The notes below the pieces were generated by a model. That model was not told the DNA's origin. It saw only the letters and a list, made by a program, of their open reading frames with translations, and made no database searches. Source: Hyphomicrobiales bacterium (GTDB taxonomy: Bacteria; Pseudomonadota; Alphaproteobacteria; Rhizobiales; Rhizobiaceae). Taken from it: a stretch of DNA of 64,000 nt. The stretch lies in NCBI GenBank assembly GCA_900470805.1, contig UCCA01000037.1, positions 74,726-138,725 of the forward strand, in the 5' to 3' direction. Of this stretch, positions 1 through 64,000 are shown piece by piece (the stretch's first letter is position 1; each line of letters begins with the position of its first letter). Both the position numbers and the translations under genes were made by a program.

Positions 1-24
1 GCTGTCGTCCGGGCAACAGCCGGC

Positions 25-186
25 TCACTGCATCGCGATCGCGCCGCGCAGTGGCCATGATGCAAAGTCGGGCGCCCGGTTCTCGAATGAATTCAGATGC
101 CGCATGCCGGCCATCGAAGCGACAAACAGGACCGCGCATGCGCCCGCGATAAAGGTGCTTCGCAACGTCGATTGAAAACTGGACAC
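25..186 (-). CDS. Small hypothetical protein with N-terminal membrane or signal segment
   Basis: A 53-residue frame read leftwards from a GTG at 186 to a TGA at 25-27. A good ribosome site (GGAGG, six bases before the GTG) decides the start. Residues about 8-24 are hydrophobic (TFIAGACAVLFVASMAG) after an Arg-containing N-terminus, which suggests a signal peptide or single membrane anchor; the rest is polar. I do not recognise a family. It lies downstream of the amino-acid transporter operon on the same strand, about 125 bases after the ATPase stop. The call rests only on the ribosome site and the hydrophobic segment. Confidence 0.35.
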   Translation of the reverse strand: MSSFQSTLRSTFIAGACAVLFVASMAGMRHLNSFENRAPDFASWPLRGAIAMQ

Positions 187-311
187 CGGCTGCCTCCATC
201 CTGCGAAGAACAGCTCCGACGTCGCTCCCCGCTTGACCGGCCTCGTTGGCCGCCGGTTTCAACCGTAGTCCGAGACGTATAACGAACCGTTCACGTAATT
301 ATTAGGACTGT

Positions 312-1103
312 CTAGAGCAGCATCGAGGCGCCGCGGTCGAGATAGGTGTCGAGGAACTGCTCGAGGCGCGGGTTGCGCGGTTTCTTGAACACCTCTTGCG
401 GCGGGCCTGAGAACTGTACCTTGCCGTGGTCGAGGAAGGTGATGTTCTGGCCGACGGTGGCGGCAAATCCGATCTCGTGCGAGACGACCACCATGGTCAT
501 GCCCTCGGCGGCGAGGTCGCGCATCACGTTCAGCACTTCACCGGTCAGCTCCGGGTCGAGCGAGGATGTCGGCTCGTCGAACAGCATGATCTTCGGCTTC
601 AGCGCCAGCGCCCGGGCTATGGCCACGCGCTGCTGCTGCCCGCCCGATAGCTGCGAGGGATAGTGTCCCGCCCGGCTTTCGAGACCGACCTTGACGAGCT
701 GCGCCATGGCCAGCTCTTCGGCCTGCTTGCGGCTCATCTTCTGGACCATCTTCAGGGCTTCGCTGACATTGCCGAGCGCCGTCATATGCGGCCAAAGATT
801 GAACTGCTGGAAGACCATGCCGATCTGCGCCCGGATCGCGCGGTTGGCCGACGCCGAAATCCGCTCGCGAACGCCCTGGGCGGTCTCGGTGAAGCCGAGC
901 ACCTCGCCGTTGACGGTGATCGTGCCTGACGTGGCCTCCTCGAGAAACGCCATGCAGCGCAGCAGCGTGCTCTTCCCCGAGCCGGATGGGCCGATCAGGC
1001 ACGAAACCTGGCCCTGCGGAATCTCAAGATCGATGCCGTGCAGCACGGTTGTGTCACCGAATTTCTTGACGAGATTTCTGACTGCGATCGCGGGGAGGCT
1101 CAT
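312..1103 (-). CDS. Polar amino-acid ABC transporter, ATP-binding protein (HisP/GlnQ type)
   Basis: This 263-residue cytoplasmic ATPase should drive uptake through the two permeases encoded just upstream. It has Walker A GPSGSGKST (residues 38-46), the signature LSGGQQQR (152-159) and Walker B IMLFDEP (172-178), in the arrangement and length usual for polar amino-acid importers. The frame is open for about 100 codons further upstream, but that part only shadows the permease gene. The ATG at 1103 overlaps the permease stop (ATGA), the usual translational coupling, and starts the protein at MSLPAIAV as in relatives. It is the last gene of the four-gene operon. The family is certain; the substrate cannot be read from the sequence. 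Confidence 0.93.
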   Translation of the reverse strand: MSLPAIAVRNLVKKFGDTTVLHGIDLEIPQGQVSCLIGPSGSGKSTLLRCMAFLEEATSGTITVNGEVLGFTETAQGVRERISASANRAIRAQIGMVFQQFNLWPHMTALGNVSEALKMVQKMSRKQAEELAMAQLVKVGLESRAGHYPSQLSGGQQQRVAIARALALKPKIMLFDEPTSSLDPELTGEVLNVMRDLAAEGMTMVVVSHEIGFAATVGQNITFLDHGKVQFSGPPQEVFKKPRNPRLEQFLDTYLDRGASMLL

Positions 1104-1768
1104 GCGCTGAAAAACCTGAATCGTGTGAGTTTCGTTTCGACGACGTTGCCAAGTCGACCGGTGATCTCGACCAGCACCCAGTAGAACAATGCCAGGACCG
1201 ACAGCGCCTCGACGAAGGCATATTGCTGGGCGCCGATCGCGCTCAGTGTTGCCGTCAGTTCCGGCACGGTGATGATCGACAGGACCGCCGTTTCCTTCAT
1301 CAGCAGAACCGCCATGTTGAGCGAGGGCGGCAGCACCAGCATGGTCATCTCGGGCAGCAGGATGCGCCGGATGATCTGGCCCTGCGTCATGCCCACGCAC
1401 ACGCCTGCCTCGATGTGTCCCTTCGGCACGGCCAGAAAGCCGGAGCGGAAGATTTCGCTGTAGTAGGCGGCGCCATAGATCGAGATGCCGATCAGGCCCG
1501 CGGGTATCGGATCGAGCGAGAGGCCGATGAACGGGCCGCCGTAATAGACCAGGAAGATCTGGATGAGGAATGGCGTGCCGCGCAGGATGGCGACGGCAAA
1601 GCCGAGAACCTTGTCGAGCAGCATGCCGCCGAAGCGGCGGCCGACGGCGACGAAAAAGCCGATGATCACCGCGCAGATCGTCCCGACGATCCAGGTCAGC
1701 AGCGTCACGCCGGCACCGCTGATGATCTGCGGCATCTGGTCGAGAATGACGTTGATATCGAATGTCAT
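1100..1768 (-). CDS. Polar amino-acid ABC transporter permease (HisMQ family)
   Basis: Inner-membrane permease of 222 residues. It has several hydrophobic helices and the EAA-type loop (residues about 142-165, EAGVCVGMTQGQIIRRILLPEM) that contacts the ATPase. N-terminal helices around residues 15-45 and a RGTPFLIQIFLVYY segment are typical of the His/Glu/Asp/Cys permease family. It overlaps the second permease at its start (ATGA at 1765-1768) and the ATPase at its end, so the three genes are translationally coupled. It probably forms a heterodimeric channel with the 1765-2406 product. Confidence 0.92.
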   Translation of the reverse strand: MTFDINVILDQMPQIISGAGVTLLTWIVGTICAVIIGFFVAVGRRFGGMLLDKVLGFAVAILRGTPFLIQIFLVYYGGPFIGLSLDPIPAGLIGISIYGAAYYSEIFRSGFLAVPKGHIEAGVCVGMTQGQIIRRILLPEMTMLVLPPSLNMAVLLMKETAVLSIITVPELTATLSAIGAQQYAFVEALSVLALFYWVLVEITGRLGNVVETKLTRFRFFSA

Positions 1769-2406
1769 CGTGGAACTCCCGGAAGGGAGCGCTCGATCAC
1801 GCCGCCGGCAAGTGCCACGATCCAGTTGATGACGAGATAGATGAGGCCGGCGGCGGCAAAGATCTGCAGCGGCAGGAAGGTGCTGCCGGCGAGATCCTGC
1901 GCCATCCGCGTCAGCTCGATGATGCCGACGACGGAGACCAGCGACGACGCCTTGAGAATGAGGATCGCCTCGTTGACCAGCGCAGGGAATGTCAGCCGCA
2001 GCGCGATCGGTGCCTTGATGCGGCGAAAGATCTGGCCCGGTGTCATGCCGACCATCTCGGCCGATTCAATCAGGCCGACCGGTACGCTGGCAAAACCGCC
2101 GCGCAGGTTTTCCGCCTGGTAGGCCGCCGTGCAGAGCGACATGCCGGCGATGGCGGCAACGATGCTCGGGACGTTCAGTCCGATCGCGGGAAGCAAATTG
2201 TAGATCAGCAGCAGCTGGACCAGCAGCGGTACGCCGCGGAAAAAACTGATGAAAATCTGGGCAGGAAGAACGAAAAGCGTCTTCTTCGACAGCAGCATGC
2301 CGGACAGCATGATGGCGATCGAAAAACCGATCAGGATCGATACGACGCTGATCGTCACGGTGTAGATCGACGCCTGTAGAAGCAATTCGAAAAGTTTTAG
2401 GGACAT
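1765..2406 (-). CDS. Polar amino-acid ABC transporter permease (HisMQ family)
   Basis: Second membrane subunit of the importer, 213 residues. It carries the family hallmark FFRGVPLLVQLLLIYNLLP near residue 55 and an EAA loop (ESAEMVGMTPGQIFRRIKAP) around residue 120. It follows the binding-protein gene after a gap of about 87 bases and overlaps the next permease by four bases. Length and topology match the family. The partner pattern of one binding protein, two permeases and one ATPase is complete in this operon. Confidence 0.92.
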   Translation of the reverse strand: MSLKLFELLLQASIYTVTISVVSILIGFSIAIMLSGMLLSKKTLFVLPAQIFISFFRGVPLLVQLLLIYNLLPAIGLNVPSIVAAIAGMSLCTAAYQAENLRGGFASVPVGLIESAEMVGMTPGQIFRRIKAPIALRLTFPALVNEAILILKASSLVSVVGIIELTRMAQDLAGSTFLPLQIFAAAGLIYLVINWIVALAGGVIERSLPGVPR

Positions 2407-2493
2407 GTTCGGCTTTTCGCCCGTCTGACACTCGTAAGGACCTGTCTGCGCTCCGGCGGCACCGAAGCGCAGACGACGATCGATCTCCTGAGA

Positions 2494-3330
2494 TCAGAAT
2501 GCCGGGTCTTTGACGGCATCCGGCGTGTCGAAGGATGCGCCAAACCACTTCTTCTGAAGCTCGGCCATGCGGCCGTCAGCCTTGATCTTCAGCAGGGCGC
2601 CGTCGATCGCATCCATCAGTGGTGCATGGTCGGCATCCTTGAGACCGATGAAGCCGAAATAGGACTTCTTGCCGAACGGCGGCTGCACGACTTCGAACGT
2701 GCCTTCGCGCTGCTTGGCGACGAAAGCGATGTTCGGGAGCGAGTTGGCAACACCGGCGATACGGCCGGCGGCGAGATCGGCGTAGGATTCCGTGAAAGCG
2801 GGGTATTCGCGGATGTCGACCTTGGACGGCAGCGTTTCGGCATATTCCTTCAGCTGGTCGAGCTGCGACGTGGCCTTGCCGACGCCAATCTTCTTGCCGG
2901 CAATGTCTTCCGGCTTGCTGATCGTCGTGTCGCCTGCCTTCTTGAGGATCGCGATCGTCGCCTCAGCGATTGGCGGGGTGAAGCGGTAGCGCTCCATACG
3001 CTTCTTCGTGATCGTCGCCGGACCGGCGACGACATCGAACTTGCCGGCTTCAAGCGCCGGGAACACACCATCCCAGGGGAGGGCAACCCATTCGATCTTG
3101 ACACCCAGTTCCTTGCCGATTTCGGCGAAGAGGTCGACGTTCAGGCCTGCGTGCTCGCCGGCATCGATAAAATCGAAGGGTGCGAAGGCGGTTTCGGTGC
3201 CGACCTTCAGTGTGCCGGCGGCCTTGACGGCAGCGAGCGTATCGGCCGCGTGCGCCGACAGCGTCGCGCCGAACAGGAATGCCGCGCCGACGAGGCCCTT
3301 CAGCAATGAGTTTGCGATCATGATCTTCAT
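2494..3330 (-). CDS. Amino-acid ABC transporter periplasmic binding protein
   Basis: Family 3 solute-binding protein, 278 residues, first gene of the minus-strand importer operon. A signal peptide ends about ATLSAHAADT, and the mature protein begins with the usual LKVGTETAFAPFDFID ligand-pocket strand. ATGs at 3330 and 3321 are both possible: GGAG sits only 2 bases before the first and about 11 before the second, so the exact start is open. The frame upstream to 3420 lacks a ribosome site and would put residues before the signal peptide. The ligand is probably a polar amino acid or an analogue. The divergent regulators and the flavin monooxygenase would suit a sulfur- or nitrogen-containing compound, which is inference. 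Confidence 0.92.
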   Translation of the reverse strand: MKIMIANSLLKGLVGAAFLFGATLSAHAADTLAAVKAAGTLKVGTETAFAPFDFIDAGEHAGLNVDLFAEIGKELGVKIEWVALPWDGVFPALEAGKFDVVAGPATITKKRMERYRFTPPIAEATIAILKKAGDTTISKPEDIAGKKIGVGKATSQLDQLKEYAETLPSKVDIREYPAFTESYADLAAGRIAGVANSLPNIAFVAKQREGTFEVVQPPFGKKSYFGFIGLKDADHAPLMDAIDGALLKIKADGRMAELQKKWFGASFDTPDAVKDPAF

Positions 3331-3410
3331 CTCTCCAGTTTTACTCCCCCGTGGAGGAGTTCGAGTTCCCGACTTCACGTTCCTTAAGCGAATTTCTCCG
3401 ACCCGCTTTT

Positions 3411-3432
3411 GACTATACAAATAGATATAGAC
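3411..3432. promoter_or_regulatory. Candidate operator with CTATA/TATAG dyad
   Basis: CTATA at 3413-3417 and TATAG at 3426-3430 form an inverted repeat about 90 bases upstream of the importer operon and upstream of the GntR coding start preferred here. HutC/GntR-type regulators often bind short A/T-rich dyads placed like this. The site is seen; its recognition by the neighbouring regulator is inferred. Confidence 0.35.
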
Positions 3433-3561
3433 CGGCCTAAGGTGTCAACGTCAAAGTCCGTGGACGCAAATTTTGTGCCGGACAGTCAGGCCGGATGCGC
3501 GAACGCACATCCGCGGCCGGTGCCGGATGAGTTTCGAACGTGGCTGGGAAGAGGTTGCGCC

Positions 3562-4287
3562 TTGGGGCCAATTCATCAGAGAATTTTCAAGGACATAGAG
3601 GCAAGGATCCTCAGCGGCGACTGGCGGCCGGGCGATCGCATCCCAATTGAGCATGATCTCGTAGAGCAGTATCAGTGTTCGCGTATGACGGTAAGCAAAG
3701 CGCTTTCGATCCTTGTGGAGCGCGGCCTGATCGTGCGCCGGCGCAAGACCGGCTCCTTCGTCGCCTCGCCGCAGATCGATCGCACGGTCATGGACATCCA
3801 GGATATCAGCACCGAGGCGGCGCTGGCGGGCTATGAGCATCGATACGAGATCCTGGCCCGCAAGATCGAGACGCTGGGAACGGCGGAGGCCGGGCAATTG
3901 CGGGTAACGGCAGGTGCCGAAGTGCTCAGGCTTCAATGCCTCCACATCGTTGACGGCAAGCCGATCGCCATCGAGCGGCGCGTCATCCTACTCGATACAG
4001 TGCCGCTTGCCCGGCATGAAAGCTTCTCGGGCGCGCCACCGGCGAAATGGCTCTTGTCGCAGGTGCCGTGGTCAAGAGCGCGGCATGTCATCCGCGCCGT
4101 GTCGGCCGACGCGTCCACGGCGAAGATCCTGCAGATCGAACGCGGCGAGCCTTGCCTCAATCTCATTCGCCAGACATGGCAGAACGAGTGCATGGTGACC
4201 CATGTGGAAATCACTCATCCGGGCGATCGCTTCCAGTTCGCCAGCGTGTTCCAGCCCGCCGAAAAGCGCGCGCGCCGCCAACCCTGA
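3562..4287 (+). CDS. GntR-family transcriptional regulator with UTRA domain (HutC-like)
   Basis: DNA-binding regulator. An N-terminal winged helix (IFKDIEARILSGDWRPGDRIP, then EHDLVEQYQCSRMTVSKALSIL) is followed by a UTRA effector-binding domain ending in THVEITHPGDRFQFAS, as in HutC-type proteins. The frame is open back to a TTG at 3409, but that stretch is not GntR-like and contains a likely operator. A TTG at 3562 has AGAGG seven bases upstream and gives 241 residues, the usual family length, so I prefer it; a GTG at 3520 is another option. It is divergent from the amino-acid importer and probably controls it. The LysR gene follows after 10 bases. Confidence 0.85.
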   Translation: MGPIHQRIFKDIEARILSGDWRPGDRIPIEHDLVEQYQCSRMTVSKALSILVERGLIVRRRKTGSFVASPQIDRTVMDIQDISTEAALAGYEHRYEILARKIETLGTAEAGQLRVTAGAEVLRLQCLHIVDGKPIAIERRVILLDTVPLARHESFSGAPPAKWLLSQVPWSRARHVIRAVSADASTAKILQIERGEPCLNLIRQTWQNECMVTHVEITHPGDRFQFASVFQPAEKRARRQP

Positions 4288-4297
4288 AAGGATTGAC

Positions 4298-5236
4298 GTG
4301 ACTGACGAGCACCAGTTCAGGGCGCTTCCGCTGAAAGCGCTCCAAGTCTTCGAAGCGGTCGGTCGCTGCGGCAGCGTCACCGCTGCCGCCGTCGAGCTCG
4401 ATGTATCGCCCGGCGCGATAAGCCAGCAGATCCGCAAGATCGAAAGCTTTCTCGGCGTCACCTTGCTGGAGCGCAGCGGCCGGACGGCCGAGCTCACCGT
4501 CTGGGGCAAGCTGTATCACCGGGAAATCGCCAAGGGGTTCGAGCAGTTCGCCATCGCAGGCCACGTCCTCGAACGGGCGCGCAACGAAAATGCCCTGGTG
4601 CTGAGCGCCCTGTCGTCGGTCGTCAACAAGTGGATCGGACGGCGCATTTTCGATTGGCAGGCGCTCTATCCTGCCGCACATGTCCGCGTCATCGGCCGCG
4701 ATCGCGAACCGCGCATGGGCTTCGACGAGGTCGATTTCCGCATCAGCTATGGCTCGGACGTGCTGCAGCACGATCACTATACGGAGCTCTTCCGTGATTG
4801 GGTTGTGCCGGCCTGCTCACCGGCGCTATTTGCCGGGACAAAGCCGTCGCCAGCGGATCTGCTTCGCTTTCCCTTGTTGCATGTGGAATGGGAGCGTCAT
4901 TTCACGCCCTATCCGCGATGGTCGGAATTCGCCGCCAAGGTCGGTGTCTCGATGCAGGAAGCGTCGCCGGGACTGTCGTTCACGCTGTCGAGCAGCGCCA
5001 TCGACGCCGCCGTCAACAAGCGCGGCGTGGTTCTGGCACAAATGTCGATGATTGCAGATGAGCTTGAGGCGCAGACGCTTGTCATTCCCGTCGATATCAG
5101 CATCCCCCTGCGCGAGAGCTATTTTCTCGCCTGGGACCGCTCGGCCCTGCAAAAGGCCCATGGCCCGGAGTTTCGCGATTGGGTGATCGCCATTTCCAGG
5201 CAACAGGCGCAAGTCTCGGCGTCAAAGACCTTTTAG
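4298..5236 (+). CDS. LysR-family transcriptional regulator (GcvA-like)
   Basis: A 312-residue LysR regulator. Residues about 8-65 form the winged helix (ALQVFEAVGRCGSVTAAAVE, then QQIRKIESFLGVTLLER), and the rest is the periplasmic-binding-like effector domain. The GTG at 4298 has AAAGGA five bases upstream and begins close to the HTH, so it is preferred over frame-open positions inside the GntR gene. It follows the GntR gene closely, probably as one transcript, and precedes the monooxygenase on the same strand, a plausible target. The effector is unknown. Confidence 0.9.
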   Translation: MTDEHQFRALPLKALQVFEAVGRCGSVTAAAVELDVSPGAISQQIRKIESFLGVTLLERSGRTAELTVWGKLYHREIAKGFEQFAIAGHVLERARNENALVLSALSSVVNKWIGRRIFDWQALYPAAHVRVIGRDREPRMGFDEVDFRISYGSDVLQHDHYTELFRDWVVPACSPALFAGTKPSPADLLRFPLLHVEWERHFTPYPRWSEFAAKVGVSMQEASPGLSFTLSSSAIDAAVNKRGVVLAQMSMIADELEAQTLVIPVDISIPLRESYFLAWDRSALQKAHGPEFRDWVIAISRQQAQVSASKTF

Positions 5237-5326
5237 AAAAACTAAATCGGAAATCAGCTTTGTCATCTTGATGAAAAAAGGTGCGTGGCGTTCATTTGCG
5301 CAATAGCAGCGATCCGGGAGATGATG

Positions 5327-6667
5327 ATGGCGCGCACCGACAAGATGAAACTTGGCACCTTCGTCTACACCTTCGGCTTCCATCCTGCCTCCTGGCTGCA
5401 TCCCGCAAGCAACGTCAACGGAGCAAACGACTTCAGCCATCTGCTCGACGTCGCGAAACGCTCGGAGGCAGCCAAGCTCGATTTTATGTTCCTGGCGGAT
5501 TCGCCGGCTGCCGCCATCGGCGACCCTGACGCGCTGTCTCGCATCCCGACGAAGATGAACCGCTTCGAACCGCTGTCGCTGCTCTCGGCCCTGTCAGTTA
5601 CCACGGAAAAGCTCGGTCTCGTCGCCACGGTATCGACAAGCTACTACGAGCCCTTCAACGTCGCCCGCCTGTTTGCCTCGATCGATCACCTGAGCGGCGG
5701 TCGAGCCTGCTGGAATGTGGTGACCTCGGATCATGACGAGACCGGCTACAATTTCAATCGAGAAGGGCTCGATCCGCACGCGCTGCGCTACGAGCGCGGC
5801 AACGAATTCGTCGATGTGGTGTTCGGGCTGTGGGACAGTTTCGAGCAGGACGCCCTGCTTCTCGACCGTGAAAGCGGTGTCTATTACGACAAGACCAAGC
5901 ACCACACGCTCAATCACAAGGGCAAGCATTTCCAGGTGCGTGGTCCGCTCAACATCGCACGCTCTCCGCAAGGACGGCCGATCATCGCCCAGGCCGGCGG
6001 GTCGGAGCCGGGGATGGACATGGCGGCGCGTACCGCCGAGATCGTCTTCAGTCTCGCCTCCAATATCGACCGGAACCGCGCCTTCTATCAGAACGTCAAG
6101 GCACGGATGCCTGGCTACGGGCGCGATCCCGACGATCTCAAGATCATGCCGGGCGTCGTGCTGAACGTCGGTGAAACAGAAGCGGAAGCCAAGGCCAAGG
6201 TCGATTACCTGATCGACAAGATGCATCCCGATGTCGGGCGCCTGATGCTGTCGGAGTTCCTTGAGGCCGACCTCACCGGCGTGCCGCTCGACAAGCCGTT
6301 CCCTATGGATCGCCTGCCGGAGACGCCGAAGGGCTCGCGCGCGCTGTTCGACGAACTCGTGGATTTCGTCAAGAGCGGTCGCACCGTCGGCGAACTCGTG
6401 CGCCACTACGCCGAGAAGCACACCGGCAACGGCATCACAGGAACGCCGACCCAGATCGCCGATTTCATGGAAGAGTGGTTCGAGACCCACGCCGCCGACG
6501 GGTTCATCCTGATGTTCCCGACGCTGCCGGCGAGCCTCGACGATTTCGTCCGCCTGGTGCTTCCCGAATTGCGTCGCCGCGGCCTGTTCCGCGACGAATA
6601 CGAAGGCGCGACGCTGCGGGACAATCTCGGCCTGTCGATGCCGACCAATCGTTTCGCCAAGGTATGA
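5327..6667 (+). CDS. LLM-class flavin-dependent monooxygenase (NtaA/SnaA/DszA family)
   Basis: A 446-residue FMN-dependent, two-component-type monooxygenase of the bacterial luciferase superfamily. The N-terminal KLGTFVYTFGFHPASWLHP, LDFMFLADSPAA, the HLSGGRACWNVVTSDHDE block and GRPIIAQAGGSEPGMDMAAR are hallmarks of the NtaA/DszA branch, which oxidises chelators, sulfones and similar compounds using FMNH2 from a separate reductase. Three ATGs lie in a row at 5321-5329; GGGAG at 5316-5320 favours the third. No flavin reductase is nearby. With the adjacent importer and two regulators it may attack an imported N- or S-compound (inference). Confidence 0.9.
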   Translation: MARTDKMKLGTFVYTFGFHPASWLHPASNVNGANDFSHLLDVAKRSEAAKLDFMFLADSPAAAIGDPDALSRIPTKMNRFEPLSLLSALSVTTEKLGLVATVSTSYYEPFNVARLFASIDHLSGGRACWNVVTSDHDETGYNFNREGLDPHALRYERGNEFVDVVFGLWDSFEQDALLLDRESGVYYDKTKHHTLNHKGKHFQVRGPLNIARSPQGRPIIAQAGGSEPGMDMAARTAEIVFSLASNIDRNRAFYQNVKARMPGYGRDPDDLKIMPGVVLNVGETEAEAKAKVDYLIDKMHPDVGRLMLSEFLEADLTGVPLDKPFPMDRLPETPKGSRALFDELVDFVKSGRTVGELVRHYAEKHTGNGITGTPTQIADFMEEWFETHAADGFILMFPTLPASLDDFVRLVLPELRRRGLFRDEYEGATLRDNLGLSMPTNRFAKV

Positions 6668-7390
6668 AACCCTTGCAAACCGGAAGGGCTTCATGATGCG
6701 GACGATGCCTAGCGCCTCGACTTTTGATTAATCCGCAGTGCCGGCGTCAAACGGCGAGCGCGCGAAACATCGAGCTTAAGCTGTTTGATTTTGCGCCACG
6801 TCACGTGATTTTTCATCGCACCATCGCGCTCGAAATTGACCACGGCACGCGGTAAAGTCTCGAGCCAAATGAGATTGGCCATCTCCCTCGCAAGCCTTGG
6901 GTAGGGCGACAATGCCGAGAGCGGAAACCGGCGCCTTCAAAGCGCTTCCCGCGCATTGAGGCGTTGGACATCGGGCTTAGCAACGCGGCTGAAAATCCGT
7001 TCGACGTTTCAGAGCCGGTTTCTGCTTTCTGTCGGCAATTTCCATACACGGTCGGTGTCTCGTGTTCGAGACCCTGTGCTCTGCGATCGGTTGCGTAGTA
7101 CCTGCCTCGGTGACCACACTGAGCAAATACAGGTCCAAGCCGACCAAGGCTCAGCTTATAATTGCTATAATCGCAATTCATTCGCAATTAATATTGCAAT
7201 TCCGAGAGTGACGAATTCGCTTTAGGTTCGATTTCAGCAGCAAGACAGCGAGTGACCGGCAACCCAGCAACGGAACATGTCACTCAAAGTCTTCAGCGAC
7301 GAGTACCTGAAAATGGGGCTCGGACGACCGGTGTTACACAGACAAGACATGCCGCGCCAGTGGCGCAAACAACCGAAGAGGAAAATCACA
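6668..7390. other. Non-coding stretch before the 7.4-12.6 kb cluster
   Basis: About 720 bases without a convincing gene. Minus-strand frames exist at 6709-6912 and 6813-7187, but they lack ribosome sites and recognisable domains. The stretch PYPRLAREMANLIWLETLP in one of them faintly recalls a regulator C-terminus and could be a decayed remnant, but I cannot support it. The right part becomes AT-rich and carries the GCAATT array, listed separately, that probably belongs to the hydrolase promoter. Confidence 0.5.
7160..7201. promoter_or_regulatory. Phased GCAATT motif array
   Basis: GCAATT occurs at 7173-7178, 7184-7189 and 7196-7201, with the reverse complement AATTGC at 7160-7165. The first pair forms a 6-bp inverted repeat around TATAATC. 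The 11-12 base spacing puts the copies on one helix face, as in a cooperative binding region. It lies about 190 bases upstream of the hydrolase gene. GCAATT recurs twice, 23 bases apart, before the DoxX gene. Confidence 0.4.
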
Positions 7391-8080
7391 ATGTCGAAGC
7401 TCGAAGTCCTGACCCCCGCAAACAGCCAGCTCATCTTCATCGACCAGCAGCCGCAGATGGCGTTTGGTGTGCAGTCGATCGATCGGCAAGTTCTGAAGAA
7501 CAACGTGGTCGGCCTTGCCAAGGCGGGCAAGATCTTCAACGTCCCGACGACGATCACCACTGTCGAAACGGAATCCTTCTCCGGCAACACGTTTCCGGAG
7601 TTGCTGTCGGTGTTTCCGGAAAACGACATCCTGGAGCGCACTTCGATGAACTCCTGGGATGACCAGAACGTTCGCGACGCGTTGGCGAAGAATGCCGCCG
7701 ATGGTCGCAAGAAGATCGTGGTTTCCGGTCTTTGGACCGAAGTCTGCAACACCACGTTTTCGCTTTCTGCGCTGCGCGATGTGCCGGACTATGAGATCTA
7801 CATGGTGGCGGATGCCTCGGGCGGCACGTCGAGCGACGCCCACAGATACGCGATGGACCGCATGGTTCAGGCCGGCGTCATCCCGGTCACCTGGCAGCAG
7901 GTCCTGCTGGAGTGGCAGCGCGACTGGGCCCGCAAGGAAACCTACGACGCCGTCACCACGCTCGTGAAGGAACATTCCGGCGCCTACGGCATGGGCATCG
8001 ACTACGCTTATACCATGGTCCACAAGGCGGCAGAACGCGTCAGCCATGGCAAGCGCATCGGCCCGAACCCCGCCAAGTAA
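7391..8080 (+). CDS. Isochorismatase-fold hydrolase (YcaC-like)
   Basis: A 229-residue cysteine hydrolase of the isochorismatase-like superfamily. The candidate triad is visible: Asp18 in LIFIDQQP, Lys107 or Lys108 in GRKKIVVSGLW, and Cys119 in LWTEVCNTT. The frame is open from 7277, but AAGAGGA eight bases before the ATG at 7391 and the family N-terminus (MSKLEVLTP) choose this start. Members are often annotated as hydrolases of unknown substrate. It is the first gene of a plus-strand set with XapX, amidohydrolase, DoxX and MFS genes, suggesting hydrolysis of an amide or ester in that unknown pathway. Confidence 0.9.
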   Translation: MSKLEVLTPANSQLIFIDQQPQMAFGVQSIDRQVLKNNVVGLAKAGKIFNVPTTITTVETESFSGNTFPELLSVFPENDILERTSMNSWDDQNVRDALAKNAADGRKKIVVSGLWTEVCNTTFSLSALRDVPDYEIYMVADASGGTSSDAHRYAMDRMVQAGVIPVTWQQVLLEWQRDWARKETYDAVTTLVKEHSGAYGMGIDYAYTMVHKAAERVSHGKRIGPNPAK

Positions 8081-8155
8081 ACGGCTATCCCTCATCGCTT
8101 CCGTCGGAACAGGTTTCCCTGGCGGAAGCGAGAATTGTTTGCAAAGGAACATCCC

Positions 8156-8440
8156 GTGAAGCTCTACCTCATTTCCATTGGCGCCGGTCTCCTCGTCGGC
8201 ATCGTCTACAGCCTGCTCAATGTCCGCTCTCCCGCGCCACCGGTCGTGGCCCTCGTCGGTCTGGCCGGCATCCTCATCGGCGAGCAGCTTATTCCCTTCG
8301 CCAAGACGCTTGTCGCGAAAGAGCCGGTAGCGGTCTCCTGGCTCAACCAGATCAAGCCGCACATGTTCGGCCACATGCCGAAGGGCTCCCGCAATGACGT
8401 TGTCGTGTCTCGCCAAGCTCAGTCCAAGTCTGATAGCTGA
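8156..8440 (+). CDS. XapX-domain small membrane protein (DUF1427)
   Basis: A 94-residue protein. Residues 1-50 match the XapX domain: KLYLISIGAGLLVGIVYSLL, then NVRSPAPPVVALVGLAGIL, then GEQLIP, which gives two short membrane helices joined by the conserved NVRSPAPP loop. The GTG at 8156 has AAGGA seven bases upstream and begins at the family start; an in-frame ATG at 8135 lacks one. A polar tail of about 45 residues follows the domain. The domain has no known activity. It sits between the hydrolase (75 bases upstream) and the amidohydrolase, an arrangement consistent with one transcript. Confidence 0.85.
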   Translation: MKLYLISIGAGLLVGIVYSLLNVRSPAPPVVALVGLAGILIGEQLIPFAKTLVAKEPVAVSWLNQIKPHMFGHMPKGSRNDVVVSRQAQSKSDS

Positions 8441-8539
8441 CGCGTCAAGAGGAGATTCGCTTGCGCGAGGGATGACGCCCATCAATTTCCAACGCGCCGG
8501 CCAAAATCAATTTCAACAATGAAGCCAGGAGCATAGTCC

Positions 8540-10417
8540 ATGTTCGCCGACCTCATCCTTCACCATGGTTTGTTCACCACGCTGGATCGCAGCAACCCTA
8601 CGGCCAGCGCCGTTGCCATCAAGGATGGCACCTTCCTCGAAGTGGGGACCGATGCCGAGATCATGGCGTTTGCCGGTCCGGAAACTAAGATCATTGACCT
8701 CAAGGGCAAGCGCGTCCTGCCTGGCCTGATCGACAATCACACACACGTCGTGCGCGGCGGATTGAACTTCAACATGGAACTGCGCTGGGACGGCGTGCGC
8801 TCGCTGGCTGACGCCATGGATATGCTCAAGCGCCAGGTGGCGAACACACCCGCCCCGCAATGGGTGCGTGTCGTCGGCGGCTTTACCGAGCACCAGTTCG
8901 TGGAAAAGCGCCTGCCGACGATCGAGGAGATCAATGCGATCGCGCCTGATACGCCCGTATTCCTTCTCCACCTCTACGACCGCGCGCTGCTCAACGGCGC
9001 GGCTCTTCGCGCCGTCGGCTATACCAGGGATACGCCCAATCCTCCGGGCGGCGAGATCACCCGCGATGCCAATGGCAACCCGACCGGCATGCTGCTGGCA
9101 AAACCCAATGCAGGCATTCTCTACTCCACGCTTGCCAAGGGGCCGAAGCTGCCGCTGGAGTATCAGGTCAATTCGACCCGTCATTTCATGCGCGAGCTCA
9201 ACCGTCTCGGTGTGACGGGCGTGATCGATGCCGGCGGTGGGTTCCAGAACTATCCCGACGACTACGCGGTCATCCAGACGCTTTCCGACGAGAACCAGAT
9301 GACGGTTCGGCTCGCATACAACCTGTTCACGCAGAAACCGAAGCAGGAAAAAGAGGATTTCCTGAACTGGACGTCGTCGGTCAAATACAAGCAGGGCAAC
9401 GACTATTTCCGCCACAACGGGGCCGGCGAGATGCTGGTCTTCTCCGCCGCCGATTTCGAGGACTTCCGCCAGCCGCGGCCTGAGATGGCGCCTGAGATGG
9501 AGGGCGAGCTCGAGGAGGTCGTAAGAGTTTTGGCCGAGAACCGCTGGCCATGGCGTCTCCATGCCACCTATGACGAGACGATCTCACGCGCGCTCGACGT
9601 CTTCGAGAAGGTCAACAAGGATATCCCGCTCGAAGGTCTGAACTGGTTCTTCGACCATGCCGAGACGATCTCCGAGCGCTCGATCGACCGGATCGCGGCA
9701 CTCGGCGGCGGCATCGCTACCCAGCACCGTATGGCCTATCAGGGCGAATACTTCGTCGAACGCTACGGTCACGGCGTGGCCGAGGCGACCCCGCCGATCC
9801 GCCGCATGCTGGAAAAGGGCGTCAACGTTTCCGCCGGCACCGACGCCACCCGCGTCGCATCCTACAATCCTTGGGTCTCACTCTTCTGGATGATCACCGG
9901 CAAGACCATTGGTGGCATGCAGCTTTATCCGCGTGCCAATTGCCTGGATCGTGAGACCGCGCTTCGCATGTGGACCGAGAAGGTCACGTGGTTCTCCAAC
10001 GAGGAAGGCAAGAAGGGTCGCATCGAGAAGGGACAGTTCGCCGATCTCGTGGTGCCGGACAAGGACTTCTTCGCCTGCGCCGAGGACGAGATATCGTTCC
10101 TGACGTCCGATCTTACCATGGTCGGTGGCAAGGTCGTCTACGGCGCCGGCGACTTCAAGGCGCTGGACGAGAGTGACGTTCCACCAGCCATGCCCGACTG
10201 GTCGCCGGTGCGCAAGTTCGGCGGCTACGCAGCCTGGGGCGAGCCGGAAGGGGCCGGTGCCCGCTCGCTGCGCCGCACGGCCATCACCTCTTGCGGCTGC
10301 GCGAGCGATTGCGGCGTTCACGGTCACGACCACGCCGGCGCATGGACATCGAAACTGCCGATAGCGGACTTGAAGGGTTTCTTCGGCGCACTCGGCTGCT
10401 CATGCTGGGCGGTGTGA
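8540..10417 (+). CDS. Amidohydrolase (YtcJ-like) with Cys/His-rich C-terminal tail
   Basis: A 625-residue metal-dependent amidohydrolase. The N-terminal strand FADLILHHGLFTTLDRS and the first metal motif DNHTHV (His67, His69) are followed by a TIM-barrel body with HATYDET, WFFDHAE and SAGTDATRV motifs, then a C-terminal beta sandwich segment (KGQFADLVVPDKDFF). AGGAG eight bases before the ATG supports the start. After about residue 582 comes an unusual tail with Cys585, Cys587, Cys591, His594, His596 and His598, and Cys620/Cys622 near the end, which looks like an added metal site. The substrate is unknown. A terminator-like hairpin follows. Confidence 0.88.
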   Translation: MFADLILHHGLFTTLDRSNPTASAVAIKDGTFLEVGTDAEIMAFAGPETKIIDLKGKRVLPGLIDNHTHVVRGGLNFNMELRWDGVRSLADAMDMLKRQVANTPAPQWVRVVGGFTEHQFVEKRLPTIEEINAIAPDTPVFLLHLYDRALLNGAALRAVGYTRDTPNPPGGEITRDANGNPTGMLLAKPNAGILYSTLAKGPKLPLEYQVNSTRHFMRELNRLGVTGVIDAGGGFQNYPDDYAVIQTLSDENQMTVRLAYNLFTQKPKQEKEDFLNWTSSVKYKQGNDYFRHNGAGEMLVFSAADFEDFRQPRPEMAPEMEGELEEVVRVLAENRWPWRLHATYDETISRALDVFEKVNKDIPLEGLNWFFDHAETISERSIDRIAALGGGIATQHRMAYQGEYFVERYGHGVAEATPPIRRMLEKGVNVSAGTDATRVASYNPWVSLFWMITGKTIGGMQLYPRANCLDRETALRMWTEKVTWFSNEEGKKGRIEKGQFADLVVPDKDFFACAEDEISFLTSDLTMVGGKVVYGAGDFKALDESDVPPAMPDWSPVRKFGGYAAWGEPEGAGARSLRRTAITSCGCASDCGVHGHDHAGAWTSKLPIADLKGFFGALGCSCWAV

Positions 10418-10432
10418 TTCCAAGGCCACCTC

Positions 10433-10457
10433 ATAGGGCGACGAACAGTCGCCCTAT
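10433..10457 (+). terminator. Hairpin after the amidohydrolase gene
   Basis: A perfect 10-bp stem (ATAGGGCGAC and its complement) encloses the loop GAACA, starting 16 bases after the amidohydrolase stop. The downstream sequence CGAATTTATT is only moderately T-rich, so it may be an imperfect intrinsic terminator or an mRNA-stabilising hairpin separating the amidohydrolase from the doxX-MFS unit. Confidence 0.6.
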
Positions 10458-10478
10458 CGAATTTATTGCATAAATAGC

Positions 10479-10530
10479 AATTAAATCATCATTTTTAATG
10501 CAATTGTTGGTGATGATTTTCCAGGTCAAT
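10479..10530. repeat. AT-rich promoter element, copy 1
   Basis: A 52-base element upstream of the DoxX gene, about three-quarters identical with a single gap to 12679-12729. It carries GCAATT at 10477-10482 and 10500-10505, 23 bases apart (two helical turns), and ends in a start-like context ATGATTTTCCAGGTCAAT that also recurs in copy 2. It probably contains the doxX-MFS promoter and operator. The frame beginning at 10513 (MIFQVN...) runs 41 codons into doxX in another phase and is probably not translated beyond a leader. Confidence 0.5.
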
Positions 10531-10591
10531 ATGGCTCCATCAGAAGATCACGACGCCGCTTTAAAAGCGGTTTCGATTGCAGGAGCCCGAC

Positions 10592-11035
10592 ATGACCAAC
10601 CATCCTTCCCCTTCAATTCGGCCGCGGGGGCTTCTTAGAGAAGTCGTCGCCGCGCCAGCGACGCGCACCATCGCGCTGCTGGCGCTTTGCGCCGCCTATA
10701 TTCAGGGACCGCTCACCAAGATCGCCGACTTTCCCGGCGCAATCGCCGAGATGCAGCATTTTGGCCTGCATCCGGCAGCCCTTTCGGCTGTCGGCGTAAT
10801 TGCCTTTGAGCTTGCCGCTTCCGCCATGGTGGTATCGGGCTTTCTGCGCTGGGCGGGCGCCTTGGCGCTTGCAGCCTTTACACTTCTTGCAACCCTCATT
10901 GCCCTTCGCTTCTGGGAAATGGCGCCCGGCATGGATCGCACGATGGCGACCAATGCCTTTTTTGAACATCTCGGCCTCGCCGGCGCATTCGTCATCGTCG
11001 CCGCTATCGATCTCACCAAGGGAGAAGGCAAATGA
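10592..11035 (+). CDS. DoxX-family membrane protein
   Basis: A 147-residue inner-membrane protein with four hydrophobic helices (about residues 25-45, 65-85, 90-110 and 123-142). The DoxX pattern PLTKIADFPGAIAEMQHFGLHP lies after the first helix, with a MAPGMDRTMATNAFFEHLGLAGAF segment before the last. GGAG six bases upstream fixes the ATG at 10592 rather than the TTG at 10577. DoxX proteins are small quinone- or redox-linked membrane proteins whose role is mostly undefined. The stop overlaps the MFS start (ATGA), so the two are co-translated. Confidence 0.88.
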   Translation: MTNHPSPSIRPRGLLREVVAAPATRTIALLALCAAYIQGPLTKIADFPGAIAEMQHFGLHPAALSAVGVIAFELAASAMVVSGFLRWAGALALAAFTLLATLIALRFWEMAPGMDRTMATNAFFEHLGLAGAFVIVAAIDLTKGEGK

Positions 11036-12630
11036 ATGCCACCAAATCGTCGGCGGGCAGCTTTGCTCCGCTTGCCCAACCTGTATTCGCGGTCCTCTGG
11101 GCGGCTACCGTCCTCGGCAATACCGGCAGCTTCATGCGTGACGTCGCCAGTTCCTGGTTGATGACGGATCTGTCCGCGTCTCCCGCCGCTGTCGCCCTGG
11201 TCCAGGCAGCCGGCACCTTGCCGATCTTCCTGCTCGCCATTCCCGCCGGGGTGCTGACAGATATTCTTGACCGCCGCAAATTCTTGATCGCAGTCCAGCT
11301 CCTCCTCGCTTCCGTCAGCATCAGCCTCATGGTTCTCGCACAGACGGGAATGCTCTCCGTCAGTGCGCTGATCGGCCTTACATTCCTCGGTGGCATCGGC
11401 GCGGCGCTGATGGGACCAACCTGGCAGGCGATCGTTCCTGAGCTGGTCAAGCGCGAGGATGTGAAGAGCGCGGTCGCTCTCAATTCCCTCGGGATAAACA
11501 TTGCCCGGTCGATCGGCCCCGCGGCCGGGGGCCTCCTGCTTGCCGCTTTCGGTGCAGGCATCACCTATGGTGCTGATGTTGCCAGTTACATTATTGTTAT
11601 TGCAGCGCTTGTCTGGTGGCCGCGCGCCAAGAATGCCAATGATGCCTTGTCTGAAAGCTTCTTCGGCGCATTCCGAGCCGGTCTTCGTTACACTCGCGCC
11701 AGCCGTCCTCTGCATGTGGTGCTTGTACGCGCCGCGATCTTCTTCGCTTTCGCCAGTGCGGTGTGGGCTCTGTTGCCGCTGGTCGCCCGCCAGCTTCTGG
11801 GTGGCGATGCCAGCTTCTACGGCATCCTGCTTGGCGCCGTTGGTGCCGGTGCTATCGGTGGTGCATTGGTCATGCCGAAGCTGCGCGATCGGTTGAGCTC
11901 CGATGGGCTTCTGCTTGGTGCTGCCGTCATCACCGCGGTCGTCATGGGTGTTCTGTCGCTTGCTCCTCCCAAATGGGTTGCCATCACCGCCCTCCTTTTC
12001 CTTGGTGGCGCATGGATCACCGCGCTGACCACGCTTAACGGCGCAGCCCAGGCTGTTCTTCCCAACTGGGTCCGTGGCCGCGGTCTTGCGGTTTACCTCA
12101 CGGTTTTCAACGGCGCGATGACCGCCGGCAGCCTTGGTTGGGGCGCGGTTGGAGAAGCGGTCGGCATCCAGGCCACGTTGCTGATCGGCGCTGTCGGATT
12201 GCTTGTTGCCGGATTTATCATGCACCGCCTGAAGTTGCCCGCTGGGGATGTCGACATGGTGCCATCGAACCATTGGCCGGAACCTCTCGTTGCCGAACCG
12301 GTGGCCCATGATCGCGGCCCTGTGCTCATCCTGATCGAATACCATGTTGAAAAGCAGCATCGCCAGGCTTTCCTCCATGCGCTCGACACGCTTTCCCAGG
12401 AACGCCGCCGCGATGGTGCCTATGGCTGGGGCGTCACCGAAGATTCCGCCGATCCCGAAAAGATGGTGGAATGGTTCATGGTCGAATCCTGGGCGGAACA
12501 CCTTCGGCAGCACAAGCGGGTTTCCAATGCCGATGCCGATCTGCAGGGCAAGGTGCTGGCTTATCATTCGGGACCGGACAAGCCGGTGGTCAGGCACTTC
12601 CTGACGGTCAATCGACCCGGCAAAGCCTGA
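11032..12630 (+). CDS. MFS transporter (MFS_3/EntS-like) with C-terminal soluble domain
   Basis: A 532-residue major facilitator of the Enterobactin-exporter-like MFS_3 group. Twelve hydrophobic helices fill residues about 15-405, with the family strings ASSWLMTDLSASPAAVALVQ, GVLTDILDRRK and GPTWQAIVPELV. Residues about 425-532 form an extra soluble domain with an ABM-like pattern (LILIEYHVEKQHRQAFLHAL, then WGVTEDSADPEKMVEWFMVE). This domain is known at the end of many MFS_3 proteins but its role is unclear. Translation is coupled to doxX. It probably exports a substrate or product of the cluster. A hairpin terminator follows. Confidence 0.9.
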   Translation: MNATKSSAGSFAPLAQPVFAVLWAATVLGNTGSFMRDVASSWLMTDLSASPAAVALVQAAGTLPIFLLAIPAGVLTDILDRRKFLIAVQLLLASVSISLMVLAQTGMLSVSALIGLTFLGGIGAALMGPTWQAIVPELVKREDVKSAVALNSLGINIARSIGPAAGGLLLAAFGAGITYGADVASYIIVIAALVWWPRAKNANDALSESFFGAFRAGLRYTRASRPLHVVLVRAAIFFAFASAVWALLPLVARQLLGGDASFYGILLGAVGAGAIGGALVMPKLRDRLSSDGLLLGAAVITAVVMGVLSLAPPKWVAITALLFLGGAWITALTTLNGAAQAVLPNWVRGRGLAVYLTVFNGAMTAGSLGWGAVGEAVGIQATLLIGAVGLLVAGFIMHRLKLPAGDVDMVPSNHWPEPLVAEPVAHDRGPVLILIEYHVEKQHRQAFLHALDTLSQERRRDGAYGWGVTEDSADPEKMVEWFMVESWAEHLRQHKRVSNADADLQGKVLAYHSGPDKPVVRHFLTVNRPGKA

Positions 12631-12638
12631 GGACGAGG

Positions 12639-12661
12639 GAAGGGGCGCCAAGCGCCCCTTC
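12639..12661 (+). terminator. Terminator-like hairpin after the MFS gene
   Basis: A perfect 10-bp stem (GAAGGGGCGC, loop CAA, GCGCCCCTTC) begins nine bases after the MFS stop. The following ATAGTTTCGG is a weak T tract. Its position at the end of the doxX-MFS unit, before the convergent XRE gene, supports a terminator. Confidence 0.7.
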
Positions 12662-12678
12662 ATAGTTTCGGAAAATCT

Positions 12679-12729
12679 AATTGAATCAAAATTTTAATTC
12701 AATTCTTGCCGATGATATTCCGCGTCAAT
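12679..12729. repeat. AT-rich promoter element, copy 2, with 26-bp palindrome
   Basis: Second copy of the element at 10479-10530. Positions 12679-12704 form a palindrome with 12 of 13 base pairs matched (arms starting AATTGAAT and ending ATTCAATT). It is followed by the same start-like context as copy 1 (ATGATATTCCGCGTCAAT from 12712). The frame from 12712 encodes only 37 residues (MIFRVNLS...), ending at 12825, and no gene follows on the plus strand. It may be a duplicated promoter that lost its gene or a distal operator. Confidence 0.5.
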
Positions 12730-12832
12730 CTCTCCCATGAGACGGTAACCCAAGCACCTACAATGATGGACCCGACTGGCGCCGCTGACCACCCGATCTG
12801 CCAGAACGCAGCCGTTCGATCCTGATCTAACC

Positions 12833-13669
12833 TCAAGTAACCTCCAGCGTCTTCACAAAATCAGCTGTCTGGTGGGCGTGAACGCGGGTAAACCGGATCA
12901 ACTCATCGAAGTGGCGCTGCATCTTGCGGATGGATTCGGCGTTGTTGAGAACAAGATACATGCCACCAACGAACAGGGCCGCCCGTTGCGAACCATATAT
13001 GGTGTAGGGCACTGAAAAGCGTTCCTTTTCGTTGAACAGGAACAGGCGAAACGACGGATACAGTTCGCTGATCAGGGCAGACATGTATTGCAGTTGCTGG
13101 GCACGGATGTCTCGTTTCAATCCGCTCCACATGCCGCGGCCTTGCGCGAAGGCCTCCAGTGTCTCGCGCGGCATGCACACCTCCATGTCCGTTCCGGGCT
13201 GGCGGTTGTAATCCAGACGGAACGCGGTCTCGCTTGCTTGCGCCATCACGCTCTGATGCGCGCCTCGTGCCTCGAAATCGACGATCTGCGGGGTACGGAG
13301 CAGGTCCGGAATGCGGGCCGGCACATAGCGGATCTTGGATCCGGCCGCCTCGGCATGCCATTTCATCAGCAAGGTATCGGTGTAGTCCTGGCCCCCTTCC
13401 TCGATTTCAAAGCTTGGACGAAGTTCTCCCATCAAGCCCTGATCGTATGAAAGGCCGAGCAACCAGTCGAGCGAAACCGAGTGGCGTTCGGCAATGTTCA
13501 GCAGTGTCTCGACCCGCGGCAAGCGTGCCGAGTCTCCAGAGAGAAGCTGAGAAAGCGCCGATCTGTCGATGCCGACGTCGGCAGCGAAGGCCGAGTGGCT
13601 TGCTCCGGACCGATTGACCAGATCTGCAAGGCGCGTCCGAAACAGATTTGCGAGTGCGCGTTTGTCCAC
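12833..13669 (-). CDS. XRE-family transcriptional regulator
   Basis: A 278-residue regulator. A Cro/C1-type HTH occupies residues about 5-65 (RLADLVNRSGASHSAFAADV, then GIDRSALSQLLSGDSARLP, then LLNIAERHSVSLDWLLGL). A long C-terminal ligand-binding-like region of about 200 residues follows, with no domain I can name. The start is a GTG at 13669. The gene converges on the MFS operon and diverges from the desaturase gene with 132 bases between, so either set may be its target. The dyad elements near the MFS operon are candidate sites (inference). Confidence 0.85.
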   Translation of the reverse strand: MDKRALANLFRTRLADLVNRSGASHSAFAADVGIDRSALSQLLSGDSARLPRVETLLNIAERHSVSLDWLLGLSYDQGLMGELRPSFEIEEGGQDYTDTLLMKWHAEAAGSKIRYVPARIPDLLRTPQIVDFEARGAHQSVMAQASETAFRLDYNRQPGTDMEVCMPRETLEAFAQGRGMWSGLKRDIRAQQLQYMSALISELYPSFRLFLFNEKERFSVPYTIYGSQRAALFVGGMYLVLNNAESIRKMQRHFDELIRFTRVHAHQTADFVKTLEVT

Positions 13670-13801
13670 TTTTCACCCGTTTGTTTACATTTATCACTAT
13701 ACTGCATTAATCGTGATCAAAATCAACAAATGGTCACCAAAAACTCGTTGAACGTAGTGTGCGCCGATGAAAGCCTATGGTTGCAAATACCAGGGAATCA
13801 C

Positions 13802-14842
13802 ATGGGCGATATTTTCACGAAGACACCTGCAGGCAATTCCAGGCGGCGCCGGTCCAAAGCATTGCGCATTGAGTGGCCGACGGTGGCGCTGCTATTTGTC
13901 TGTTATGGCCTTTGGGGATCGGCCGGCTATGCCCTTTACCCACATTATCCAGTGCTTGCGCTCGTGCTTATGGGAATAGCAGTGGCCTTGCATTCCTCTC
14001 TTCAGCATGAAGTTCTGCATGGGCACCCCACGCGAAACGCTCGCCTCAACGAGGCGCTTGTGTTTACCCCATTGGGTGTCTTCTATCCCTATCGCAGCTA
14101 TAAGCGGACGCACCTGCAGCACCACGCCGACGAGCGCCTGACGGATCCCTTTGATGATCCAGAGAGCTATTATCGGGCCATGGGTGACTGGGAGAAGATG
14201 CCATCGTTTCTGAAAATTCTGCTCGCCTGGAACAACACTTTCATCGGCCGCCTGATCATTGGGCCGCCGCTGATGGTGGTTGGGTTTACGCTGTCGGAGT
14301 GGCGAAAGATCAGTGAGGGAGACCGTCGGGTCGTTTACGCGTGGACTTTGCATCTGGCCGGTCTGATTCCGACGCTGGCGATCATATCGCTGGGATTTGG
14401 TATTCCGATATGGCTTTACATAAGCGTTGCGGCCTATCTCGGCGTTTCGATTATCGCCATCCGTTCCTATTGCGAGCACCAATGGGCAGAACAGCCGAAT
14501 GGACGAACAATCATCGTCGAGAAGTCTATTCTTGCTCCGCTCTTTCTCTACAACAATCTGCATTTCGTGCATCACAAGATGCCGGCAGCCGCTTGGTACA
14601 AACTGCCTGCGCTGTACAGTGCCAAGCGGGCCGAGTGGCAGCAGATGAATGAGGGTTACGTCTTCGCCAATTATTTCGAGGTGTTTCGTGCCTTCGCATT
14701 CAAGGCAAAAGAGCCGGTGGCACATCCCGCATTGAGACGCGACGAAGCTACACACGCAAAGCGGCCAGTACCGCATCAAATAGCATCTGCTCCACCTTAC
14801 ACGATGCTCGACACAGCTTTGGCTCCGGATATCAGTGCATGA
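13802..14842 (+). CDS. Membrane fatty-acid desaturase/hydroxylase
   Basis: A 346-residue integral-membrane di-iron enzyme. Three histidine boxes are visible: HEVLH (69-73), HLQHH (104-108) and HFVHH (254-258), with a further YCEHQW segment near 223-228. Hydrophobic helices lie about residues 27-65, 150-165 and 180-220. The ATG at 13802 has AGGGA five bases upstream; earlier in-frame starts lie inside or before the promoter region. The spacing fits membrane desaturases or hydroxylases acting on acyl chains or small lipophilic substrates. Its stop overlaps the start of the PhnD-like gene, so the two act together, probably under the divergent XRE regulator. Confidence 0.88.
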   Translation: MGDIFTKTPAGNSRRRRSKALRIEWPTVALLFVCYGLWGSAGYALYPHYPVLALVLMGIAVALHSSLQHEVLHGHPTRNARLNEALVFTPLGVFYPYRSYKRTHLQHHADERLTDPFDDPESYYRAMGDWEKMPSFLKILLAWNNTFIGRLIIGPPLMVVGFTLSEWRKISEGDRRVVYAWTLHLAGLIPTLAIISLGFGIPIWLYISVAAYLGVSIIAIRSYCEHQWAEQPNGRTIIVEKSILAPLFLYNNLHFVHHKMPAAAWYKLPALYSAKRAEWQQMNEGYVFANYFEVFRAFAFKAKEPVAHPALRRDEATHAKRPVPHQIASAPPYTMLDTALAPDISA

Positions 14843-15609
14843 CATGGATCGCGGCATTGCCGATGTACGATTGGCCTGAATTGCGCGCTGAAACTGACGC
14901 TATGTGGGCCAGCATGCGCGCACGGTTTCTGGATCACGGTATCGCTGCTCCAGCAAACCTGGTTCGACGCAACGGCGATATGCCAGCCGTTCATGGGGGT
15001 ATCCGTGGCGAGGAAGGAGAAATCATAGCGCCAGATCCCGCCACGCTAGATCCCGATGCCTTCGATTTGGCTGTCCTTTGGCGCCATCCTGACCTGTTGA
15101 TCTCCGGTACCTGCTGGGGGCCCATGGAGCTCGGCCTGCAAGATCATGTGCAGGTCATCGGGCAAAGCGGCTACGATGGCATAGCCGGCGGAAAAGGGCC
15201 GCTCTATTCCAGCGCCATTATTGCGCGCAAAGGCGCAGCCGCAGAGACCATTGATCCGTCAGAAACGGGCGAAGCGCTCTTGCCGATAGGATTTTTCGCT
15301 AACAAGAGACTTGCATTCAATGAGCATCGTTCGATGTCCGGTTATCTCGGCCTCAAGCGCGATCTGGAAGCTCAGGGCGAAAGCCTCGACATATTTTCCG
15401 GCTTGGTAGAAACGGGTGCGCACCGTGCCTCGGTGGTCGCCGTGACAAGTGGTGAAGCCGATGTCGCTGCGATCGACTGTCGATCCTGGGTGCTGGCCCA
15501 ACGCCATGAGCCCGCCGCCGCGGGTGTGCACGTCGTCGGCTGGACCTCCCGGCGCATGGGCCTGCCATTCATCCGCGCAAAGGGCATCGATATCCCGTTT
15601 CTTATGTAA
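14839..15609 (+). CDS. PhnD/SsuA-type phosphate/phosphonate-binding-like protein, no obvious signal peptide
   Basis: A 256-residue protein of the periplasmic phosphonate-binding-like fold. WIAALPMYDWPE at the N-terminus, LLISGTCWGPMELGL near residue 90, GPLYSSAIIARKGA near 125, MSGYLGLKRDLE near 165 and the SGEADVAAIDCRSWVL motif near 205 match the PhnD/SsuA/transferrin-like pattern. Unlike true importer subunits it starts directly at the first strand with no signal peptide visible, and there is no permease or ATPase nearby. It overlaps the desaturase by four bases. It may be a cytoplasmic ligand-binding or accessory protein for the desaturase (inference). Confidence 0.8.
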   Translation: MTWIAALPMYDWPELRAETDAMWASMRARFLDHGIAAPANLVRRNGDMPAVHGGIRGEEGEIIAPDPATLDPDAFDLAVLWRHPDLLISGTCWGPMELGLQDHVQVIGQSGYDGIAGGKGPLYSSAIIARKGAAAETIDPSETGEALLPIGFFANKRLAFNEHRSMSGYLGLKRDLEAQGESLDIFSGLVETGAHRASVVAVTSGEADVAAIDCRSWVLAQRHEPAAAGVHVVGWTSRRMGLPFIRAKGIDIPFLM

Positions 15610-15753
15610 GGCGGTGATTGCCCCACACGACGTACATCGACTTAGCCTTTGGTGCGTATGGATGCAGGATGATCTGCACTGCAGCCGGCCATCCATCGTC
15701 GGAAGCCGCAAGCCGACTTCTGCGTCGCGTACCTAAAGATGCTACCCTCGAAG

Positions 15754-16725
15754 TTAGGTCGGGCTTTTCTGCCGCCGGTCGCCGACCTGCTTGGCAATGA
15801 CGCACAGTAGTTCGAACATCATCGTGGCGCCGGCGAGCGCCGTCATGCCGGCGAGATCGAAGGGCGGAGCTACCTCGACAACGTCGGCGCCGACGATGTT
15901 GACGCCATCGAGAAGCCGGATCATCTGCTGCGCCTCGCGTGTGGTAAAGCCGCCCACCTCGGGCGTTCCGGTTCCCGGCGCCATCGAAGGGTCGATGCTG
16001 TCGATGTCGAAGGTCACGTAGGTCGGGTGATCGCCTGCGATCGCGCGCGCTTCCGCCATCACATCGCTTGCGCCCCGTGTGACGAACTCTTCCATGTAGA
16101 TGACGCGTACGCCCTGCTGTCTCGCCCAGTCATGCTCGCCGGGATCGTAGACCGAGCCGCGGATGCCGATCTGGACAATTCGCGTCGGATTCAGCAGGCC
16201 TTCCTCGATCGCCCGGCGGAACGGTGTGCCGTGTGTATAGGGATTTCCGCCGAAATAGGTGTCGTTGGTATCGGAATGGGCATCGAAATGGATCAGCCCG
16301 ACAGGCCTCGTCTTCGCCACCGCGCGCAGGACCGGCAGCGTCGTCAGATGGTCGCCGCCAACCGCGAGCGGGATGGCGCCAGCGGCAACGATTTCCGCCA
16401 TGCCGGCTTCGATGCGTCTGAGACCGTCCATCAGGTCGATCGGATTGACCGAGAGATCGCCGACGTCCGCGATGTTGGCGATACTGTAGGGCTCCGTGCC
16501 AGATACATGATGCACGCGGCGCATCAGACTGGACTGGCTGCGGACTTCCCGGGGCCCATGGCGGGCACCGGCCCGGTTGGTCGTGCCGCCGTCCCAGGGA
16601 ATGCCGACAAGGGCAATATCCAGGCCTTCGGCGGTATTGGCGACCGGCAGGCGCATGAATGTTGCCTGGCCTGCGAAACGCGGCACCTCGGCGGCGTCGA
16701 TTGGCTGGTTGAAGGTTCCGCTCAT
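15754..16725 (-). CDS. speB: Agmatinase-family ureohydrolase
   Basis: A 323-residue manganese ureohydrolase. The metal ligands are in place: GGDH (His126), DAHSD (Asp148, His150, Asp152) and FDIDSIDP (Asp240, Asp242). The family hydrolyses guanidino compounds to urea plus an amine. The HGTPFRRAIEEGLL segment near 165-177 also occurs in guanidinobutyrase and guanidinopropionase relatives, so agmatine is likely but not certain. GAGG seven bases upstream supports the ATG at 16725. It is transcribed alone, divergent from the PAS gene, with about 250 bases of shared upstream DNA in which I see no clear operator. Confidence 0.88.
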   Translation of the reverse strand: MSGTFNQPIDAAEVPRFAGQATFMRLPVANTAEGLDIALVGIPWDGGTTNRAGARHGPREVRSQSSLMRRVHHVSGTEPYSIANIADVGDLSVNPIDLMDGLRRIEAGMAEIVAAGAIPLAVGGDHLTTLPVLRAVAKTRPVGLIHFDAHSDTNDTYFGGNPYTHGTPFRRAIEEGLLNPTRIVQIGIRGSVYDPGEHDWARQQGVRVIYMEEFVTRGASDVMAEARAIAGDHPTYVTFDIDSIDPSMAPGTGTPEVGGFTTREAQQMIRLLDGVNIVGADVVEVAPPFDLAGMTALAGATMMFELLCVIAKQVGDRRQKSPT

Positions 16726-16975
16726 TATCTTACCTCGGCTTTATCAAGAGGGTTTCGTAACCGATGTGCGGCGATCCAGCTCTGGTGGTGTGCGTGTTGG
16801 TGTGCGAATCGCCTATGATCCAGTGTCATCAGACAGAAGCGAGGACGGCGCGTTGGCAAGTGCATCTTCGCGGTCAAGCACCAGTTCTACCGCCCTTACA
16901 TCCTCATATCTCGGGATATGCTATGCGGCGCGAATATGCGAAGACATGAATGTGTTTCACATTGATGGATAGTAA

Positions 16976-17494
16976 ATGCCGGCGACCGACAACACCGTGA
17001 GGGAACTGAACAAAACCGCCTGCGACGCAGGTGTGTTCACATGGGATCTGAGCACCGACACCGTTTATGCCGATAAGGCGCTGGCAGAGCTTTTTGGCCT
17101 AGATGCCCGCGAGACCGAGCGCGGACTACCGATCGTCCGGTTCCTCGACAGGATTGATCCTGCCGACAAGCCGATGATCGCGAAGGCTATCCACGAGGCG
17201 ATCGTCACCGGAGAGGCTTATCAGCAGGACTACAGTGTCGTGCGCCCCGATGGCTCAAGAGCAACCGTATCAGCCTTCGGTCGGTGTTTCCGCAATGCTG
17301 TCGGAACGCCCTCTCACTATGCAGGCATCGTCTATCCGAAAACATCCGGACCTTCCGTCCAAGACGCAATCTTCTGGCATTGTCTGCAGGCCTACAATCT
17401 CGCCAAAGATGCCGGCCAGATGGACATGGTCGAACTTCTCCAGCAGGCGCTGCGGCGATGCGGCCAAGCCACGGAATCGGTCGCGATGCATTAG
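16976..17494 (+). CDS. PAS-domain protein
   Basis: A 172-residue soluble protein with one PAS fold at residues about 15-115 (GVFTWDLSTDTVYADKALAE, then VVRPDGSRATVSAFGR, then GTPSHYAGIVYP). A short helical C-terminus of about 50 residues (DAIFWHCLQAYNLAKDAGQ, MDMVELLQQALRRC) resembles tails of small rhizobial PAS proteins. There is no kinase, HTH or cyclase output domain, so it would act by protein contact. The ribosome site is weak. The sensed signal is unknown. Confidence 0.78.
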   Translation: MPATDNTVRELNKTACDAGVFTWDLSTDTVYADKALAELFGLDARETERGLPIVRFLDRIDPADKPMIAKAIHEAIVTGEAYQQDYSVVRPDGSRATVSAFGRCFRNAVGTPSHYAGIVYPKTSGPSVQDAIFWHCLQAYNLAKDAGQMDMVELLQQALRRCGQATESVAMH

Positions 17495-17829
17495 CATACC
17501 GCTTGCGCGCTTAAGCTACGCGTTTCGTGATTGCCAGCCAATCTAAACGAGCGTGTCGGCTATGCGGCTTCGGTGCATTGTACGGATTGGTAAACGCGAG
17601 ATTAATTTCCTCCCCCGTCACGCTTGCGCGGATCAATCCGCGCAAGCTCAGGGTCTTCCATGTCCCCAAACGAGGCAGGACATCCTCAAGCACACTGTTT
17701 GATTGATTGCGTTGAAGGCGATACACGCCGATTGCTACATCCTTGAAGTGCTATAGTAATTTCTAAATTTGTCACCTTGGATCCGATCCCTAACTCTAGC
17801 CTTCGAATAAGATCGGGAGTTGGACGACG
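17495..17829. other. Intergenic stretch with a perfect 26-bp palindrome
   Basis: About 335 bases between the PAS gene and the small hypothetical gene. Positions 17622-17647 form a perfect palindrome (GCTTGCGCGGAT, centre CA, and the complement). As RNA it would be an 11-bp stem with a 4-base loop. There is no T tract on either side, so it may be a DNA-binding dyad or an mRNA hairpin. A minus-strand frame at 17511-17726 spans it, but I see no family or ribosome site for that frame. Confidence 0.5.
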
Positions 17830-18231
17830 TTGACATATGAAGAAACGATTACCGCGCTCAGATGCGCCGATACGGGAAGCCGTGAGCTGGATGCAGGCGT
17901 GTATGAGGCATTGGGTGGCACCGTTTTGAGCAACGTGCTGGCGGGTTACTGGCGCGAGGACGGCGGCGGACAAGTGCCCGACTACACGACATCGCTGGAT
18001 GCGGCCTTCGCGCTTCTCGACGATATCATCCCGACATCGCGTCTGCTGTCGTTGAGCCGTATCAAAAACGGGGACAGTGCAGGGTGGGCTTGTACGCTCC
18101 AGCATGCATCCGCTCATATAATTTCAACCACGGGGGCAACCGCCCCGCTTGCGCTGAGCGCCACCATCGTTTCGGCGTGGAACCGACCGTGTGTTCTGCG
18201 TTTCCGCTCCACAGCCGCCGCACAAGGCTGA
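17830..18231 (+). CDS. Hypothetical protein similar to short rhizobial phage-like sandwich proteins
   Basis: A 133-residue frame from a TTG, with GGGAG about ten bases upstream. The arrangement LRCADTGSRELDAGVYEALG, PDYTTSLDAAFALLDDIIP, a GWACTL core and ATAPLALSATIVSAW near the end matches a recurrent family of small rhizobial hypothetical proteins, in which a PDYT-SLDAA segment leads to an APLALCAA-like helix. Its function is unknown. The last 15 residues are basic and differ from the usual ending, so the 3' end may have drifted. It converges on the Lrp-family gene. Confidence 0.6.
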   Translation: MTYEETITALRCADTGSRELDAGVYEALGGTVLSNVLAGYWREDGGGQVPDYTTSLDAAFALLDDIIPTSRLLSLSRIKNGDSAGWACTLQHASAHIISTTGATAPLALSATIVSAWNRPCVLRFRSTAAAQG

Positions 18232-18243
18232 CGCGAGGCGTGC

Positions 18244-18726
18244 TCAGCGCAGCTTGCTCAGATTCACCGGACGGTTGTTGATGATCGCTTCCATCGAGAA
18301 GAAGCCCGTTACGGTCGCAAGGTCGAAGTTGGTGATCAATTTCTGATAGAACGCATCGTAGCCCGACATGCCCCCTGTCACGACCTTGATCAGGTAGTCC
18401 CATTCCCCGCCGATCCGGTAGAAATCGATCACCTCCGGCAACCGTTCGACATGCCCGCGAAAACCTTCGCTCCACTCCTTCGAGTGATGGCGAGTGCGGA
18501 TCATCACGAAGACTGTCAGGTCGAGCCCGAGAGCGCCGAGATCAATGTCGCTGTGCGATCCCCGGATCAGGCCGAGCGAATGCAAGCGCTGAAGACGTCG
18601 CCAACAGGCATTTTGCGACAGTCCGACCTTCTCCGCCAAATCGCGCTGCGAAAGGTTCGCGTCGATCTGCATCGCAGTCAGAATCTTCATATCAAAATCA
18701 TCGACCTTCTTCAAATCGTCGATCAT
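18244..18726 (-). CDS. Lrp/AsnC-family transcriptional regulator
   Basis: A 160-residue feast/famine regulator. The N-terminal HTH (DFDMKILTAMQIDANLSQRD, then LAEKVGLSQNACWRRLQRLH) is followed by the RAM/AsnC effector domain (VIDFYRIGGEWDYLIKVVTG). Length and layout are standard. It is divergent from the class V PLP enzyme gene, with about 100 bases between starts, the usual arrangement for Lrp-type control of an amino-acid enzyme, so it probably senses an amino acid metabolised by that enzyme. Confidence 0.92.
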   Translation of the reverse strand: MIDDLKKVDDFDMKILTAMQIDANLSQRDLAEKVGLSQNACWRRLQRLHSLGLIRGSHSDIDLGALGLDLTVFVMIRTRHHSKEWSEGFRGHVERLPEVIDFYRIGGEWDYLIKVVTGGMSGYDAFYQKLITNFDLATVTGFFSMEAIINNRPVNLSKLR

Positions 18727-18825
18727 TTGATCCGTTTCCTATAAAAATTAGCAAAAAATAGGTGGATTTTTTGACCGTGTAGCAGTTTACAATCTGTGTC
18801 AATATCCGAGCCGAGGAGAATGACC

Positions 18826-20310
18826 GTGGACAACGCTTGCCCAGCGACAAGAAAGACAGAAACGCCGCTTTCGGCATTCCGCCATACCTTGGAGCATGCC
18901 GGGGCAATCGCCGCGCTTCGAAATGGACTTGTCGGCTCCAACGCGAAGATACCCGGCCCTTACGGCGAGAAGGCACTGGTTTACGCTGATTATGTCGCCT
19001 CGGGCCGCGCGCTTCACCAAGTCGAGCATTTCATCCTCGAGGAAGTGCTTCCTTACTACGCCAACAGTCATACGGAAGCCTCCTATTGCGGTGGCTTCAT
19101 GACCCGCATGCGGCGGGAAGCACGCGCAATGATCGGCGGATTCTGCGGCGCCAACGAGCAGCATGCCGTGATCTTCACAGGTTCCGGCGCGACCTCTGGC
19201 ATCAACCGTCTCGTCAAGCTGTATGGCGTGGCTGAAGCCGTTGCTGCGGGCAAACACGTTCGCGTCATTGTCGGCCCCTACGAGCATCATTCCAACATAC
19301 TGCCATGGCGGGAGAGCGGTGCGGAGATGGTTGAAATCGCCGAGGGTCCGGCGGGCGGTCCCGATCCGTTGCTTCTCAAGGAGGCGCTGGTCGAGGGCAA
19401 GTCTGATCTGACGATATGCACGCTGTCGGCCGCATCCAACATCACCGGCATCACCAGCAACGTCGCAGCGATCACGAAGGCGGTAAACGCCGCCGGCGCG
19501 ATAATGATCTGGGATTATGCCGGTGCCGGCCCCTATGTGCCGATCTCTATGTCGCCAGCGCCCGGCGCCGAGATCGACGCCATCGTTGTCTCGCCGCACA
19601 AGTTTATCGGTGGTCCAGGCGCTTCCGGAGTCCTGATCCTTCGTCGGGACGGGCCCTGTACCAGCAAGCCGTCATGGCCGGGCGGCGGGACGGTAAAATT
19701 CGTGTCGCCGCAAACCCATGATTACAGCGATAGCCTCGAATCCCGAGAGGAAGCCGGCACGCCGAACGTGGTCGGCGATATTCGCGCTGCGCTGGCGTTC
19801 ATCGTCAAGGCGGCGATCCTCGATACGATGCTTGTGCGCAATCGAGAGCTTGCCCAGCGCGCGTTCGCGGCCTGGACGGACGTGCCGCATCTCGAGATCC
19901 TAGGTCTTTCCGAGCCTGATCGGCTGCCGATCTTTTCTTTCCGGGTGGAGGACGGAAAGGGCGGCTACGTCCATCAGCAGCTCATCACGCGGATGCTCAG
20001 TGACCGCTTCGGCATTCAGGCGCGCGGCGGCTGCGCCTGTGCTGGTCCCTATGTCCACCGCCTGCTGTCGATCGACGACGAGCAGTCGAAGGCGATCCGG
20101 CAAGCTATCATCGCAGGAGACGAAATCAGCAAGCCCGGTTTCGTCAGGCTGAATTTCAGCGTCCTCCTGCCGGATGAGAAGGTCGAGTTCATTCTGAAGT
20201 CAGTGGCGCAAATCGCGGCCGATGCGACGCGCTTCGAGGCGGACTACGATGTCGATCCGAGTAGGGCGATATTCTTTCCGCGTGCCGAGAAGCAAGAGGT
20301 TGCAGCCTGA
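18826..20310 (+). CDS. Class V aminotransferase / cysteine-desulfurase-like PLP enzyme
   Basis: A 494-residue PLP enzyme. The cofactor lysine is Lys259 in VVSPHKFIGGPGA, the PLP-contacting aspartate is Asp230 in MIWDYAGAG, and a desulfurase-like Cys lies in ARGGCACAGPY. The N-terminal VYADYVASGRAL, YANSHTEASYCGG and GSGATSGINRLV follow the IscS/SufS/Csd layout. It is longer than the usual 400 residues, with extra N- and C-terminal sequence. GAGGAG lies one base before an ATG at 18820 but seven before the GTG at 18826, so I take the GTG. It could be a desulfurase, a selenocysteine lyase or another class V enzyme. Confidence 0.85.
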   Translation: MDNACPATRKTETPLSAFRHTLEHAGAIAALRNGLVGSNAKIPGPYGEKALVYADYVASGRALHQVEHFILEEVLPYYANSHTEASYCGGFMTRMRREARAMIGGFCGANEQHAVIFTGSGATSGINRLVKLYGVAEAVAAGKHVRVIVGPYEHHSNILPWRESGAEMVEIAEGPAGGPDPLLLKEALVEGKSDLTICTLSAASNITGITSNVAAITKAVNAAGAIMIWDYAGAGPYVPISMSPAPGAEIDAIVVSPHKFIGGPGASGVLILRRDGPCTSKPSWPGGGTVKFVSPQTHDYSDSLESREEAGTPNVVGDIRAALAFIVKAAILDTMLVRNRELAQRAFAAWTDVPHLEILGLSEPDRLPIFSFRVEDGKGGYVHQQLITRMLSDRFGIQARGGCACAGPYVHRLLSIDDEQSKAIRQAIIAGDEISKPGFVRLNFSVLLPDEKVEFILKSVAQIAADATRFEADYDVDPSRAIFFPRAEKQEVAA

Positions 20311-20449
20311 CCTCGCGCTGGGCCGACCGCGGCCTTTCGATCGGGCCTTCTCAACAAGGTGTCGGGCAAAGGCTTTGTCGATGGATCGCGGTCGATCGGA
20401 AGTTTCATACCCACTTCACCCACGCCGATGAACCGAACCGTGGCGGAAG

Positions 20450-21019
20450 CTACTGTGTCGCGGCCGCGTCGAGTGCCATGTTCAATGCGAGCACATTGAC
20501 CGTCGGCTCGCCGAGCAATCCAAGCTCTCTTCCTTCGACGGCGCCATCGACGAGTGCCTTGACCTTGGGCTCGTCGAGGTTGCGGGCCTTGGCGACACGG
20601 GCGACCTGGAAGTACGCGGCCTCGGGTGAAATATGCGGATCGAGGCCGCTGCCAGACGCGGTCACGAGGTCGGCTGGCACGTCTGCGTTTGGGTTGGTGG
20701 CTTTTGCCGCATCGTAGTCGCCCTTGACACGGTCGATCAGCTTCTGGCTGGTCGGACCAAGGTTGGAACCGCTGGAGGCCGCCGCGTTGTAGCCGTCGCC
20801 GGCAGCCGATGGGCGACCGTGGAAGTACTTGTCGCTGACAAAAGCCTGGCCGATCAATGTCGATCCAATCACGGAGCCGTTCTTCTCTATCACACTCCCA
20901 TTGGCTTGAGTTGGAAACAGCGCCTGGGCAGCGCCCGTCATGGCGAGCGGATAAAGGAGGCCGGTGATAGCAGTCGTGGCAACAATCATCACGATTGCGG
21001 GGCGAAGCTGGTTTAGCAT
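20450..21019 (-). CDS. kdpC: Potassium-transporting ATPase subunit C
   Basis: A 189-residue subunit that stabilises the KdpFABC pump. One N-terminal membrane helix ([20 protein letters not shown]) is followed by a periplasmic domain with the family strings [24 protein letters not shown] and [12 protein letters not shown]. The frame opens at 21037, but GGAG eight bases before the ATG at 21019 and the family N-terminus MLNQLRPAI favour that start. It is the last gene of the operon. Unlike many kdp loci no kdpD/kdpE follows; the next gene is on the other strand. Confidence 0.96.
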
Positions 21020-21080
21020 GTTGTGAACTCCGGACATTCAGTTGAGTGGGGAGCCGGACGCAACGGGTCCGGCATCAGAT

Positions 21081-23168
21081 TTAAGCAAGGCCGAGAGCCG
21101 CGACGGCCATGTCGATTGCCTTGATGCCGATGAAAGGCACGATGATGCCACCAAGGCCGTAGATCAGTAGGTTGCGCGATAGAAGAGCTCCCGCGCCGAT
21201 CGGACGATAGCGGACACCTTTCAGCGATAGTGGGATCAGGGCGATGATGATCAGGGCGTTGAAGATGATCGCCGAGAGGATAGCGCTCTGCGGTGTCGAC
21301 AGGCCCATGATGTTCAGTACCCCAAGTTGGGGGTAGAAGGTCAGGAACATTGCCGGGATGATGGCGAAGTACTTCGCAATATCGTTGGCGATCGAGAAGG
21401 TTGTCAGCGCTCCGCGGGTCATCAGCAGTTGTTTACCGATCTCGACAATCTCGATGAGCTTGGTCGGATCGCTATCGAGATCGACCATGTTGCCAGCCTC
21501 GCGGGCTGCGACGGTGCCGGTGTTCATTGCAACGCCGACGTCGGCCTGAGCCAAGGCGGGGGCGTCATTGGTGCCGTCGCCGCACATGGCGACGAGCTTG
21601 CCCTTGGCCTGCTCTTCGCGCATCAACGCCAGCTTCATTTCCGGTGTCGCCTGGGCAAGGAAGTCGTCGACGCCGGCTTCGGCGGCAATGGCGGCGGCGG
21701 TTAGTGGATTGTCGCCAGTGATCATCACGGTGCGGATGCCCATGCGACGCAACTCGACAAAGCGTTCACGGATGCCGCCCTTGACGATGTCCTTGAGGTG
21801 GATCACGCCGAGCAACCGGCCATCGCGGGCGACGGCGAGCGGCGTCCCACCGCTTTTGGCGACTTCGTCGGCGAGCGTACGAAGTTCACGCGCAGCGTCG
21901 CTGTTGACTTGGAGCGCTAAGGCCGCATTGCCGGAAGCAGAAGGCGATGTTCCGTCGATATAGGCAAGTACTGAGTCGACCGCACCTTTGCGGATCGAGG
22001 ATCCGTCAACGTCGACACCACTCATGCGAGTCTGGGCGGTAAAGGGGATGAAGGTCGCCTTCAGGCTTCCCATGTCGCGGCCACGGATCGCGTATTTTTC
22101 CTTGGCTAGCACGACGATCGAACGGCCCTCGGGCGTCTCGTCGGCAAGCGAGGCAAGTTGTGCGGCATCCGCGAGCTCTTGTTCAGTCACGCCACGGATC
22201 GGACGAAATTCGGTCGCCTGTCGGTTGCCAAGGGTGATGGTGCCTGTCTTGTCGAGAAGTAGCGTGTCGATGTCGCCGGCTGCCTCGACGGCGCGGCCGG
22301 ACATGGCGAGCACGTTGAAGCGCACCAGGCGATCCATGCCGGCAATGCCGATGGCGGAAAGCAGGGCGCCTATGGTGGTCGGGATGAGTGTCACGAAAAG
22401 TGCGACCAGCACGATAATCGGGATGGAGCCGCCAGCGTAAGCGGCAAAGCTTGGAATGGTCGCGGTGGCCAGCACGAAAATCAGCGTCATGCCCGCGAGA
22501 AGGATATTGAGGGCGATTTCGTTGGGAGTCTTCTGCCGCTCGGCGCCTTCGACAAGCGAGATCATCCGGTCGATAAAGGTCGAGCCCGCCGCCGCGGTGA
22601 TCCGCACACGGATTTCGTCGGACAGGACCTGCGTGCCGCCGGTGACGGCAGAACGGTCGCCGCCGGATTCACGGATGACGGGCGCGGATTCACCAGTGAT
22701 AGCCGCCTCGTTGACGGAGGCAACGCCTTCAATGACTTCTCCGTCCGACGGTATAATGTCGCCGGCTTCGACGAGCACGACGTCACCGACCTTCAGGCTG
22801 GTGCCGGGCACCATCCTGTATGCCGTGCGGCTTCCGTCGGCCAGAAGTTTGGCCTGCGTTTCGGTCCGAGACTTGCGCAGGGATTCTGCCTGCGCCTTGC
22901 CGCGTCCTTCGGCGACGGCCTCGGCGAAGTTCGCGAACAGCACCGTGAACCAGAGCCAGAGATTGACCTGGAAAGAAAAGCCGAGATTGCCGTGACCGGC
23001 GACAAGGTCGCGGACGAACAGCACGGATGTCAGGACCGACACCGTGGCGACGACGAACATCACCGGGTTTCGGGAAAGGATCCGAGGGTCCAGCTTTTTG
23101 AAGGCAGCACCCACGGCTGGAAGGAGAATGCGAGGATCCAGGATACTCGCGGATTTTGCCTGGCTCAT
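21081..23168 (-). CDS. kdpB: Potassium-transporting P-type ATPase catalytic subunit B
   Basis: A 695-residue P-type ATPase that powers high-affinity K+ uptake. It carries the phosphorylated Asp306 in DKTGT, the TGES dephosphorylation motif at 158-161, the hinge TGDN and the [20 protein letters not shown] motif. The frame is open upstream to 23243, but GGAG six bases before the ATG at 23168 and the family N-terminus ([12 protein letters not shown]) settle the start. A 49-codon small membrane ORF and a strong hairpin lie between it and kdpA. All family motifs look intact. Confidence 0.97.
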
Positions 23169-23215
23169 AAGAGGCTCCAGCTTTCGAAAGAGAACAAAGG
23201 GATCGGTGTGGCCGA

Positions 23216-23365
23216 TCAGCCAAAAAGAATTTCGTAGGCGCAAAGCAGGACAAGCAGGACGGCCATCATGATCAGGATGATGTCGGTTCCCCTTGCCTGG
23301 GGCGCTCTCTCACGTCCCGATTTGTCGGGACGTGAGGATTTGTGACGCATATGACGAAGGATCAT
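23216..23365 (-). CDS. Small membrane ORF between kdpA and kdpB
   Basis: A 49-residue frame starting eight bases after the kdpA stop and ending 47 bases before kdpB, same strand. AAGG lies six bases before the ATG at 23365. The first 28 residues are polar and basic ([20 protein letters not shown]), then comes one hydrophobic helix, [20 protein letters not shown], ending in Gly. Its size and single helix recall KdpF, which is separately present upstream of kdpA, so this would be an extra small subunit or regulator. A perfect 12-bp hairpin lies inside its coding sequence, so translation may instead begin at internal ATGs after the hairpin. I know no name for it. Confidence 0.5.
23309..23336 (-). 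promoter_or_regulatory. Perfect intercistronic hairpin in the kdp operon
   Basis: A 12-bp perfect stem (CTCACGTCCCGA with its complement) with a 4-base loop, between kdpA and kdpB. No T tract follows, so it is more likely an mRNA processing or stability element, or an attenuator, than a full terminator. It lies within the 49-codon small ORF. Confidence 0.6.
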
Positions 23366-23373
23366 GGTCCACC

Positions 23374-25077
23374 TTAAAAGGTTTGCCCGGCGATCATTGA
23401 GAGATGCTCGACGACGGGGCCGAGGGCCAATGCAGGCAGGAACGTCAATCCGCCGACAATCAGGATCGTCCCGACGAGCATGCCGACGAAAAGTGGTCCG
23501 TCCGTCGGGAAGGTGCCTGCCGATGCCGGAACTGTCTTCTTACTGATCAGCGAACCGGCGATCGCAAGCGCCGGGATGATGACCAGAAAGCGGCCCATCA
23601 GCATGCCGATGCCAAGCGTGATGTTGTACCAGGGCGTGTTGCCTGTCAGGCCGCCGAAAGCCGAACCGTTGTTGGCCGCAGCCGACGTATAGGCGTAGAG
23701 GATCTCGGAAAAGCCGTGGGGCCCCGCTGTTCCGACTGATGCCACCGCCGACGGCAGAACACTTGCAATCGCGGTAAAGACCAGCATGGCCAGCGGAAGG
23801 CACAGGATGGCAAGGACGGCCATTTTCATTTCCTTCGCCTCGATCTTCTTGCCCAGATACTCGGGCGTGCGTCCCACCATCAGCCCTGCCACGAAGACGG
23901 CAACGATGATGAAGAGGACGATGCCGTAGAAACCGGCGCCCACGCCGCCGACGATGACCTCGCCGAGCTGCATGTTGATCAGCGGGATGAGGCCGCCGAG
24001 CGCCGTGAAGCTGCCATGCATGGCATTTACGGCACCGCAGGATGCCGCCGTGGTCACGACCGCGAACAGGGACGACATGATGACGCCGAAGCGAACTTCC
24101 TTGCCTTCCATGTTGCCGCCCTGCAGACCAAAGGCATGCATCAGCGGGTTGCCCGAGGCTTCAGCCCAATAGGTGAAGCCAACGCCAACGATAAACAAGA
24201 TGCCCATCGCCGCCAGGATCGTCCAACCCTGACGCTGGTTTCCCACCATGCGGCCGAAGACGTTGGTGAAGGCTGCGCCAATCACGAAGATCGACAACAT
24301 CTGCAGCATGTTGGAGAAGTTATCGGGGTTCTCGAACGGGTGGGCCGAGTTTGCATTGAAGAAGCCCCCGCCATTGGTGCCGAGCATCTTGATCGCGAGC
24401 TGGGAGGCGACGGGGCCCACCGCTATTGTCTGTTGAGCGCCTTCAAGTGTCGTCGCGTTGACGTATGGGCCGAGCGTCTGCGGCACGCCGAGGTAGACGT
24501 AGACGAGGGTGAGTATGACGCAAATCGGGAGGAGCACGTAAAACGTGGCACGGGTCATATCGACCCAGAAGTTACCGATCGCCTTGCTGGATGCGCGGGA
24601 GAAGGCACGAATTAGGCCGATGGCAATCGCCATCCCTGTCGCCGCCGACACAAAGTTCTGAACCGTGAGGCCAGCCATCTGCGTCAAATATGACATCGTG
24701 CTCTCGCCGCCGTAGTTCTGCCAGTTGGTGTTGGCGACAAAGCTGACGGCGGTGTTGAACGAAAGCTCCGGTCCAACGGCGACCATTCCGGCAGGGTTAT
24801 AAGGGAGCATGCCCTGCGAACGTAGTAAAAGATAAAGAACGAGGGTGCCGAGCAGGTTGAACATCAGCATTGCGAATGCGTAAGAGGTCCAGTGCTGATC
24901 GTCGCGTTCGCTGATGCCTGCAAGACGATAAAGTCCCCGTTCGATCGGAACGAGGACCGGTGACAGGAATGTGCGTTCGCCCGTGAATACACGGGTCATG
25001 TAACCGCCGAGCGGTTTGACGAGCACGACAAGAATCCCGCAGAAAAGCAGGATCTGGAGCCATCCAATGAGGGTCAT
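23374..25077 (-). CDS. kdpA: Potassium-transporting ATPase subunit A
   Basis: The 567-residue K+-binding and translocating membrane subunit, about ten helices. Selectivity-filter-like segments are visible, such as [14 protein letters not shown] near residue 115, [20 protein letters not shown] near 230 and the later [15 protein letters not shown]-terminal [19 protein letters not shown] and [11 protein letters not shown] are typical. The ATG at 25077 follows kdpF by 30 bases without a strong ribosome site, so it is probably coupled to kdpF translation. Length is normal for the family. Confidence 0.97.
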
Positions 25078-25107
25078 GAGAGGAACTTTCAGTTCGAGCG
25101 GCTTCGA

Positions 25108-25197
25108 TCAGAAGCGCTCGGGGCGAATAAGGGCGTAGGTGAGATAGACGGTAAGGAACACCGTCACCGCACCGCTCAGGATGTAGTCGAAAATCAT
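25108..25197 (-). CDS. kdpF: Potassium-transporting ATPase subunit F
   Basis: A 29-residue single-helix peptide, MIFDYILSGAVTVFLTVYLT followed by YALIRPERF, matching KdpF in length, in its hydrophobic helix and in the conserved RPERF ending. It sits 30 bases upstream of kdpA on the same strand, the standard place. It stabilises the KdpABC complex in the membrane. The longer frame upstream of this ATG is not real coding sequence. Confidence 0.92.
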   Translation of the reverse strand: MIFDYILSGAVTVFLTVYLTYALIRPERF

Positions 25198-25214
25198 GGT
25201 GAGGCTCCTCGGGT

Positions 25215-25298
25215 TCAGAGTGTGTCGCAGGCCTTGGTGTAGGCGAAGCAGAGTGCGAAAAAGATCACGGCGATGCCGATCAGAACGATGTCCATCAT
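25215..25298 (-). CDS. Small kdp-leader membrane peptide
   Basis: A peptide of 26-27 residues, M(M)DIVLIGIAVIFFALCFAYT then KACDTL, one helix with a polar Cys-Asp end, 17 bases upstream of kdpF. I recall similar short ORFs ending in a C-D-x-L pattern beside kdpF in other bacteria, but I cannot verify that here. The adjacent ATGs at 25298 and 25295 are weakly served. An upstream in-frame ATG at 25340 with GAGG seven bases before it would add 14 residues, so the start is open. Confidence 0.5.
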   Translation of the reverse strand: MMDIVLIGIAVIFFALCFAYTKACDTL

Positions 25299-25400
25299 CG
25301 GGGGTATTTCCTTCCAGATGTTTCGAAGCAGTGAGGACATCAATGGACCTCGGGCCGGCGGGAGGTCGTGCCCCGCGATCACGGTTATGCACCCGATCGG

Positions 25401-25457
25401 CATAAAGGTTCGAGACGGAAGGCCGGCGGCATAAATAAGAAAACCATAAAGGTTTTC
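25401..25457 (-). promoter_or_regulatory. Candidate kdp operator: repeated CATAAAGGTT and dyad
   Basis: CATAAAGGTT occurs at 25401-25410 and again at 25445-25454, 44 bases apart. The second copy sits inside a perfect 7-bp inverted repeat, GAAAACC (25439-25445) and GGTTTTC (25451-25457). The position, 60-120 bases upstream of the first kdp ORF, suits an OmpR-type regulator such as KdpE; no kdpE is in the window. Confidence 0.4.
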
Positions 25458-25711
25458 GAAGTGTGCATCGGCTCAGCGGCAGCGACGTCGTAGAGGCGGA
25501 GCACACGGATGGCGGTGCGAGCTTTCAGTATTTAGACCGATCCAAATTGAGATTTTCGCCGTGTGCAAGCTGGCTTTTTCCTGGGGATGATTTCGGCCGA
25601 TTTACGCACCCTATGAAAATGCGTCGCGAATTTTATACTAGGTAAATCAATTATATAAGTATCCATTGGTATTGAAGCTTTCATTCGTTTGTCTCTTTCG
25701 TAAAAAGAGAC

Positions 25712-25736
25712 TTGACAGAATTGGAACGTTCCAATT
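25712..25736 (+). promoter_or_regulatory. lacI promoter overlapped by a perfect palindromic LacI-type operator
   Basis: TTGACA at 25712-25717 is a good -35 box. Positions 25719-25736 form a perfect 18-bp palindrome, AATTGGAACGTTCCAATT, with the central CG typical of LacI/GalR operators. It occupies the spacer up to the expected -10 region (about 25735-25740), so bound repressor should block transcription. This implies autoregulation and control of the downstream catabolic genes. Confidence 0.7.
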
Positions 25737-25777
25737 ATTAACAATCCCTATTGGCGGGAGGCCAATGGAGGGTTGTC

Positions 25778-27825
<2,048 letters not shown>

Positions 27826-27830
27826 GAGAG

Positions 27831-29444
27831 ATGAACAAGCATATCACCCCGGCGGAAGCCGCAGCCCTGATCCCGGACGGCGCCATCGTTTCGGTTTCCT
27901 CATCGAGCGGTCTCGGCTGCCCGGATCTGATGCTGAAGGCAATCGGCGAGCGTTTCGATGCGACCGCACATCCGCGCGGCATCACCACGCTGCACCCGAT
28001 CGCCGCCGGCGATATGAGCGGTATCAAGGGCATCGACCATATAGCCAAGAAGGGGTTGCTCAAGCGCATCATCGGCGGCTCCTATCCGTCCGGCCCGTCG
28101 ACGGCGGAGCCGCCGATGATCTGGCAGATGATCACCGGCAACGAGATTCCCGCCTACAACATTCCGTCCGGCATCATGTTCGACATGCATCGCGAGGCGG
28201 CAGCCAAGCGTCCCGGCGTGCTGACGAAGATCGGCCTCGATACCTTCGTCGACCCGAAGCGCCAGGGTTGCGCGATGAATGCTGCTGCCGGCGAAGCGCC
28301 GGTGGTCAAGCGAGTGACGTTCGAGGGTGAGGACTGGCTGTATTTCCCAGCGATCAAACCCGATGTGACCATCGTCAGGGCGACCACGGCCGACGAGCAT
28401 GGCAACCTGACCTATGAGCACGAGGGCGCTTATCTCGGCGGGCTCGATCAGGCGCTGGCAGCCCGCAACAATGGCGGCATCGTCATCGCGCAGGTCAAGC
28501 GCATCACCAAGCAGGGCTCGCTGAAACCGCATGATGTTCGCGTGCCGGGCATGCTGGTGGACTATGTCGTTGTCGATCCGGAGCAGAAGCAGACCACGCA
28601 AACGGTTTACGACCCAGCCATATCAGGCGAGATATTCCGCCCGCTCGACACGTTCCGCGTTCCAGAGTTCAATATCCAGAAGGTCATCGCGCGCCGTGTC
28701 GCGCAGGAGTTGCGGGCGAATAGCTGCGTCAATCTCGGTTTCGGCATCTCGGCCAACGTTCCGCGCATCCTGATGGAAGAGGGCCAGCATGGCGCCGTCA
28801 CCTGGGTGATCGAACAGGGCGCCGTCGGCGGGGTGCCGTTGCTCGACTTCGCCTTCGGCTGCGCCTCCAATGCCGATGCCTACATGCCGTCACCCTATCA
28901 GTTCACCTACTTTCAGGGCGGAGGCTTCGATGCATCGTTGCTGTCCTTCCTCGAGATCGGCAAAGACGGATCCGTCAACGTCTCCAAACTGTCTTTCCGC
29001 CCGCACGTGACGGCCGGGGCCGGTGGCTTCGTCGATATTACCGCGCGGGCGAAGAAGATCGTTTTCTCGGGCATGTTCAACGCTGGCGCCAAACTTGCCA
29101 TCGTGGATGGCAAGCTGGTGATCGAGAAGGAAGGCAAGCTCAAGAAGCTTGTCAACGAGGTCGAGCACGTCACCTTCTCCGGCCGTCGGGCCATCGAACA
29201 GGGGCAGGACATCACCTACGTCACCGAGCGTTGCGTGATGATGCTGACGCCGGATGGCATCGTTCTTACGGAGATTGCGCCGGGGATCGACGTTCAGACG
29301 CACATTCTTGACCAGTCCGAATTCCAGTTGATCGTGGCAGATGATCTCAAGGTGATGGATGCCAAGCTATTTTCGGAAGACCTGATCGGCCTTTCGCTGC
29401 CTGTCAAAGGCGCCCGCGTTCTGGAGGGCACTTTCCATGACTAG
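27831..29444 (+). CDS. Acyl-CoA:acetate/propionate CoA-transferase (YdiF-like, family I)
   Basis: A 537-residue single-chain family I CoA-transferase with fused alpha and beta halves. Residues about 1-240 carry the alpha signature (PDGAIVSVSSSSGLGCPDLM) and about 275-510 the beta half, with the catalytic Glu328 in WVIEQGAVGG. Such enzymes move CoA between short-chain acyl groups and are cytoplasmic. The ATG at 27831 fits the protein start; a TTG at 27822 overlaps the previous stop. Its presence in a sugar-import operon is odd and suggests that the imported compound is split to a short acid. Confidence 0.9.
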   Translation: MNKHITPAEAAALIPDGAIVSVSSSSGLGCPDLMLKAIGERFDATAHPRGITTLHPIAAGDMSGIKGIDHIAKKGLLKRIIGGSYPSGPSTAEPPMIWQMITGNEIPAYNIPSGIMFDMHREAAAKRPGVLTKIGLDTFVDPKRQGCAMNAAAGEAPVVKRVTFEGEDWLYFPAIKPDVTIVRATTADEHGNLTYEHEGAYLGGLDQALAARNNGGIVIAQVKRITKQGSLKPHDVRVPGMLVDYVVVDPEQKQTTQTVYDPAISGEIFRPLDTFRVPEFNIQKVIARRVAQELRANSCVNLGFGISANVPRILMEEGQHGAVTWVIEQGAVGGVPLLDFAFGCASNADAYMPSPYQFTYFQGGGFDASLLSFLEIGKDGSVNVSKLSFRPHVTAGAGGFVDITARAKKIVFSGMFNAGAKLAIVDGKLVIEKEGKLKKLVNEVEHVTFSGRRAIEQGQDITYVTERCVMMLTPDGIVLTEIAPGIDVQTHILDQSEFQLIVADDLKVMDAKLFSEDLIGLSLPVKGARVLEGTFHD

Positions 29445-30216
29445 CGGAACGGTACGTGTCGACATCGAGGGGCATATCGCGGTCATGACGGTTTCGCGTC
29501 CCGAGAAGCTGAATGCGCTCGATCTCGACATGCTCAAGGCTCTTGCGATCGCGACTGACGAAGTCGAGGCCAACGCCGCTGTCCGCGTCGCGATCCTGAC
29601 AGGAGACGGCAAGGCGTTCTCTGCCGGAGGCGACATCAAGGCGTGGGGGCATATGGATGCGCAGCAATTCGGGCACGCCTGGGTGCGCTTTGGCCACCGC
29701 GTGTTCGAGCGGCTGGCAACGCTTCGGGTGCCGCTGATCGCGGCGCTGAACGGTCATGCGCTCGGCGGCGGGCTGGAGCTTGCCGGCGTCGCCGATATTC
29801 GTGTCGCGGAGGAGCAGATCAAGATCGGCCTGCCTGAGACGGGGCTTGGGATGGTGCCGGGCTGGTCGGGCACGCAGCGCCTGGTCAAGCGGTTCGGCGC
29901 GCAGATCGTCCGACGGATGGCTTTGGGTGGCGAGATTTTCACCGCAGAGGAAGCGCGCCAGTTCGGCGTGGTCGACAAGGTGGTCGCCACGGGTGCAGCG
30001 CTTGATGCGGCCAGAGACTATGCGAAGCGCATCGCAGCACGCGGGCCGGCTGCGCTGGAGGTTGCGAAGCTGATGATCGCCTCGGCAAATGGAGAGGACA
30101 ACGGCACGGCGGTGGAGGCACTTGGGTCGATCCTGGTGGCCAAGACCGGTGACCTCCGGGAAGGCGTTGCTGCGTTCAGCGAGAAGCGCCCGGCAGAATT
30201 CAAGGGAGAATGGTGA
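29437..30216 (+). CDS. Enoyl-CoA hydratase/isomerase family protein
   Basis: A 259-residue crotonase-fold enzyme. The oxyanion-hole segments are GDGKAFSAGGDIKAWG near residue 55 and NGHALGGGLELAGVADIRVA near 105, and a Glu in GLPETGLGMVPGWSGTQRL corresponds to a crotonase catalytic glutamate. It acts on a CoA thioester by hydration, isomerisation or C-C cleavage. It overlaps the CoA-transferase by eight bases and the aldehyde dehydrogenase by one, so all three are co-translated. No acyl-CoA dehydrogenase or thiolase accompanies it, so it is not a complete beta-oxidation set. Confidence 0.92.
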   Translation: MTSGTVRVDIEGHIAVMTVSRPEKLNALDLDMLKALAIATDEVEANAAVRVAILTGDGKAFSAGGDIKAWGHMDAQQFGHAWVRFGHRVFERLATLRVPLIAALNGHALGGGLELAGVADIRVAEEQIKIGLPETGLGMVPGWSGTQRLVKRFGAQIVRRMALGGEIFTAEEARQFGVVDKVVATGAALDAARDYAKRIAARGPAALEVAKLMIASANGEDNGTAVEALGSILVAKTGDLREGVAAFSEKRPAEFKGEW

Positions 30217-31724
30217 TGACAGTTCTGGTGAACCCGAAGGCGCTGAGCGACCTCAAGGTGCGCGACTTCAAGATGCTGATCGATGGCAAATGGCTGTCGG
30301 GCAACGGCGCACCGATCGAGCGCGTCGCGCCAAGCCACGGCGTCGTCGTCAGCCGCTTCCAGGCTGGCTCGAAAGCCGACGCCGAACGCGCCATCGCCGC
30401 CGCCCGCAAAGCTTTCGACACCGGGCCATGGCCGCGGATGACAGCATCCGAGCGCTCTGCGATCCTGTTGAAGGCTGCCGACCTGATTGCCGCGCGCGCT
30501 GACGAACTCGCCTATCTCGACGCGATCGAGGCCGGCAAGCCGATCACTCAGGTCAAGGGCGAGATCGGCGGTTCGGTCGATATCTGGCGTTACGCCGCAG
30601 CCCTTGCGCGCGATCTGCATGGCGAGAGCTACAACACGCTCGGTGACGGAACCTTGGGCGTCGTGCTGCGCGAGGCGATCGGTGTCGTCTCGATCATCAC
30701 GCCCTGGAACTTCCCGTTTCTGATCGTCGGCCAAAAACTCCCCTTTGCGCTGGCGGCCGGCTGCACATGCGTCGTGAAGCCGTCGGAACTGACGTCGGGT
30801 TCGACCATTCTGCTCGGCGAAATCCTGCAGGAGGCGGGAGTTCCGGATGGAGTGGTCAATATCGTCACGGGGACCGGCGCTGAGGTCGGCGCCATCATGA
30901 CATCTCATCCCGACGTCGACATGGTGTCCTTCACCGGCTCGACCGGTGTTGGTAAGCTGACGATGACCAACGCGGCGCAGACGCTGAAGAAGGTATCGCT
31001 CGAGCTGGGTGGCAAGAACCCGCAGATCGTCTTCCCGGATGCCGATCTCGACGGCTTCATCGACGCGGCCGTCTTCGGCGCCTATTTCAATGCCGGAGAA
31101 TGCTGCAATGCCGGCTCGCGACTGATTTTGCACAAGAGCATTGCAAAAGACGTCGTTGCACGCGTCGCGGCGCTGGCCAGGAACGTGAAGGTCGGCGATC
31201 CCCTCGATCCGACGACGCAGGTGGGCGCCATCATCACGCCGCAGCATTTCGACAAGATCGCCGGCTATGTCGCGGCGGCCAGGAGCGCCGGCGCCGAGAT
31301 CGCCCATGGCGGCGAGGCGCTCGATCTCGGCATGGGCCAGTTCATGGCGCCGACCATTCTTTCACAGGTTACACCAGACATGACGGTCGCACGCGAGGAG
31401 GTGTTCGGCCCAGTTCTGTCGGTACTGACCTTCGAGACCACCGAGGAAGCGATCGAGATCGCCAACTCTATCGACTACGGCCTGTCGGCAGGCGTCTGGA
31501 GCAAGGATTTCGACACCTGCCTGACGGTCGGTCGGCGTGTGCGGGCCGGTACCGTGTGGATGAACACCTTCATGGACGGCGCTTCGGAGTTGCCGTTCGG
31601 CGGCTATAAGCAATCCGGCCTCGGGCGCGAACTCGGACGCCATGCGGTCGAGGACTACACCGAGACGAAGACGCTCAACATGCATATCGGCGCCCGCACC
31701 AGCTGGTGGATGCCACGGAGCTAA
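30216..31724 (+). CDS. NAD(P)-dependent aldehyde dehydrogenase
   Basis: A 502-residue ALDH. The cofactor-binding ITPWNFPFLI, the FTGSTGVGKLTM loop, the general-base Glu in SLELGGKNPQIVF and the nucleophile Cys in NAGECCNAGSRL are all present. It oxidises an aldehyde to the acid. The ATG at 30216 shares its first base with the upstream stop and has GGAG seven bases before it; the ATG at 30210 is less well placed. A strong intercistronic hairpin follows before the sugar-binding protein gene. Confidence 0.93.
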   Translation: MTVLVNPKALSDLKVRDFKMLIDGKWLSGNGAPIERVAPSHGVVVSRFQAGSKADAERAIAAARKAFDTGPWPRMTASERSAILLKAADLIAARADELAYLDAIEAGKPITQVKGEIGGSVDIWRYAAALARDLHGESYNTLGDGTLGVVLREAIGVVSIITPWNFPFLIVGQKLPFALAAGCTCVVKPSELTSGSTILLGEILQEAGVPDGVVNIVTGTGAEVGAIMTSHPDVDMVSFTGSTGVGKLTMTNAAQTLKKVSLELGGKNPQIVFPDADLDGFIDAAVFGAYFNAGECCNAGSRLILHKSIAKDVVARVAALARNVKVGDPLDPTTQVGAIITPQHFDKIAGYVAAARSAGAEIAHGGEALDLGMGQFMAPTILSQVTPDMTVAREEVFGPVLSVLTFETTEEAIEIANSIDYGLSAGVWSKDFDTCLTVGRRVRAGTVWMNTFMDGASELPFGGYKQSGLGRELGRHAVEDYTETKTLNMHIGARTSWWMPRS

Positions 31725-31745
31725 AAGCCGGCCCTTGGCCGGCTT
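31725..31745 (+). terminator. Hairpin between aldehyde dehydrogenase and ABC genes
   Basis: A perfect 9-bp stem (AAGCCGGCC, loop CTT, GGCCGGCTT). The plus-strand side lacks a T run, so it may act as an mRNA stability or partial-termination element rather than a full stop within the operon. Confidence 0.6.
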
Positions 31746-31829
31746 GAGGAAACCACGCTCGAGGAGGGCGGGGGAATACGGAACGGGAATGGGTCCCGTT
31801 TCGCGAACTTGAAAACGGGAGGTTTTCAA

Positions 31830-33092
31830 ATGCGCAGGTTTCTGACGGCGACCGCTATGGTCGCATTGGCAATGGGCGCAGCGGGCGGCTTGGCGCGCGC
31901 TGATGATGTAAAAGAAGTTCAGATGCTGCATTGGTGGACATCTGGCGGCGAAGCGGCCGCACTCAACGTTCTGAAGGGCGATCTGTCGAAGGAAGGATAC
32001 GCGTGGAAAGACGTGCCGGTTGCCGGCGGCGGCGGCGACGCGGCCATGACCGCACTGAAGGCGATGGTGGCGGCCGGAACGTATCCGACCGCATCGCAGA
32101 TGCTCGGCTACACCGTTCTCGACTACGCGCAGGCCGGTGTGATGGGCGATCTCACCGAGACCGCCAAGAAGGAAGGCTGGGACAAGTCCGTTCCGGCTGC
32201 ACTCCAGAAGTTCTCCGTCTATGACGGCAAGTGGGTCGCAGCACCGGTCAACGTGCACTCGGTCAATTGGCTCTGGATCAACAAGGCGGTGATGGACAAG
32301 ATCGGCGGCACCGAGCCGAAGACTTTCGAAGACCTCGTTGCCCTGCTCGACAAGGCCAAGGCCGCTGGCGTGACGCCGCTGGCACTTGGCGGACAGAACT
32401 GGCAGGAAGCCACGATGTTCGACTCGGTCGTGCTGTCGACCGGCGGGCCTGAGTTCTACAAGAAGGCGTTCAACGATCTCGACGAAGAGTCGCTGAAGTC
32501 CGACACGATGAAGAAGTCGTTCGACAACCTCGCAACACTGATCAAGTACGTCGATCCGAACTTCTCGGGCCGCGACTGGAACCTTGCGACCGCCATGGTC
32601 ATCAAGGGTGATGCGCTGGTTCAGGTGATGGGCGACTGGGCAAAGGGCGAATTCGTGGCGGCGAAGAAGACGCCGAACACCGACTTCCTTTGCTACCGCT
32701 TCCCGGGCACCGACGGCAGCGTGATCTACAACTCCGACATGTTCGGCATGTTCAACGTGCCTGACGATCGCAAGGCCGCCCAGGTGGCGCTCGCGACGGC
32801 AACGCTGTCGAAGAGCTTCCAGTCCGCGTTCAACGTCGTCAAGGGCTCGGTTCCTGCCCGTACCGACGTGCCGGATACAGACTTCGACGCCTGCGGCAAG
32901 AAGGGTATCGCCGACCTGAAGGCTGCCAACGAAGGCGGCACGCTGTTCGGCTCGCTGGCACAGGGCTATGGCGCGCCTCCGGCCGTTGCCAACGCCTACA
33001 AGGACGTCGTCTCGAAGTTCGTCCACGGCCAGATCAAGACCTCCGATCAGGCCGTCGAGGAGTTGGTCAAGGCGATCGACGACGCGAAGTAA
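31830..33092 (+). CDS. Sugar ABC transporter periplasmic binding protein (CUT1, glucose/mannose type)
   Basis: A 420-residue family 1 solute-binding protein. The signal peptide ends near GGLARADD. The mature protein begins [20 protein letters not shown], the ligand-pocket pattern of GtsA/glucose-mannose binding proteins, and contains [19 protein letters not shown] and [25 protein letters not shown] seven bases before the ATG at 31830 selects that start. Its ligand is a sugar or sugar-like compound. It is separated from the permeases by a hairpin, as is usual where the binding protein is made in excess. Confidence 0.93.
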
Positions 33093-33109
33093 TTAGCATC
33101 CGAGCATGG

Positions 33110-33137
33110 TCTTCCCCGCCTTGAATGGCGGGGAAGA
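33110..33137 (+). promoter_or_regulatory. Intercistronic hairpin after the binding-protein gene
   Basis: A perfect 11-bp stem (TCTTCCCCGCC and its complement) with a TTGAAT loop, about 18 bases after the binding-protein stop and with no T tract. This is the expected place for a retroregulatory hairpin that raises binding-protein mRNA over permease mRNA. Confidence 0.65.
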
Positions 33138-33169
33138 TGCCGATTGCCAACGTCACCCTTGGGAGGGGG

Positions 33170-34132
33170 ATGAATGTCATGAGCACAATCGCTACCACCA
33201 AACCTGACGTCACGCCGCAGCGCGGAACGTCGTTCTCCATGCGCGGCTGGATGCAGGACGCGCTTCCGAAGATCGTGCTCGCGCCGAGTTTCGTCATCAC
33301 GCTGGTTTTCGTCTACGGCTTCATCCTGTGGACGGTCTATCTATCCTTCACCAATTCCAAGACCTTCCCGTCCTACGCGCTGACCGGGCCCCGCGCCTAT
33401 CAACGGCTGTGGCGCTGGACCTTCGAAAGCGATCCACCCTCAAGCTGGTACACATCGATCACCAATATGGGGATTTTCGGCTTTCTCTATATCGGCATCT
33501 GCCTCGGTCTCGGGCTGCTGCTGGCAATCCTGCTCGACCAGAAAATCCGAGGCGAAGGGATATTGCGGCCGATCTTCCTCTATCCGATGGCGCTGTCCTT
33601 CATCGTCACCGGCGTGGCGTGGAAATGGTTCCTCGATCCCGGCCTCGGCCTCGAGCAGACGCTGCATCACTTCGGCTGGACGAGCTTCCACTTCGACTGG
33701 ATCAAGAACAAGGACTTCGTGATCTACACCGTCGTTATCGCCGGCGTCTGGCAGGCCTCAGGCTTTGTCATGGCGATGTTCCTGGCGGGTCTGCGCGGCA
33801 TCGACAGCGAGATCATGAAGGCGGCGCAGATCGACGGCGCATCGACGGTGCAGCTCTACCGCCGCATCATCATTCCGCTGCTGCGACCGGTGTTCTTGTC
33901 GGCGTTCATCGTGCTCGCACACATGGCGATCAAGTCCTACGACCTTGTCGTCGCTTTGACCTCCGGCGGGCCCGGCGGCTCGGCCTGGCTGCCGTCGAAC
34001 TTCATGTACGAATACACCTTCAAGCGTAACGAGATGGCCGTTGGATCCGCGAGTGCCGTGATCATGCTGATGACGATCTCGGCGATCATCGTGCCTTATC
34101 TCTATTCCGAACTGCGGGAGAAATCACGATGA
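33170..34132 (+). CDS. Sugar ABC transporter permease (CUT1 subunit 1)
   Basis: A 320-residue membrane protein with about six helices and the EAA loop (GLRGIDSEIMKAAQIDGAST) near residue 220 that docks the ATPase. The first helix is preceded by about 30 polar residues. GGAGG precedes ATGs at 33170 (3 bases) and 33179 (12 bases), so the start is uncertain by three residues. It is the MalF-like partner of the next gene and overlaps it by four bases. Confidence 0.92.
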   Translation: MNVMSTIATTKPDVTPQRGTSFSMRGWMQDALPKIVLAPSFVITLVFVYGFILWTVYLSFTNSKTFPSYALTGPRAYQRLWRWTFESDPPSSWYTSITNMGIFGFLYIGICLGLGLLLAILLDQKIRGEGILRPIFLYPMALSFIVTGVAWKWFLDPGLGLEQTLHHFGWTSFHFDWIKNKDFVIYTVVIAGVWQASGFVMAMFLAGLRGIDSEIMKAAQIDGASTVQLYRRIIIPLLRPVFLSAFIVLAHMAIKSYDLVVALTSGGPGGSAWLPSNFMYEYTFKRNEMAVGSASAVIMLMTISAIIVPYLYSELREKSR

Positions 34133-35073
34133 GCGCAGTGACATCGGATCTGCCCAGTTCATCCAACCTGGCGCGCACCCGGCTTTTCAACCGGATCTTC
34201 ATTTACGGCATCCTCGCGATCTTCGCGATCATCTATCTGATGCCGCTCTTCGTCATGCTGGTCACCTCGTTCAAGACCATGGACGAAATCCAGAACGGTA
34301 ACATGCTGTCGCTGCCGTCAGCACCAACCTTCGAGCCCTGGGTCAAGGCATGGGGCGAGACCTGCGTCGGGCTGACCTGCGCCGGCATCAAGGGCTATTT
34401 CTGGAACTCCATCAAGATGGTCGTTCCCGCCGTTGCCATCTCGACCATCCTCGGCGCGCTCAACGGCTACGTGCTGACCAAGTGGCGGTTTCCCGGCCAT
34501 ACGCTGGTCTTCGGGCTCATGCTGTTTGCCTGCTTCATCCCGTTCCAGTCGGTGCTGCTGCCGATGGCGACCATTCTTGGCAGCCTCGGCCGTTTCGGTA
34601 ACACGCTGCGGAATGACATCGGCGTGTCGCTCGGCTTCGGCAACCCGACGGTCAATCTGGTCATCGTTCACGTGGTCTACGGCCTCGGCTTCACCACGCT
34701 GTTTTTCCGCAACTACTATGAGGCCTTTCCGACGGAACTCGTTCGGGCGGCACAGGTGGATGGCGCGAGCTTCTTCCAGATCTTCCGCCGCATCATGCTG
34801 CCGAACTCTTTACCGATCATCGTTGTCACCGTGATCTACCAGTTCACCAACATCTGGAACGACTTCCTGTTCGCCTCGGCTTACGCCGGCACCGGTGAAT
34901 CCATGCCGATGACGGTAGCGCTCAACAACGTCGTCAACACCTCCACCGGTGTGGTCGAATATAATGTCAACATGGCCGCCGCGATGATCGCCGCCATGCC
35001 CACGCTCCTCGTTTACATCCTCGCCGGCCGCTACTTCGTTCGCGGACTGATGGCGGGCGCGGTCAAAGGATAA
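34129..35073 (+). CDS. Sugar ABC transporter permease (CUT1 subunit 2)
   Basis: A 314-residue MalG-like permease with helices at both ends and an EAA loop (FPTELVRAAQVDGASFFQIF) near residue 200. Its N-terminus has YGILAIFAIIYLMPLFVMLV and the family VTSFKTMDEI motif. Translation is coupled to the first permease, and the ATPase gene begins five bases after its stop. It completes the heterodimeric channel for the imported sugar-like compound. Confidence 0.92.
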   Translation: MSAVTSDLPSSSNLARTRLFNRIFIYGILAIFAIIYLMPLFVMLVTSFKTMDEIQNGNMLSLPSAPTFEPWVKAWGETCVGLTCAGIKGYFWNSIKMVVPAVAISTILGALNGYVLTKWRFPGHTLVFGLMLFACFIPFQSVLLPMATILGSLGRFGNTLRNDIGVSLGFGNPTVNLVIVHVVYGLGFTTLFFRNYYEAFPTELVRAAQVDGASFFQIFRRIMLPNSLPIIVVTVIYQFTNIWNDFLFASAYAGTGESMPMTVALNNVVNTSTGVVEYNVNMAAAMIAAMPTLLVYILAGRYFVRGLMAGAVKG

Positions 35074-35077
35074 TCCC

Positions 35078-36193
35078 ATGGCTTTCCTCGAAATCTCAGG
35101 CCTCAGAAAGCGTTTCGGCGCACTGGAAATTCTCAAGGGCATCGATCTTGAGCTGGAAAAGGGCGGCTTCCTCGTGCTGGTCGGTCCGTCCGGCTGCGGC
35201 AAGTCCACGCTGCTCAACACCATCGCGGGACTGGAGGCGATCACCGAGGGAGACATCCGCGTCGATGGTCGCACCATCTCCGATCTGCATCCATCCAAGC
35301 GCGACATCGCCATGGTGTTCCAGAGCTACGCGCTTTATCCGAACATGACGGTCGCGGGGAACATCTCCTTCGGCATGGAAATGCGCGGCGTGCCGGCCGA
35401 CGAGCGCAAGGCAGCGATCGACAAGGTCGCCAAGGTGCTGCAGATCGGCCATCTGCTGGACCGCAAGCCGAGCCAGCTATCAGGCGGCCAGCGGCAGCGC
35501 GTCGCCATGGGCCGTGCACTTGTGCGCGACCCCAAGCTCTTCCTGTTCGACGAGCCGCTGTCAAACCTCGACGCCAAGCTGCGCGTCGACATGCGCATCG
35601 AGATCAAGCGTCTGCATCAGGCAACCGGCAAGACGATCGTCTATGTGACGCACGACCAGATCGAAGCTATGACGCTGGCGACGAAGATCGCCGTGATGAA
35701 GGACGGCGAAGTCCAGCAGTTCGGCACGCCAGCCGAGATCTACAACAACCCCGCCAATATGTTCGTCGCCGACTTCATGGGCTCACCGGCCATGAACCTG
35801 CTCTCGGGCACCATCGAGCAGGGCGCGACGGGACTGTCGGTATCGCTGGCGCGGCCAAGCGGCGAACCAATCCTTCTGCCGATCGCGCCGGGCCGCGAGG
35901 CGCTCCAGGCGCATGCCGGTCGGCAGATCGTCTTCGGCATCCGTCCTGAAGCGCTGACCGATCCTGATGGCGCGGACCGCAACGCCAAGACTCTTGCCGA
36001 AGGCGATTGCCTGATCGATGTGGTCGAGCCGGCGGGCTCGGATACATTCGCCGTGACCAAGCTCGGCGGCAAGGAGGTCGTTGCCCGCCTGCGCGCCGAC
36101 GCCCGCATCCAGCCGGGCCAGAACGCGCGGCTGGCTTTCAACCTCGACAAGGTCGTCTTCTTCGACCCGCAGAGCCAGGCGCGGATCGCTTGA
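35078..36193 (+). CDS. Sugar ABC transporter ATPase (MalK/UgpC type)
   Basis: A 371-residue ATPase. Walker A GPSGCGKST lies near residue 33, signature LSGGQRQR near 134 and Walker B LFLFDEPLSNLDAKLR near 152. The C-terminal 130 residues form the OB-fold (TOBE-like) regulatory domain seen in MalK/UgpC, which distinguishes it from the amino-acid ATPase at 312-1103. AAAGGA seven bases before the ATG supports the start. It completes the importer; the GMC oxidoreductase gene follows at once. Confidence 0.94.
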   Translation: MAFLEISGLRKRFGALEILKGIDLELEKGGFLVLVGPSGCGKSTLLNTIAGLEAITEGDIRVDGRTISDLHPSKRDIAMVFQSYALYPNMTVAGNISFGMEMRGVPADERKAAIDKVAKVLQIGHLLDRKPSQLSGGQRQRVAMGRALVRDPKLFLFDEPLSNLDAKLRVDMRIEIKRLHQATGKTIVYVTHDQIEAMTLATKIAVMKDGEVQQFGTPAEIYNNPANMFVADFMGSPAMNLLSGTIEQGATGLSVSLARPSGEPILLPIAPGREALQAHAGRQIVFGIRPEALTDPDGADRNAKTLAEGDCLIDVVEPAGSDTFAVTKLGGKEVVARLRADARIQPGQNARLAFNLDKVVFFDPQSQARIA

Positions 36194-36215
36194 GGCTGAA
36201 GGCGGGAACAGCATA

Positions 36216-37721
36216 GTGGAAAAGACCCCTGATATCGTCATCATCGGCTCGGGCATCGGCGGCGCGACCGTCGCTGCCGGGCTCGCTCCAACCGGTGCGC
36301 AGATCCTCATTCTTGAAGCCGGCGAACGCATCGCCGACCACCCCGTCAATCGCGACCAGCGCGCGATATTCCAGCGCGGTCATTTCCGGCCGAAGGAGAC
36401 CTGGTACGAAGCCGACGGCACCGGCTTCAATCCCGGCAACTACTACAATGTCGGGGGGAATTCGAAGTTCTTCGGCGCCGTGCTGTCGCGTTATCGCCGT
36501 GAGGACTTTGAGGAAATCCGTCACCGCGAGGGTGTGTCGCCCGCATGGCCGTTTCCCTACGAGGAACTGGAGCCGTGGTATGGTCGCGCCGAGCGCCTGT
36601 ATCAAGTGCGTGGCGCGCTCGGCGAGGACCCGACGGAACCGCCCCATTCGACTGCTTACGACTATCCGCCGGTGCCGGAAGAGCCCGCGATCGCCGATGT
36701 CAGGGCACGTTTGAAGCACAAGGGGCTGCATCCGTCTTCGCTGCCGCTGGGTGTCGATATCGAACGGTGGCTGGCGAAGTCCCGAACGCCGTGGGATGCG
36801 CATCCGAATTCCGATGACGGCAAGATGGATGCGGAGACGGCAGCCCTTTCGCAGGCATTGCGACACCACAATGTCCGGCTGCAGACAGGCTCTCCCGTGA
36901 TCAAGCTTGAGGCCGATGCCGATGGCCGGATTTCGGGCGTGACCTATCGGAAGAATGGCGAGATCCATACACTGCGCCCGAAGCTTGTCATTCTCAGCGC
37001 GGGCGCGGTCCAATCGGCCGTGTTGCTGCTGCGCTCGGCGAACGGAACATTTGCCGAGGGGCTTGCCAATTCGTCTGGCCAGGTCGGGCGGAATTTCATG
37101 AATCACAACTCCTCGGCCGTGATCGGCGTATCGCCGAGATACCGCAACACCTCGATCTACCAGAAGACATTCGCCTTCAACGATTTCTATCTCTCCGACG
37201 GCAATGGCGGGCCGCCGCTTGGCAATGTTCAACTGCTCGGGCGCATCTCGGGAAAGGTTCTCAAGGGTTCTCTGCCCAAGGTTCCCGAATGGCTGCTTGA
37301 GCGAATCACCGGCCACGCGATCGATTTCTATGCCATGAGCGAGGACGTGCCGAACCCGGAAAGCCGGGTGATGGTCGACGGCGAGCGCATCGTCCTGAAA
37401 TGGCATCGCACCAACTGGGACGCCCATCTGTCGCTGGTGGCCAAGCTCAAGGACATACTGCGCTCGATCGGCTTTCCGATCGTGCTCAGCCGTCCGTTCG
37501 ACAAGCGCACCCCGTCGCATCAGTGCGGCACCGTCAGGATCGGTAACGATCCGGCCTCGGCGCCGCTCGACATCTACTGCCGCGCCTTCGACCACCCGAA
37601 CCTCTTCGTCGTCGATGCCAGCTTCCTGCCGACCTCGGCGGCCGTCAATCCGGCGCTGACGGTGGCGAGCCAAGCGCTACGGGTTGCCGACCACATCGCA
37701 TCGAAGGATCTGGGGTCATGA
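36216..37721 (+). CDS. GMC-family FAD oxidoreductase, carbohydrate 2/3-dehydrogenase-like
   Basis: A 501-residue flavoprotein. The N-terminal dinucleotide motif is DIVIIGSGIGGATVAAGLA. The C-terminal GMC domain has SHQCGTVRIGNDPASAPLD, FDHPNLFVVDASFLPTSAAV and NPALTVASQALR, the pattern of gluconate/glucoside dehydrogenase-type enzymes rather than choline dehydrogenase. The GTG at 36216 begins the protein just before the FAD fold; earlier frame-open codons lie inside the ATPase gene. No signal peptide or heme partner is visible. It probably oxidises a sugar hydroxyl to a ketone (inference from subgroup). Confidence 0.88.
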   Translation: MEKTPDIVIIGSGIGGATVAAGLAPTGAQILILEAGERIADHPVNRDQRAIFQRGHFRPKETWYEADGTGFNPGNYYNVGGNSKFFGAVLSRYRREDFEEIRHREGVSPAWPFPYEELEPWYGRAERLYQVRGALGEDPTEPPHSTAYDYPPVPEEPAIADVRARLKHKGLHPSSLPLGVDIERWLAKSRTPWDAHPNSDDGKMDAETAALSQALRHHNVRLQTGSPVIKLEADADGRISGVTYRKNGEIHTLRPKLVILSAGAVQSAVLLLRSANGTFAEGLANSSGQVGRNFMNHNSSAVIGVSPRYRNTSIYQKTFAFNDFYLSDGNGGPPLGNVQLLGRISGKVLKGSLPKVPEWLLERITGHAIDFYAMSEDVPNPESRVMVDGERIVLKWHRTNWDAHLSLVAKLKDILRSIGFPIVLSRPFDKRTPSHQCGTVRIGNDPASAPLDIYCRAFDHPNLFVVDASFLPTSAAVNPALTVASQALRVADHIASKDLGS

Positions 37722-37742
37722 TCCCCGTCGAATGGCTGGACG

Positions 37743-37768
37743 GCGGATGCCTCTGCACATGCATCCGC
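37743..37768 (+). promoter_or_regulatory. Intercistronic inverted repeat between the GMC genes
   Basis: GCGGATGC at 37743-37750 and its complement GCATCCGC at 37761-37768 enclose a 10-base loop in the 91-base gap between the two GMC genes. There is no T run, so it is probably an mRNA element rather than a terminator. Confidence 0.4.
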
Positions 37769-37812
37769 GTCGGCGCGGACAATGAATTTGCCTTACGGAA
37801 CAGGACATAAAG

Positions 37813-39468
37813 ATGCGTTTCGACTACATCATCACCGGCGCAGGCCCTGCGGGATGTGTCCTCGCCAATCGGCTGAGCGAAGATCCTGATGTCAACGTCC
37901 TTCTTCTCGAAGCAGGCGGTGGAGACTGGAATCCGTTGTTCCACATGCCGGCCGGCTTTGCCAAGATGACCAAGGGTGTCGCCAGCTGGGGCTGGGAGAC
38001 GGTGCCCCAAAAGCACATGAAGGGCCGCGTGCTGCGCTACACCCAGGCTAAAGTCATCGGTGGCGGCTCGTCGATCAATGCGCAGCTCTACACGCGCGGA
38101 AACGCCGCCGACTACGACCTCTGGGCCAGCGGGGATCGCTGCGAGGGCTGGGACTATCGCGCCATCCTGCCCTATTTCAAGCGGGCCGAAGACAACCAGC
38201 GTTTTGCCGATGACTATCATTCCTACGGTGGCCCGTTGGGTGTGTCGATGCCGGTGTCCGCCCTGCCGATCTGCGACGCTTACATTCGCGCCGGACAGGA
38301 ACTCGGAATTCCCTACAATGGCGATTTCAATGGAAAGCAACAGGCAGGTGTCGGCTTCTACCAGCTGACCCAGCGCGATCGGAAGCGATCGTCGGCATCG
38401 ATGGCCTATCTGCTGCCGATCAAGGATCGCAAGAACCTGACGATCCGCACCGGCGCGCGCGTGGCTCGGATCATCGTAGAGGGCAATCGCGCCGTCGGTG
38501 TGGCCATCGCCAACGGGCGGGAGTTTGAGATTGTCAGGGCCGAGCGCGAGGTGCTGGTCTCCTCCGGCGCGATCGGATCGCCGAAGCTGCTGCTTCAATC
38601 CGGCATCGGTCCGGCCGATCATCTGCGATCGGTCGGTGTCGATGTTCGCCACGACCTGCCGGGTGTCGGCGGCAACCTGCAGGATCACCTCGATCTATTC
38701 GTCATCTCGGAATGCACCGGCGATCACACCTATGACGGCGTCGCCAAGCTGCATCGTACCGCCTGGGCCGGGCTCCAGTATCTGTTGTTCAAGAGCGGGC
38801 CGGTTGCCTCTTCGCTGTTTGAGACCGGCGGCTTCTGGTACGCCGATCCGCAGGCCCGATCGCCTGACATCCAGTTCCATCTGGGGCTGGGGTCCGGCAT
38901 CGAGGCGGGTGTCGAAAAGCTGAAGAACGCCGGCGTGACGCTGAACTCGGCCTATCTGCATCCACGCTCGCGTGGAACCGTGCGGTTGGCGTCGTCTGAT
39001 CCGTCCGCTGCGCCGCTGATCGATCCGAATTACTGGGACGATCCGCATGACAGGAAGATGTCTCTCGAAGGATTGAAAATCGCGCGCGAGATCATGCAGC
39101 AGGACGCGCTGAAGCCTTACGTGATGGCGGAGCGGCTTCCTGGTCCAAGGGTGATGACCGACGACGAGCTTTTCGACTACGGCTGCGCCAATGCCAAGAC
39201 AGACCATCATCCTGTCGGAACGTGCAAGATGGGGACTGGCCCGGAGGCGGTGGTCGGTCTCGATCTGAAGGTGCACGGGCTTGAGGGGCTCAGGGTATGC
39301 GATTCGTCGGTCATGCCGCGCGTGCCCTCCTGCAATACCAACGCGCCCACCATCATGGTCGGGGAAAAGGGGAGCGACCTGATTCGCGGCCTGCCGCCGC
39401 TGCCATCCGCCGTATTTTCCTATGAGCGCAACGACGCCCGTCCAAGGGCTAGAACCCAGGTCCGGTAA
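37813..39468 (+). CDS. GMC-family FAD oxidoreductase (choline/alcohol dehydrogenase-like)
   Basis: A 551-residue flavoprotein of the choline-dehydrogenase branch. FAD motif DYIITGAGPAGCVLANRLSE starts at residue 4; GGGSSINAQLYTRGNAADYD near residue 85 is GMC signature 1 and SSGAIGSPKLLLQSGIGP near 255 is signature 2. The catalytic-His region is DHHPVGTCKMGTGPEAVVG near residue 460. AGGA seven bases upstream supports the ATG. It is clearly distinct from the preceding GMC enzyme, so the operon encodes two different alcohol oxidations. The substrate is unknown. Confidence 0.9.
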   Translation: MRFDYIITGAGPAGCVLANRLSEDPDVNVLLLEAGGGDWNPLFHMPAGFAKMTKGVASWGWETVPQKHMKGRVLRYTQAKVIGGGSSINAQLYTRGNAADYDLWASGDRCEGWDYRAILPYFKRAEDNQRFADDYHSYGGPLGVSMPVSALPICDAYIRAGQELGIPYNGDFNGKQQAGVGFYQLTQRDRKRSSASMAYLLPIKDRKNLTIRTGARVARIIVEGNRAVGVAIANGREFEIVRAEREVLVSSGAIGSPKLLLQSGIGPADHLRSVGVDVRHDLPGVGGNLQDHLDLFVISECTGDHTYDGVAKLHRTAWAGLQYLLFKSGPVASSLFETGGFWYADPQARSPDIQFHLGLGSGIEAGVEKLKNAGVTLNSAYLHPRSRGTVRLASSDPSAAPLIDPNYWDDPHDRKMSLEGLKIAREIMQQDALKPYVMAERLPGPRVMTDDELFDYGCANAKTDHHPVGTCKMGTGPEAVVGLDLKVHGLEGLRVCDSSVMPRVPSCNTNAPTIMVGEKGSDLIRGLPPLPSAVFSYERNDARPRARTQVR

Positions 39469-39511
39469 CGTCTCATGTTCGAAATCAGATCCGCGATGAG
39501 TGGTTATACCG

Positions 39512-41602
39512 ATGGCAATTGACGTTCCCCAACAAGTTCTCGACGCGTTGACCGACGTCGACATGCCGCGCCTGCCGCCTGAAATTGGTTCGTCCGAGCG
39601 CGTGCGGATAGCCGGGATCGAGGTGCCGATCTATCGCAGCGGCTGTGTCGTCGTCGGTTCAGGCGCCGCTGGCTTGCGCGCCGCCGTGGAAATGAAGCGG
39701 CGTGGAGATGATGTCGTCATTGTAAGCCAGAGCGCATGGGGTGGGACGTCGGCCTGCTCGGGTTCCGATAAACAGACGCTGCATACCGCCAATACCGCCG
39801 ACCAGGGCGATAACTACAAGGCGATGGCGCGGGCCATTCGCAGCGGCGGCGCGATGGACGAGGATATTGCCTATGTCGAGGCCGTCGGCTCGCCTAGGAT
39901 GATGGCGTCGCTGCAGTTCATGGGGTTGCCTCTGCCGCAGGATCCCCTGGGCGGCACCCTCCGCTATCAGACCGACCATGATGAGGTTGGTCGCGCCACG
40001 AGTTGTGGTCCGCGAACGTCTCGCCTCATGGTCAAGGTTCTGGCCGAGGAGGCGCTTCGGCTGGGCATCGCGTTCTACAACCAGACCACCGCCGTGAAAA
40101 TGCTGACCAAGGGAGAAGCGGAGCAGCGCCGTGTTGCTGGCGTTCTGGTCATGCGGACGAGCGACCGGTCGAAGCAGAACCCGCTCGGCATCGCCGTGTT
40201 TCAGTGTTCGGTTCTGGTGCTGGCCGCAGGCGGACCCGGCGAACTCTATCGCGACAGCGTCTATCCCAACGGTTGCTTCGGTTCTCTCGGTCTCGCGCTG
40301 GAAGCGGGCATCGAACTCGTCAATCTTACCGAGAGCCAGTTCGGCATCGGCACGCGACGCGAGGGCTTTCCGTGGAACCTGTCCGGCACTTATGTCCAGG
40401 CAATGCCGCACGTCTATTCGGTCGATGCCGAGGGGCAGGAGCATCATTTTCTGGCGGACTATTATCGAAGCACACAGGAGCTGGCGTCGAACCTGTTTCG
40501 CAAGGGCTATCAGTGGCCGTTCCACGCCACCCGCATGCTCGACTTCGGCTCGAGCCTCGTCGACCTCGCCATCTATCGCGAATCCGCCGCCGGCCGTCGC
40601 GTCTTCATGGATTTCAATCGCAACCCGATGCCTGTGCCGGCCGATCTGCCCTTCAGCCTTGATCGGCTGGACGACGACGTGCGTCAGTATCTCGGGACGG
40701 CAGGGGCCGGGCAAGCGCAGCCGATCGATCGGCTGCGGCACATGAACCCGCTGGCGATCGAACTCTATCGCCGGTACAAGATCGATATTGCCGTCGAGCC
40801 ACTCGAATTCGCCGTCAACAATCAGCACATGAACGGCGGTATCCAGGTCGACCGGTGGGGCCGTAGTAGCCTGGCCGGCTGCTATGCGGTGGGCGAGGCG
40901 GCGGGAACGCACGGTGTCACCCGGCCGGGTGGCGCGGCGCTCAATGCGGGTCAGGTGTTCGGGACCCGCGCTGCCGAACATATCGGCGCCGGTCGAATGG
41001 CAAAATCGGCGCCACAAGAGAATCTGACCGATCTTGCCGAGGCGGGCGTCGCAGAAATTCTCGCCGTGCTGCGGCCGGACAGTACGCTCACCGTCAAGGC
41101 CATCCGCGCGCAAGTGCAGGCCCGGATGAGTGACTGCGCTGGAATGATCTGTGACGCGGAGAGCGTGGCTCTGGCATTGCGCGAAGCGGGGCACCTCAAT
41201 GCGGAGATCAGCCAAAAGGGAATCGCCTCCGGCCATCCGGCCGAAATGGCGCGGGCGCTGCAGTGGCGGCAAATGGCGCTTGCGTCGGAAGCTGTTCTCG
41301 GCGCACTCGATTTCTTCATCCGCCACGGCGGCGGTAGTCGCGGGGCGCGAGCAATACGCGATCCGCAGGGTGCGTCTCTTCCGGGCACGAGAAACGGGCC
41401 TCTGCAGGAGTATCGGTTCCGCGAGGAATGTGAGGGCCATCGCGCGGAACAGATCGTCGTGAGACTGGATGTTGACCGGCTGAAGATTTCGACGCGCGCC
41501 AACCGCACCCTCGATGAGGACGCCAAATCGTTCTTCGAGCGGGACTGGCCAGCTTGGCTCACCGGCAGGATCTACGACACCGAGGGCGGCATGGAGGTAT
41601 GA
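39512..41602 (+). CDS. FAD-binding fumarate-reductase/aspartate-oxidase-like flavoprotein
   Basis: A 696-residue flavoprotein of the FrdA/SdhA/NadB superfamily. The FAD motif CVVVGSGAAGLRAAVEMKRR is near residue 45, SAWGGTSACSGSDKQTLHTA near 80, and the C-terminal flavin-side block HMNGGIQVDRWGRSSLAGCYAVGEAAGTHG near 440. The last 170 residues are helical, as in SdhA. There is no iron-sulfur or membrane subunit nearby, so a soluble dehydrogenase or enoate reductase is more likely than a respiratory complex. The ATG at 39512 has only a weak ribosome site; an in-frame GTG lies at 39500. It ends the operon. Confidence 0.85.
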   Translation: MAIDVPQQVLDALTDVDMPRLPPEIGSSERVRIAGIEVPIYRSGCVVVGSGAAGLRAAVEMKRRGDDVVIVSQSAWGGTSACSGSDKQTLHTANTADQGDNYKAMARAIRSGGAMDEDIAYVEAVGSPRMMASLQFMGLPLPQDPLGGTLRYQTDHDEVGRATSCGPRTSRLMVKVLAEEALRLGIAFYNQTTAVKMLTKGEAEQRRVAGVLVMRTSDRSKQNPLGIAVFQCSVLVLAAGGPGELYRDSVYPNGCFGSLGLALEAGIELVNLTESQFGIGTRREGFPWNLSGTYVQAMPHVYSVDAEGQEHHFLADYYRSTQELASNLFRKGYQWPFHATRMLDFGSSLVDLAIYRESAAGRRVFMDFNRNPMPVPADLPFSLDRLDDDVRQYLGTAGAGQAQPIDRLRHMNPLAIELYRRYKIDIAVEPLEFAVNNQHMNGGIQVDRWGRSSLAGCYAVGEAAGTHGVTRPGGAALNAGQVFGTRAAEHIGAGRMAKSAPQENLTDLAEAGVAEILAVLRPDSTLTVKAIRAQVQARMSDCAGMICDAESVALALREAGHLNAEISQKGIASGHPAEMARALQWRQMALASEAVLGALDFFIRHGGGSRGARAIRDPQGASLPGTRNGPLQEYRFREECEGHRAEQIVVRLDVDRLKISTRANRTLDEDAKSFFERDWPAWLTGRIYDTEGGMEV

Positions 41603-41784
41603 GAAGCGCCGCGCTGATCGACACTTGGAGTCGCTCATTTTGAAACGACAGTGGTTCCGTTGGTTCAATGGAAAATGAACAGCCACTGCTTTCCGTCAGT
41701 ATAGCGACCGTCGGCGCAAAAGACGCTGCATTCAACGAAAGTTTCAGGACAGTCGAGATGAGATGTCCTGAAACCACGCTGGAA

Positions 41785-42834
41785 TCACCGTGAAGCGATG
41801 ACCATCTTGCAGAGGCTAACCAAGCCGGCATCGAATCCGCCAGATCGGACCACATCCTTGCAGCGTGTCCTCGCCTTGGCACGATCGCCTGCCGACATGT
41901 CGTTGATCATCGTCAGGCTCCGAGCCCGTTCGCCGCCTGAAACATTGCCTTCGGACGTTGACGATGTTCCACCACCGCCTGGATCCGAGGGTGCTATCCC
42001 GCCGCCACCGGCCGTAGAGGGGATACCGACGGATAGCTCAAGAAGCGTATTGTCGCCGGCGCCGACATTTGCCATCGCGCTTGCTGACGCCAGACCGGGG
42101 CCCCCGATCGAGGCGTCAACATCACCGTTTACACCGTCCGTGCCACCGATGCTCACGGTAGTGCCTAGATCCAAGGCGCCAGTCTCGCTGCCGCCGCCCA
42201 AGGTCGTGGAGCTGTTGACACCTTCTGCACCGCCGACGGACAGATCCACGTCAAGTCCACCGTTGCCGGTGCTGCCGAGATCGACATTGACACCGCTTCC
42301 GCCGCCCACTGACACGTTGACCAGATCGCCGGCTGTGGGCGGAATGCGTACATCCACGTCCAGAAGTGTGTTGTCCCCGGCGCCGACATTTGCAACTGCG
42401 CTGGCGGTCGCGAAATCCGAGCCGCCGATCGTGGCATTAACATCAGCGTCAATACTGTCCGTGCCACCGACATTGACGGAGGTGCCGAGGCCCAGACCAC
42501 CGGTCGAGCCGCCGCCGCCCACAGTGGTGGAGCTGTTGATCCCTCCCAGGCCGCCGACGGATGCATCGACGCCAAGACCTCCGCTGGATGTGCCTCCGAC
42601 GTTCGCGTTGACGCCACTTGCGCCGCCGACCGACACGTTTGCTAGGTTGGAAGCGCCGCCGACAGTAGCGTTCACGCCGTTCGTACCTCCCACAGAAACG
42701 GTGAGCCCGCCGCTATTGCTGTTGACACCGATGCCGTTGGATCCGCCGATATCAAAGGCGGTTGCGTGCCATGGGATGAGAATGCCGGCAACACCGACAC
42801 CAACCCTAACTGCGGTCCATCTTGAATAGGTCAT
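41785..42834 (-). CDS. Secreted glycine-rich tandem-repeat protein
   Basis: A 349-residue exported protein. A signal peptide ends about PWHATAFD. The middle is low-complexity VGG-x-x-G-V-N repeats (GGASGVNANVGG, GGTNGVNATVGG and so on) organised in two homologous units of about 105 residues, roughly 66-170 and 170-275. Each unit contains INSSTT/VNSSTT, a GGTDxx(D/G) segment and NVGAGDNTLL, then IPPTAG or IPSTAG. The last 50 residues are a different, charged segment with two Cys. GGAGG five bases before the ATG fixes strand and start. The sequence predicts a regular beta-rich surface or matrix protein; function unknown. Confidence 0.8.
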   Translation of the reverse strand: MTYSRWTAVRVGVGVAGILIPWHATAFDIGGSNGIGVNSNSGGLTVSVGGTNGVNATVGGASNLANVSVGGASGVNANVGGTSSGGLGVDASVGGLGGINSSTTVGGGGSTGGLGLGTSVNVGGTDSIDADVNATIGGSDFATASAVANVGAGDNTLLDVDVRIPPTAGDLVNVSVGGGSGVNVDLGSTGNGGLDVDLSVGGAEGVNSSTTLGGGSETGALDLGTTVSIGGTDGVNGDVDASIGGPGLASASAMANVGAGDNTLLELSVGIPSTAGGGGIAPSDPGGGGTSSTSEGNVSGGERARSLTMINDMSAGDRAKARTRCKDVVRSGGFDAGLVSLCKMVIASR

Positions 42835-43192
42835 CTTATCCTCCGTTAGCTCTTTTGAGGGAATTGCATTCCCTTTGTTCAGAAGCGGAAGTGCGCACTT
42901 ACGGTCGTCGGCAGCGATCTAGCGCGATCGGCGGCCGTCCCACCATGTTCGGATAAGCTGTGGATGGGAGCTAGGTTCCTGATCCTTTCGGCAGATCGGG
43001 GCGAATGATTAATGAGTAGCTAATGTAGAATTAAATTATGCAACAAGTTGCTGCTGCGCCGAACTCATTCGCCGGCAATTCGCAGCCAGTGAAATGGTTC
43101 CATGCATTCCTGCTTGGGCTGCCCCATCGAGAAAGCGCTGTAAATAGCTGAAAATTTCGACGAAGCTTACTTTTCGAATGGAGAGATTCTTG
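42835..43192. other. Intergenic stretch between repeat-protein and receiver genes
   Basis: About 360 bases of divergent upstream DNA. A perfect 7-bp inverted repeat, AGGGAAT-TGC-ATTCCCT, at 42858-42874 lies just upstream of the repeat-protein ribosome site. A 37-codon frame at 43038-43151 (MQQVAAAPNS...) has no ribosome site that I can support. The rest holds nothing I recognise. Confidence 0.5.
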
Positions 43193-43567
43193 ATGCTTGG
43201 TGGTCGGATTGTGGTGCTGATTGTCGATGACGAAGCGTTTATCCGCATGTTGATGGCGGCGCATTTGCAGGAAGCGGGCTTCGATGTGGTGGAAGCTATG
43301 AACGCTACCGACGCTATAGATATCCTTGCGCACGACGTCAGCATTGATGTGGTGGTCACCGACGTAGTTATGCCGGGACCCTATGACGGTCTTGATCTTG
43401 CAAGACATCTTCTGCAAACGCGGCCCGAAATTCCAGTCGTTCTGGTCTCCGGGGCAGGCATCCGCTTGGACGGAGACTTGCGTGCCGTCCGCTATCTCGC
43501 CAAACCCTACGAACCTCGCCAGCTGGTTGCAGCAGTAAGGGGCCCAGTCTCCGGTTTTGTCGGCTGA
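43193..43567 (+). CDS. Stand-alone response-regulator receiver protein
   Basis: A 124-residue single receiver domain. The acidic pocket is Asp12-Asp13, the phosphoacceptor Asp57 (VVVTDVVMPG), the switch Ser86 (VLVSGAG) and Lys104 (YLAKPY). There is no output domain. The ATG at 43193 has GGAG nine bases upstream; an earlier ATG at 43178 has none. No histidine kinase is nearby, so the kinase partner lies elsewhere. It converges on the Abhydrolase_9 gene. Confidence 0.88.
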   Translation: MLGGRIVVLIVDDEAFIRMLMAAHLQEAGFDVVEAMNATDAIDILAHDVSIDVVVTDVVMPGPYDGLDLARHLLQTRPEIPVVLVSGAGIRLDGDLRAVRYLAKPYEPRQLVAAVRGPVSGFVG

Positions 43568-43572
43568 CTGCG

Positions 43573-45228
43573 CTAGAGGTGTTTAAATTTCGTCGAGAAC
43601 AGTGCTTTCAACCTTTGAACATCATCCGCACTCCACCCCTGTGGCGCGGTGACAGCAAGCCAGGCATCAATGTAGTGTTGGGGAGCGTAGACGTGGCCAT
43701 AGCCCATGGGCGATGTCGTTGCGATCATTGAATCAAACCCCAATTGCAGCATCGTGATGATGGGGATCCAACGAAAGCTTGGGGATACGTCCGGGCCGCG
43801 GGGCAATACCAACCAATCAGGCTTGCGATAGAACGAGCGCCACTCGAAGAAGGTGACTGGGTCACTCGCGTATTGCAGGAACACAACCCTGATAGGTCCC
43901 CACACCGCTCCAGGTATATTCAAGGCATTCCGCTGATTGGTGAACCGAATGATCGAGCCGTTGCCAAAACGCGGCAACCATGCGGGCGACCCTGCCTGGC
44001 GGTTTTCAGTGACCGATTTCCAGGTCGCGCTTGAGTAAGGCGGTCCGCTCCAAAGCGCACCCTGAAACGGGTCGGCAATGACATCATAGAGATTCGCGGA
44101 TAGCTGCGAATTCAACGCGCCGAGGCTTAAACCGTGCAGGTACAACTGGGGCCTGTGATCACGCGGCAGCGTCGACCAGTAGCCGTATACTTCTTTGAAC
44201 AAGGCGCGCGCGGCGTCCGAGCCATATCCCGGCTCGACCATAAGGGACAGCCAGCTAACGAGATAGGAATACTGAAGCGCAACACTCGCTATGTCACCGC
44301 GATGAAGGTATTCGGCGGTGTCGATGGCGGCGGGATCGATCCAGCCCGTTCCTGTTGGAACGATGACGATCAAAACCGACCGATCGAAGGCTCCCTGCCG
44401 CTTCAACTCGGCGAGCGCGAGTTTGGCGCGCTCCTCGGTCGTTTCCGCAGCGTTCAAGCCGACATAGACGCGGATAGGGTCGCGGGCATTCACATGTAGG
44501 AATTCACCGACATCCTGGCCGGTCGGTCCTGAGGTTATGAAGTGCCGACCTTGGCGCCCAAGCTGCTTCCAGGCGACGACGGATGCAGCGCTGCCAGTCT
44601 TTGCCGGATCGGTTGGCTCGGGCGTGTTATCGTCGATCAGCGCATCAGCCTCTCGAAGCGAACTGTCGGCAACCCGCAGCGCGACCTTGAAGAATATGCC
44701 TTCCGCAACCGACCAAAACAGCATGATCGCCAGCAACGTCCCGATGACGCGGGCAAGCCGCCGCGGAATGAAGCGGCGGAACCACACATAAGAAGAGGTT
44801 GAAAGCCGGCTGAAGAGCAGACCCAGTGCAATGAGCGCGATGAACACCAATAGGGCAACGCCAAGAAGCTTCAGCGGATCGGCCGCAGCAACCGGTTCCA
44901 TGCCCATCAAGCCACGAATGGAGTTCTGCCACGTCGTCTGCTGCCACAGGAACCATGTCGAGACAACAATGCAGGGAGTGAGGACGCACGCTGTCCAAAT
45001 CCGGCCGGGCGGGGAAGGTGGACTTGGCAATTCGAGATAGTCCCATAGCCATACCGCGAAGACGCCGATGAAGTATCCGCATGCTGCGGATGTCCCCGAA
45101 AGCGCCCCCTGAACAAAGGGCGAGCGAGGCATCAGGCTTGGGGTCAGTGAAAACGAGAAGAACAGGGCGGCGACTGCCAGACCCGAGAGCGAAAGATAAG
45201 ACCATTTGCCCACACGCGAAATTTCCAT
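43573..45228 (-). CDS. Abhydrolase_9-family membrane alpha/beta-hydrolase
   Basis: A 551-residue protein. Residues about 1-190 hold four to five membrane helices of the N-terminal domain (SLTPSLMPRSPFVQGALSGT after the first). The C-terminal half is an alpha/beta-hydrolase-like domain with VLIVIVPTGTGWIDPAAIDT and the nucleophile elbow LYLHGLSLGALNS (Ser in GLSLG). GAGTGG precedes the ATG at 45228; earlier in-frame codons are unlikely. The family is widespread and mostly uncharacterised. It converges on the receiver gene and probably stands alone. Confidence 0.88.
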   Translation of the reverse strand: MEISRVGKWSYLSLSGLAVAALFFSFSLTPSLMPRSPFVQGALSGTSAACGYFIGVFAVWLWDYLELPSPPSPPGRIWTACVLTPCIVVSTWFLWQQTTWQNSIRGLMGMEPVAAADPLKLLGVALLVFIALIALGLLFSRLSTSSYVWFRRFIPRRLARVIGTLLAIMLFWSVAEGIFFKVALRVADSSLREADALIDDNTPEPTDPAKTGSAASVVAWKQLGRQGRHFITSGPTGQDVGEFLHVNARDPIRVYVGLNAAETTEERAKLALAELKRQGAFDRSVLIVIVPTGTGWIDPAAIDTAEYLHRGDIASVALQYSYLVSWLSLMVEPGYGSDAARALFKEVYGYWSTLPRDHRPQLYLHGLSLGALNSQLSANLYDVIADPFQGALWSGPPYSSATWKSVTENRQAGSPAWLPRFGNGSIIRFTNQRNALNIPGAVWGPIRVVFLQYASDPVTFFEWRSFYRKPDWLVLPRGPDVSPSFRWIPIITMLQLGFDSMIATTSPMGYGHVYAPQHYIDAWLAVTAPQGWSADDVQRLKALFSTKFKHL

Positions 45229-45658
45229 CAGCAACCACTCCGTGCAGCAAAGACTTTTCGACGGGCTCCCGCCACCGTGACGGTCGTTCACAACTTGGAT
45301 CGAACGTGCGACAGGGTAACTCTGAGCCACCCAGACTAAGCGTTTTGAAAGCCCGACAATCGATAATGCACCTTTAAACAGGCGCGTTCACTGAGCTGAA
45401 TGCAAGTCAGAAGATACGACGAAAAGCGGCGTCTCGACAGATGGTTCGTTCGTTGCGGCGCGACGACACTCAACGCTTGCTTTTTAGCGCTCCGGTGTCA
45501 ATCCGCTTAACACAGGATGGTTAGCTGAAACCGTGCTCGATACCTCATTGACCAACACTGAGGAGGCTACCGCTTTCAATGCCGCTGCAAGCGCGACGGC
45601 CCGAGTACACAGGGGTTCGAAGGCGATTGGGGAGCGATGCCCGTGCGTGGCTTACGAT
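45229..45658. other. Intergenic stretch, no supported gene
   Basis: About 430 bases between two minus-strand genes. A plus-strand frame from 45533 and others have no convincing ribosome site or family. A short direct repeat, TTACGATTTACGATTTA, lies near 45653-45669. Promoter sequence for the hydrolase gene must lie at the left part. Confidence 0.5.
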
Positions 45659-46195
45659 TTACGATTTACCCTGCCTATCGATCTCGCCCTGCGATCTGCT
45701 ATCATCCGCACCGACCTCCCTATGACCCGCCTGACCGGGCGCCCCGGCGATCAACCGCATTGCTCCGGCCAGCAGCAAGATCGAAGCCGGCAGGACGAGC
45801 GCATTCCATTGGAGCATCTCATCCGTCTCGGCCACCAGCGTGGCAAAATGGACGACCAGATAGAGGATTATCATTTGGATGAAGAGGTTCTTAAGCTCGG
45901 CCACACTGTCGATAATCATCCAGCTTGGCAGCCCGGCGCGCTGCTCAGCTGTCAGATCGACGAGAAAACCGAGTGCGATGGCACAACCGAAAATGACAAG
46001 GACAATCGCAAATAGCAGCTTGTCCGTCGCCCGCATAACCGCCGCAATGACTGCGAGGTCCGGGTCGGTTCTCACATAGGCGAAGGCGTGCCATAATGTC
46101 AGAAGTCCTTCCCAGAACATCAACCCTGCGGCAGCAATAACGCCTATGGATGCAAGTGCCATCGCGAAGCGCAACTTCAGCAAGACGTATATCAT
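45659..46195 (-). CDS. YqhA/UPF0114-family membrane protein
   Basis: A 178-residue inner-membrane protein with four hydrophobic segments (about residues 4-28, 58-82, 100-118 and 128-150) and the family pattern KLRFAMALASIGVIAAAGLM, DLTAEQRAGLPSWMIIDSVA, ELKNLFIQMIILYLVVHFA. GGAG five bases upstream selects the ATG at 46195. The last 25 residues are polar and probably cytoplasmic. The family has no known function, though members are sometimes linked to membrane stress. Confidence 0.85.
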   Translation of the reverse strand: MIYVLLKLRFAMALASIGVIAAAGLMFWEGLLTLWHAFAYVRTDPDLAVIAAVMRATDKLLFAIVLVIFGCAIALGFLVDLTAEQRAGLPSWMIIDSVAELKNLFIQMIILYLVVHFATLVAETDEMLQWNALVLPASILLLAGAMRLIAGAPGQAGHREVGADDSRSQGEIDRQGKS

Positions 46196-46350
46196 GGTTT
46201 CTCCGATCAAGCTTTATACTTCGGGGCCGAGCAAGGCAGGTTGGAGGCGGCTAGTTTCCGCAAAAGATGTATTTCGGTGTGCGGTAGAGACAAACGGCGA
46301 ACGCGAGAAAGCAGGCACAAGCTAAGTCACATATTAGCGAGGTTACCGAG

Positions 46351-47049
46351 ATGGACGCCAGTCATTCAATTCTCTTCAAGCTCATCACAGCCTTGCTTCT
46401 TGGAACGCTGATCGGCGCCGAGAGACATTTGAAGCAGCGCAATTCCAATCTTGTTACACATGCGCTGGTTTCACTGGGCGCTGCCTCCTACGCGTCATTG
46501 CCCAGCGCGATGGGTTTCGAATTCGATTTGCGTATGGGTGCTCAGGTTATCACCGGCATCGGCTTCCTGGGGGCCGGCCTGATCATCCGCGACGGCACCA
46601 ACATCAGAGGACTGAGCACGGCTGCGACGGTCTGGAGCACCGGCGCAGTGGGAGTTTTCGCTGGTTACGGGCAGCTTCTTCTGGCTGTCGAGACGGCGGT
46701 CTTTATCGTTGTTTTCAACTACTCACTTCCCAAACTTGGGAAATATATCGAATCCTGGTCGGCGGTCGCACCAGAGCAGGACCGTATATATGACATCAGA
46801 CTGACATGCCCGCTGGAAGACGAGATTGCAGTCCGGGCGGCGCTGTTGCAGTCGCTCAACGCCAGCAAACTTCAGTTCCGATCGATCAAGAGCCGCTTGG
46901 GCGAAAGCGACGAAAGCATCGAAATCGAAGCGATCGTTTTCAGCAAGAGTGAGGAAGACAGCGTTGTCGAACAACTCGTCGCCCAGCTTAGCCTAAGATC
47001 CCACGTCGCGAAAACCAGTTGGTCGAAAACCCTCGACGACACTCAATGA
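46351..47049 (+). CDS. mgtC: MgtC/SapB-family membrane protein
   Basis: A 232-residue protein. An N-terminal MgtC domain with about four helices covers residues 1-135 (LLLGTLIGAERHLKQRNSNL, then GIGFLGAGLIIRDGTNIRGLS TAATVWSTGA), followed by a cytoplasmic ACT-like domain (about 145-225). GAGG eight bases upstream supports the ATG. MgtC proteins act in adaptation to low Mg2+ and acid and modulate the F-ATPase in several bacteria. It is transcribed alone, divergent from the YqhA-like gene. Confidence 0.92.
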   Translation: MDASHSILFKLITALLLGTLIGAERHLKQRNSNLVTHALVSLGAASYASLPSAMGFEFDLRMGAQVITGIGFLGAGLIIRDGTNIRGLSTAATVWSTGAVGVFAGYGQLLLAVETAVFIVVFNYSLPKLGKYIESWSAVAPEQDRIYDIRLTCPLEDEIAVRAALLQSLNASKLQFRSIKSRLGESDESIEIEAIVFSKSEEDSVVEQLVAQLSLRSHVAKTSWSKTLDDTQ

Positions 47050-47266
47050 AACCGAACTGGCAAGCCCGATTTCGATGAACTCCGTGGTCGATAGCCCCAC
47101 ATCAAGCTGCATTTTCTAAAGTTACGACCACTAGGCCATCGTCACTGGCGGCTTGCCGATTTAAACGACTAGCGGTAGTATTTGAATATATACTAATTTT
47201 ATGATGCAGACTGCTTCCATACGTTTTGACTTGAGAAATAATCTCGGTTTTGGTGGAGACTGGTCT

Positions 47267-48435
47267 ATGAAAATGCGACGTGAAGTCCCGTCAGCATGCC
47301 TCCTGATTTTATCGGCAACGCTGATAGCCGCACCGAGGATCGCGGCGGCGGAGGCTGGGCCCTCCGTCGGCGTGTTCAGCATCCCGGTTCAAGATGTCTC
47401 GCCGAAGCATGAATTCGTCGGCCGTGTCGAAGCAGTTAATGCCGTCAATATCCGGTCACGAATCGAAGGATTTCTGGAAGAACGCCTTTTTGACGAGGGC
47501 CAAGTTATCAAGAAAGATCAGGATCTTTTCCTGATCGACAAGCGATCCCTTCAGATATCTCTGGAGGATGCCAAGGCCGCGCTTGCTGGCGCTCAGGCGA
47601 CCTTGGACGATGCCCAGCGCCGGGTGGCGCGAAATCAGTCTCTGAGCAGCCAGACCGTATCGCGCGCGACGCTGGAGGAAAGCCAGGCGGCGCTTGAAAC
47701 CGGACAGGCAAACCTGTTGTCGGCGCAGGCACGCGTCGCCCAAGCCGAACTCAATCTCAGCTACACACGCATAGCTTCGCCGATAGGCGGTCGGATCGGG
47801 GCGGCGGAATTGTCGGTTGGAAGTTTCGTCAGCGGCAGTTCGACAACGCTTGCGCGTGTCGTCGAAATGGATCCGATCCGAGTCGTATTCTCCGTGAGCG
47901 ACCGGTCCATCCTCGATCTGCGCGGGGCGGCAGGCGATGTCGGCAAGGAAAAGCTCGCCAGCCGGTACAAGCCCAGCCTGAGGTTCTCGAACGGACGAAC
48001 CTACAAGGAGCCGGGAGAGATTGAATTTTTCGGCAATGAAATCGACATGGCAACGGGAACGCTGGCGGTGCGTACGCTATTTCCCAACCCGGATGCCCTT
48101 CTCATTCCGGGCCAGTTTGTCACTGTTGTTATATCGGAAGCGGAGAACACACTCCTCCCAGTGGTGCCATCTGGGGCCGTGCAGCAGGATCGTGAGGGCA
48201 AATTCGTCCTGGTGGTCAATGAGAAGAATGTCGTGGAGTCGCGGCGGATAAAGGTTTCCCGGCAAATAGGAGGTAACTGGGCCGTGGACGAGGGCCTGAA
48301 AGGCGGCGAACGACTGATCGTCGAAGGCCTTCAGAACGTCTCCGAAGGCGTCATCGTCAACCCTGCCGACGTCTCTCCGACCGACAGCAGCGTGATTTCG
48401 CTCGCTCCCGGCGCATCGCAGTCAGGTTCAGCGCA

Positions 48436-48439
<4 letters not shown>
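47267..48439 (+). CDS. RND efflux periplasmic adaptor (membrane fusion protein)
   Basis: A 390-residue HlyD/AcrA-type adaptor. The signal peptide ends near PRIAAAEAG and the lipoyl half begins [21 protein letters not shown] helical hairpin lies about 90-160 ([40 protein letters not shown]), then a beta-barrel ([20 protein letters not shown]) and a membrane-proximal domain. The ATG at 47267 has GGAG eight bases before it. It overlaps the pump gene (ATGA) and forms with it one efflux unit. No outer-membrane channel or regulator is adjacent. Confidence 0.94.
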
Positions 48440-51603
<3,164 letters not shown>

Positions 51604-51673
51604 TGTTCAGTGGCAGGTGAGAAAACTTTCCGTCGCGAATTCTCTCCAACCTTCTCAAAGTCATCGATAGGCA

Positions 51674-52405
51674 TCACAAGCGGCCAAGAAGGCGTTTGGT
51701 AGGACTGGAACGGTGCGGATCGATGCAATGGAACAAAGCGGTTGCCCGCAAGGCGCTTTCGTCAATGGCGTCGTTCGTGTGAATACTCCTGTATCCCCAG
51801 AAGAGATAAAGACTGCCCGGCACCATTGCCACGCGCTTTATCCAGGTCGAGCGTCCGGATTTCCGACGCAACGTGGATTGTGTGGCCCGATTGTCGACCA
51901 GAGCCTTGTCGACGATATTAGCGATATATGTTGACCGCACGGGCCGGGTATTCGGGATGATCAGAAAGTCACCACGTAAACCCGTCGTCGGTATGATGAC
52001 GGGCAACAGCACGGTTATAAGATATGAATCATAGTGAAATTTCAGAGAGTGCCGGACCATGCTCGCGCCCGTCAGACATCGAAATGTGGTGTGAAATGTC
52101 ACATCCTCCACCGGGAGGCCGTGGGCGATGTGAGATAATCTGGAGCAGAACGTCTTGAATTCGGGAAGCCTTTCAAGCTCATCCACTCCAGATCCCGCGA
52201 GATGCTTGTCCGCAAGCGATACCGATTGGCTCTCTGCTTCAGAAACTACGTTTGCCGCCTGGCGTTGAAGGCAATTCAGGTCTTCGGGCGACAAAAAAGC
52301 CTGCGAACAGTAAATGCCATCGGCCTCCACAGTTCGCGCGATCGTCTCGAGATCGCTATCGGTCCGAGAGTTTAGCCAGGATCTCGTGATGGTCAGATCA
52401 AGCAT
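51674..52405 (-). CDS. Putative 2-oxoglutarate/Fe(II) dioxygenase (PhyH-like)
   Basis: A 243-residue protein with a possible 2-oxoglutarate oxygenase facial triad: His124 and Asp126 in SLKFHYDSYLIT, distal His209 in YRSIHTNDA and a 2OG-binding Arg220 in ALRATALFHCIDP, on a predicted double-stranded beta helix. The family assignment is by motif spacing only. It follows the glycosyltransferase gene 52479-53366 on the same strand and probably shares its transcript, inside the EPS locus. It could modify a sugar or a side-group, for example by hydroxylation, but I cannot name the reaction. Confidence 0.55.
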   Translation of the reverse strand: MLDLTITRSWLNSRTDSDLETIARTVEADGIYCSQAFLSPEDLNCLQRQAANVVSEAESQSVSLADKHLAGSGVDELERLPEFKTFCSRLSHIAHGLPVEDVTFHTTFRCLTGASMVRHSLKFHYDSYLITVLLPVIIPTTGLRGDFLIIPNTRPVRSTYIANIVDKALVDNRATQSTLRRKSGRSTWIKRVAMVPGSLYLFWGYRSIHTNDAIDESALRATALFHCIDPHRSSPTKRLLGRL

Positions 52406-52478
52406 CGCAGCCTCGCGGTGATTGTTTCGCTATAACCATCATTCCTCTTTTCAAAGAGGCGACTTATGGCGAGATTGA

Positions 52479-53366
52479 CTATCCAGCGTGATAGTGTCGG
52501 TAGGTACGACCGATGCTGGGAAGAAACTCCCGCAACACCGACTTTACCCCCAGTGCCTTGCCGTTCTGGCGAAAGCGGAAGTTTTCGATACACGCTTCAA
52601 GGACACGCGCCGGATAGACGTCCTTAAAAAAGCGAAGTGCGTCGATCTCGTCGAAAACGGTGTGCAGATAAGATCCGACGGGAGGTGCGATGTCCTTCCA
52701 CAATCCCATGCGCGTCAAGATGTTGTTGAACAAGTGGATGGTCGAAGCATGCTGGCATTTGACGCGGCATTCCTCACAGTGGCTAGGCAAGAAGACCTTC
52801 CAGATTTCATGATGGCCGATTGGGTAAAAATGCGAATGATCGTAAAGCTTGATGTGGGGTTGTGATCTTGCAAAGGCCGAAATCATACGCGGGCCCGTAT
52901 CACCCCACCGTAGATTCGTATCGAGCTTCGACCGCATTTGCGCCAGGATGACGTCGAGGTTTCTGTGGTCCGCAATATAGAAAATTGCTCCATTTACGCC
53001 GCCGTCGTCTTCCTGCGCCAGGATGTCCGGCCAGTCGCTGTCAGCAGCGCTTCTGAGCATGAGAAGATCGGAATCGACCCAAACCCTGCCGCACGCCTTT
53101 ACCATCTCATATCTGAAAAGGTCAGAGAAATGCGCCAGATCTGGTTTCCCGTCATGCAGAACGCGCTCGGTCATTTTCCTGTCGATGACCTCAGTTGCGT
53201 CCGCAGTTTTTATCCCGGGTGGAACGTTTGGAATAGTTTCGTAGGAAAACAAGACCAGATCGTAACCGTGTGCGGCGTACGAGAAAAGGCAAGCCTGTTC
53301 AATCGCGCTCAATTCGCCTTGAGCCCAGAACGCACCAACACCTCTCTCCATAAGAACATCAGCCAT
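52479..53366 (-). CDS. Glycosyltransferase with DXD motif (GT32/Caps_synth-like)
   Basis: A 295-residue putative sugar transferase. The DxD nucleotide-sugar motif is WVDSDLLML (Asp98, Asp100) after HFSDLFRYEMVKACGRV, the usual context of GT32-like enzymes, and WGDTGPRMISAF near residue 155 is another family string. There is no signal peptide, so it is cytoplasmic or membrane-associated. The start at 53366 lacks a clear ribosome site. It probably transfers a sugar to the EPS repeat unit. It is divergent from the Wzy-like gene, with about 240 bases of upstream DNA shared. Confidence 0.72.
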   Translation of the reverse strand: MADVLMERGVGAFWAQGELSAIEQACLFSYAAHGYDLVLFSYETIPNVPPGIKTADATEVIDRKMTERVLHDGKPDLAHFSDLFRYEMVKACGRVWVDSDLLMLRSAADSDWPDILAQEDDGGVNGAIFYIADHRNLDVILAQMRSKLDTNLRWGDTGPRMISAFARSQPHIKLYDHSHFYPIGHHEIWKVFLPSHCEECRVKCQHASTIHLFNNILTRMGLWKDIAPPVGSYLHTVFDEIDALRFFKDVYPARVLEACIENFRFRQNGKALGVKSVLREFLPSIGRTYRHYHAG

Positions 53367-53605
53367 CGGCGGTCTTCGCCCAACGTTCCCAGACAGATTC
53401 TTGCATCGTAAAACGCGACCCGAAGCTGAAATGGATGCAATCGGCGGCGTCGCACGGGGGAATTATAAGCTGTAATCAAGCTTCGTCAAACCCGCGTGCC
53501 AAGGTTGATAAAGAATATCGATGATAAATCACGGGGTATTGGAATTCAGAGCGATAACAATTACCTTCCTTGTCGGCGTCAGTTGCAATCGCAAAGGTTG
53601 ATATA

Positions 53606-54982
53606 TTGATTCAGCCTATCGGTATTGCAACAATTTTGTTGGGTGTCGCTGGCCTTGCTTTCGGTCTTGCGCCGACGGTGTTCATCTTCGCGTCGCTTTG
53701 CCTGTTTGGATCGGCTGCGGCAATTATTTATGGGTCCGCCAGCATTCAGCCCGCGCACCTCTATCTTCTATTCGTCGTTGTCTGTGCTTTTAAAACCGAT
53801 CGGAATGTTGTTGCCGCGGTACAAACCCTTCGATTGGGAAGGCCTGGATTTTGGCTTGCATGCCTGCTTGTCTACGGCACGTTGACTGCTTATTTCGCAC
53901 CGCGCTTCTTCGCCTCAGCAAGCCTCATCATTCCATTGGGCGCGTCGGATTATCCATCGACGGGAGGCGCAGTTCCACTTGGCCCCGTGTCCAGCAATCT
54001 CACGCAGACAATCTATCTCGGGGCAGACATGATCTGCTTTCTGGCTATCGTTGCGACCGCCTCGACGAACAGCGGCCTCAAAGCGACTGTTCGGGGATTG
54101 CTCGCCTATGCGGCATTCAACGTCCTGTTCGCATTTATCGATATCGGAACGAGCGCCACTGGAACTCAATATCTGCTAAGTTTCATGCGTAATGCCCAAT
54201 ACACCTTTCATGATGACGACATCATCAACGGCACCCGGCGTATCATTGGTTCCTGGCCGGAGGCTTCTGCCTTTGCCGGAACGACGCTCGGGGCATTGGG
54301 ATTTACCGCTACGCTATGGCTGCGCCATCGGGGAGGAGCCTGGATCGGTGTTATCGCATTGATTTCGTTGATCTTGATTGTCGCGAGCACATCATCGACC
54401 GGACTGGTGGCGGCACCAGTTTGCCTCGCAGTCCTGTACGCAACAGCAATTGCAGGTTGCGGAACCGGGCTGCGACGTGGTCGCAGCAATTCAGTCACCC
54501 TGGTCGTGCCTTTCCTTGTGACGATTGTCGCCGTCTGGGTGGCAATCAATCCTGCCGTCTACGACAGGCTTTACGACTACGCGGACCTGCTTGTCTTCAG
54601 CAAGCCGACGTCACATTCCGGGATGGAGCGGGCTGCGTGGAACGCCTATGGCATTCAAAATCTTTGGGACTCCTGGGGTTTGGGCGTTGGGCTCGGAACG
54701 GCCAGAACCTCGAGTTTTCCAGTAGCGGTGCTGTCGAATGTCGGGCTGCCGGGAACGCTTCTCTTCGGCCTTTTCCTCATCTCTCTGTTTGCCCCAAACG
54801 GACAGGCGTCCGATGCCTATGCGGCCGACATCAGGCTGTCCGCACTCAATGGATGCCTATGTTTGCTCGTGGGAGCGGTGATTGCAGGCGCAACCGTTGA
54901 CCTTGGATTGCTCTTTTTCATCTTCGCGGGCGTGGCTACGAGCCGTCCACAAAAGGCATCTGAACAATCCGTGGCTTCTTGA
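53606..54982 (+). CDS. O-antigen-ligase/Wzy-like polysaccharide polymerase
   Basis: A 458-residue membrane protein with about ten to twelve helices and a large periplasmic loop near residues 215-240, followed by the ligase/polymerase motif region HSGMERAAWNAYGIQNLWDS and GLGVGLGTARTSSFPVAVLS. No ATG lies at the front: the frame opens after a stop at 53555-53557 with TTGs at 53570 and 53606. AAAGG eight bases before 53606 favours that one. It is probably the EPS repeat-unit polymerase (ExoQ-like role). It converges on the GH16 gene. Confidence 0.8.
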   Translation: MIQPIGIATILLGVAGLAFGLAPTVFIFASLCLFGSAAAIIYGSASIQPAHLYLLFVVVCAFKTDRNVVAAVQTLRLGRPGFWLACLLVYGTLTAYFAPRFFASASLIIPLGASDYPSTGGAVPLGPVSSNLTQTIYLGADMICFLAIVATASTNSGLKATVRGLLAYAAFNVLFAFIDIGTSATGTQYLLSFMRNAQYTFHDDDIINGTRRIIGSWPEASAFAGTTLGALGFTATLWLRHRGGAWIGVIALISLILIVASTSSTGLVAAPVCLAVLYATAIAGCGTGLRRGRSNSVTLVVPFLVTIVAVWVAINPAVYDRLYDYADLLVFSKPTSHSGMERAAWNAYGIQNLWDSWGLGVGLGTARTSSFPVAVLSNVGLPGTLLFGLFLISLFAPNGQASDAYAADIRLSALNGCLCLLVGAVIAGATVDLGLLFFIFAGVATSRPQKASEQSVAS

Positions 54983-55034
54983 GACTTATCTATTTCTAGC
55001 GGCAAACCGGTCGTTCTCGGCAAGAGAAGACTGC

Positions 55035-55958
55035 TCATTGATAGACCCGAAACCAATCAACTCGCATATGCGCATTCAAGTGCTCGTCTAACAATTTGCT
55101 CGGATACGCGTAATCGGCGCGCAACGCGAGGGTGAGCAAAGGCCAAAAGAGATCACCATCAATATCAAGTTCAGCGGACCGGTTGATCGGCCAAACGGCG
55201 GGCGTTCCGGTTCGCGTGTCGATAACAGGTTTTCTCTCGAAATAGGGACTGCAACTGGTCTCATCGACCAGAATGCCGTAATTGCAGTATTGGGTCGTCA
55301 TATCCCTATCGGTTGTCACGCCGGTGCCCTCGTGATGCTCACCGGGTTTGCCCCATTCGTGAAGGTAAGTGCCGTAGAGCGTTGGCTCGAACCCCTTGTG
55401 CTCGACGACGTCCAATTCGATGCTTGTCTGCGGGGCGAGAATGCTCCGACCGTTCATCAACCAAAAAGCTGGCCATGTCAGGGGATGCCTGGGAAACAGC
55501 ATTCTTGCCTCGAAATACCCGGTTCGCCATCCTCGCGTAACCGTGCCGTCTCGGCTGGCGGTTTGAAGATTGCCTGAAATCCACTGAAATTCGTTGAGGT
55601 TGTTCCCGTAGTATTGTGGAACGGACATGGGCTTGCCTATGTGCCTCACGGAAATCTGTAGCGCCTTGTTATCCGTGGCTTGCGGATCATCGACGATCTC
55701 GTAAGGATCGAAACCCTCTTCGCCGCCTCGGCGTGCGAAGGCGGATCGCCCATAAAATCCGGCATCCGCCGTTCCAGCTTTGGGTCCGGCATTCCATACC
55801 GACCAATCGATCGACGCGAAATTTTCGTCGAATAGGAGCTTGCGGCCGATCGTGGGATCGATTGGCGCCGCGCGTGTCGATCGAGCCAGCACGCAAATCC
55901 CTGCAAGGCTTGCCCCCGCCCTAAGCAATTGCCGTCTTGTTGCCTGAAGTGAGCTCAT
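55035..55958 (-). CDS. GH16-family glycoside hydrolase, Tat-exported
   Basis: A 307-residue secreted beta-glucanase-like enzyme. A Tat-type signal is suggested by TRRQLLRAGASLAG at residues 7-20. The GH16 catalytic motif is Glu181-Leu-Asp183-Val-Val-Glu186 in SIELDVVEHKG, preceded by GYFEARMLFPRHPLTWPAFW. It could trim or shorten the EPS, as ExoK and ExsH do for succinoglycan (established for those; inferred here). The downstream end of a two-gene minus-strand unit with the glycosyltransferase 55980-57122, 21 bases apart. Confidence 0.88.
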   Translation of the reverse strand: MSSLQATRRQLLRAGASLAGICVLARSTRAAPIDPTIGRKLLFDENFASIDWSVWNAGPKAGTADAGFYGRSAFARRGGEEGFDPYEIVDDPQATDNKALQISVRHIGKPMSVPQYYGNNLNEFQWISGNLQTASRDGTVTRGWRTGYFEARMLFPRHPLTWPAFWLMNGRSILAPQTSIELDVVEHKGFEPTLYGTYLHEWGKPGEHHEGTGVTTDRDMTTQYCNYGILVDETSCSPYFERKPVIDTRTGTPAVWPINRSAELDIDGDLFWPLLTLALRADYAYPSKLLDEHLNAHMRVDWFRVYQ

Positions 55959-55979
55959 GTTCGCCCTCGCGGAACGGAA

Positions 55980-57122
55980 CTATCTTGCCGCAGCGCGCAG
56001 TGCGTCTGCATGGACATCGACCACACGTTCGGGACTATAGCGTTCGATGAATGTTCGTCTGAACTGTGCGGAGTTCTTCTCCTGTTCGATATTGTCGCAA
56101 TAGTAGATCATCGCATCGACCAAAGCTGCTTCCGATCCCGTCTCGACAAGCCGACCAAGCCGCTGATCGACGAGAATATCGCTCGGGCCGAACTCGCAGT
56201 CGGTTGCGATAACGGGAAGCCCGAAGCGCAAAGCCTCGCAAATCGCCAACGACCAGCCTTCCCAACGCGAGGTCGAGACATAAACATCGCTCCTGCAGAG
56301 CGCATCCTGCGGATTATCGGGGTGAAACTCGATACTCGCAAGCGTCTGCAAACCCAGCGAACCAATTTGATCACGCAGTGATTGCTCGTCCTCCCCGTGT
56401 CCAACCATTTTCAATCTGACATTGGGACGCTGGCGGGCCAAGTCAGCGAACGCTTGCAACAGGATGTCCTGACCCTTCTGATAGGAAAAACGGCCGACAT
56501 TGACGAAGGTAACAAGACCGGTATTGCGGGAGAGGGGGGCATCCGCGCCGTCAAAGCGACGCACTGGGTTTGGAACCCATCTTTGGGGGGTATCGCTGGG
56601 GAACATCAGCCTGAAAGCGGCAAGCTGGCGCGGCGAAGTGCCGAAAACACAAGAGGCGCGTTTGAGAAAGAAAATCCGCATCAAGAAGAACAGCAGTCGG
56701 GCTTTCAGATGACTACATTCCTTTGCTGGATTCCCGTGCAGATGAACGACGAATTTCTGGCGAAGTCCAAGGCATGACGCCATCGCGACCACAGCGGGTT
56801 CCACTTGCGGTACGATGACAAGGCTGTAGTCCTTGCTCCTCACCACACGCCGGAATGTTCTCATTAGTTGGATGCGACTGCGCGGGCGGTGATCTATCGT
56901 ATTGTATATCGGCCGCGGTGGTCGATTTGGGTGAGATGTGGTGTAGAGAACATCAACTTCGAAGTCGTGTGCGTACTTTTCCGTCAACTTGGTGCAGATC
57001 GAGTCAATTACCCGCTCAATTCCCGCAAATGTTCTGGTTCCTGGTTGTATATAGAGGATTTTTCGGCGGTTGCTTGGAGTGCCCCTAGTTTCGAGCGTGA
57101 CCGCGCCAGATTTTCTCTGCAT
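55980..57122 (-). CDS. Glycosyltransferase family 4
   Basis: A 380-residue GT-B enzyme. The N-terminal acceptor domain begins ILYIQPGTRTFAGIERVIDS; the donor-domain strings are TFVNVGRFSYQKGQDILLQA near residue 210 and VYVSTSRWEGWSLAICEALR near 300, with the E-x7-E motif in the latter. The ATG at 57122 starts shortly before the first strand; an upstream frame to 57176 is open without a ribosome site. It should add a sugar to the lipid-linked EPS unit; the sugar is unknown. Confidence 0.88.
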   Translation of the reverse strand: MQRKSGAVTLETRGTPSNRRKILYIQPGTRTFAGIERVIDSICTKLTEKYAHDFEVDVLYTTSHPNRPPRPIYNTIDHRPRSRIQLMRTFRRVVRSKDYSLVIVPQVEPAVVAMASCLGLRQKFVVHLHGNPAKECSHLKARLLFFLMRIFFLKRASCVFGTSPRQLAAFRLMFPSDTPQRWVPNPVRRFDGADAPLSRNTGLVTFVNVGRFSYQKGQDILLQAFADLARQRPNVRLKMVGHGEDEQSLRDQIGSLGLQTLASIEFHPDNPQDALCRSDVYVSTSRWEGWSLAICEALRFGLPVIATDCEFGPSDILVDQRLGRLVETGSEAALVDAMIYYCDNIEQEKNSAQFRRTFIERYSPERVVDVHADALRAAAR

Positions 57123-57272
57123 CAATCCACGTCCTCTTGAACTTGTTGAGGTGCGAGATATTATACAGTAATACAAGGAAATATCGACAGATGATGTCCC
57201 TATTGGATGATCTTCGTCATATCTCCGCCGGCTGCCGACAGAGCATCGATCGTTTAATTCTTACTGATAGTT

Positions 57273-58928
57273 GTGTCCAACCCAATCAAAATGGGCGCCA
57301 TGGCCATCTTGGACCTCCATAATACCGCGCTTCCTTCGGATTTTGTTCTTCAGGGCGATGTCTGCATTGTGGGATCTGGTCCTGCCGGGTGTGTCATCGC
57401 CCGTGAGTTTTCCAGAAGCAGTTTGCAGGTCATTCTGCTGGAAAGTGGAAGCTTCGCACGCGACCCGGCAGCAGACGAGTTGAATGAGATCGACAACATT
57501 GGTCGCCCGCGCGCGCACGACCAATGGAGCGTCCGCAATCGGATCGTTGGCGGAAGTTCACACACGTGGGGCGGGCGATGCGCAGCGTTCGATGAGATCG
57601 ATTTCCAACAGCGTGACTGGGTGCCTTTTTCAGGCTGGCCAATCGCAAGGAATGATCTCCTACCCTATCTCGACCGCAGTGCCGGCTATCTTGGGCTTGC
57701 CGTGGGCAGCGGCTTCAGCGATGCGCGGTTTTGGAGCCTTGCTAAATTACGGGCGCCGGTTCCCGAACTCGACGCTCGCCTGCTTGAGCCTTTCTTCTGG
57801 CAGTTCAGCCGCGGTTTGAACGAAAGCTATCCGTTCGAATATGTGCGGTTCGGAAGGGATTTGGTCAGCCAGATCAGTCCGCAGACGACACTCGTGACGG
57901 GAGCCACTGTGCAACGTGTCTTGACGACACCAGAGCAATCAAATTGCCGTGGTGTGGAGTTTGTCACACCCGATGGGCATCCCGGGACGGTGGTTGCGTC
58001 ACGCGTTATCCTTTGCGCGGGCGGCATCGAAAATCCTCGGATACTTCTCAATTCCGGCTCCGCCGGCCTTGGGAATCGCCATGATCAAGTCGGGCGTTAC
58101 CTTATGGATCATTTGAGAGGTCCAATCGGGCAGTTCGACGTTACGACATCTCATATCCTCCAGCGTCGTTTCGGCCGCTACAATCTCAAGCGCCATTTCT
58201 TCCGAGCCGGCATGCGGCTGAGCCCCGTCGTTCAACGACACGAAGGGTTGCTGAACTGTGCCGCATGGCTTGGTGAGGGTTTGGCAACGGACGATCCTTG
58301 GGACGCGCTCAGGCGAGTGCTGAGCCGCAGATCGCGACGGTATGGCGACGTATCGACTGTTGTCAGAAACAGTCGATTTATCGCCCGTGGGGCTTTCGAA
58401 TACTTTAGCCGCCATAACGGGCTGCCACGCAAGCTCGAGCACCTAACGCTCGATTGCATGAGCGAGCAGGTCCCCAGTCCCATTAGCCGCGTGACGCTGT
58501 CCGATCAGCGTGATCGCTTCGGCATGCGGTTGCCGCGGATAGATTGGCGCAGCAGCCCGAACGAGGCGAGGACGATGCATCGGTTAGCGGAGCTCGTGGT
58601 GAGTGAGTTCAAACGAATGGATTTGCCCAAGCCAGACCTCGCTGAATGGGTAAGGGATCGTGCGGAGATACCGGCAAGCTTTCTGGATGTGGCGCATCCA
58701 ACGGGGACGACACGCATCTCGTTGGACCCTACTCAGGGGGTAGTGGATGCAAATTGTGAGGTCCATGATACGCCAAATCTGTTTGTCGCCGGCAGTTCGG
58801 TTTTCCCAACCGGCGGCCATTGCAATCCCACGCAAATGATCGTGGCGATGGCAATCCGGCTGGCTGATCATGTGCGCATCGGCTTGGGGGAGAAGGTGAT
58901 AATCGAGGATGCGGTCGATGCAAGGTGA
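57273..58928 (+). CDS. GMC-family FAD oxidoreductase in the EPS locus
   Basis: A 551-residue flavoprotein. The FAD motif DVCIVGSGPAGCVIAREFSR is near residue 29, IVGGSSHTWGGRCAAFDEID near 92, and the C-terminal GMC domain has DVAHPTGTTRISLDPTQGVV and TPNLFVAGSSVFPTGGHCNP, with a His in AHPTGT. The start is uncertain: GTG 57273, ATG 57291 or ATG 57300, none with a strong ribosome site. It overlaps the epimerase gene by 11 bases, so the two act together. It resembles the carbohydrate 3-dehydrogenase-type GMC subgroup. A sugar-oxidising enzyme beside EPS glycosyltransferases is unusual. Confidence 0.85.
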   Translation: MSNPIKMGAMAILDLHNTALPSDFVLQGDVCIVGSGPAGCVIAREFSRSSLQVILLESGSFARDPAADELNEIDNIGRPRAHDQWSVRNRIVGGSSHTWGGRCAAFDEIDFQQRDWVPFSGWPIARNDLLPYLDRSAGYLGLAVGSGFSDARFWSLAKLRAPVPELDARLLEPFFWQFSRGLNESYPFEYVRFGRDLVSQISPQTTLVTGATVQRVLTTPEQSNCRGVEFVTPDGHPGTVVASRVILCAGGIENPRILLNSGSAGLGNRHDQVGRYLMDHLRGPIGQFDVTTSHILQRRFGRYNLKRHFFRAGMRLSPVVQRHEGLLNCAAWLGEGLATDDPWDALRRVLSRRSRRYGDVSTVVRNSRFIARGAFEYFSRHNGLPRKLEHLTLDCMSEQVPSPISRVTLSDQRDRFGMRLPRIDWRSSPNEARTMHRLAELVVSEFKRMDLPKPDLAEWVRDRAEIPASFLDVAHPTGTTRISLDPTQGVVDANCEVHDTPNLFVAGSSVFPTGGHCNPTQMIVAMAIRLADHVRIGLGEKVIIEDAVDAR

Positions 58929-59892
58929 CACTGTGCTTGTGACCGGCGCGACGGGTCGCATTGGCCGGGTGGTCATCGCCGATTTGGTCAGCCGCGGTTT
59001 TCGCGTGCGGGCAACGACTTCACGAGCAGCGGTTGATGCTGGCAATGAGCTAGGCATCGACTGGCGGACAGTGGACTTCCTTCGCGATGCGGATCTCGAT
59101 GCACTCGTATCCGGTTGCCAAGCCGTTATTCATCTTGCGGCCGAACTGGGCCGAATGGACAGGATGAGGCAGGTAAACACCGACGCCACAATGCGCTTGG
59201 CGGCTGCCGCGGAACGGACTGGGTGCGTTGTGTTTTGTTACGTGAGTTCCGTCGCCGTTTACGGCAGCGGTCGGTCGGTAGAGATCGATGAAGATTCCCC
59301 ATGCCTGACGCCGGACCGGGATGTGGCGAGTGAATACCGGGCGCTCGACTACGTGCGGATGTATGGGCGCACAAAACTGGCGGGGGAACTGGCTTTGGAA
59401 GCGTTGGCGGATCGTGTTGTTTATCTCGTCGCCAGACCGGCAGTGGTGGTGGATGTGAGGCAGATAATCGGCGTTCGTGAATGGAAGATAGCGAAGCGGC
59501 TGCTCACCGCCCACCGTCATGCCCATCATGTCTATGTCGGCGACGTCTCGGATGCTTTAATATGGCTGATGCAGCGTGGTCTTGAAGGATTTTGGCCCCC
59601 TGGCCGTGCCGCGGTGTTCAACGTCGCGGAAGACGATCGGGAAGGGCCGCGATACATCGATTTCATGCGAAAAGCTCTGGCTGTCAGCGGCGATGTCCGT
59701 TTTCGCGCCATCGCCGTTCCGTCAATCGCGGATCGGACGCTCGAAGCTTTGCGATTTCGCTCAATGTCGCTGAGGTACCCGCTCTGGCGTATGCGCTTTT
59801 CGAGCAAGCGTCTCGAGGCGGCAGGCTATCGGTTCCCGTATGGAATGGCTGAAGCAGAGCGACTGGCGCTCGCGAGCCTCACTTCAGGGTAG
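58918..59892 (+). CDS. NAD-dependent epimerase/dehydratase family protein
   Basis: A 324-residue extended short-chain dehydrogenase. The Rossmann motif is VLVTGATGRIGRVVIADL; the catalytic pattern is Tyr-x3-Lys in YVRMYGRTKLAGEL near residue 145 (TYR then Lys three residues on), and a Ser sits in VSSVAVYG. GAGG nine bases before the ATG at 58918, which overlaps the GMC stop, supports the start. It probably epimerises or reduces a nucleotide sugar or keto sugar made by the GMC enzyme (inference). It converges on a small membrane-protein gene. Confidence 0.88.
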   Translation: MQGDTVLVTGATGRIGRVVIADLVSRGFRVRATTSRAAVDAGNELGIDWRTVDFLRDADLDALVSGCQAVIHLAAELGRMDRMRQVNTDATMRLAAAAERTGCVVFCYVSSVAVYGSGRSVEIDEDSPCLTPDRDVASEYRALDYVRMYGRTKLAGELALEALADRVVYLVARPAVVVDVRQIIGVREWKIAKRLLTAHRHAHHVYVGDVSDALIWLMQRGLEGFWPPGRAAVFNVAEDDREGPRYIDFMRKALAVSGDVRFRAIAVPSIADRTLEALRFRSMSLRYPLWRMRFSSKRLEAAGYRFPYGMAEAERLALASLTSG

Positions 59893-59899
59893 CTTCGCC

Positions 59900-60190
59900 T
59901 TAATCGGCACGAAACTTGGACTGAATTTTTTCCACCGGTTGCCGCCGGCGGGGTCGCTCGCGACCGTAGATCAGATGGAGGATCGCATGTCCGGCCAGAT
60001 AGCCGCCTTCGAGCAGTGTGGCCATGGATGCAGCCATCAAGGCGATATCCGTCGTTGATCGGCCGCTTCCCAGACCAAAGACCGCGACGAGCGCGATTGC
60101 TACAAACACACCGACGGTGAATACAAGCAGCGGAATGCGAACAGCGCTGATCGCACCGATAACCACACAAGCAGGGACTGCCCAGCCCAT
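59900..60190 (-). CDS. Small two-helix membrane protein, ExoX-like topology
   Basis: A 96-residue protein with hydrophobic segments at about 4-38 and 52-68 and a basic C-terminal tail (YGRERPRRRQPVEK). Size, two helices and basic tail resemble ExoX/PsiA, small inhibitors of the ExoY priming step in rhizobia, but sequence identity is too weak for a firm call. GGAG seven bases before the ATG at 60190 decides the start. It follows the ExoF-like gene on the same strand by about 100 bases, within the EPS locus, the expected neighbourhood for such a regulator. Confidence 0.6.
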   Translation of the reverse strand: MGWAVPACVVIGAISAVRIPLLVFTVGVFVAIALVAVFGLGSGRSTTDIALMAASMATLLEGGYLAGHAILHLIYGRERPRRRQPVEKIQSKFRAD

Positions 60191-60293
60191 GAGCACACTC
60201 CGACCTTCAAACCCCGATCGGATAATCGACCAACTCAATCTATTTCGCAAGAAAAATCAGGCCGGAATCCACGCCTTTGCGTAGGGGACCGGT

Positions 60294-61634
60294 TCAGCGA
60301 CCTTCAGAGTTGCCCGCGATATTTGTGGTTGCCGAAGATGTCTTTCGTCGCTCCACTCGAATGAAATCGCCGGGGGCGACCGGGTCTGACATGCTCGCGA
60401 TAACGCTGGTCAGACTTCCGTCGATCACTCGGTTGGTGGAGACGACAAAGTCAAATCCAGTATCGTCAATTGCGGCGATCGCCATGGGTGCCTGATCTTT
60501 GAGGTTCTTGAGCAACTCTTGCTGGGTCGATATCTTCGACGCGTTCGAGGAAAATCGGTCCCGAAGTTCAGCAGCCTCGGTCAACCCGCCGATGCGGTAC
60601 CGATTGCGGACATCCGCTACGTCCTGATCCACTTTCGCCAAATCCTGTTTTGTTTTCAGGATGGCAAGTGAGACGTCAAGATTGCGACTTTCAAGCTCCA
60701 CGACATTCTGATTGGCGCCGAGCTGCCGGGCAGAGACCGTCAGCCCCTGCTTCACGAGCTTGTTGACCGAACCCAGATCCTTATTCGCGAGATCTATCTG
60801 CTTTGACAAGGAAGAAGCTTTTGCGTCAAGGGCTTGCAGTTGATTGGATGCCAGAACACGTGTTTGGTTGAGCGCGTCTATCTCCGTTTCCATCGAGTGC
60901 GCGCGAGTTTCGAAAAGTGATTTTTCATCCTGCATCATTTTGGCGATTCGCGGTTGAGCCTGTCTGTTCAACAACTCAGGCGGAAACTGCACTTGCTTGT
61001 CGTCGCGCAGAACAGCATCGACGCGCGCTTGGCGTGCAAGCAGTTCAAGCCGTTCGTCTTCGAGGCCGCGCAGATCACCTAGGCTGGAGACCGCATCTCG
61101 CTGCAGGGAGATAACACCTTGATCGATCGGTCCGATGCCGCCTGCCATGCTCAGGGCCTGCTCTACTGTCAGGCCGGGATTGAAGGCGTATTTTCCGGGA
61201 CGGGCAACGAGACCGGCAACGAAGAACGGACGATAGGATGCGATCTCTACGGAAGCGTTTGGTCGCTTCTGCAACCCGACCTGGTTCTGCAGTCTTTCAC
61301 CTATTGAATCGGCAAGCTGCTCCAGCGTCTTGCCCGCGGCAGGGACGGTCCCGAGAATCGGCAGCGAGAGATTTCCTGCTGGGGAAACGACGAAATCGCC
61401 GGTGAGGGGCACCCATTCAAACGCACTTGCCGAGCTCGGTCGCCACTCGAACACCCGAATCTTCAGTGTGTCTTGCGCGCCGAGGATATATTCGTCTGCA
61501 TTCGCTTTCGGCATGCTCGCGAGCATAGAAAGCGCGCAGAACCAAAAGAAAGCAGCGACCCTCGGCCGCGAGCGTCGATCGCGCTGTTGGCTTAACAGCG
61601 AAGGGCGCTGGTTTTCATCATTGTACAGCTTCAT
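60294..61634 (-). CDS. exoF: EPS export outer-membrane protein (ExoF/Wza-type)
   Basis: A 446-residue protein. The signal peptide ends near MPKANADEY. The polysaccharide-export domain begins YILGAQDTLKIRVFEWRP and GNLSLPILGTVPAAGKTLEQ, followed by a SLBB-like segment (FVAGLVARPGKYAFNPGLTV) near residue 155 and a long coiled-coil region (about 230-400). GAGGAG seven bases before the ATG at 61634 fixes the start. ExoF-like proteins form part of the Wzy-dependent export channel. It follows the glycosyltransferase 61680-62786 by 45 bases in one transcript. Confidence 0.85.
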   Translation of the reverse strand: MKLYNDENQRPSLLSQQRDRRSRPRVAAFFWFCALSMLASMPKANADEYILGAQDTLKIRVFEWRPSSASAFEWVPLTGDFVVSPAGNLSLPILGTVPAAGKTLEQLADSIGERLQNQVGLQKRPNASVEIASYRPFFVAGLVARPGKYAFNPGLTVEQALSMAGGIGPIDQGVISLQRDAVSSLGDLRGLEDERLELLARQARVDAVLRDDKQVQFPPELLNRQAQPRIAKMMQDEKSLFETRAHSMETEIDALNQTRVLASNQLQALDAKASSLSKQIDLANKDLGSVNKLVKQGLTVSARQLGANQNVVELESRNLDVSLAILKTKQDLAKVDQDVADVRNRYRIGGLTEAAELRDRFSSNASKISTQQELLKNLKDQAPMAIAAIDDTGFDFVVSTNRVIDGSLTSVIASMSDPVAPGDFIRVERRKTSSATTNIAGNSEGR

Positions 61635-61679
61635 TGGTATGCTCCTCGCTGCTTTAGCCACCATATGGTCGCGATGAGA

Positions 61680-62786
61680 TCAGGCACGTAGCGCGCGCTC
61701 GTTGCGGGTGGCCTCGGTGACAAATTCTCGAAACTTGTCCACGAACACCTCGCGACGAAAATCGTTCGCCCGGGCAACCGCATCGGCGGGATCAAGGTGC
61801 AGGCATTCCAGCCGCTCCACGGCATCGATCAAAGCGTCCACGGTCTGGTCGGTGAAAAACACGCCGGTCCTGTTGTCGACAACTGTTTCAGTGGCGCCAC
61901 CGCGCCCGAATGCGATAACGGGACGGCCGCTCGCCATCGCCTCGACGGGGACGATACCGAAATCCTCCTCGCCCGGGAAAACCAGCGCTTTACACCGAGC
62001 GTAGTGGTACTTGAGAACTTCGAATGGTTGAGGTCCCAGGATCGTTACGGTTGGACCCGCGATGCGCCGCAGGTGCTCCAGCAACTCCCCGCCGCCAATC
62101 ACCACGAGCTTTGATCTTGACCTGTTGAACGCCTCTACTGCCAGCTCCGGTCGCTTGTAGCTGACCAGTTCACCTACCATAAGGTGATAATCGGCGAGCT
62201 CTGATCGAGCAACCGGAAGAAATGCTCCTGTGTCGACCGGTGGGTGGATTACGGTGGCGTCGCGTCGGTAGTAGGTTTTAATGCGATGAGCGACCGTTTT
62301 TGAGTTGGCGATAAAGTCGTCGACCCGGTTGGCAGTCGCGACATCCCAAGTCCTCAGATAGTGTGCTAGCGGGGGCATCACGAGGCGTGTCATAAGGCCA
62401 GAGCTGTCGTAATATTTTTTATACATATTCCAGACGTAGCGCATCGGGGAATGGCAGTAGCACAGATGTATGGAGGGCGATGTCGGTATGATGCCCTTTG
62501 CCGGCCCTGACTCGCTGCTTATCACGAGATCGTAGCTGCTGAGATCGATCTGCTCGAGTGCCATCGGCATGAACGGTAGGTACTGCTTGTACATTTTCCG
62601 GGCGTACGGCAGCGCTCCAATGAAGCTTGTCTGAATTCGGTGGAGTTTGATTGTGTCCGAGATTGCCGTTGGATCGCAGACGTGCGTGTAGATATCGGCA
62701 TCAGGAAAGATCTCGCAGATCGCCTCGAGAACTTTTTCTCCGCCCCGCATCCCAATCAGCCAATAGTGTATAATCGCAACCCGCAC
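61680..62786 (-). CDS. Glycosyltransferase family 4 (mannosyltransferase-like)
   Basis: A 368-residue GT4 enzyme beginning VRVAIIHYWLIGMRGGEKVL, the common start of this subgroup. Donor-domain strings are LMVGELVSYKRPELAVEAFN, then KALVFPGEEDFGIVPVEAMA with the E-x7-E motif and GRPVIAFGRGGATETVVD. The GTG at 62786 has GGAG six bases upstream and is chosen over the frame-open ATG at 62837. It probably transfers mannose or a related sugar in repeat-unit assembly. It is divergent from the ExoY-like gene, with about 260 bases between. Confidence 0.9.
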   Translation of the reverse strand: MRVAIIHYWLIGMRGGEKVLEAICEIFPDADIYTHVCDPTAISDTIKLHRIQTSFIGALPYARKMYKQYLPFMPMALEQIDLSSYDLVISSESGPAKGIIPTSPSIHLCYCHSPMRYVWNMYKKYYDSSGLMTRLVMPPLAHYLRTWDVATANRVDDFIANSKTVAHRIKTYYRRDATVIHPPVDTGAFLPVARSELADYHLMVGELVSYKRPELAVEAFNRSRSKLVVIGGGELLEHLRRIAGPTVTILGPQPFEVLKYHYARCKALVFPGEEDFGIVPVEAMASGRPVIAFGRGGATETVVDNRTGVFFTDQTVDALIDAVERLECLHLDPADAVARANDFRREVFVDKFREFVTEATRNERALRA

Positions 62787-63048
62787 GCAAGACTCCAAGT
62801 CGCAGAGAATTGGTTGTTCGGACTTTTGGCAATGCAAAACATATGTTTGATTGTGCGCCAGATCAAATCCAGCAAAAATCTATCGTCCTGATGCAAGATC
62901 AGGACCATTTCTATGTATTTTTTGATTTTTGCGCTTATGTTCTAAATTTATACTCTTGCTAAAGAGCCGGATTGTCAAATAGTTTAATAGTTGTTAGCAT
63001 CTCTCGTCTCTGCGCATACCCTGTTTAGTTATTTTTGGGAGCAGGCAG
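62787..63048. promoter_or_regulatory. Divergent EPS promoter region with 8-bp dyad
   Basis: About 260 AT-rich bases between the glycosyltransferase and the exoY-like gene. GTCCTGAT and its complement ATCAGGAC form an inverted repeat at 62885-62905 around GCAAG. T-rich runs follow near 62916-62960. The region must hold both promoters; the dyad is a candidate site for an EPS regulator such as a MucR/RosR- or ExpG-type protein, which I cannot distinguish. Confidence 0.45.
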
Positions 63049-63759
63049 ATGAGGGAAGTGAATCTATCACGGAACTTTGAGAGACTAAGCAAGGCGAGGC
63101 GGCAGGTTCACTCGGACGGGTGGGTTGCTCGGTCTGCCCGCGGTGTGTCTTACTCCATTATAAAATACGCAATCGACGTGCTGCTGGCTGGACTGGGTCT
63201 CCTGATACTCGGGCCATTGATATTGATTGTAGTCGTCCTGCTCATGGTCGTGCAGGGGCGACCAGTGTTTATCACTCAGCCCCGCGTTGGCAAAAATGGC
63301 GTCATGTTTCCGTGCATGAAATTTCGGACGATGGTCCCTAATGCCGATCAGGTGCTGGACAGGCATCTGGCCGTGAATCCCGACATGCATGTTGAATGGC
63401 GCAACCTTCACAAACTCCGAAACGATCCGCGCATCACACCCATGGGTGCGGTCTTGCGCAGGAGCAGTGTTGACGAGATTCCCCAACTCGTGAACGTCAT
63501 TCGTGGCGAGATGAGTCTGGTAGGGCCCCGTCCAATCGTTTCGAGTGAGATCGAATTATACGGGATTCATTTCGCCGATTATCTGAAGGTCCGTCCCGGA
63601 ATGACGGGGCTTTGGCAAATTAGCGGGCGGAGCGACACGAGCTATAGCGAGCGCATACAGCTTGATGTCCGCTATGTCAGGGAACAATCAATATTGGGTG
63701 ACATCAGCATCATGATACGCACCATTCCTGCGGTGTTGTGCTCACGCGGAAGCTACTGA
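63049..63759 (+). CDS. exoY: ExoY-like undecaprenyl-phosphate sugar-1-phosphate transferase
   Basis: The 236-residue priming enzyme of EPS synthesis, transferring the first sugar phosphate to the lipid carrier. One N-terminal membrane helix ([20 protein letters not shown]) is followed by the bacterial sugar-transferase domain: [48 protein letters not shown] and [21 protein letters not shown] seven bases before the ATG supports the start. It begins the rightward EPS transcript. Its neighbours supply the remaining assembly steps. Confidence 0.93.
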
Positions 63760-63870
63760 GGTGATGATCGGTTGAACAGGGGCGTTCGATCTTCGTCATC
63801 CGACGTCGTAAAGCGAAAAGGAGGAGCCTTGCCAGATCTGTCTTCAATGTCTTGGCCGGGATGAGCGGGC

Positions 63871-64000
63871 ATGGGCGGCAACTCATATTTCATCAATGGC
63901 CGCTTCCTGACCCAGACGATGAGTGGCGTGCAGCGTTATGCGGCCAATGTTGTACACGAACTTGCGACTCTCTCCTCGCCAACGCAGGCCAATATCCTCG
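63871..64000 (+). CDS. Glycosyltransferase family 4, N-terminal part (cut by window edge)
   Basis: The first 43 codons of a gene that runs off the right edge. The start ATG follows an in-frame stop at 63862-63864, so it cannot begin earlier. The N-terminus, INGRFLTQTMSGVQRYAANV followed by a helix, matches the N-INGRFL-T-GVQRYA motif of group 4 glycosyltransferases in EPS clusters. It is downstream of the exoY-like gene by about 110 bases and is probably in the same transcript. Confidence 0.75.
   Translation, partial: MGGNSYFINGRFLTQTMSGVQRYAANVVHELATLSSPTQANIL

Follow-up and report, generated by a model that had tools for sequence, protein, structure and literature searches.

Curlins (CsgA/CsgB; Curlin_rpt, PF07012) are exported proteins with strand-turn repeats of variable number, the heads of trimeric autotransporters (UspA1, CbpF, YadA-like) consist of Gly-rich beta-roll repeats, and SufB/SufD is a cytosolic Fe-S scaffold. 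At the RNA level, rhizobia have ROSE thermometers, and Rfam contains ROSE models. Excerpts of PMC2275737 describe Gly-rich, repetitive and acidic RTX proteins of rhizobia that are exported by PrsDE. Excerpts of PMC2881028 report 49 putative novel cis-regulatory RNAs from an R. etli tiling array, and those of a 2010 survey (PMC2864571) list Rhizobiales-1, Rhizobiales-2 and flg-Rhizobiales.

The gene analyzed here lies within a 64,000-nucleotide stretch of DNA (the window) and codes for a VGG-repeat protein that shares some properties with each of these systems. It resembles the RTX proteins in its Gly-rich, repetitive, acidic and apparently exported product; however, no GGxGxDxUx nonapeptide occurs in the window protein or in four relatives, and a signal-type N-terminus and a strand-turn unit of ∼10–14 residues set it further apart. 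With the curlins it has in common a signal-type N-terminus and strand-turn repeats of variable number. The SxxxGxGNxAxxxQ motif is nevertheless absent from all five proteins, whereas PF07012 does recognize the true curlins encoded in this genome; moreover, the VGG-repeat gene is without csg linkage and its product carries an extra C-terminal helical module with two cysteines. UspA1 and CbpF, as representatives of the autotransporter heads, were recovered by VIA at Z 6.5, within the range of common arrangements, but neither a membrane anchor nor a stalk was found, Pfam gave no match at E ≤0.1 and the C-terminus is predicted to be helical. The reading that we favor, with a probability of about 0.5, is that of an exported structural protein, probably with a beta-solenoid fold, the translation of which would be gated by a dedicated leader RNA. 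The parts of the gene are given below.

41785..42834, minus strand: VGG-repeat protein gene, an ORF of 349 aa with a GGAGG site and the signature of purifying selection
42757..42834, minus strand: signal-type N-terminus, residues 1–26, cleavage between ATA and FD judged by eye
42322..42642, minus strand: unit 1, residues 65–171, offset 107, 68/107 identical to unit 2
42001..42321, minus strand: unit 2, residues 172–278, offset 107, 68/107 identical to unit 1
41923..42000, minus strand: Gly/Pro/Ser linker, residues 279–304, least conserved against L023, low pLDDT
41788..41922, minus strand: basic helical C-terminal module, residues 305–349, with Cys325 and Cys342, dN/dS 0.09, three predicted helices

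The ORF coordinates are exact, and the ATG is preceded by the GGAGG site. Comparison with the orthologue at locus L023 (70% identical) yielded a dN/dS of ∼0.18 for the gene and of 0.09 for its C-terminus; judged by these substitution rates, the gene is under purifying selection. A plus-strand ORF at 41798–42829 was considered as an additional gene; L023–L025 also contain a long open frame on the antisense strand, and on this comparison we take the ORF to be a by-product of base composition. The original prediction of an exported protein agrees with the signal-type N-terminus, which ends at ATA/FD by eye. A simple hydrophobicity rule detected a hydrophobic, Sec-like N-terminus in 36 of 37 family proteins. 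The lipoprotein test revealed no lipobox cysteine in the N-terminus of the window protein; by eye, many relatives have an N-terminal cysteine ∼11 residues before the apparent cleavage site, and several are without it. We infer export beyond the inner membrane and a location at the cell surface. The description of the protein as low-complexity fits its glycine content (79 of 323 mature residues) but does not extend to residues 305–349, which form an ordinary module with strong conservation. With a pI of 4.05 and a charge of ∼−20, the repeats are acidic; the C-terminus is basic (pI 10.3).

Seven matches to [VIL]GG..[GSN][VIL][ND] in the window protein bear out the proposed V-G-G-x-x-G-V-N repeats. 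Likewise, the protein does contain a duplication of two tandem units, although these are offset by 107 residues and not by the 105 originally assigned: self-comparison at offset 107 gave 76 identical positions out of 156, whereas units at offset 105 share 16–19 of 105. The self-identity of the protein exceeds that of all 1000 residue shuffles and all 1000 shuffles of VGG blocks. Identity between the two units amounts to 68/107 at the residue level and 224/321 at the base level, and the dS between them is ∼1.06, indicating strong synonymous divergence. Because of this divergence, and because unit 1 is nearer to unit 1 of the L023 orthologue (78/107) than to its unit 2 (67/107), the duplication is probably older than the split between the two genes. 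An NTL marker, placed towards the end of each unit, is found two, three or four times in long forms and zero or one time in short forms. Relatives with other unit numbers thus exist (zero to four NTL-marked units), and homologues with conserved repeats are numerous, counter to what would have refuted the original prediction. Of 30 rows, 24 were retained for a family tree, in which a branch with support 89/80, present in 88% of bootstrap trees, has all nine multi-unit forms on the same side. This is compatible with, but does not prove, a single origin of the unit expansion in these sequences.

The linker region (residues 277–304) retains 10 identical columns out of 31 in the comparison with L023. 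Both C-terminal cysteines, on the other side of this linker, are present in 37 of 37 extracted family proteins, and the invariant columns among 15 diverse C-termini are C, L, L and C. A disulfide between Cys325 and Cys342 probably closes the module, which we take to be a retention or docking part. The full window protein had no match among the PDB sequences; two matches of its C-terminus to the orange carotenoid protein (E 0.094 and 0.53) are weak and were taken as chance. Neither the C-terminal two-Cys module nor the leader RNA figured in the original prediction, the latter lying outside the interval described there.

The plan of the family comprises acidic [VIL]GGxxGVN strand repeats in varying number, a Gly/Pro linker and a basic, helical C-terminus of ∼45 residues with two cysteines. 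No known family had been recognized in the protein, and this statement holds, as Pfam, NCBIfam and PHROGs yielded nothing for the window protein at E ≤0.1; when 20 members were compared with profiles, only DUF826 (E 0.004) and a serine-rich NCBIfam model (E 0.006) came up, once each, and both were put down to chance. The own genome contains one paralogue, located on another contig (244 aa from the likely start). Relatives occur in 29 of 60 genus genomes at E ≤1e-3, and 19 relative loci obtained from species genomes belong to Rhizobium, Shinella and Rhizobiales isolates. A profile of the C-terminus matched 93 of 148 genus genomes at E ≤1e-8 and, at E ≤1e-3, 17 of 249 genomes of the order, where the family is sparse in other genera. 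By ORF reading, 16 of these 17 have the same architecture; the remaining one, L057, reads as a protease-like protein and was judged false. Two matches besides the own genome in a search of the class (190 genomes) read as enzymes and also look false. A total of 39 ORFs was taken from 41 loci (L015 and L020 were below threshold), and a Gly-rich repeat region together with a two-Cys C-terminus is present in all 37 proteins kept once L003 and L004, copies of L002 and L023, were set aside. In L055 and L058, which belong to other genera of the order, extra Cys-containing segments such as LxxLCLxVGG were seen by eye before the C-terminal module. No paper on the family or the leader was found among literature titles and abstract starts, a scope that mostly excluded subscription papers and leaves absence unproven. 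With none of the searched sequence libraries and none of these titles and abstract starts containing it, the protein family appears to be new.

Hydrophobic moment analysis revealed a pronounced 180-degree periodicity of the repeats (z 8.0 for the window protein, 5.9 and 5.3 for two relatives; 0 of 500 shuffles each), and the 100-degree moment expected of helices was lower than in shuffles. AlphaFold models of the window protein and a short relative consist of strands in series, followed by a disordered linker and, at the C-terminus, three helices. Both models are weak (mean pLDDT 50.6 and 50.3), and the fold is therefore a guess; ten-residue means of pLDDT for the C-terminal region of the window model range from 63 to 78. 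When the best 39 Foldseek chains for this window model (pLDDT 50.6) were compared by VIA, the beta-helices of SufB/SufD came first (Z 13.3–15.8, rmsd 3.4–3.8, 214–219 aligned residues), and the other beta-helices among the same 39 chains had Z values <8. The likeness to the SufB/SufD parallel beta-helix, being the best neighbor of a weak model, goes with only 8–11% identity; repeats can give such Z values by arrangement alone, and the model is too weak to argue for a shared fold. Foldseek on the model of the short relative yielded no match at E ≤0.001, the best being UreD (E 0.08). The beta-roll that had been proposed for the protein is thus in keeping with the 180-degree alternation (z ∼8) and the modeled strands but not secured by models with a mean pLDDT of ∼50. 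Judged from these models and the periodicity, the repeats probably form a beta-solenoid of some kind. Most likely, the acidic repeats, with strands of ∼7–11 residues and GGxxG turns, would stack into a beta-solenoid or beta-ladder rod that may lengthen by unit duplication, and the flexible Gly/Pro linker would join this rod to the basic helical C-terminal module.

An alignment of the DNA upstream of the window gene and of four long-form relatives revealed conservation at a palindrome located ∼65 nt upstream of the start codon. Exact copies of AAGYGCGCRCTT occur in 10 of 33 upstream stretches, and 17 of the other 23 match 10–14 of 15 consensus bases at the same place (the display of these stretches covered 24 of the 33). 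The palindrome is part of a putative leader RNA with the following elements (SD, Shine-Dalgarno).

42835..42905, minus strand: 5′ leader RNA, 71 nt; the match of model R1 at 42832–42905 includes the start codon
42886..42901, minus strand: P1 palindrome TAAGTGCGCACTTCCG, with a perfect palindrome at 42889–42900
42886..42891, minus strand: anti-Shine-Dalgarno strand CTTCCG, the 3′ half of P1, complementary to the SD
42858..42874, minus strand: P2 hairpin AGGGAAT-GCA-ATTCCCT, covarying and folding better than shuffles
42840..42845, minus strand: Shine-Dalgarno sequence CGGAGG, with predicted pairing to CTTCCG (P3)

One plan, with P1 around a GCGC core, the P2 hairpin and the SD, was recognized in 61 of 64 distinct leaders, which derive from 89 after automatic choice of the start and for which the parsing itself demanded a GCGC core and a GGAG site. 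In most of the 61 parsed leaders, the 3′ half of P1 is complementary to the SD (P3). The leaders of the MR type (L019, L021, L108, L110, L111 and L124–L132) have a variant pairing of CUCCG with CGGAG, and the covariance model R1 scores them at ≤18.4 bits or not at all. Three of the four Shinella leaders L038–L041 (L038, L039 and L041) did not yield to the GCGC plan; CU-rich stretches complementary to the SD region were seen by eye.

In 21 of 23 representatives with <75% identity, the P2 hairpin is predicted to be more stable than its mononucleotide shuffles (z <−1), and the mean z is −2.6; L040 was left out of this set, which also served for the arm-swap tests. Covariation was assessed on an alignment of 23 of 32 leaders, which leans towards structure since nine with extra hairpins or a divergent form were left out. 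For P2 and P3 together, 82.7% of the cells pair and 23 cells have changed on both sides, values that none of 500 shuffles reached; sliding the partner by one to three columns lowered pairing to 32–60%. Of the seven P2 pairs, six have double changes, as compared to one of the six P3 pairs. Two of the five measures are less decisive: the number of pairs with a double change and the number of further pair types were reached by 19 and 42 of 500 shuffles, respectively. In the arm-swap test, the arms of P1 preferred their own partners (1 of 20000 permutations was as good; 847 of 20000 without the core-adjacent bases). For P3, 657 of 20000 permutations were as good, as compared to 16164 and 5403 for two control stretches. 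Taken by itself, P3 has only modest support, and a CU-rich partner will readily turn up for any SD. RNAalifold, run on 16 leaders in an earlier alignment, recovered P3 only, without double changes, and missed P2. When 11 whole leaders were folded one by one, their stability was unremarkable (z −0.15 to −2.50, one of them below −2). The commonest P2 loop, CAUUGGG, occurs 14 times among 61 leaders, near-copies counted, and is a possible recognition site.

Prediction of SD accessibility at 30 °C gave a mean of 0.15 for the 23 leaders and of 0.43 for 15 other window genes. The difference is significant at each of six temperatures (p <0.001), the controls being the 15 of 29 listed genes that have a recognizable site, with starts uncurated. 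Individual leaders depart from the mean: the SD is predicted to be fully open in L087 and ∼0.3–0.5 open in L005 and L006, and several P1 pairs are expected in L005, L014, L027 and L030.

To assess specificity, we used the covariance model R1, built from 23 leaders chosen by the analyst; in the large searches, stricter filters applied and weak matches were lost. In the own genome, R1 found two sites at E ≤1e-3, one before the window gene and one before its paralogue. Of three weaker candidates, the third and fourth matches (E 0.065 and 0.43) were rejected since, on our reading, they run into long frames that look coding; the fifth has an E value of 0.79. Among 148 genus genomes, 78 matches in 61 genomes were obtained at E ≤1e-3, up to 23 of which are the model's own training rows. 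All 78 are on the same strand as, and 355–1219 nt before, a family C-terminal module, so that 78 of the 115 family modules of the genus are preceded by a match and 37 are without one. The leaders of L005–L008, which were outside the training set, scored 38–50 bits. In 297 genomes of the taxonomic family, R1 gave four matches in three genomes, all of the window's genus.

Rfam had no match at E ≤5 for 42800–43050 of the window, and across ten loci a single weak match below the gathering threshold (sRNA P10, E 0.46). Rhizobiales-2 and flg-Rhizobiales have Rfam accessions and, going by the excerpted survey, would have matched had they been the same leader; for Rhizobiales-1 no accession is listed. 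The leader may be among the 49 R. etli RNAs of PMC2881028. With respect to the searched libraries and to Rhizobiales-2 and flg-Rhizobiales, it appears to be new.

The arrangement of the three helices suggests how the leader may act. Pairing of CUUCCG, the 3′ half of the palindrome, with the SD CGGAGG across the hairpin would keep translation low, and pairing of the same strand with the 5′ half of the palindrome would free the SD. P1 and P3 are mutually exclusive because they share one strand. For this reason, and because of the P1 pairs expected in L005, L014, L027 and L030 and the open SD of L087, a two-state translational switch is favored. The trigger could be a ligand, a protein or small RNA acting at the P2 loop, or the kinetics of transcription and ribosome loading. 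A farther-reaching version, in which the leader represents a new class of bistable cis-regulatory RNAs, encountered to date in Rhizobium only, that turns on the surface-repeat family through one cellular or plant signal, is offered tentatively and seems to us somewhat less probable than its negation.

Each half of the preferred reading has to be weighed against rival ones. The repeats might form a curli-like functional amyloid, polymerizing as cross-beta fibers after export through CsgG. The own genome indeed has CsgG, CsgF, CsgH and two curlin-repeat proteins, the FapC and CsgA fibrils appear among the Foldseek rows at non-significant E values (1.4 and 5.6), and across 60 genus genomes CsgG accompanies the long form in six of six genomes as compared to nine of 54 others (Fisher p 1e-4, kinship ignored). 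This association vanishes, however, over all family matches (CsgG in 7 of 29 genomes with a match and 8 of 31 without), six other genomes with strong matches, all short forms, are without CsgG, and the protein has neither the curlin motif nor a Pfam curlin match. Moreover, the window gene (contig C65) lies outside the csg operon (contig C38), which has its own curlins, and we consider a curli-like fiber quite doubtful. Alternatively, the protein could be a periplasmic or cell-wall spacer, that is, a non-polymerizing, low-complexity filler that stays in the periplasm. The presence of a signal-type N-terminus only, the lack of an anchor or autotransporter domain in Pfam, the net charge of the repeats (∼−20) and their low-complexity composition would suit such a filler; we nonetheless hold it to be unlikely, as the strand periodicity and the conserved, selected unit architecture argue for an ordered fold and the unit duplications suggest that length matters.

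With respect to the leader, a pyrimidine-rich strand that is predicted to hide the SD is a property shared with ROSE, other thermometers and translational riboswitches; the leader differs from these SD-sequestering ones in having no Rfam match, no mean melting predicted and matches before one protein family only. A ROSE-type thermometer could draw on the sequestration of the SD by a CU-rich strand and on L107, which alone of the 23 leaders opens with heat (predicted 0.02 at 15 °C, 0.34 at 48 °C); individually, predicted SD opening rises with temperature in L107 and L006. The mean over the 23 leaders, by contrast, is flat from 15 to 48 °C (0.16 to 0.15), and since it does not rise, a simple thermometer is unlikely. 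As Rfam did not match the leader and nothing marks the VGG-repeat protein as a heat-shock protein, we leave the ROSE-type reading little chance. According to another interpretation there is no switch: the palindrome would serve a dimeric regulator as its DNA operator, and the hairpin would act on transcript stability. In favor of an operator, AAGTGCGCACTT is a perfect palindrome, and the genome contains a single perfect site for the 14-base pattern; but the sequence varies among subfamilies with its symmetry largely kept, which is more easily reconciled with RNA pairing than with a fixed operator, and the 3′ half is also complementary to the SD. We judge an operator improbable. A regulon defined by the palindrome was rejected, as the own genome contains 16 sites with ≤1 mismatch, one of them perfect, and 17 for a reversed control; the exact upstream palindrome was found neither in the csg locus (L066) nor in the paralogue locus (L067).

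Coming back to the preferred reading of a translationally gated, exported solenoid protein, the close tie between the leader and a single family suggests that it pays to control the protein level at translation. The varying unit number combined with a fixed two-Cys module provides a natural series for asking whether repeat number sets the length of a rod or fiber. The locus also opens the questions of what exported repeat proteins that are neither RTX nor curli do at the rhizobial surface and of which signal the leader reads.

The window gene is situated between an FAD oxidoreductase gene and a response regulator gene, each on the opposite strand. A nearby EPS locus had been put forward as a hint to a biofilm or surface role; the polysaccharide genes, comprising glycosyltransferase and polysaccharide-export genes at 56–63 kb of the window, are at least 13 kb off, and no conserved linkage to the gene was found, so this hint is not supported. 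A biofilm role is possible. When 15 window genes were compared with 19 relative loci (∼6 kb flanks), the only relatives were a sugar-ABC set in L024 (27–50% identity) and an ABC ATPase in L027 (33% identity). A membrane hydrolase of the Abhydrolase_9 type is encoded at 43573–45330 on the minus strand; no link to the VGG-repeat gene was seen. The curli operon of the own genome (L066, C38:14000-27000) occupies 6001–9235 of that locus and codes for two curlin-repeat proteins, CsgH, CsgF and CsgG according to Pfam. Finally, in 7 of 19 loci (L030, L031 and L033–L037) the short paralogue is preceded, on its own strand, by a chemoreceptor-like gene, at a distance of ∼0.5 kb or less in six of them and of ∼1.8 kb in L037; the copy in L036, the one run against Pfam, has a PAS-PAS-MCP architecture.
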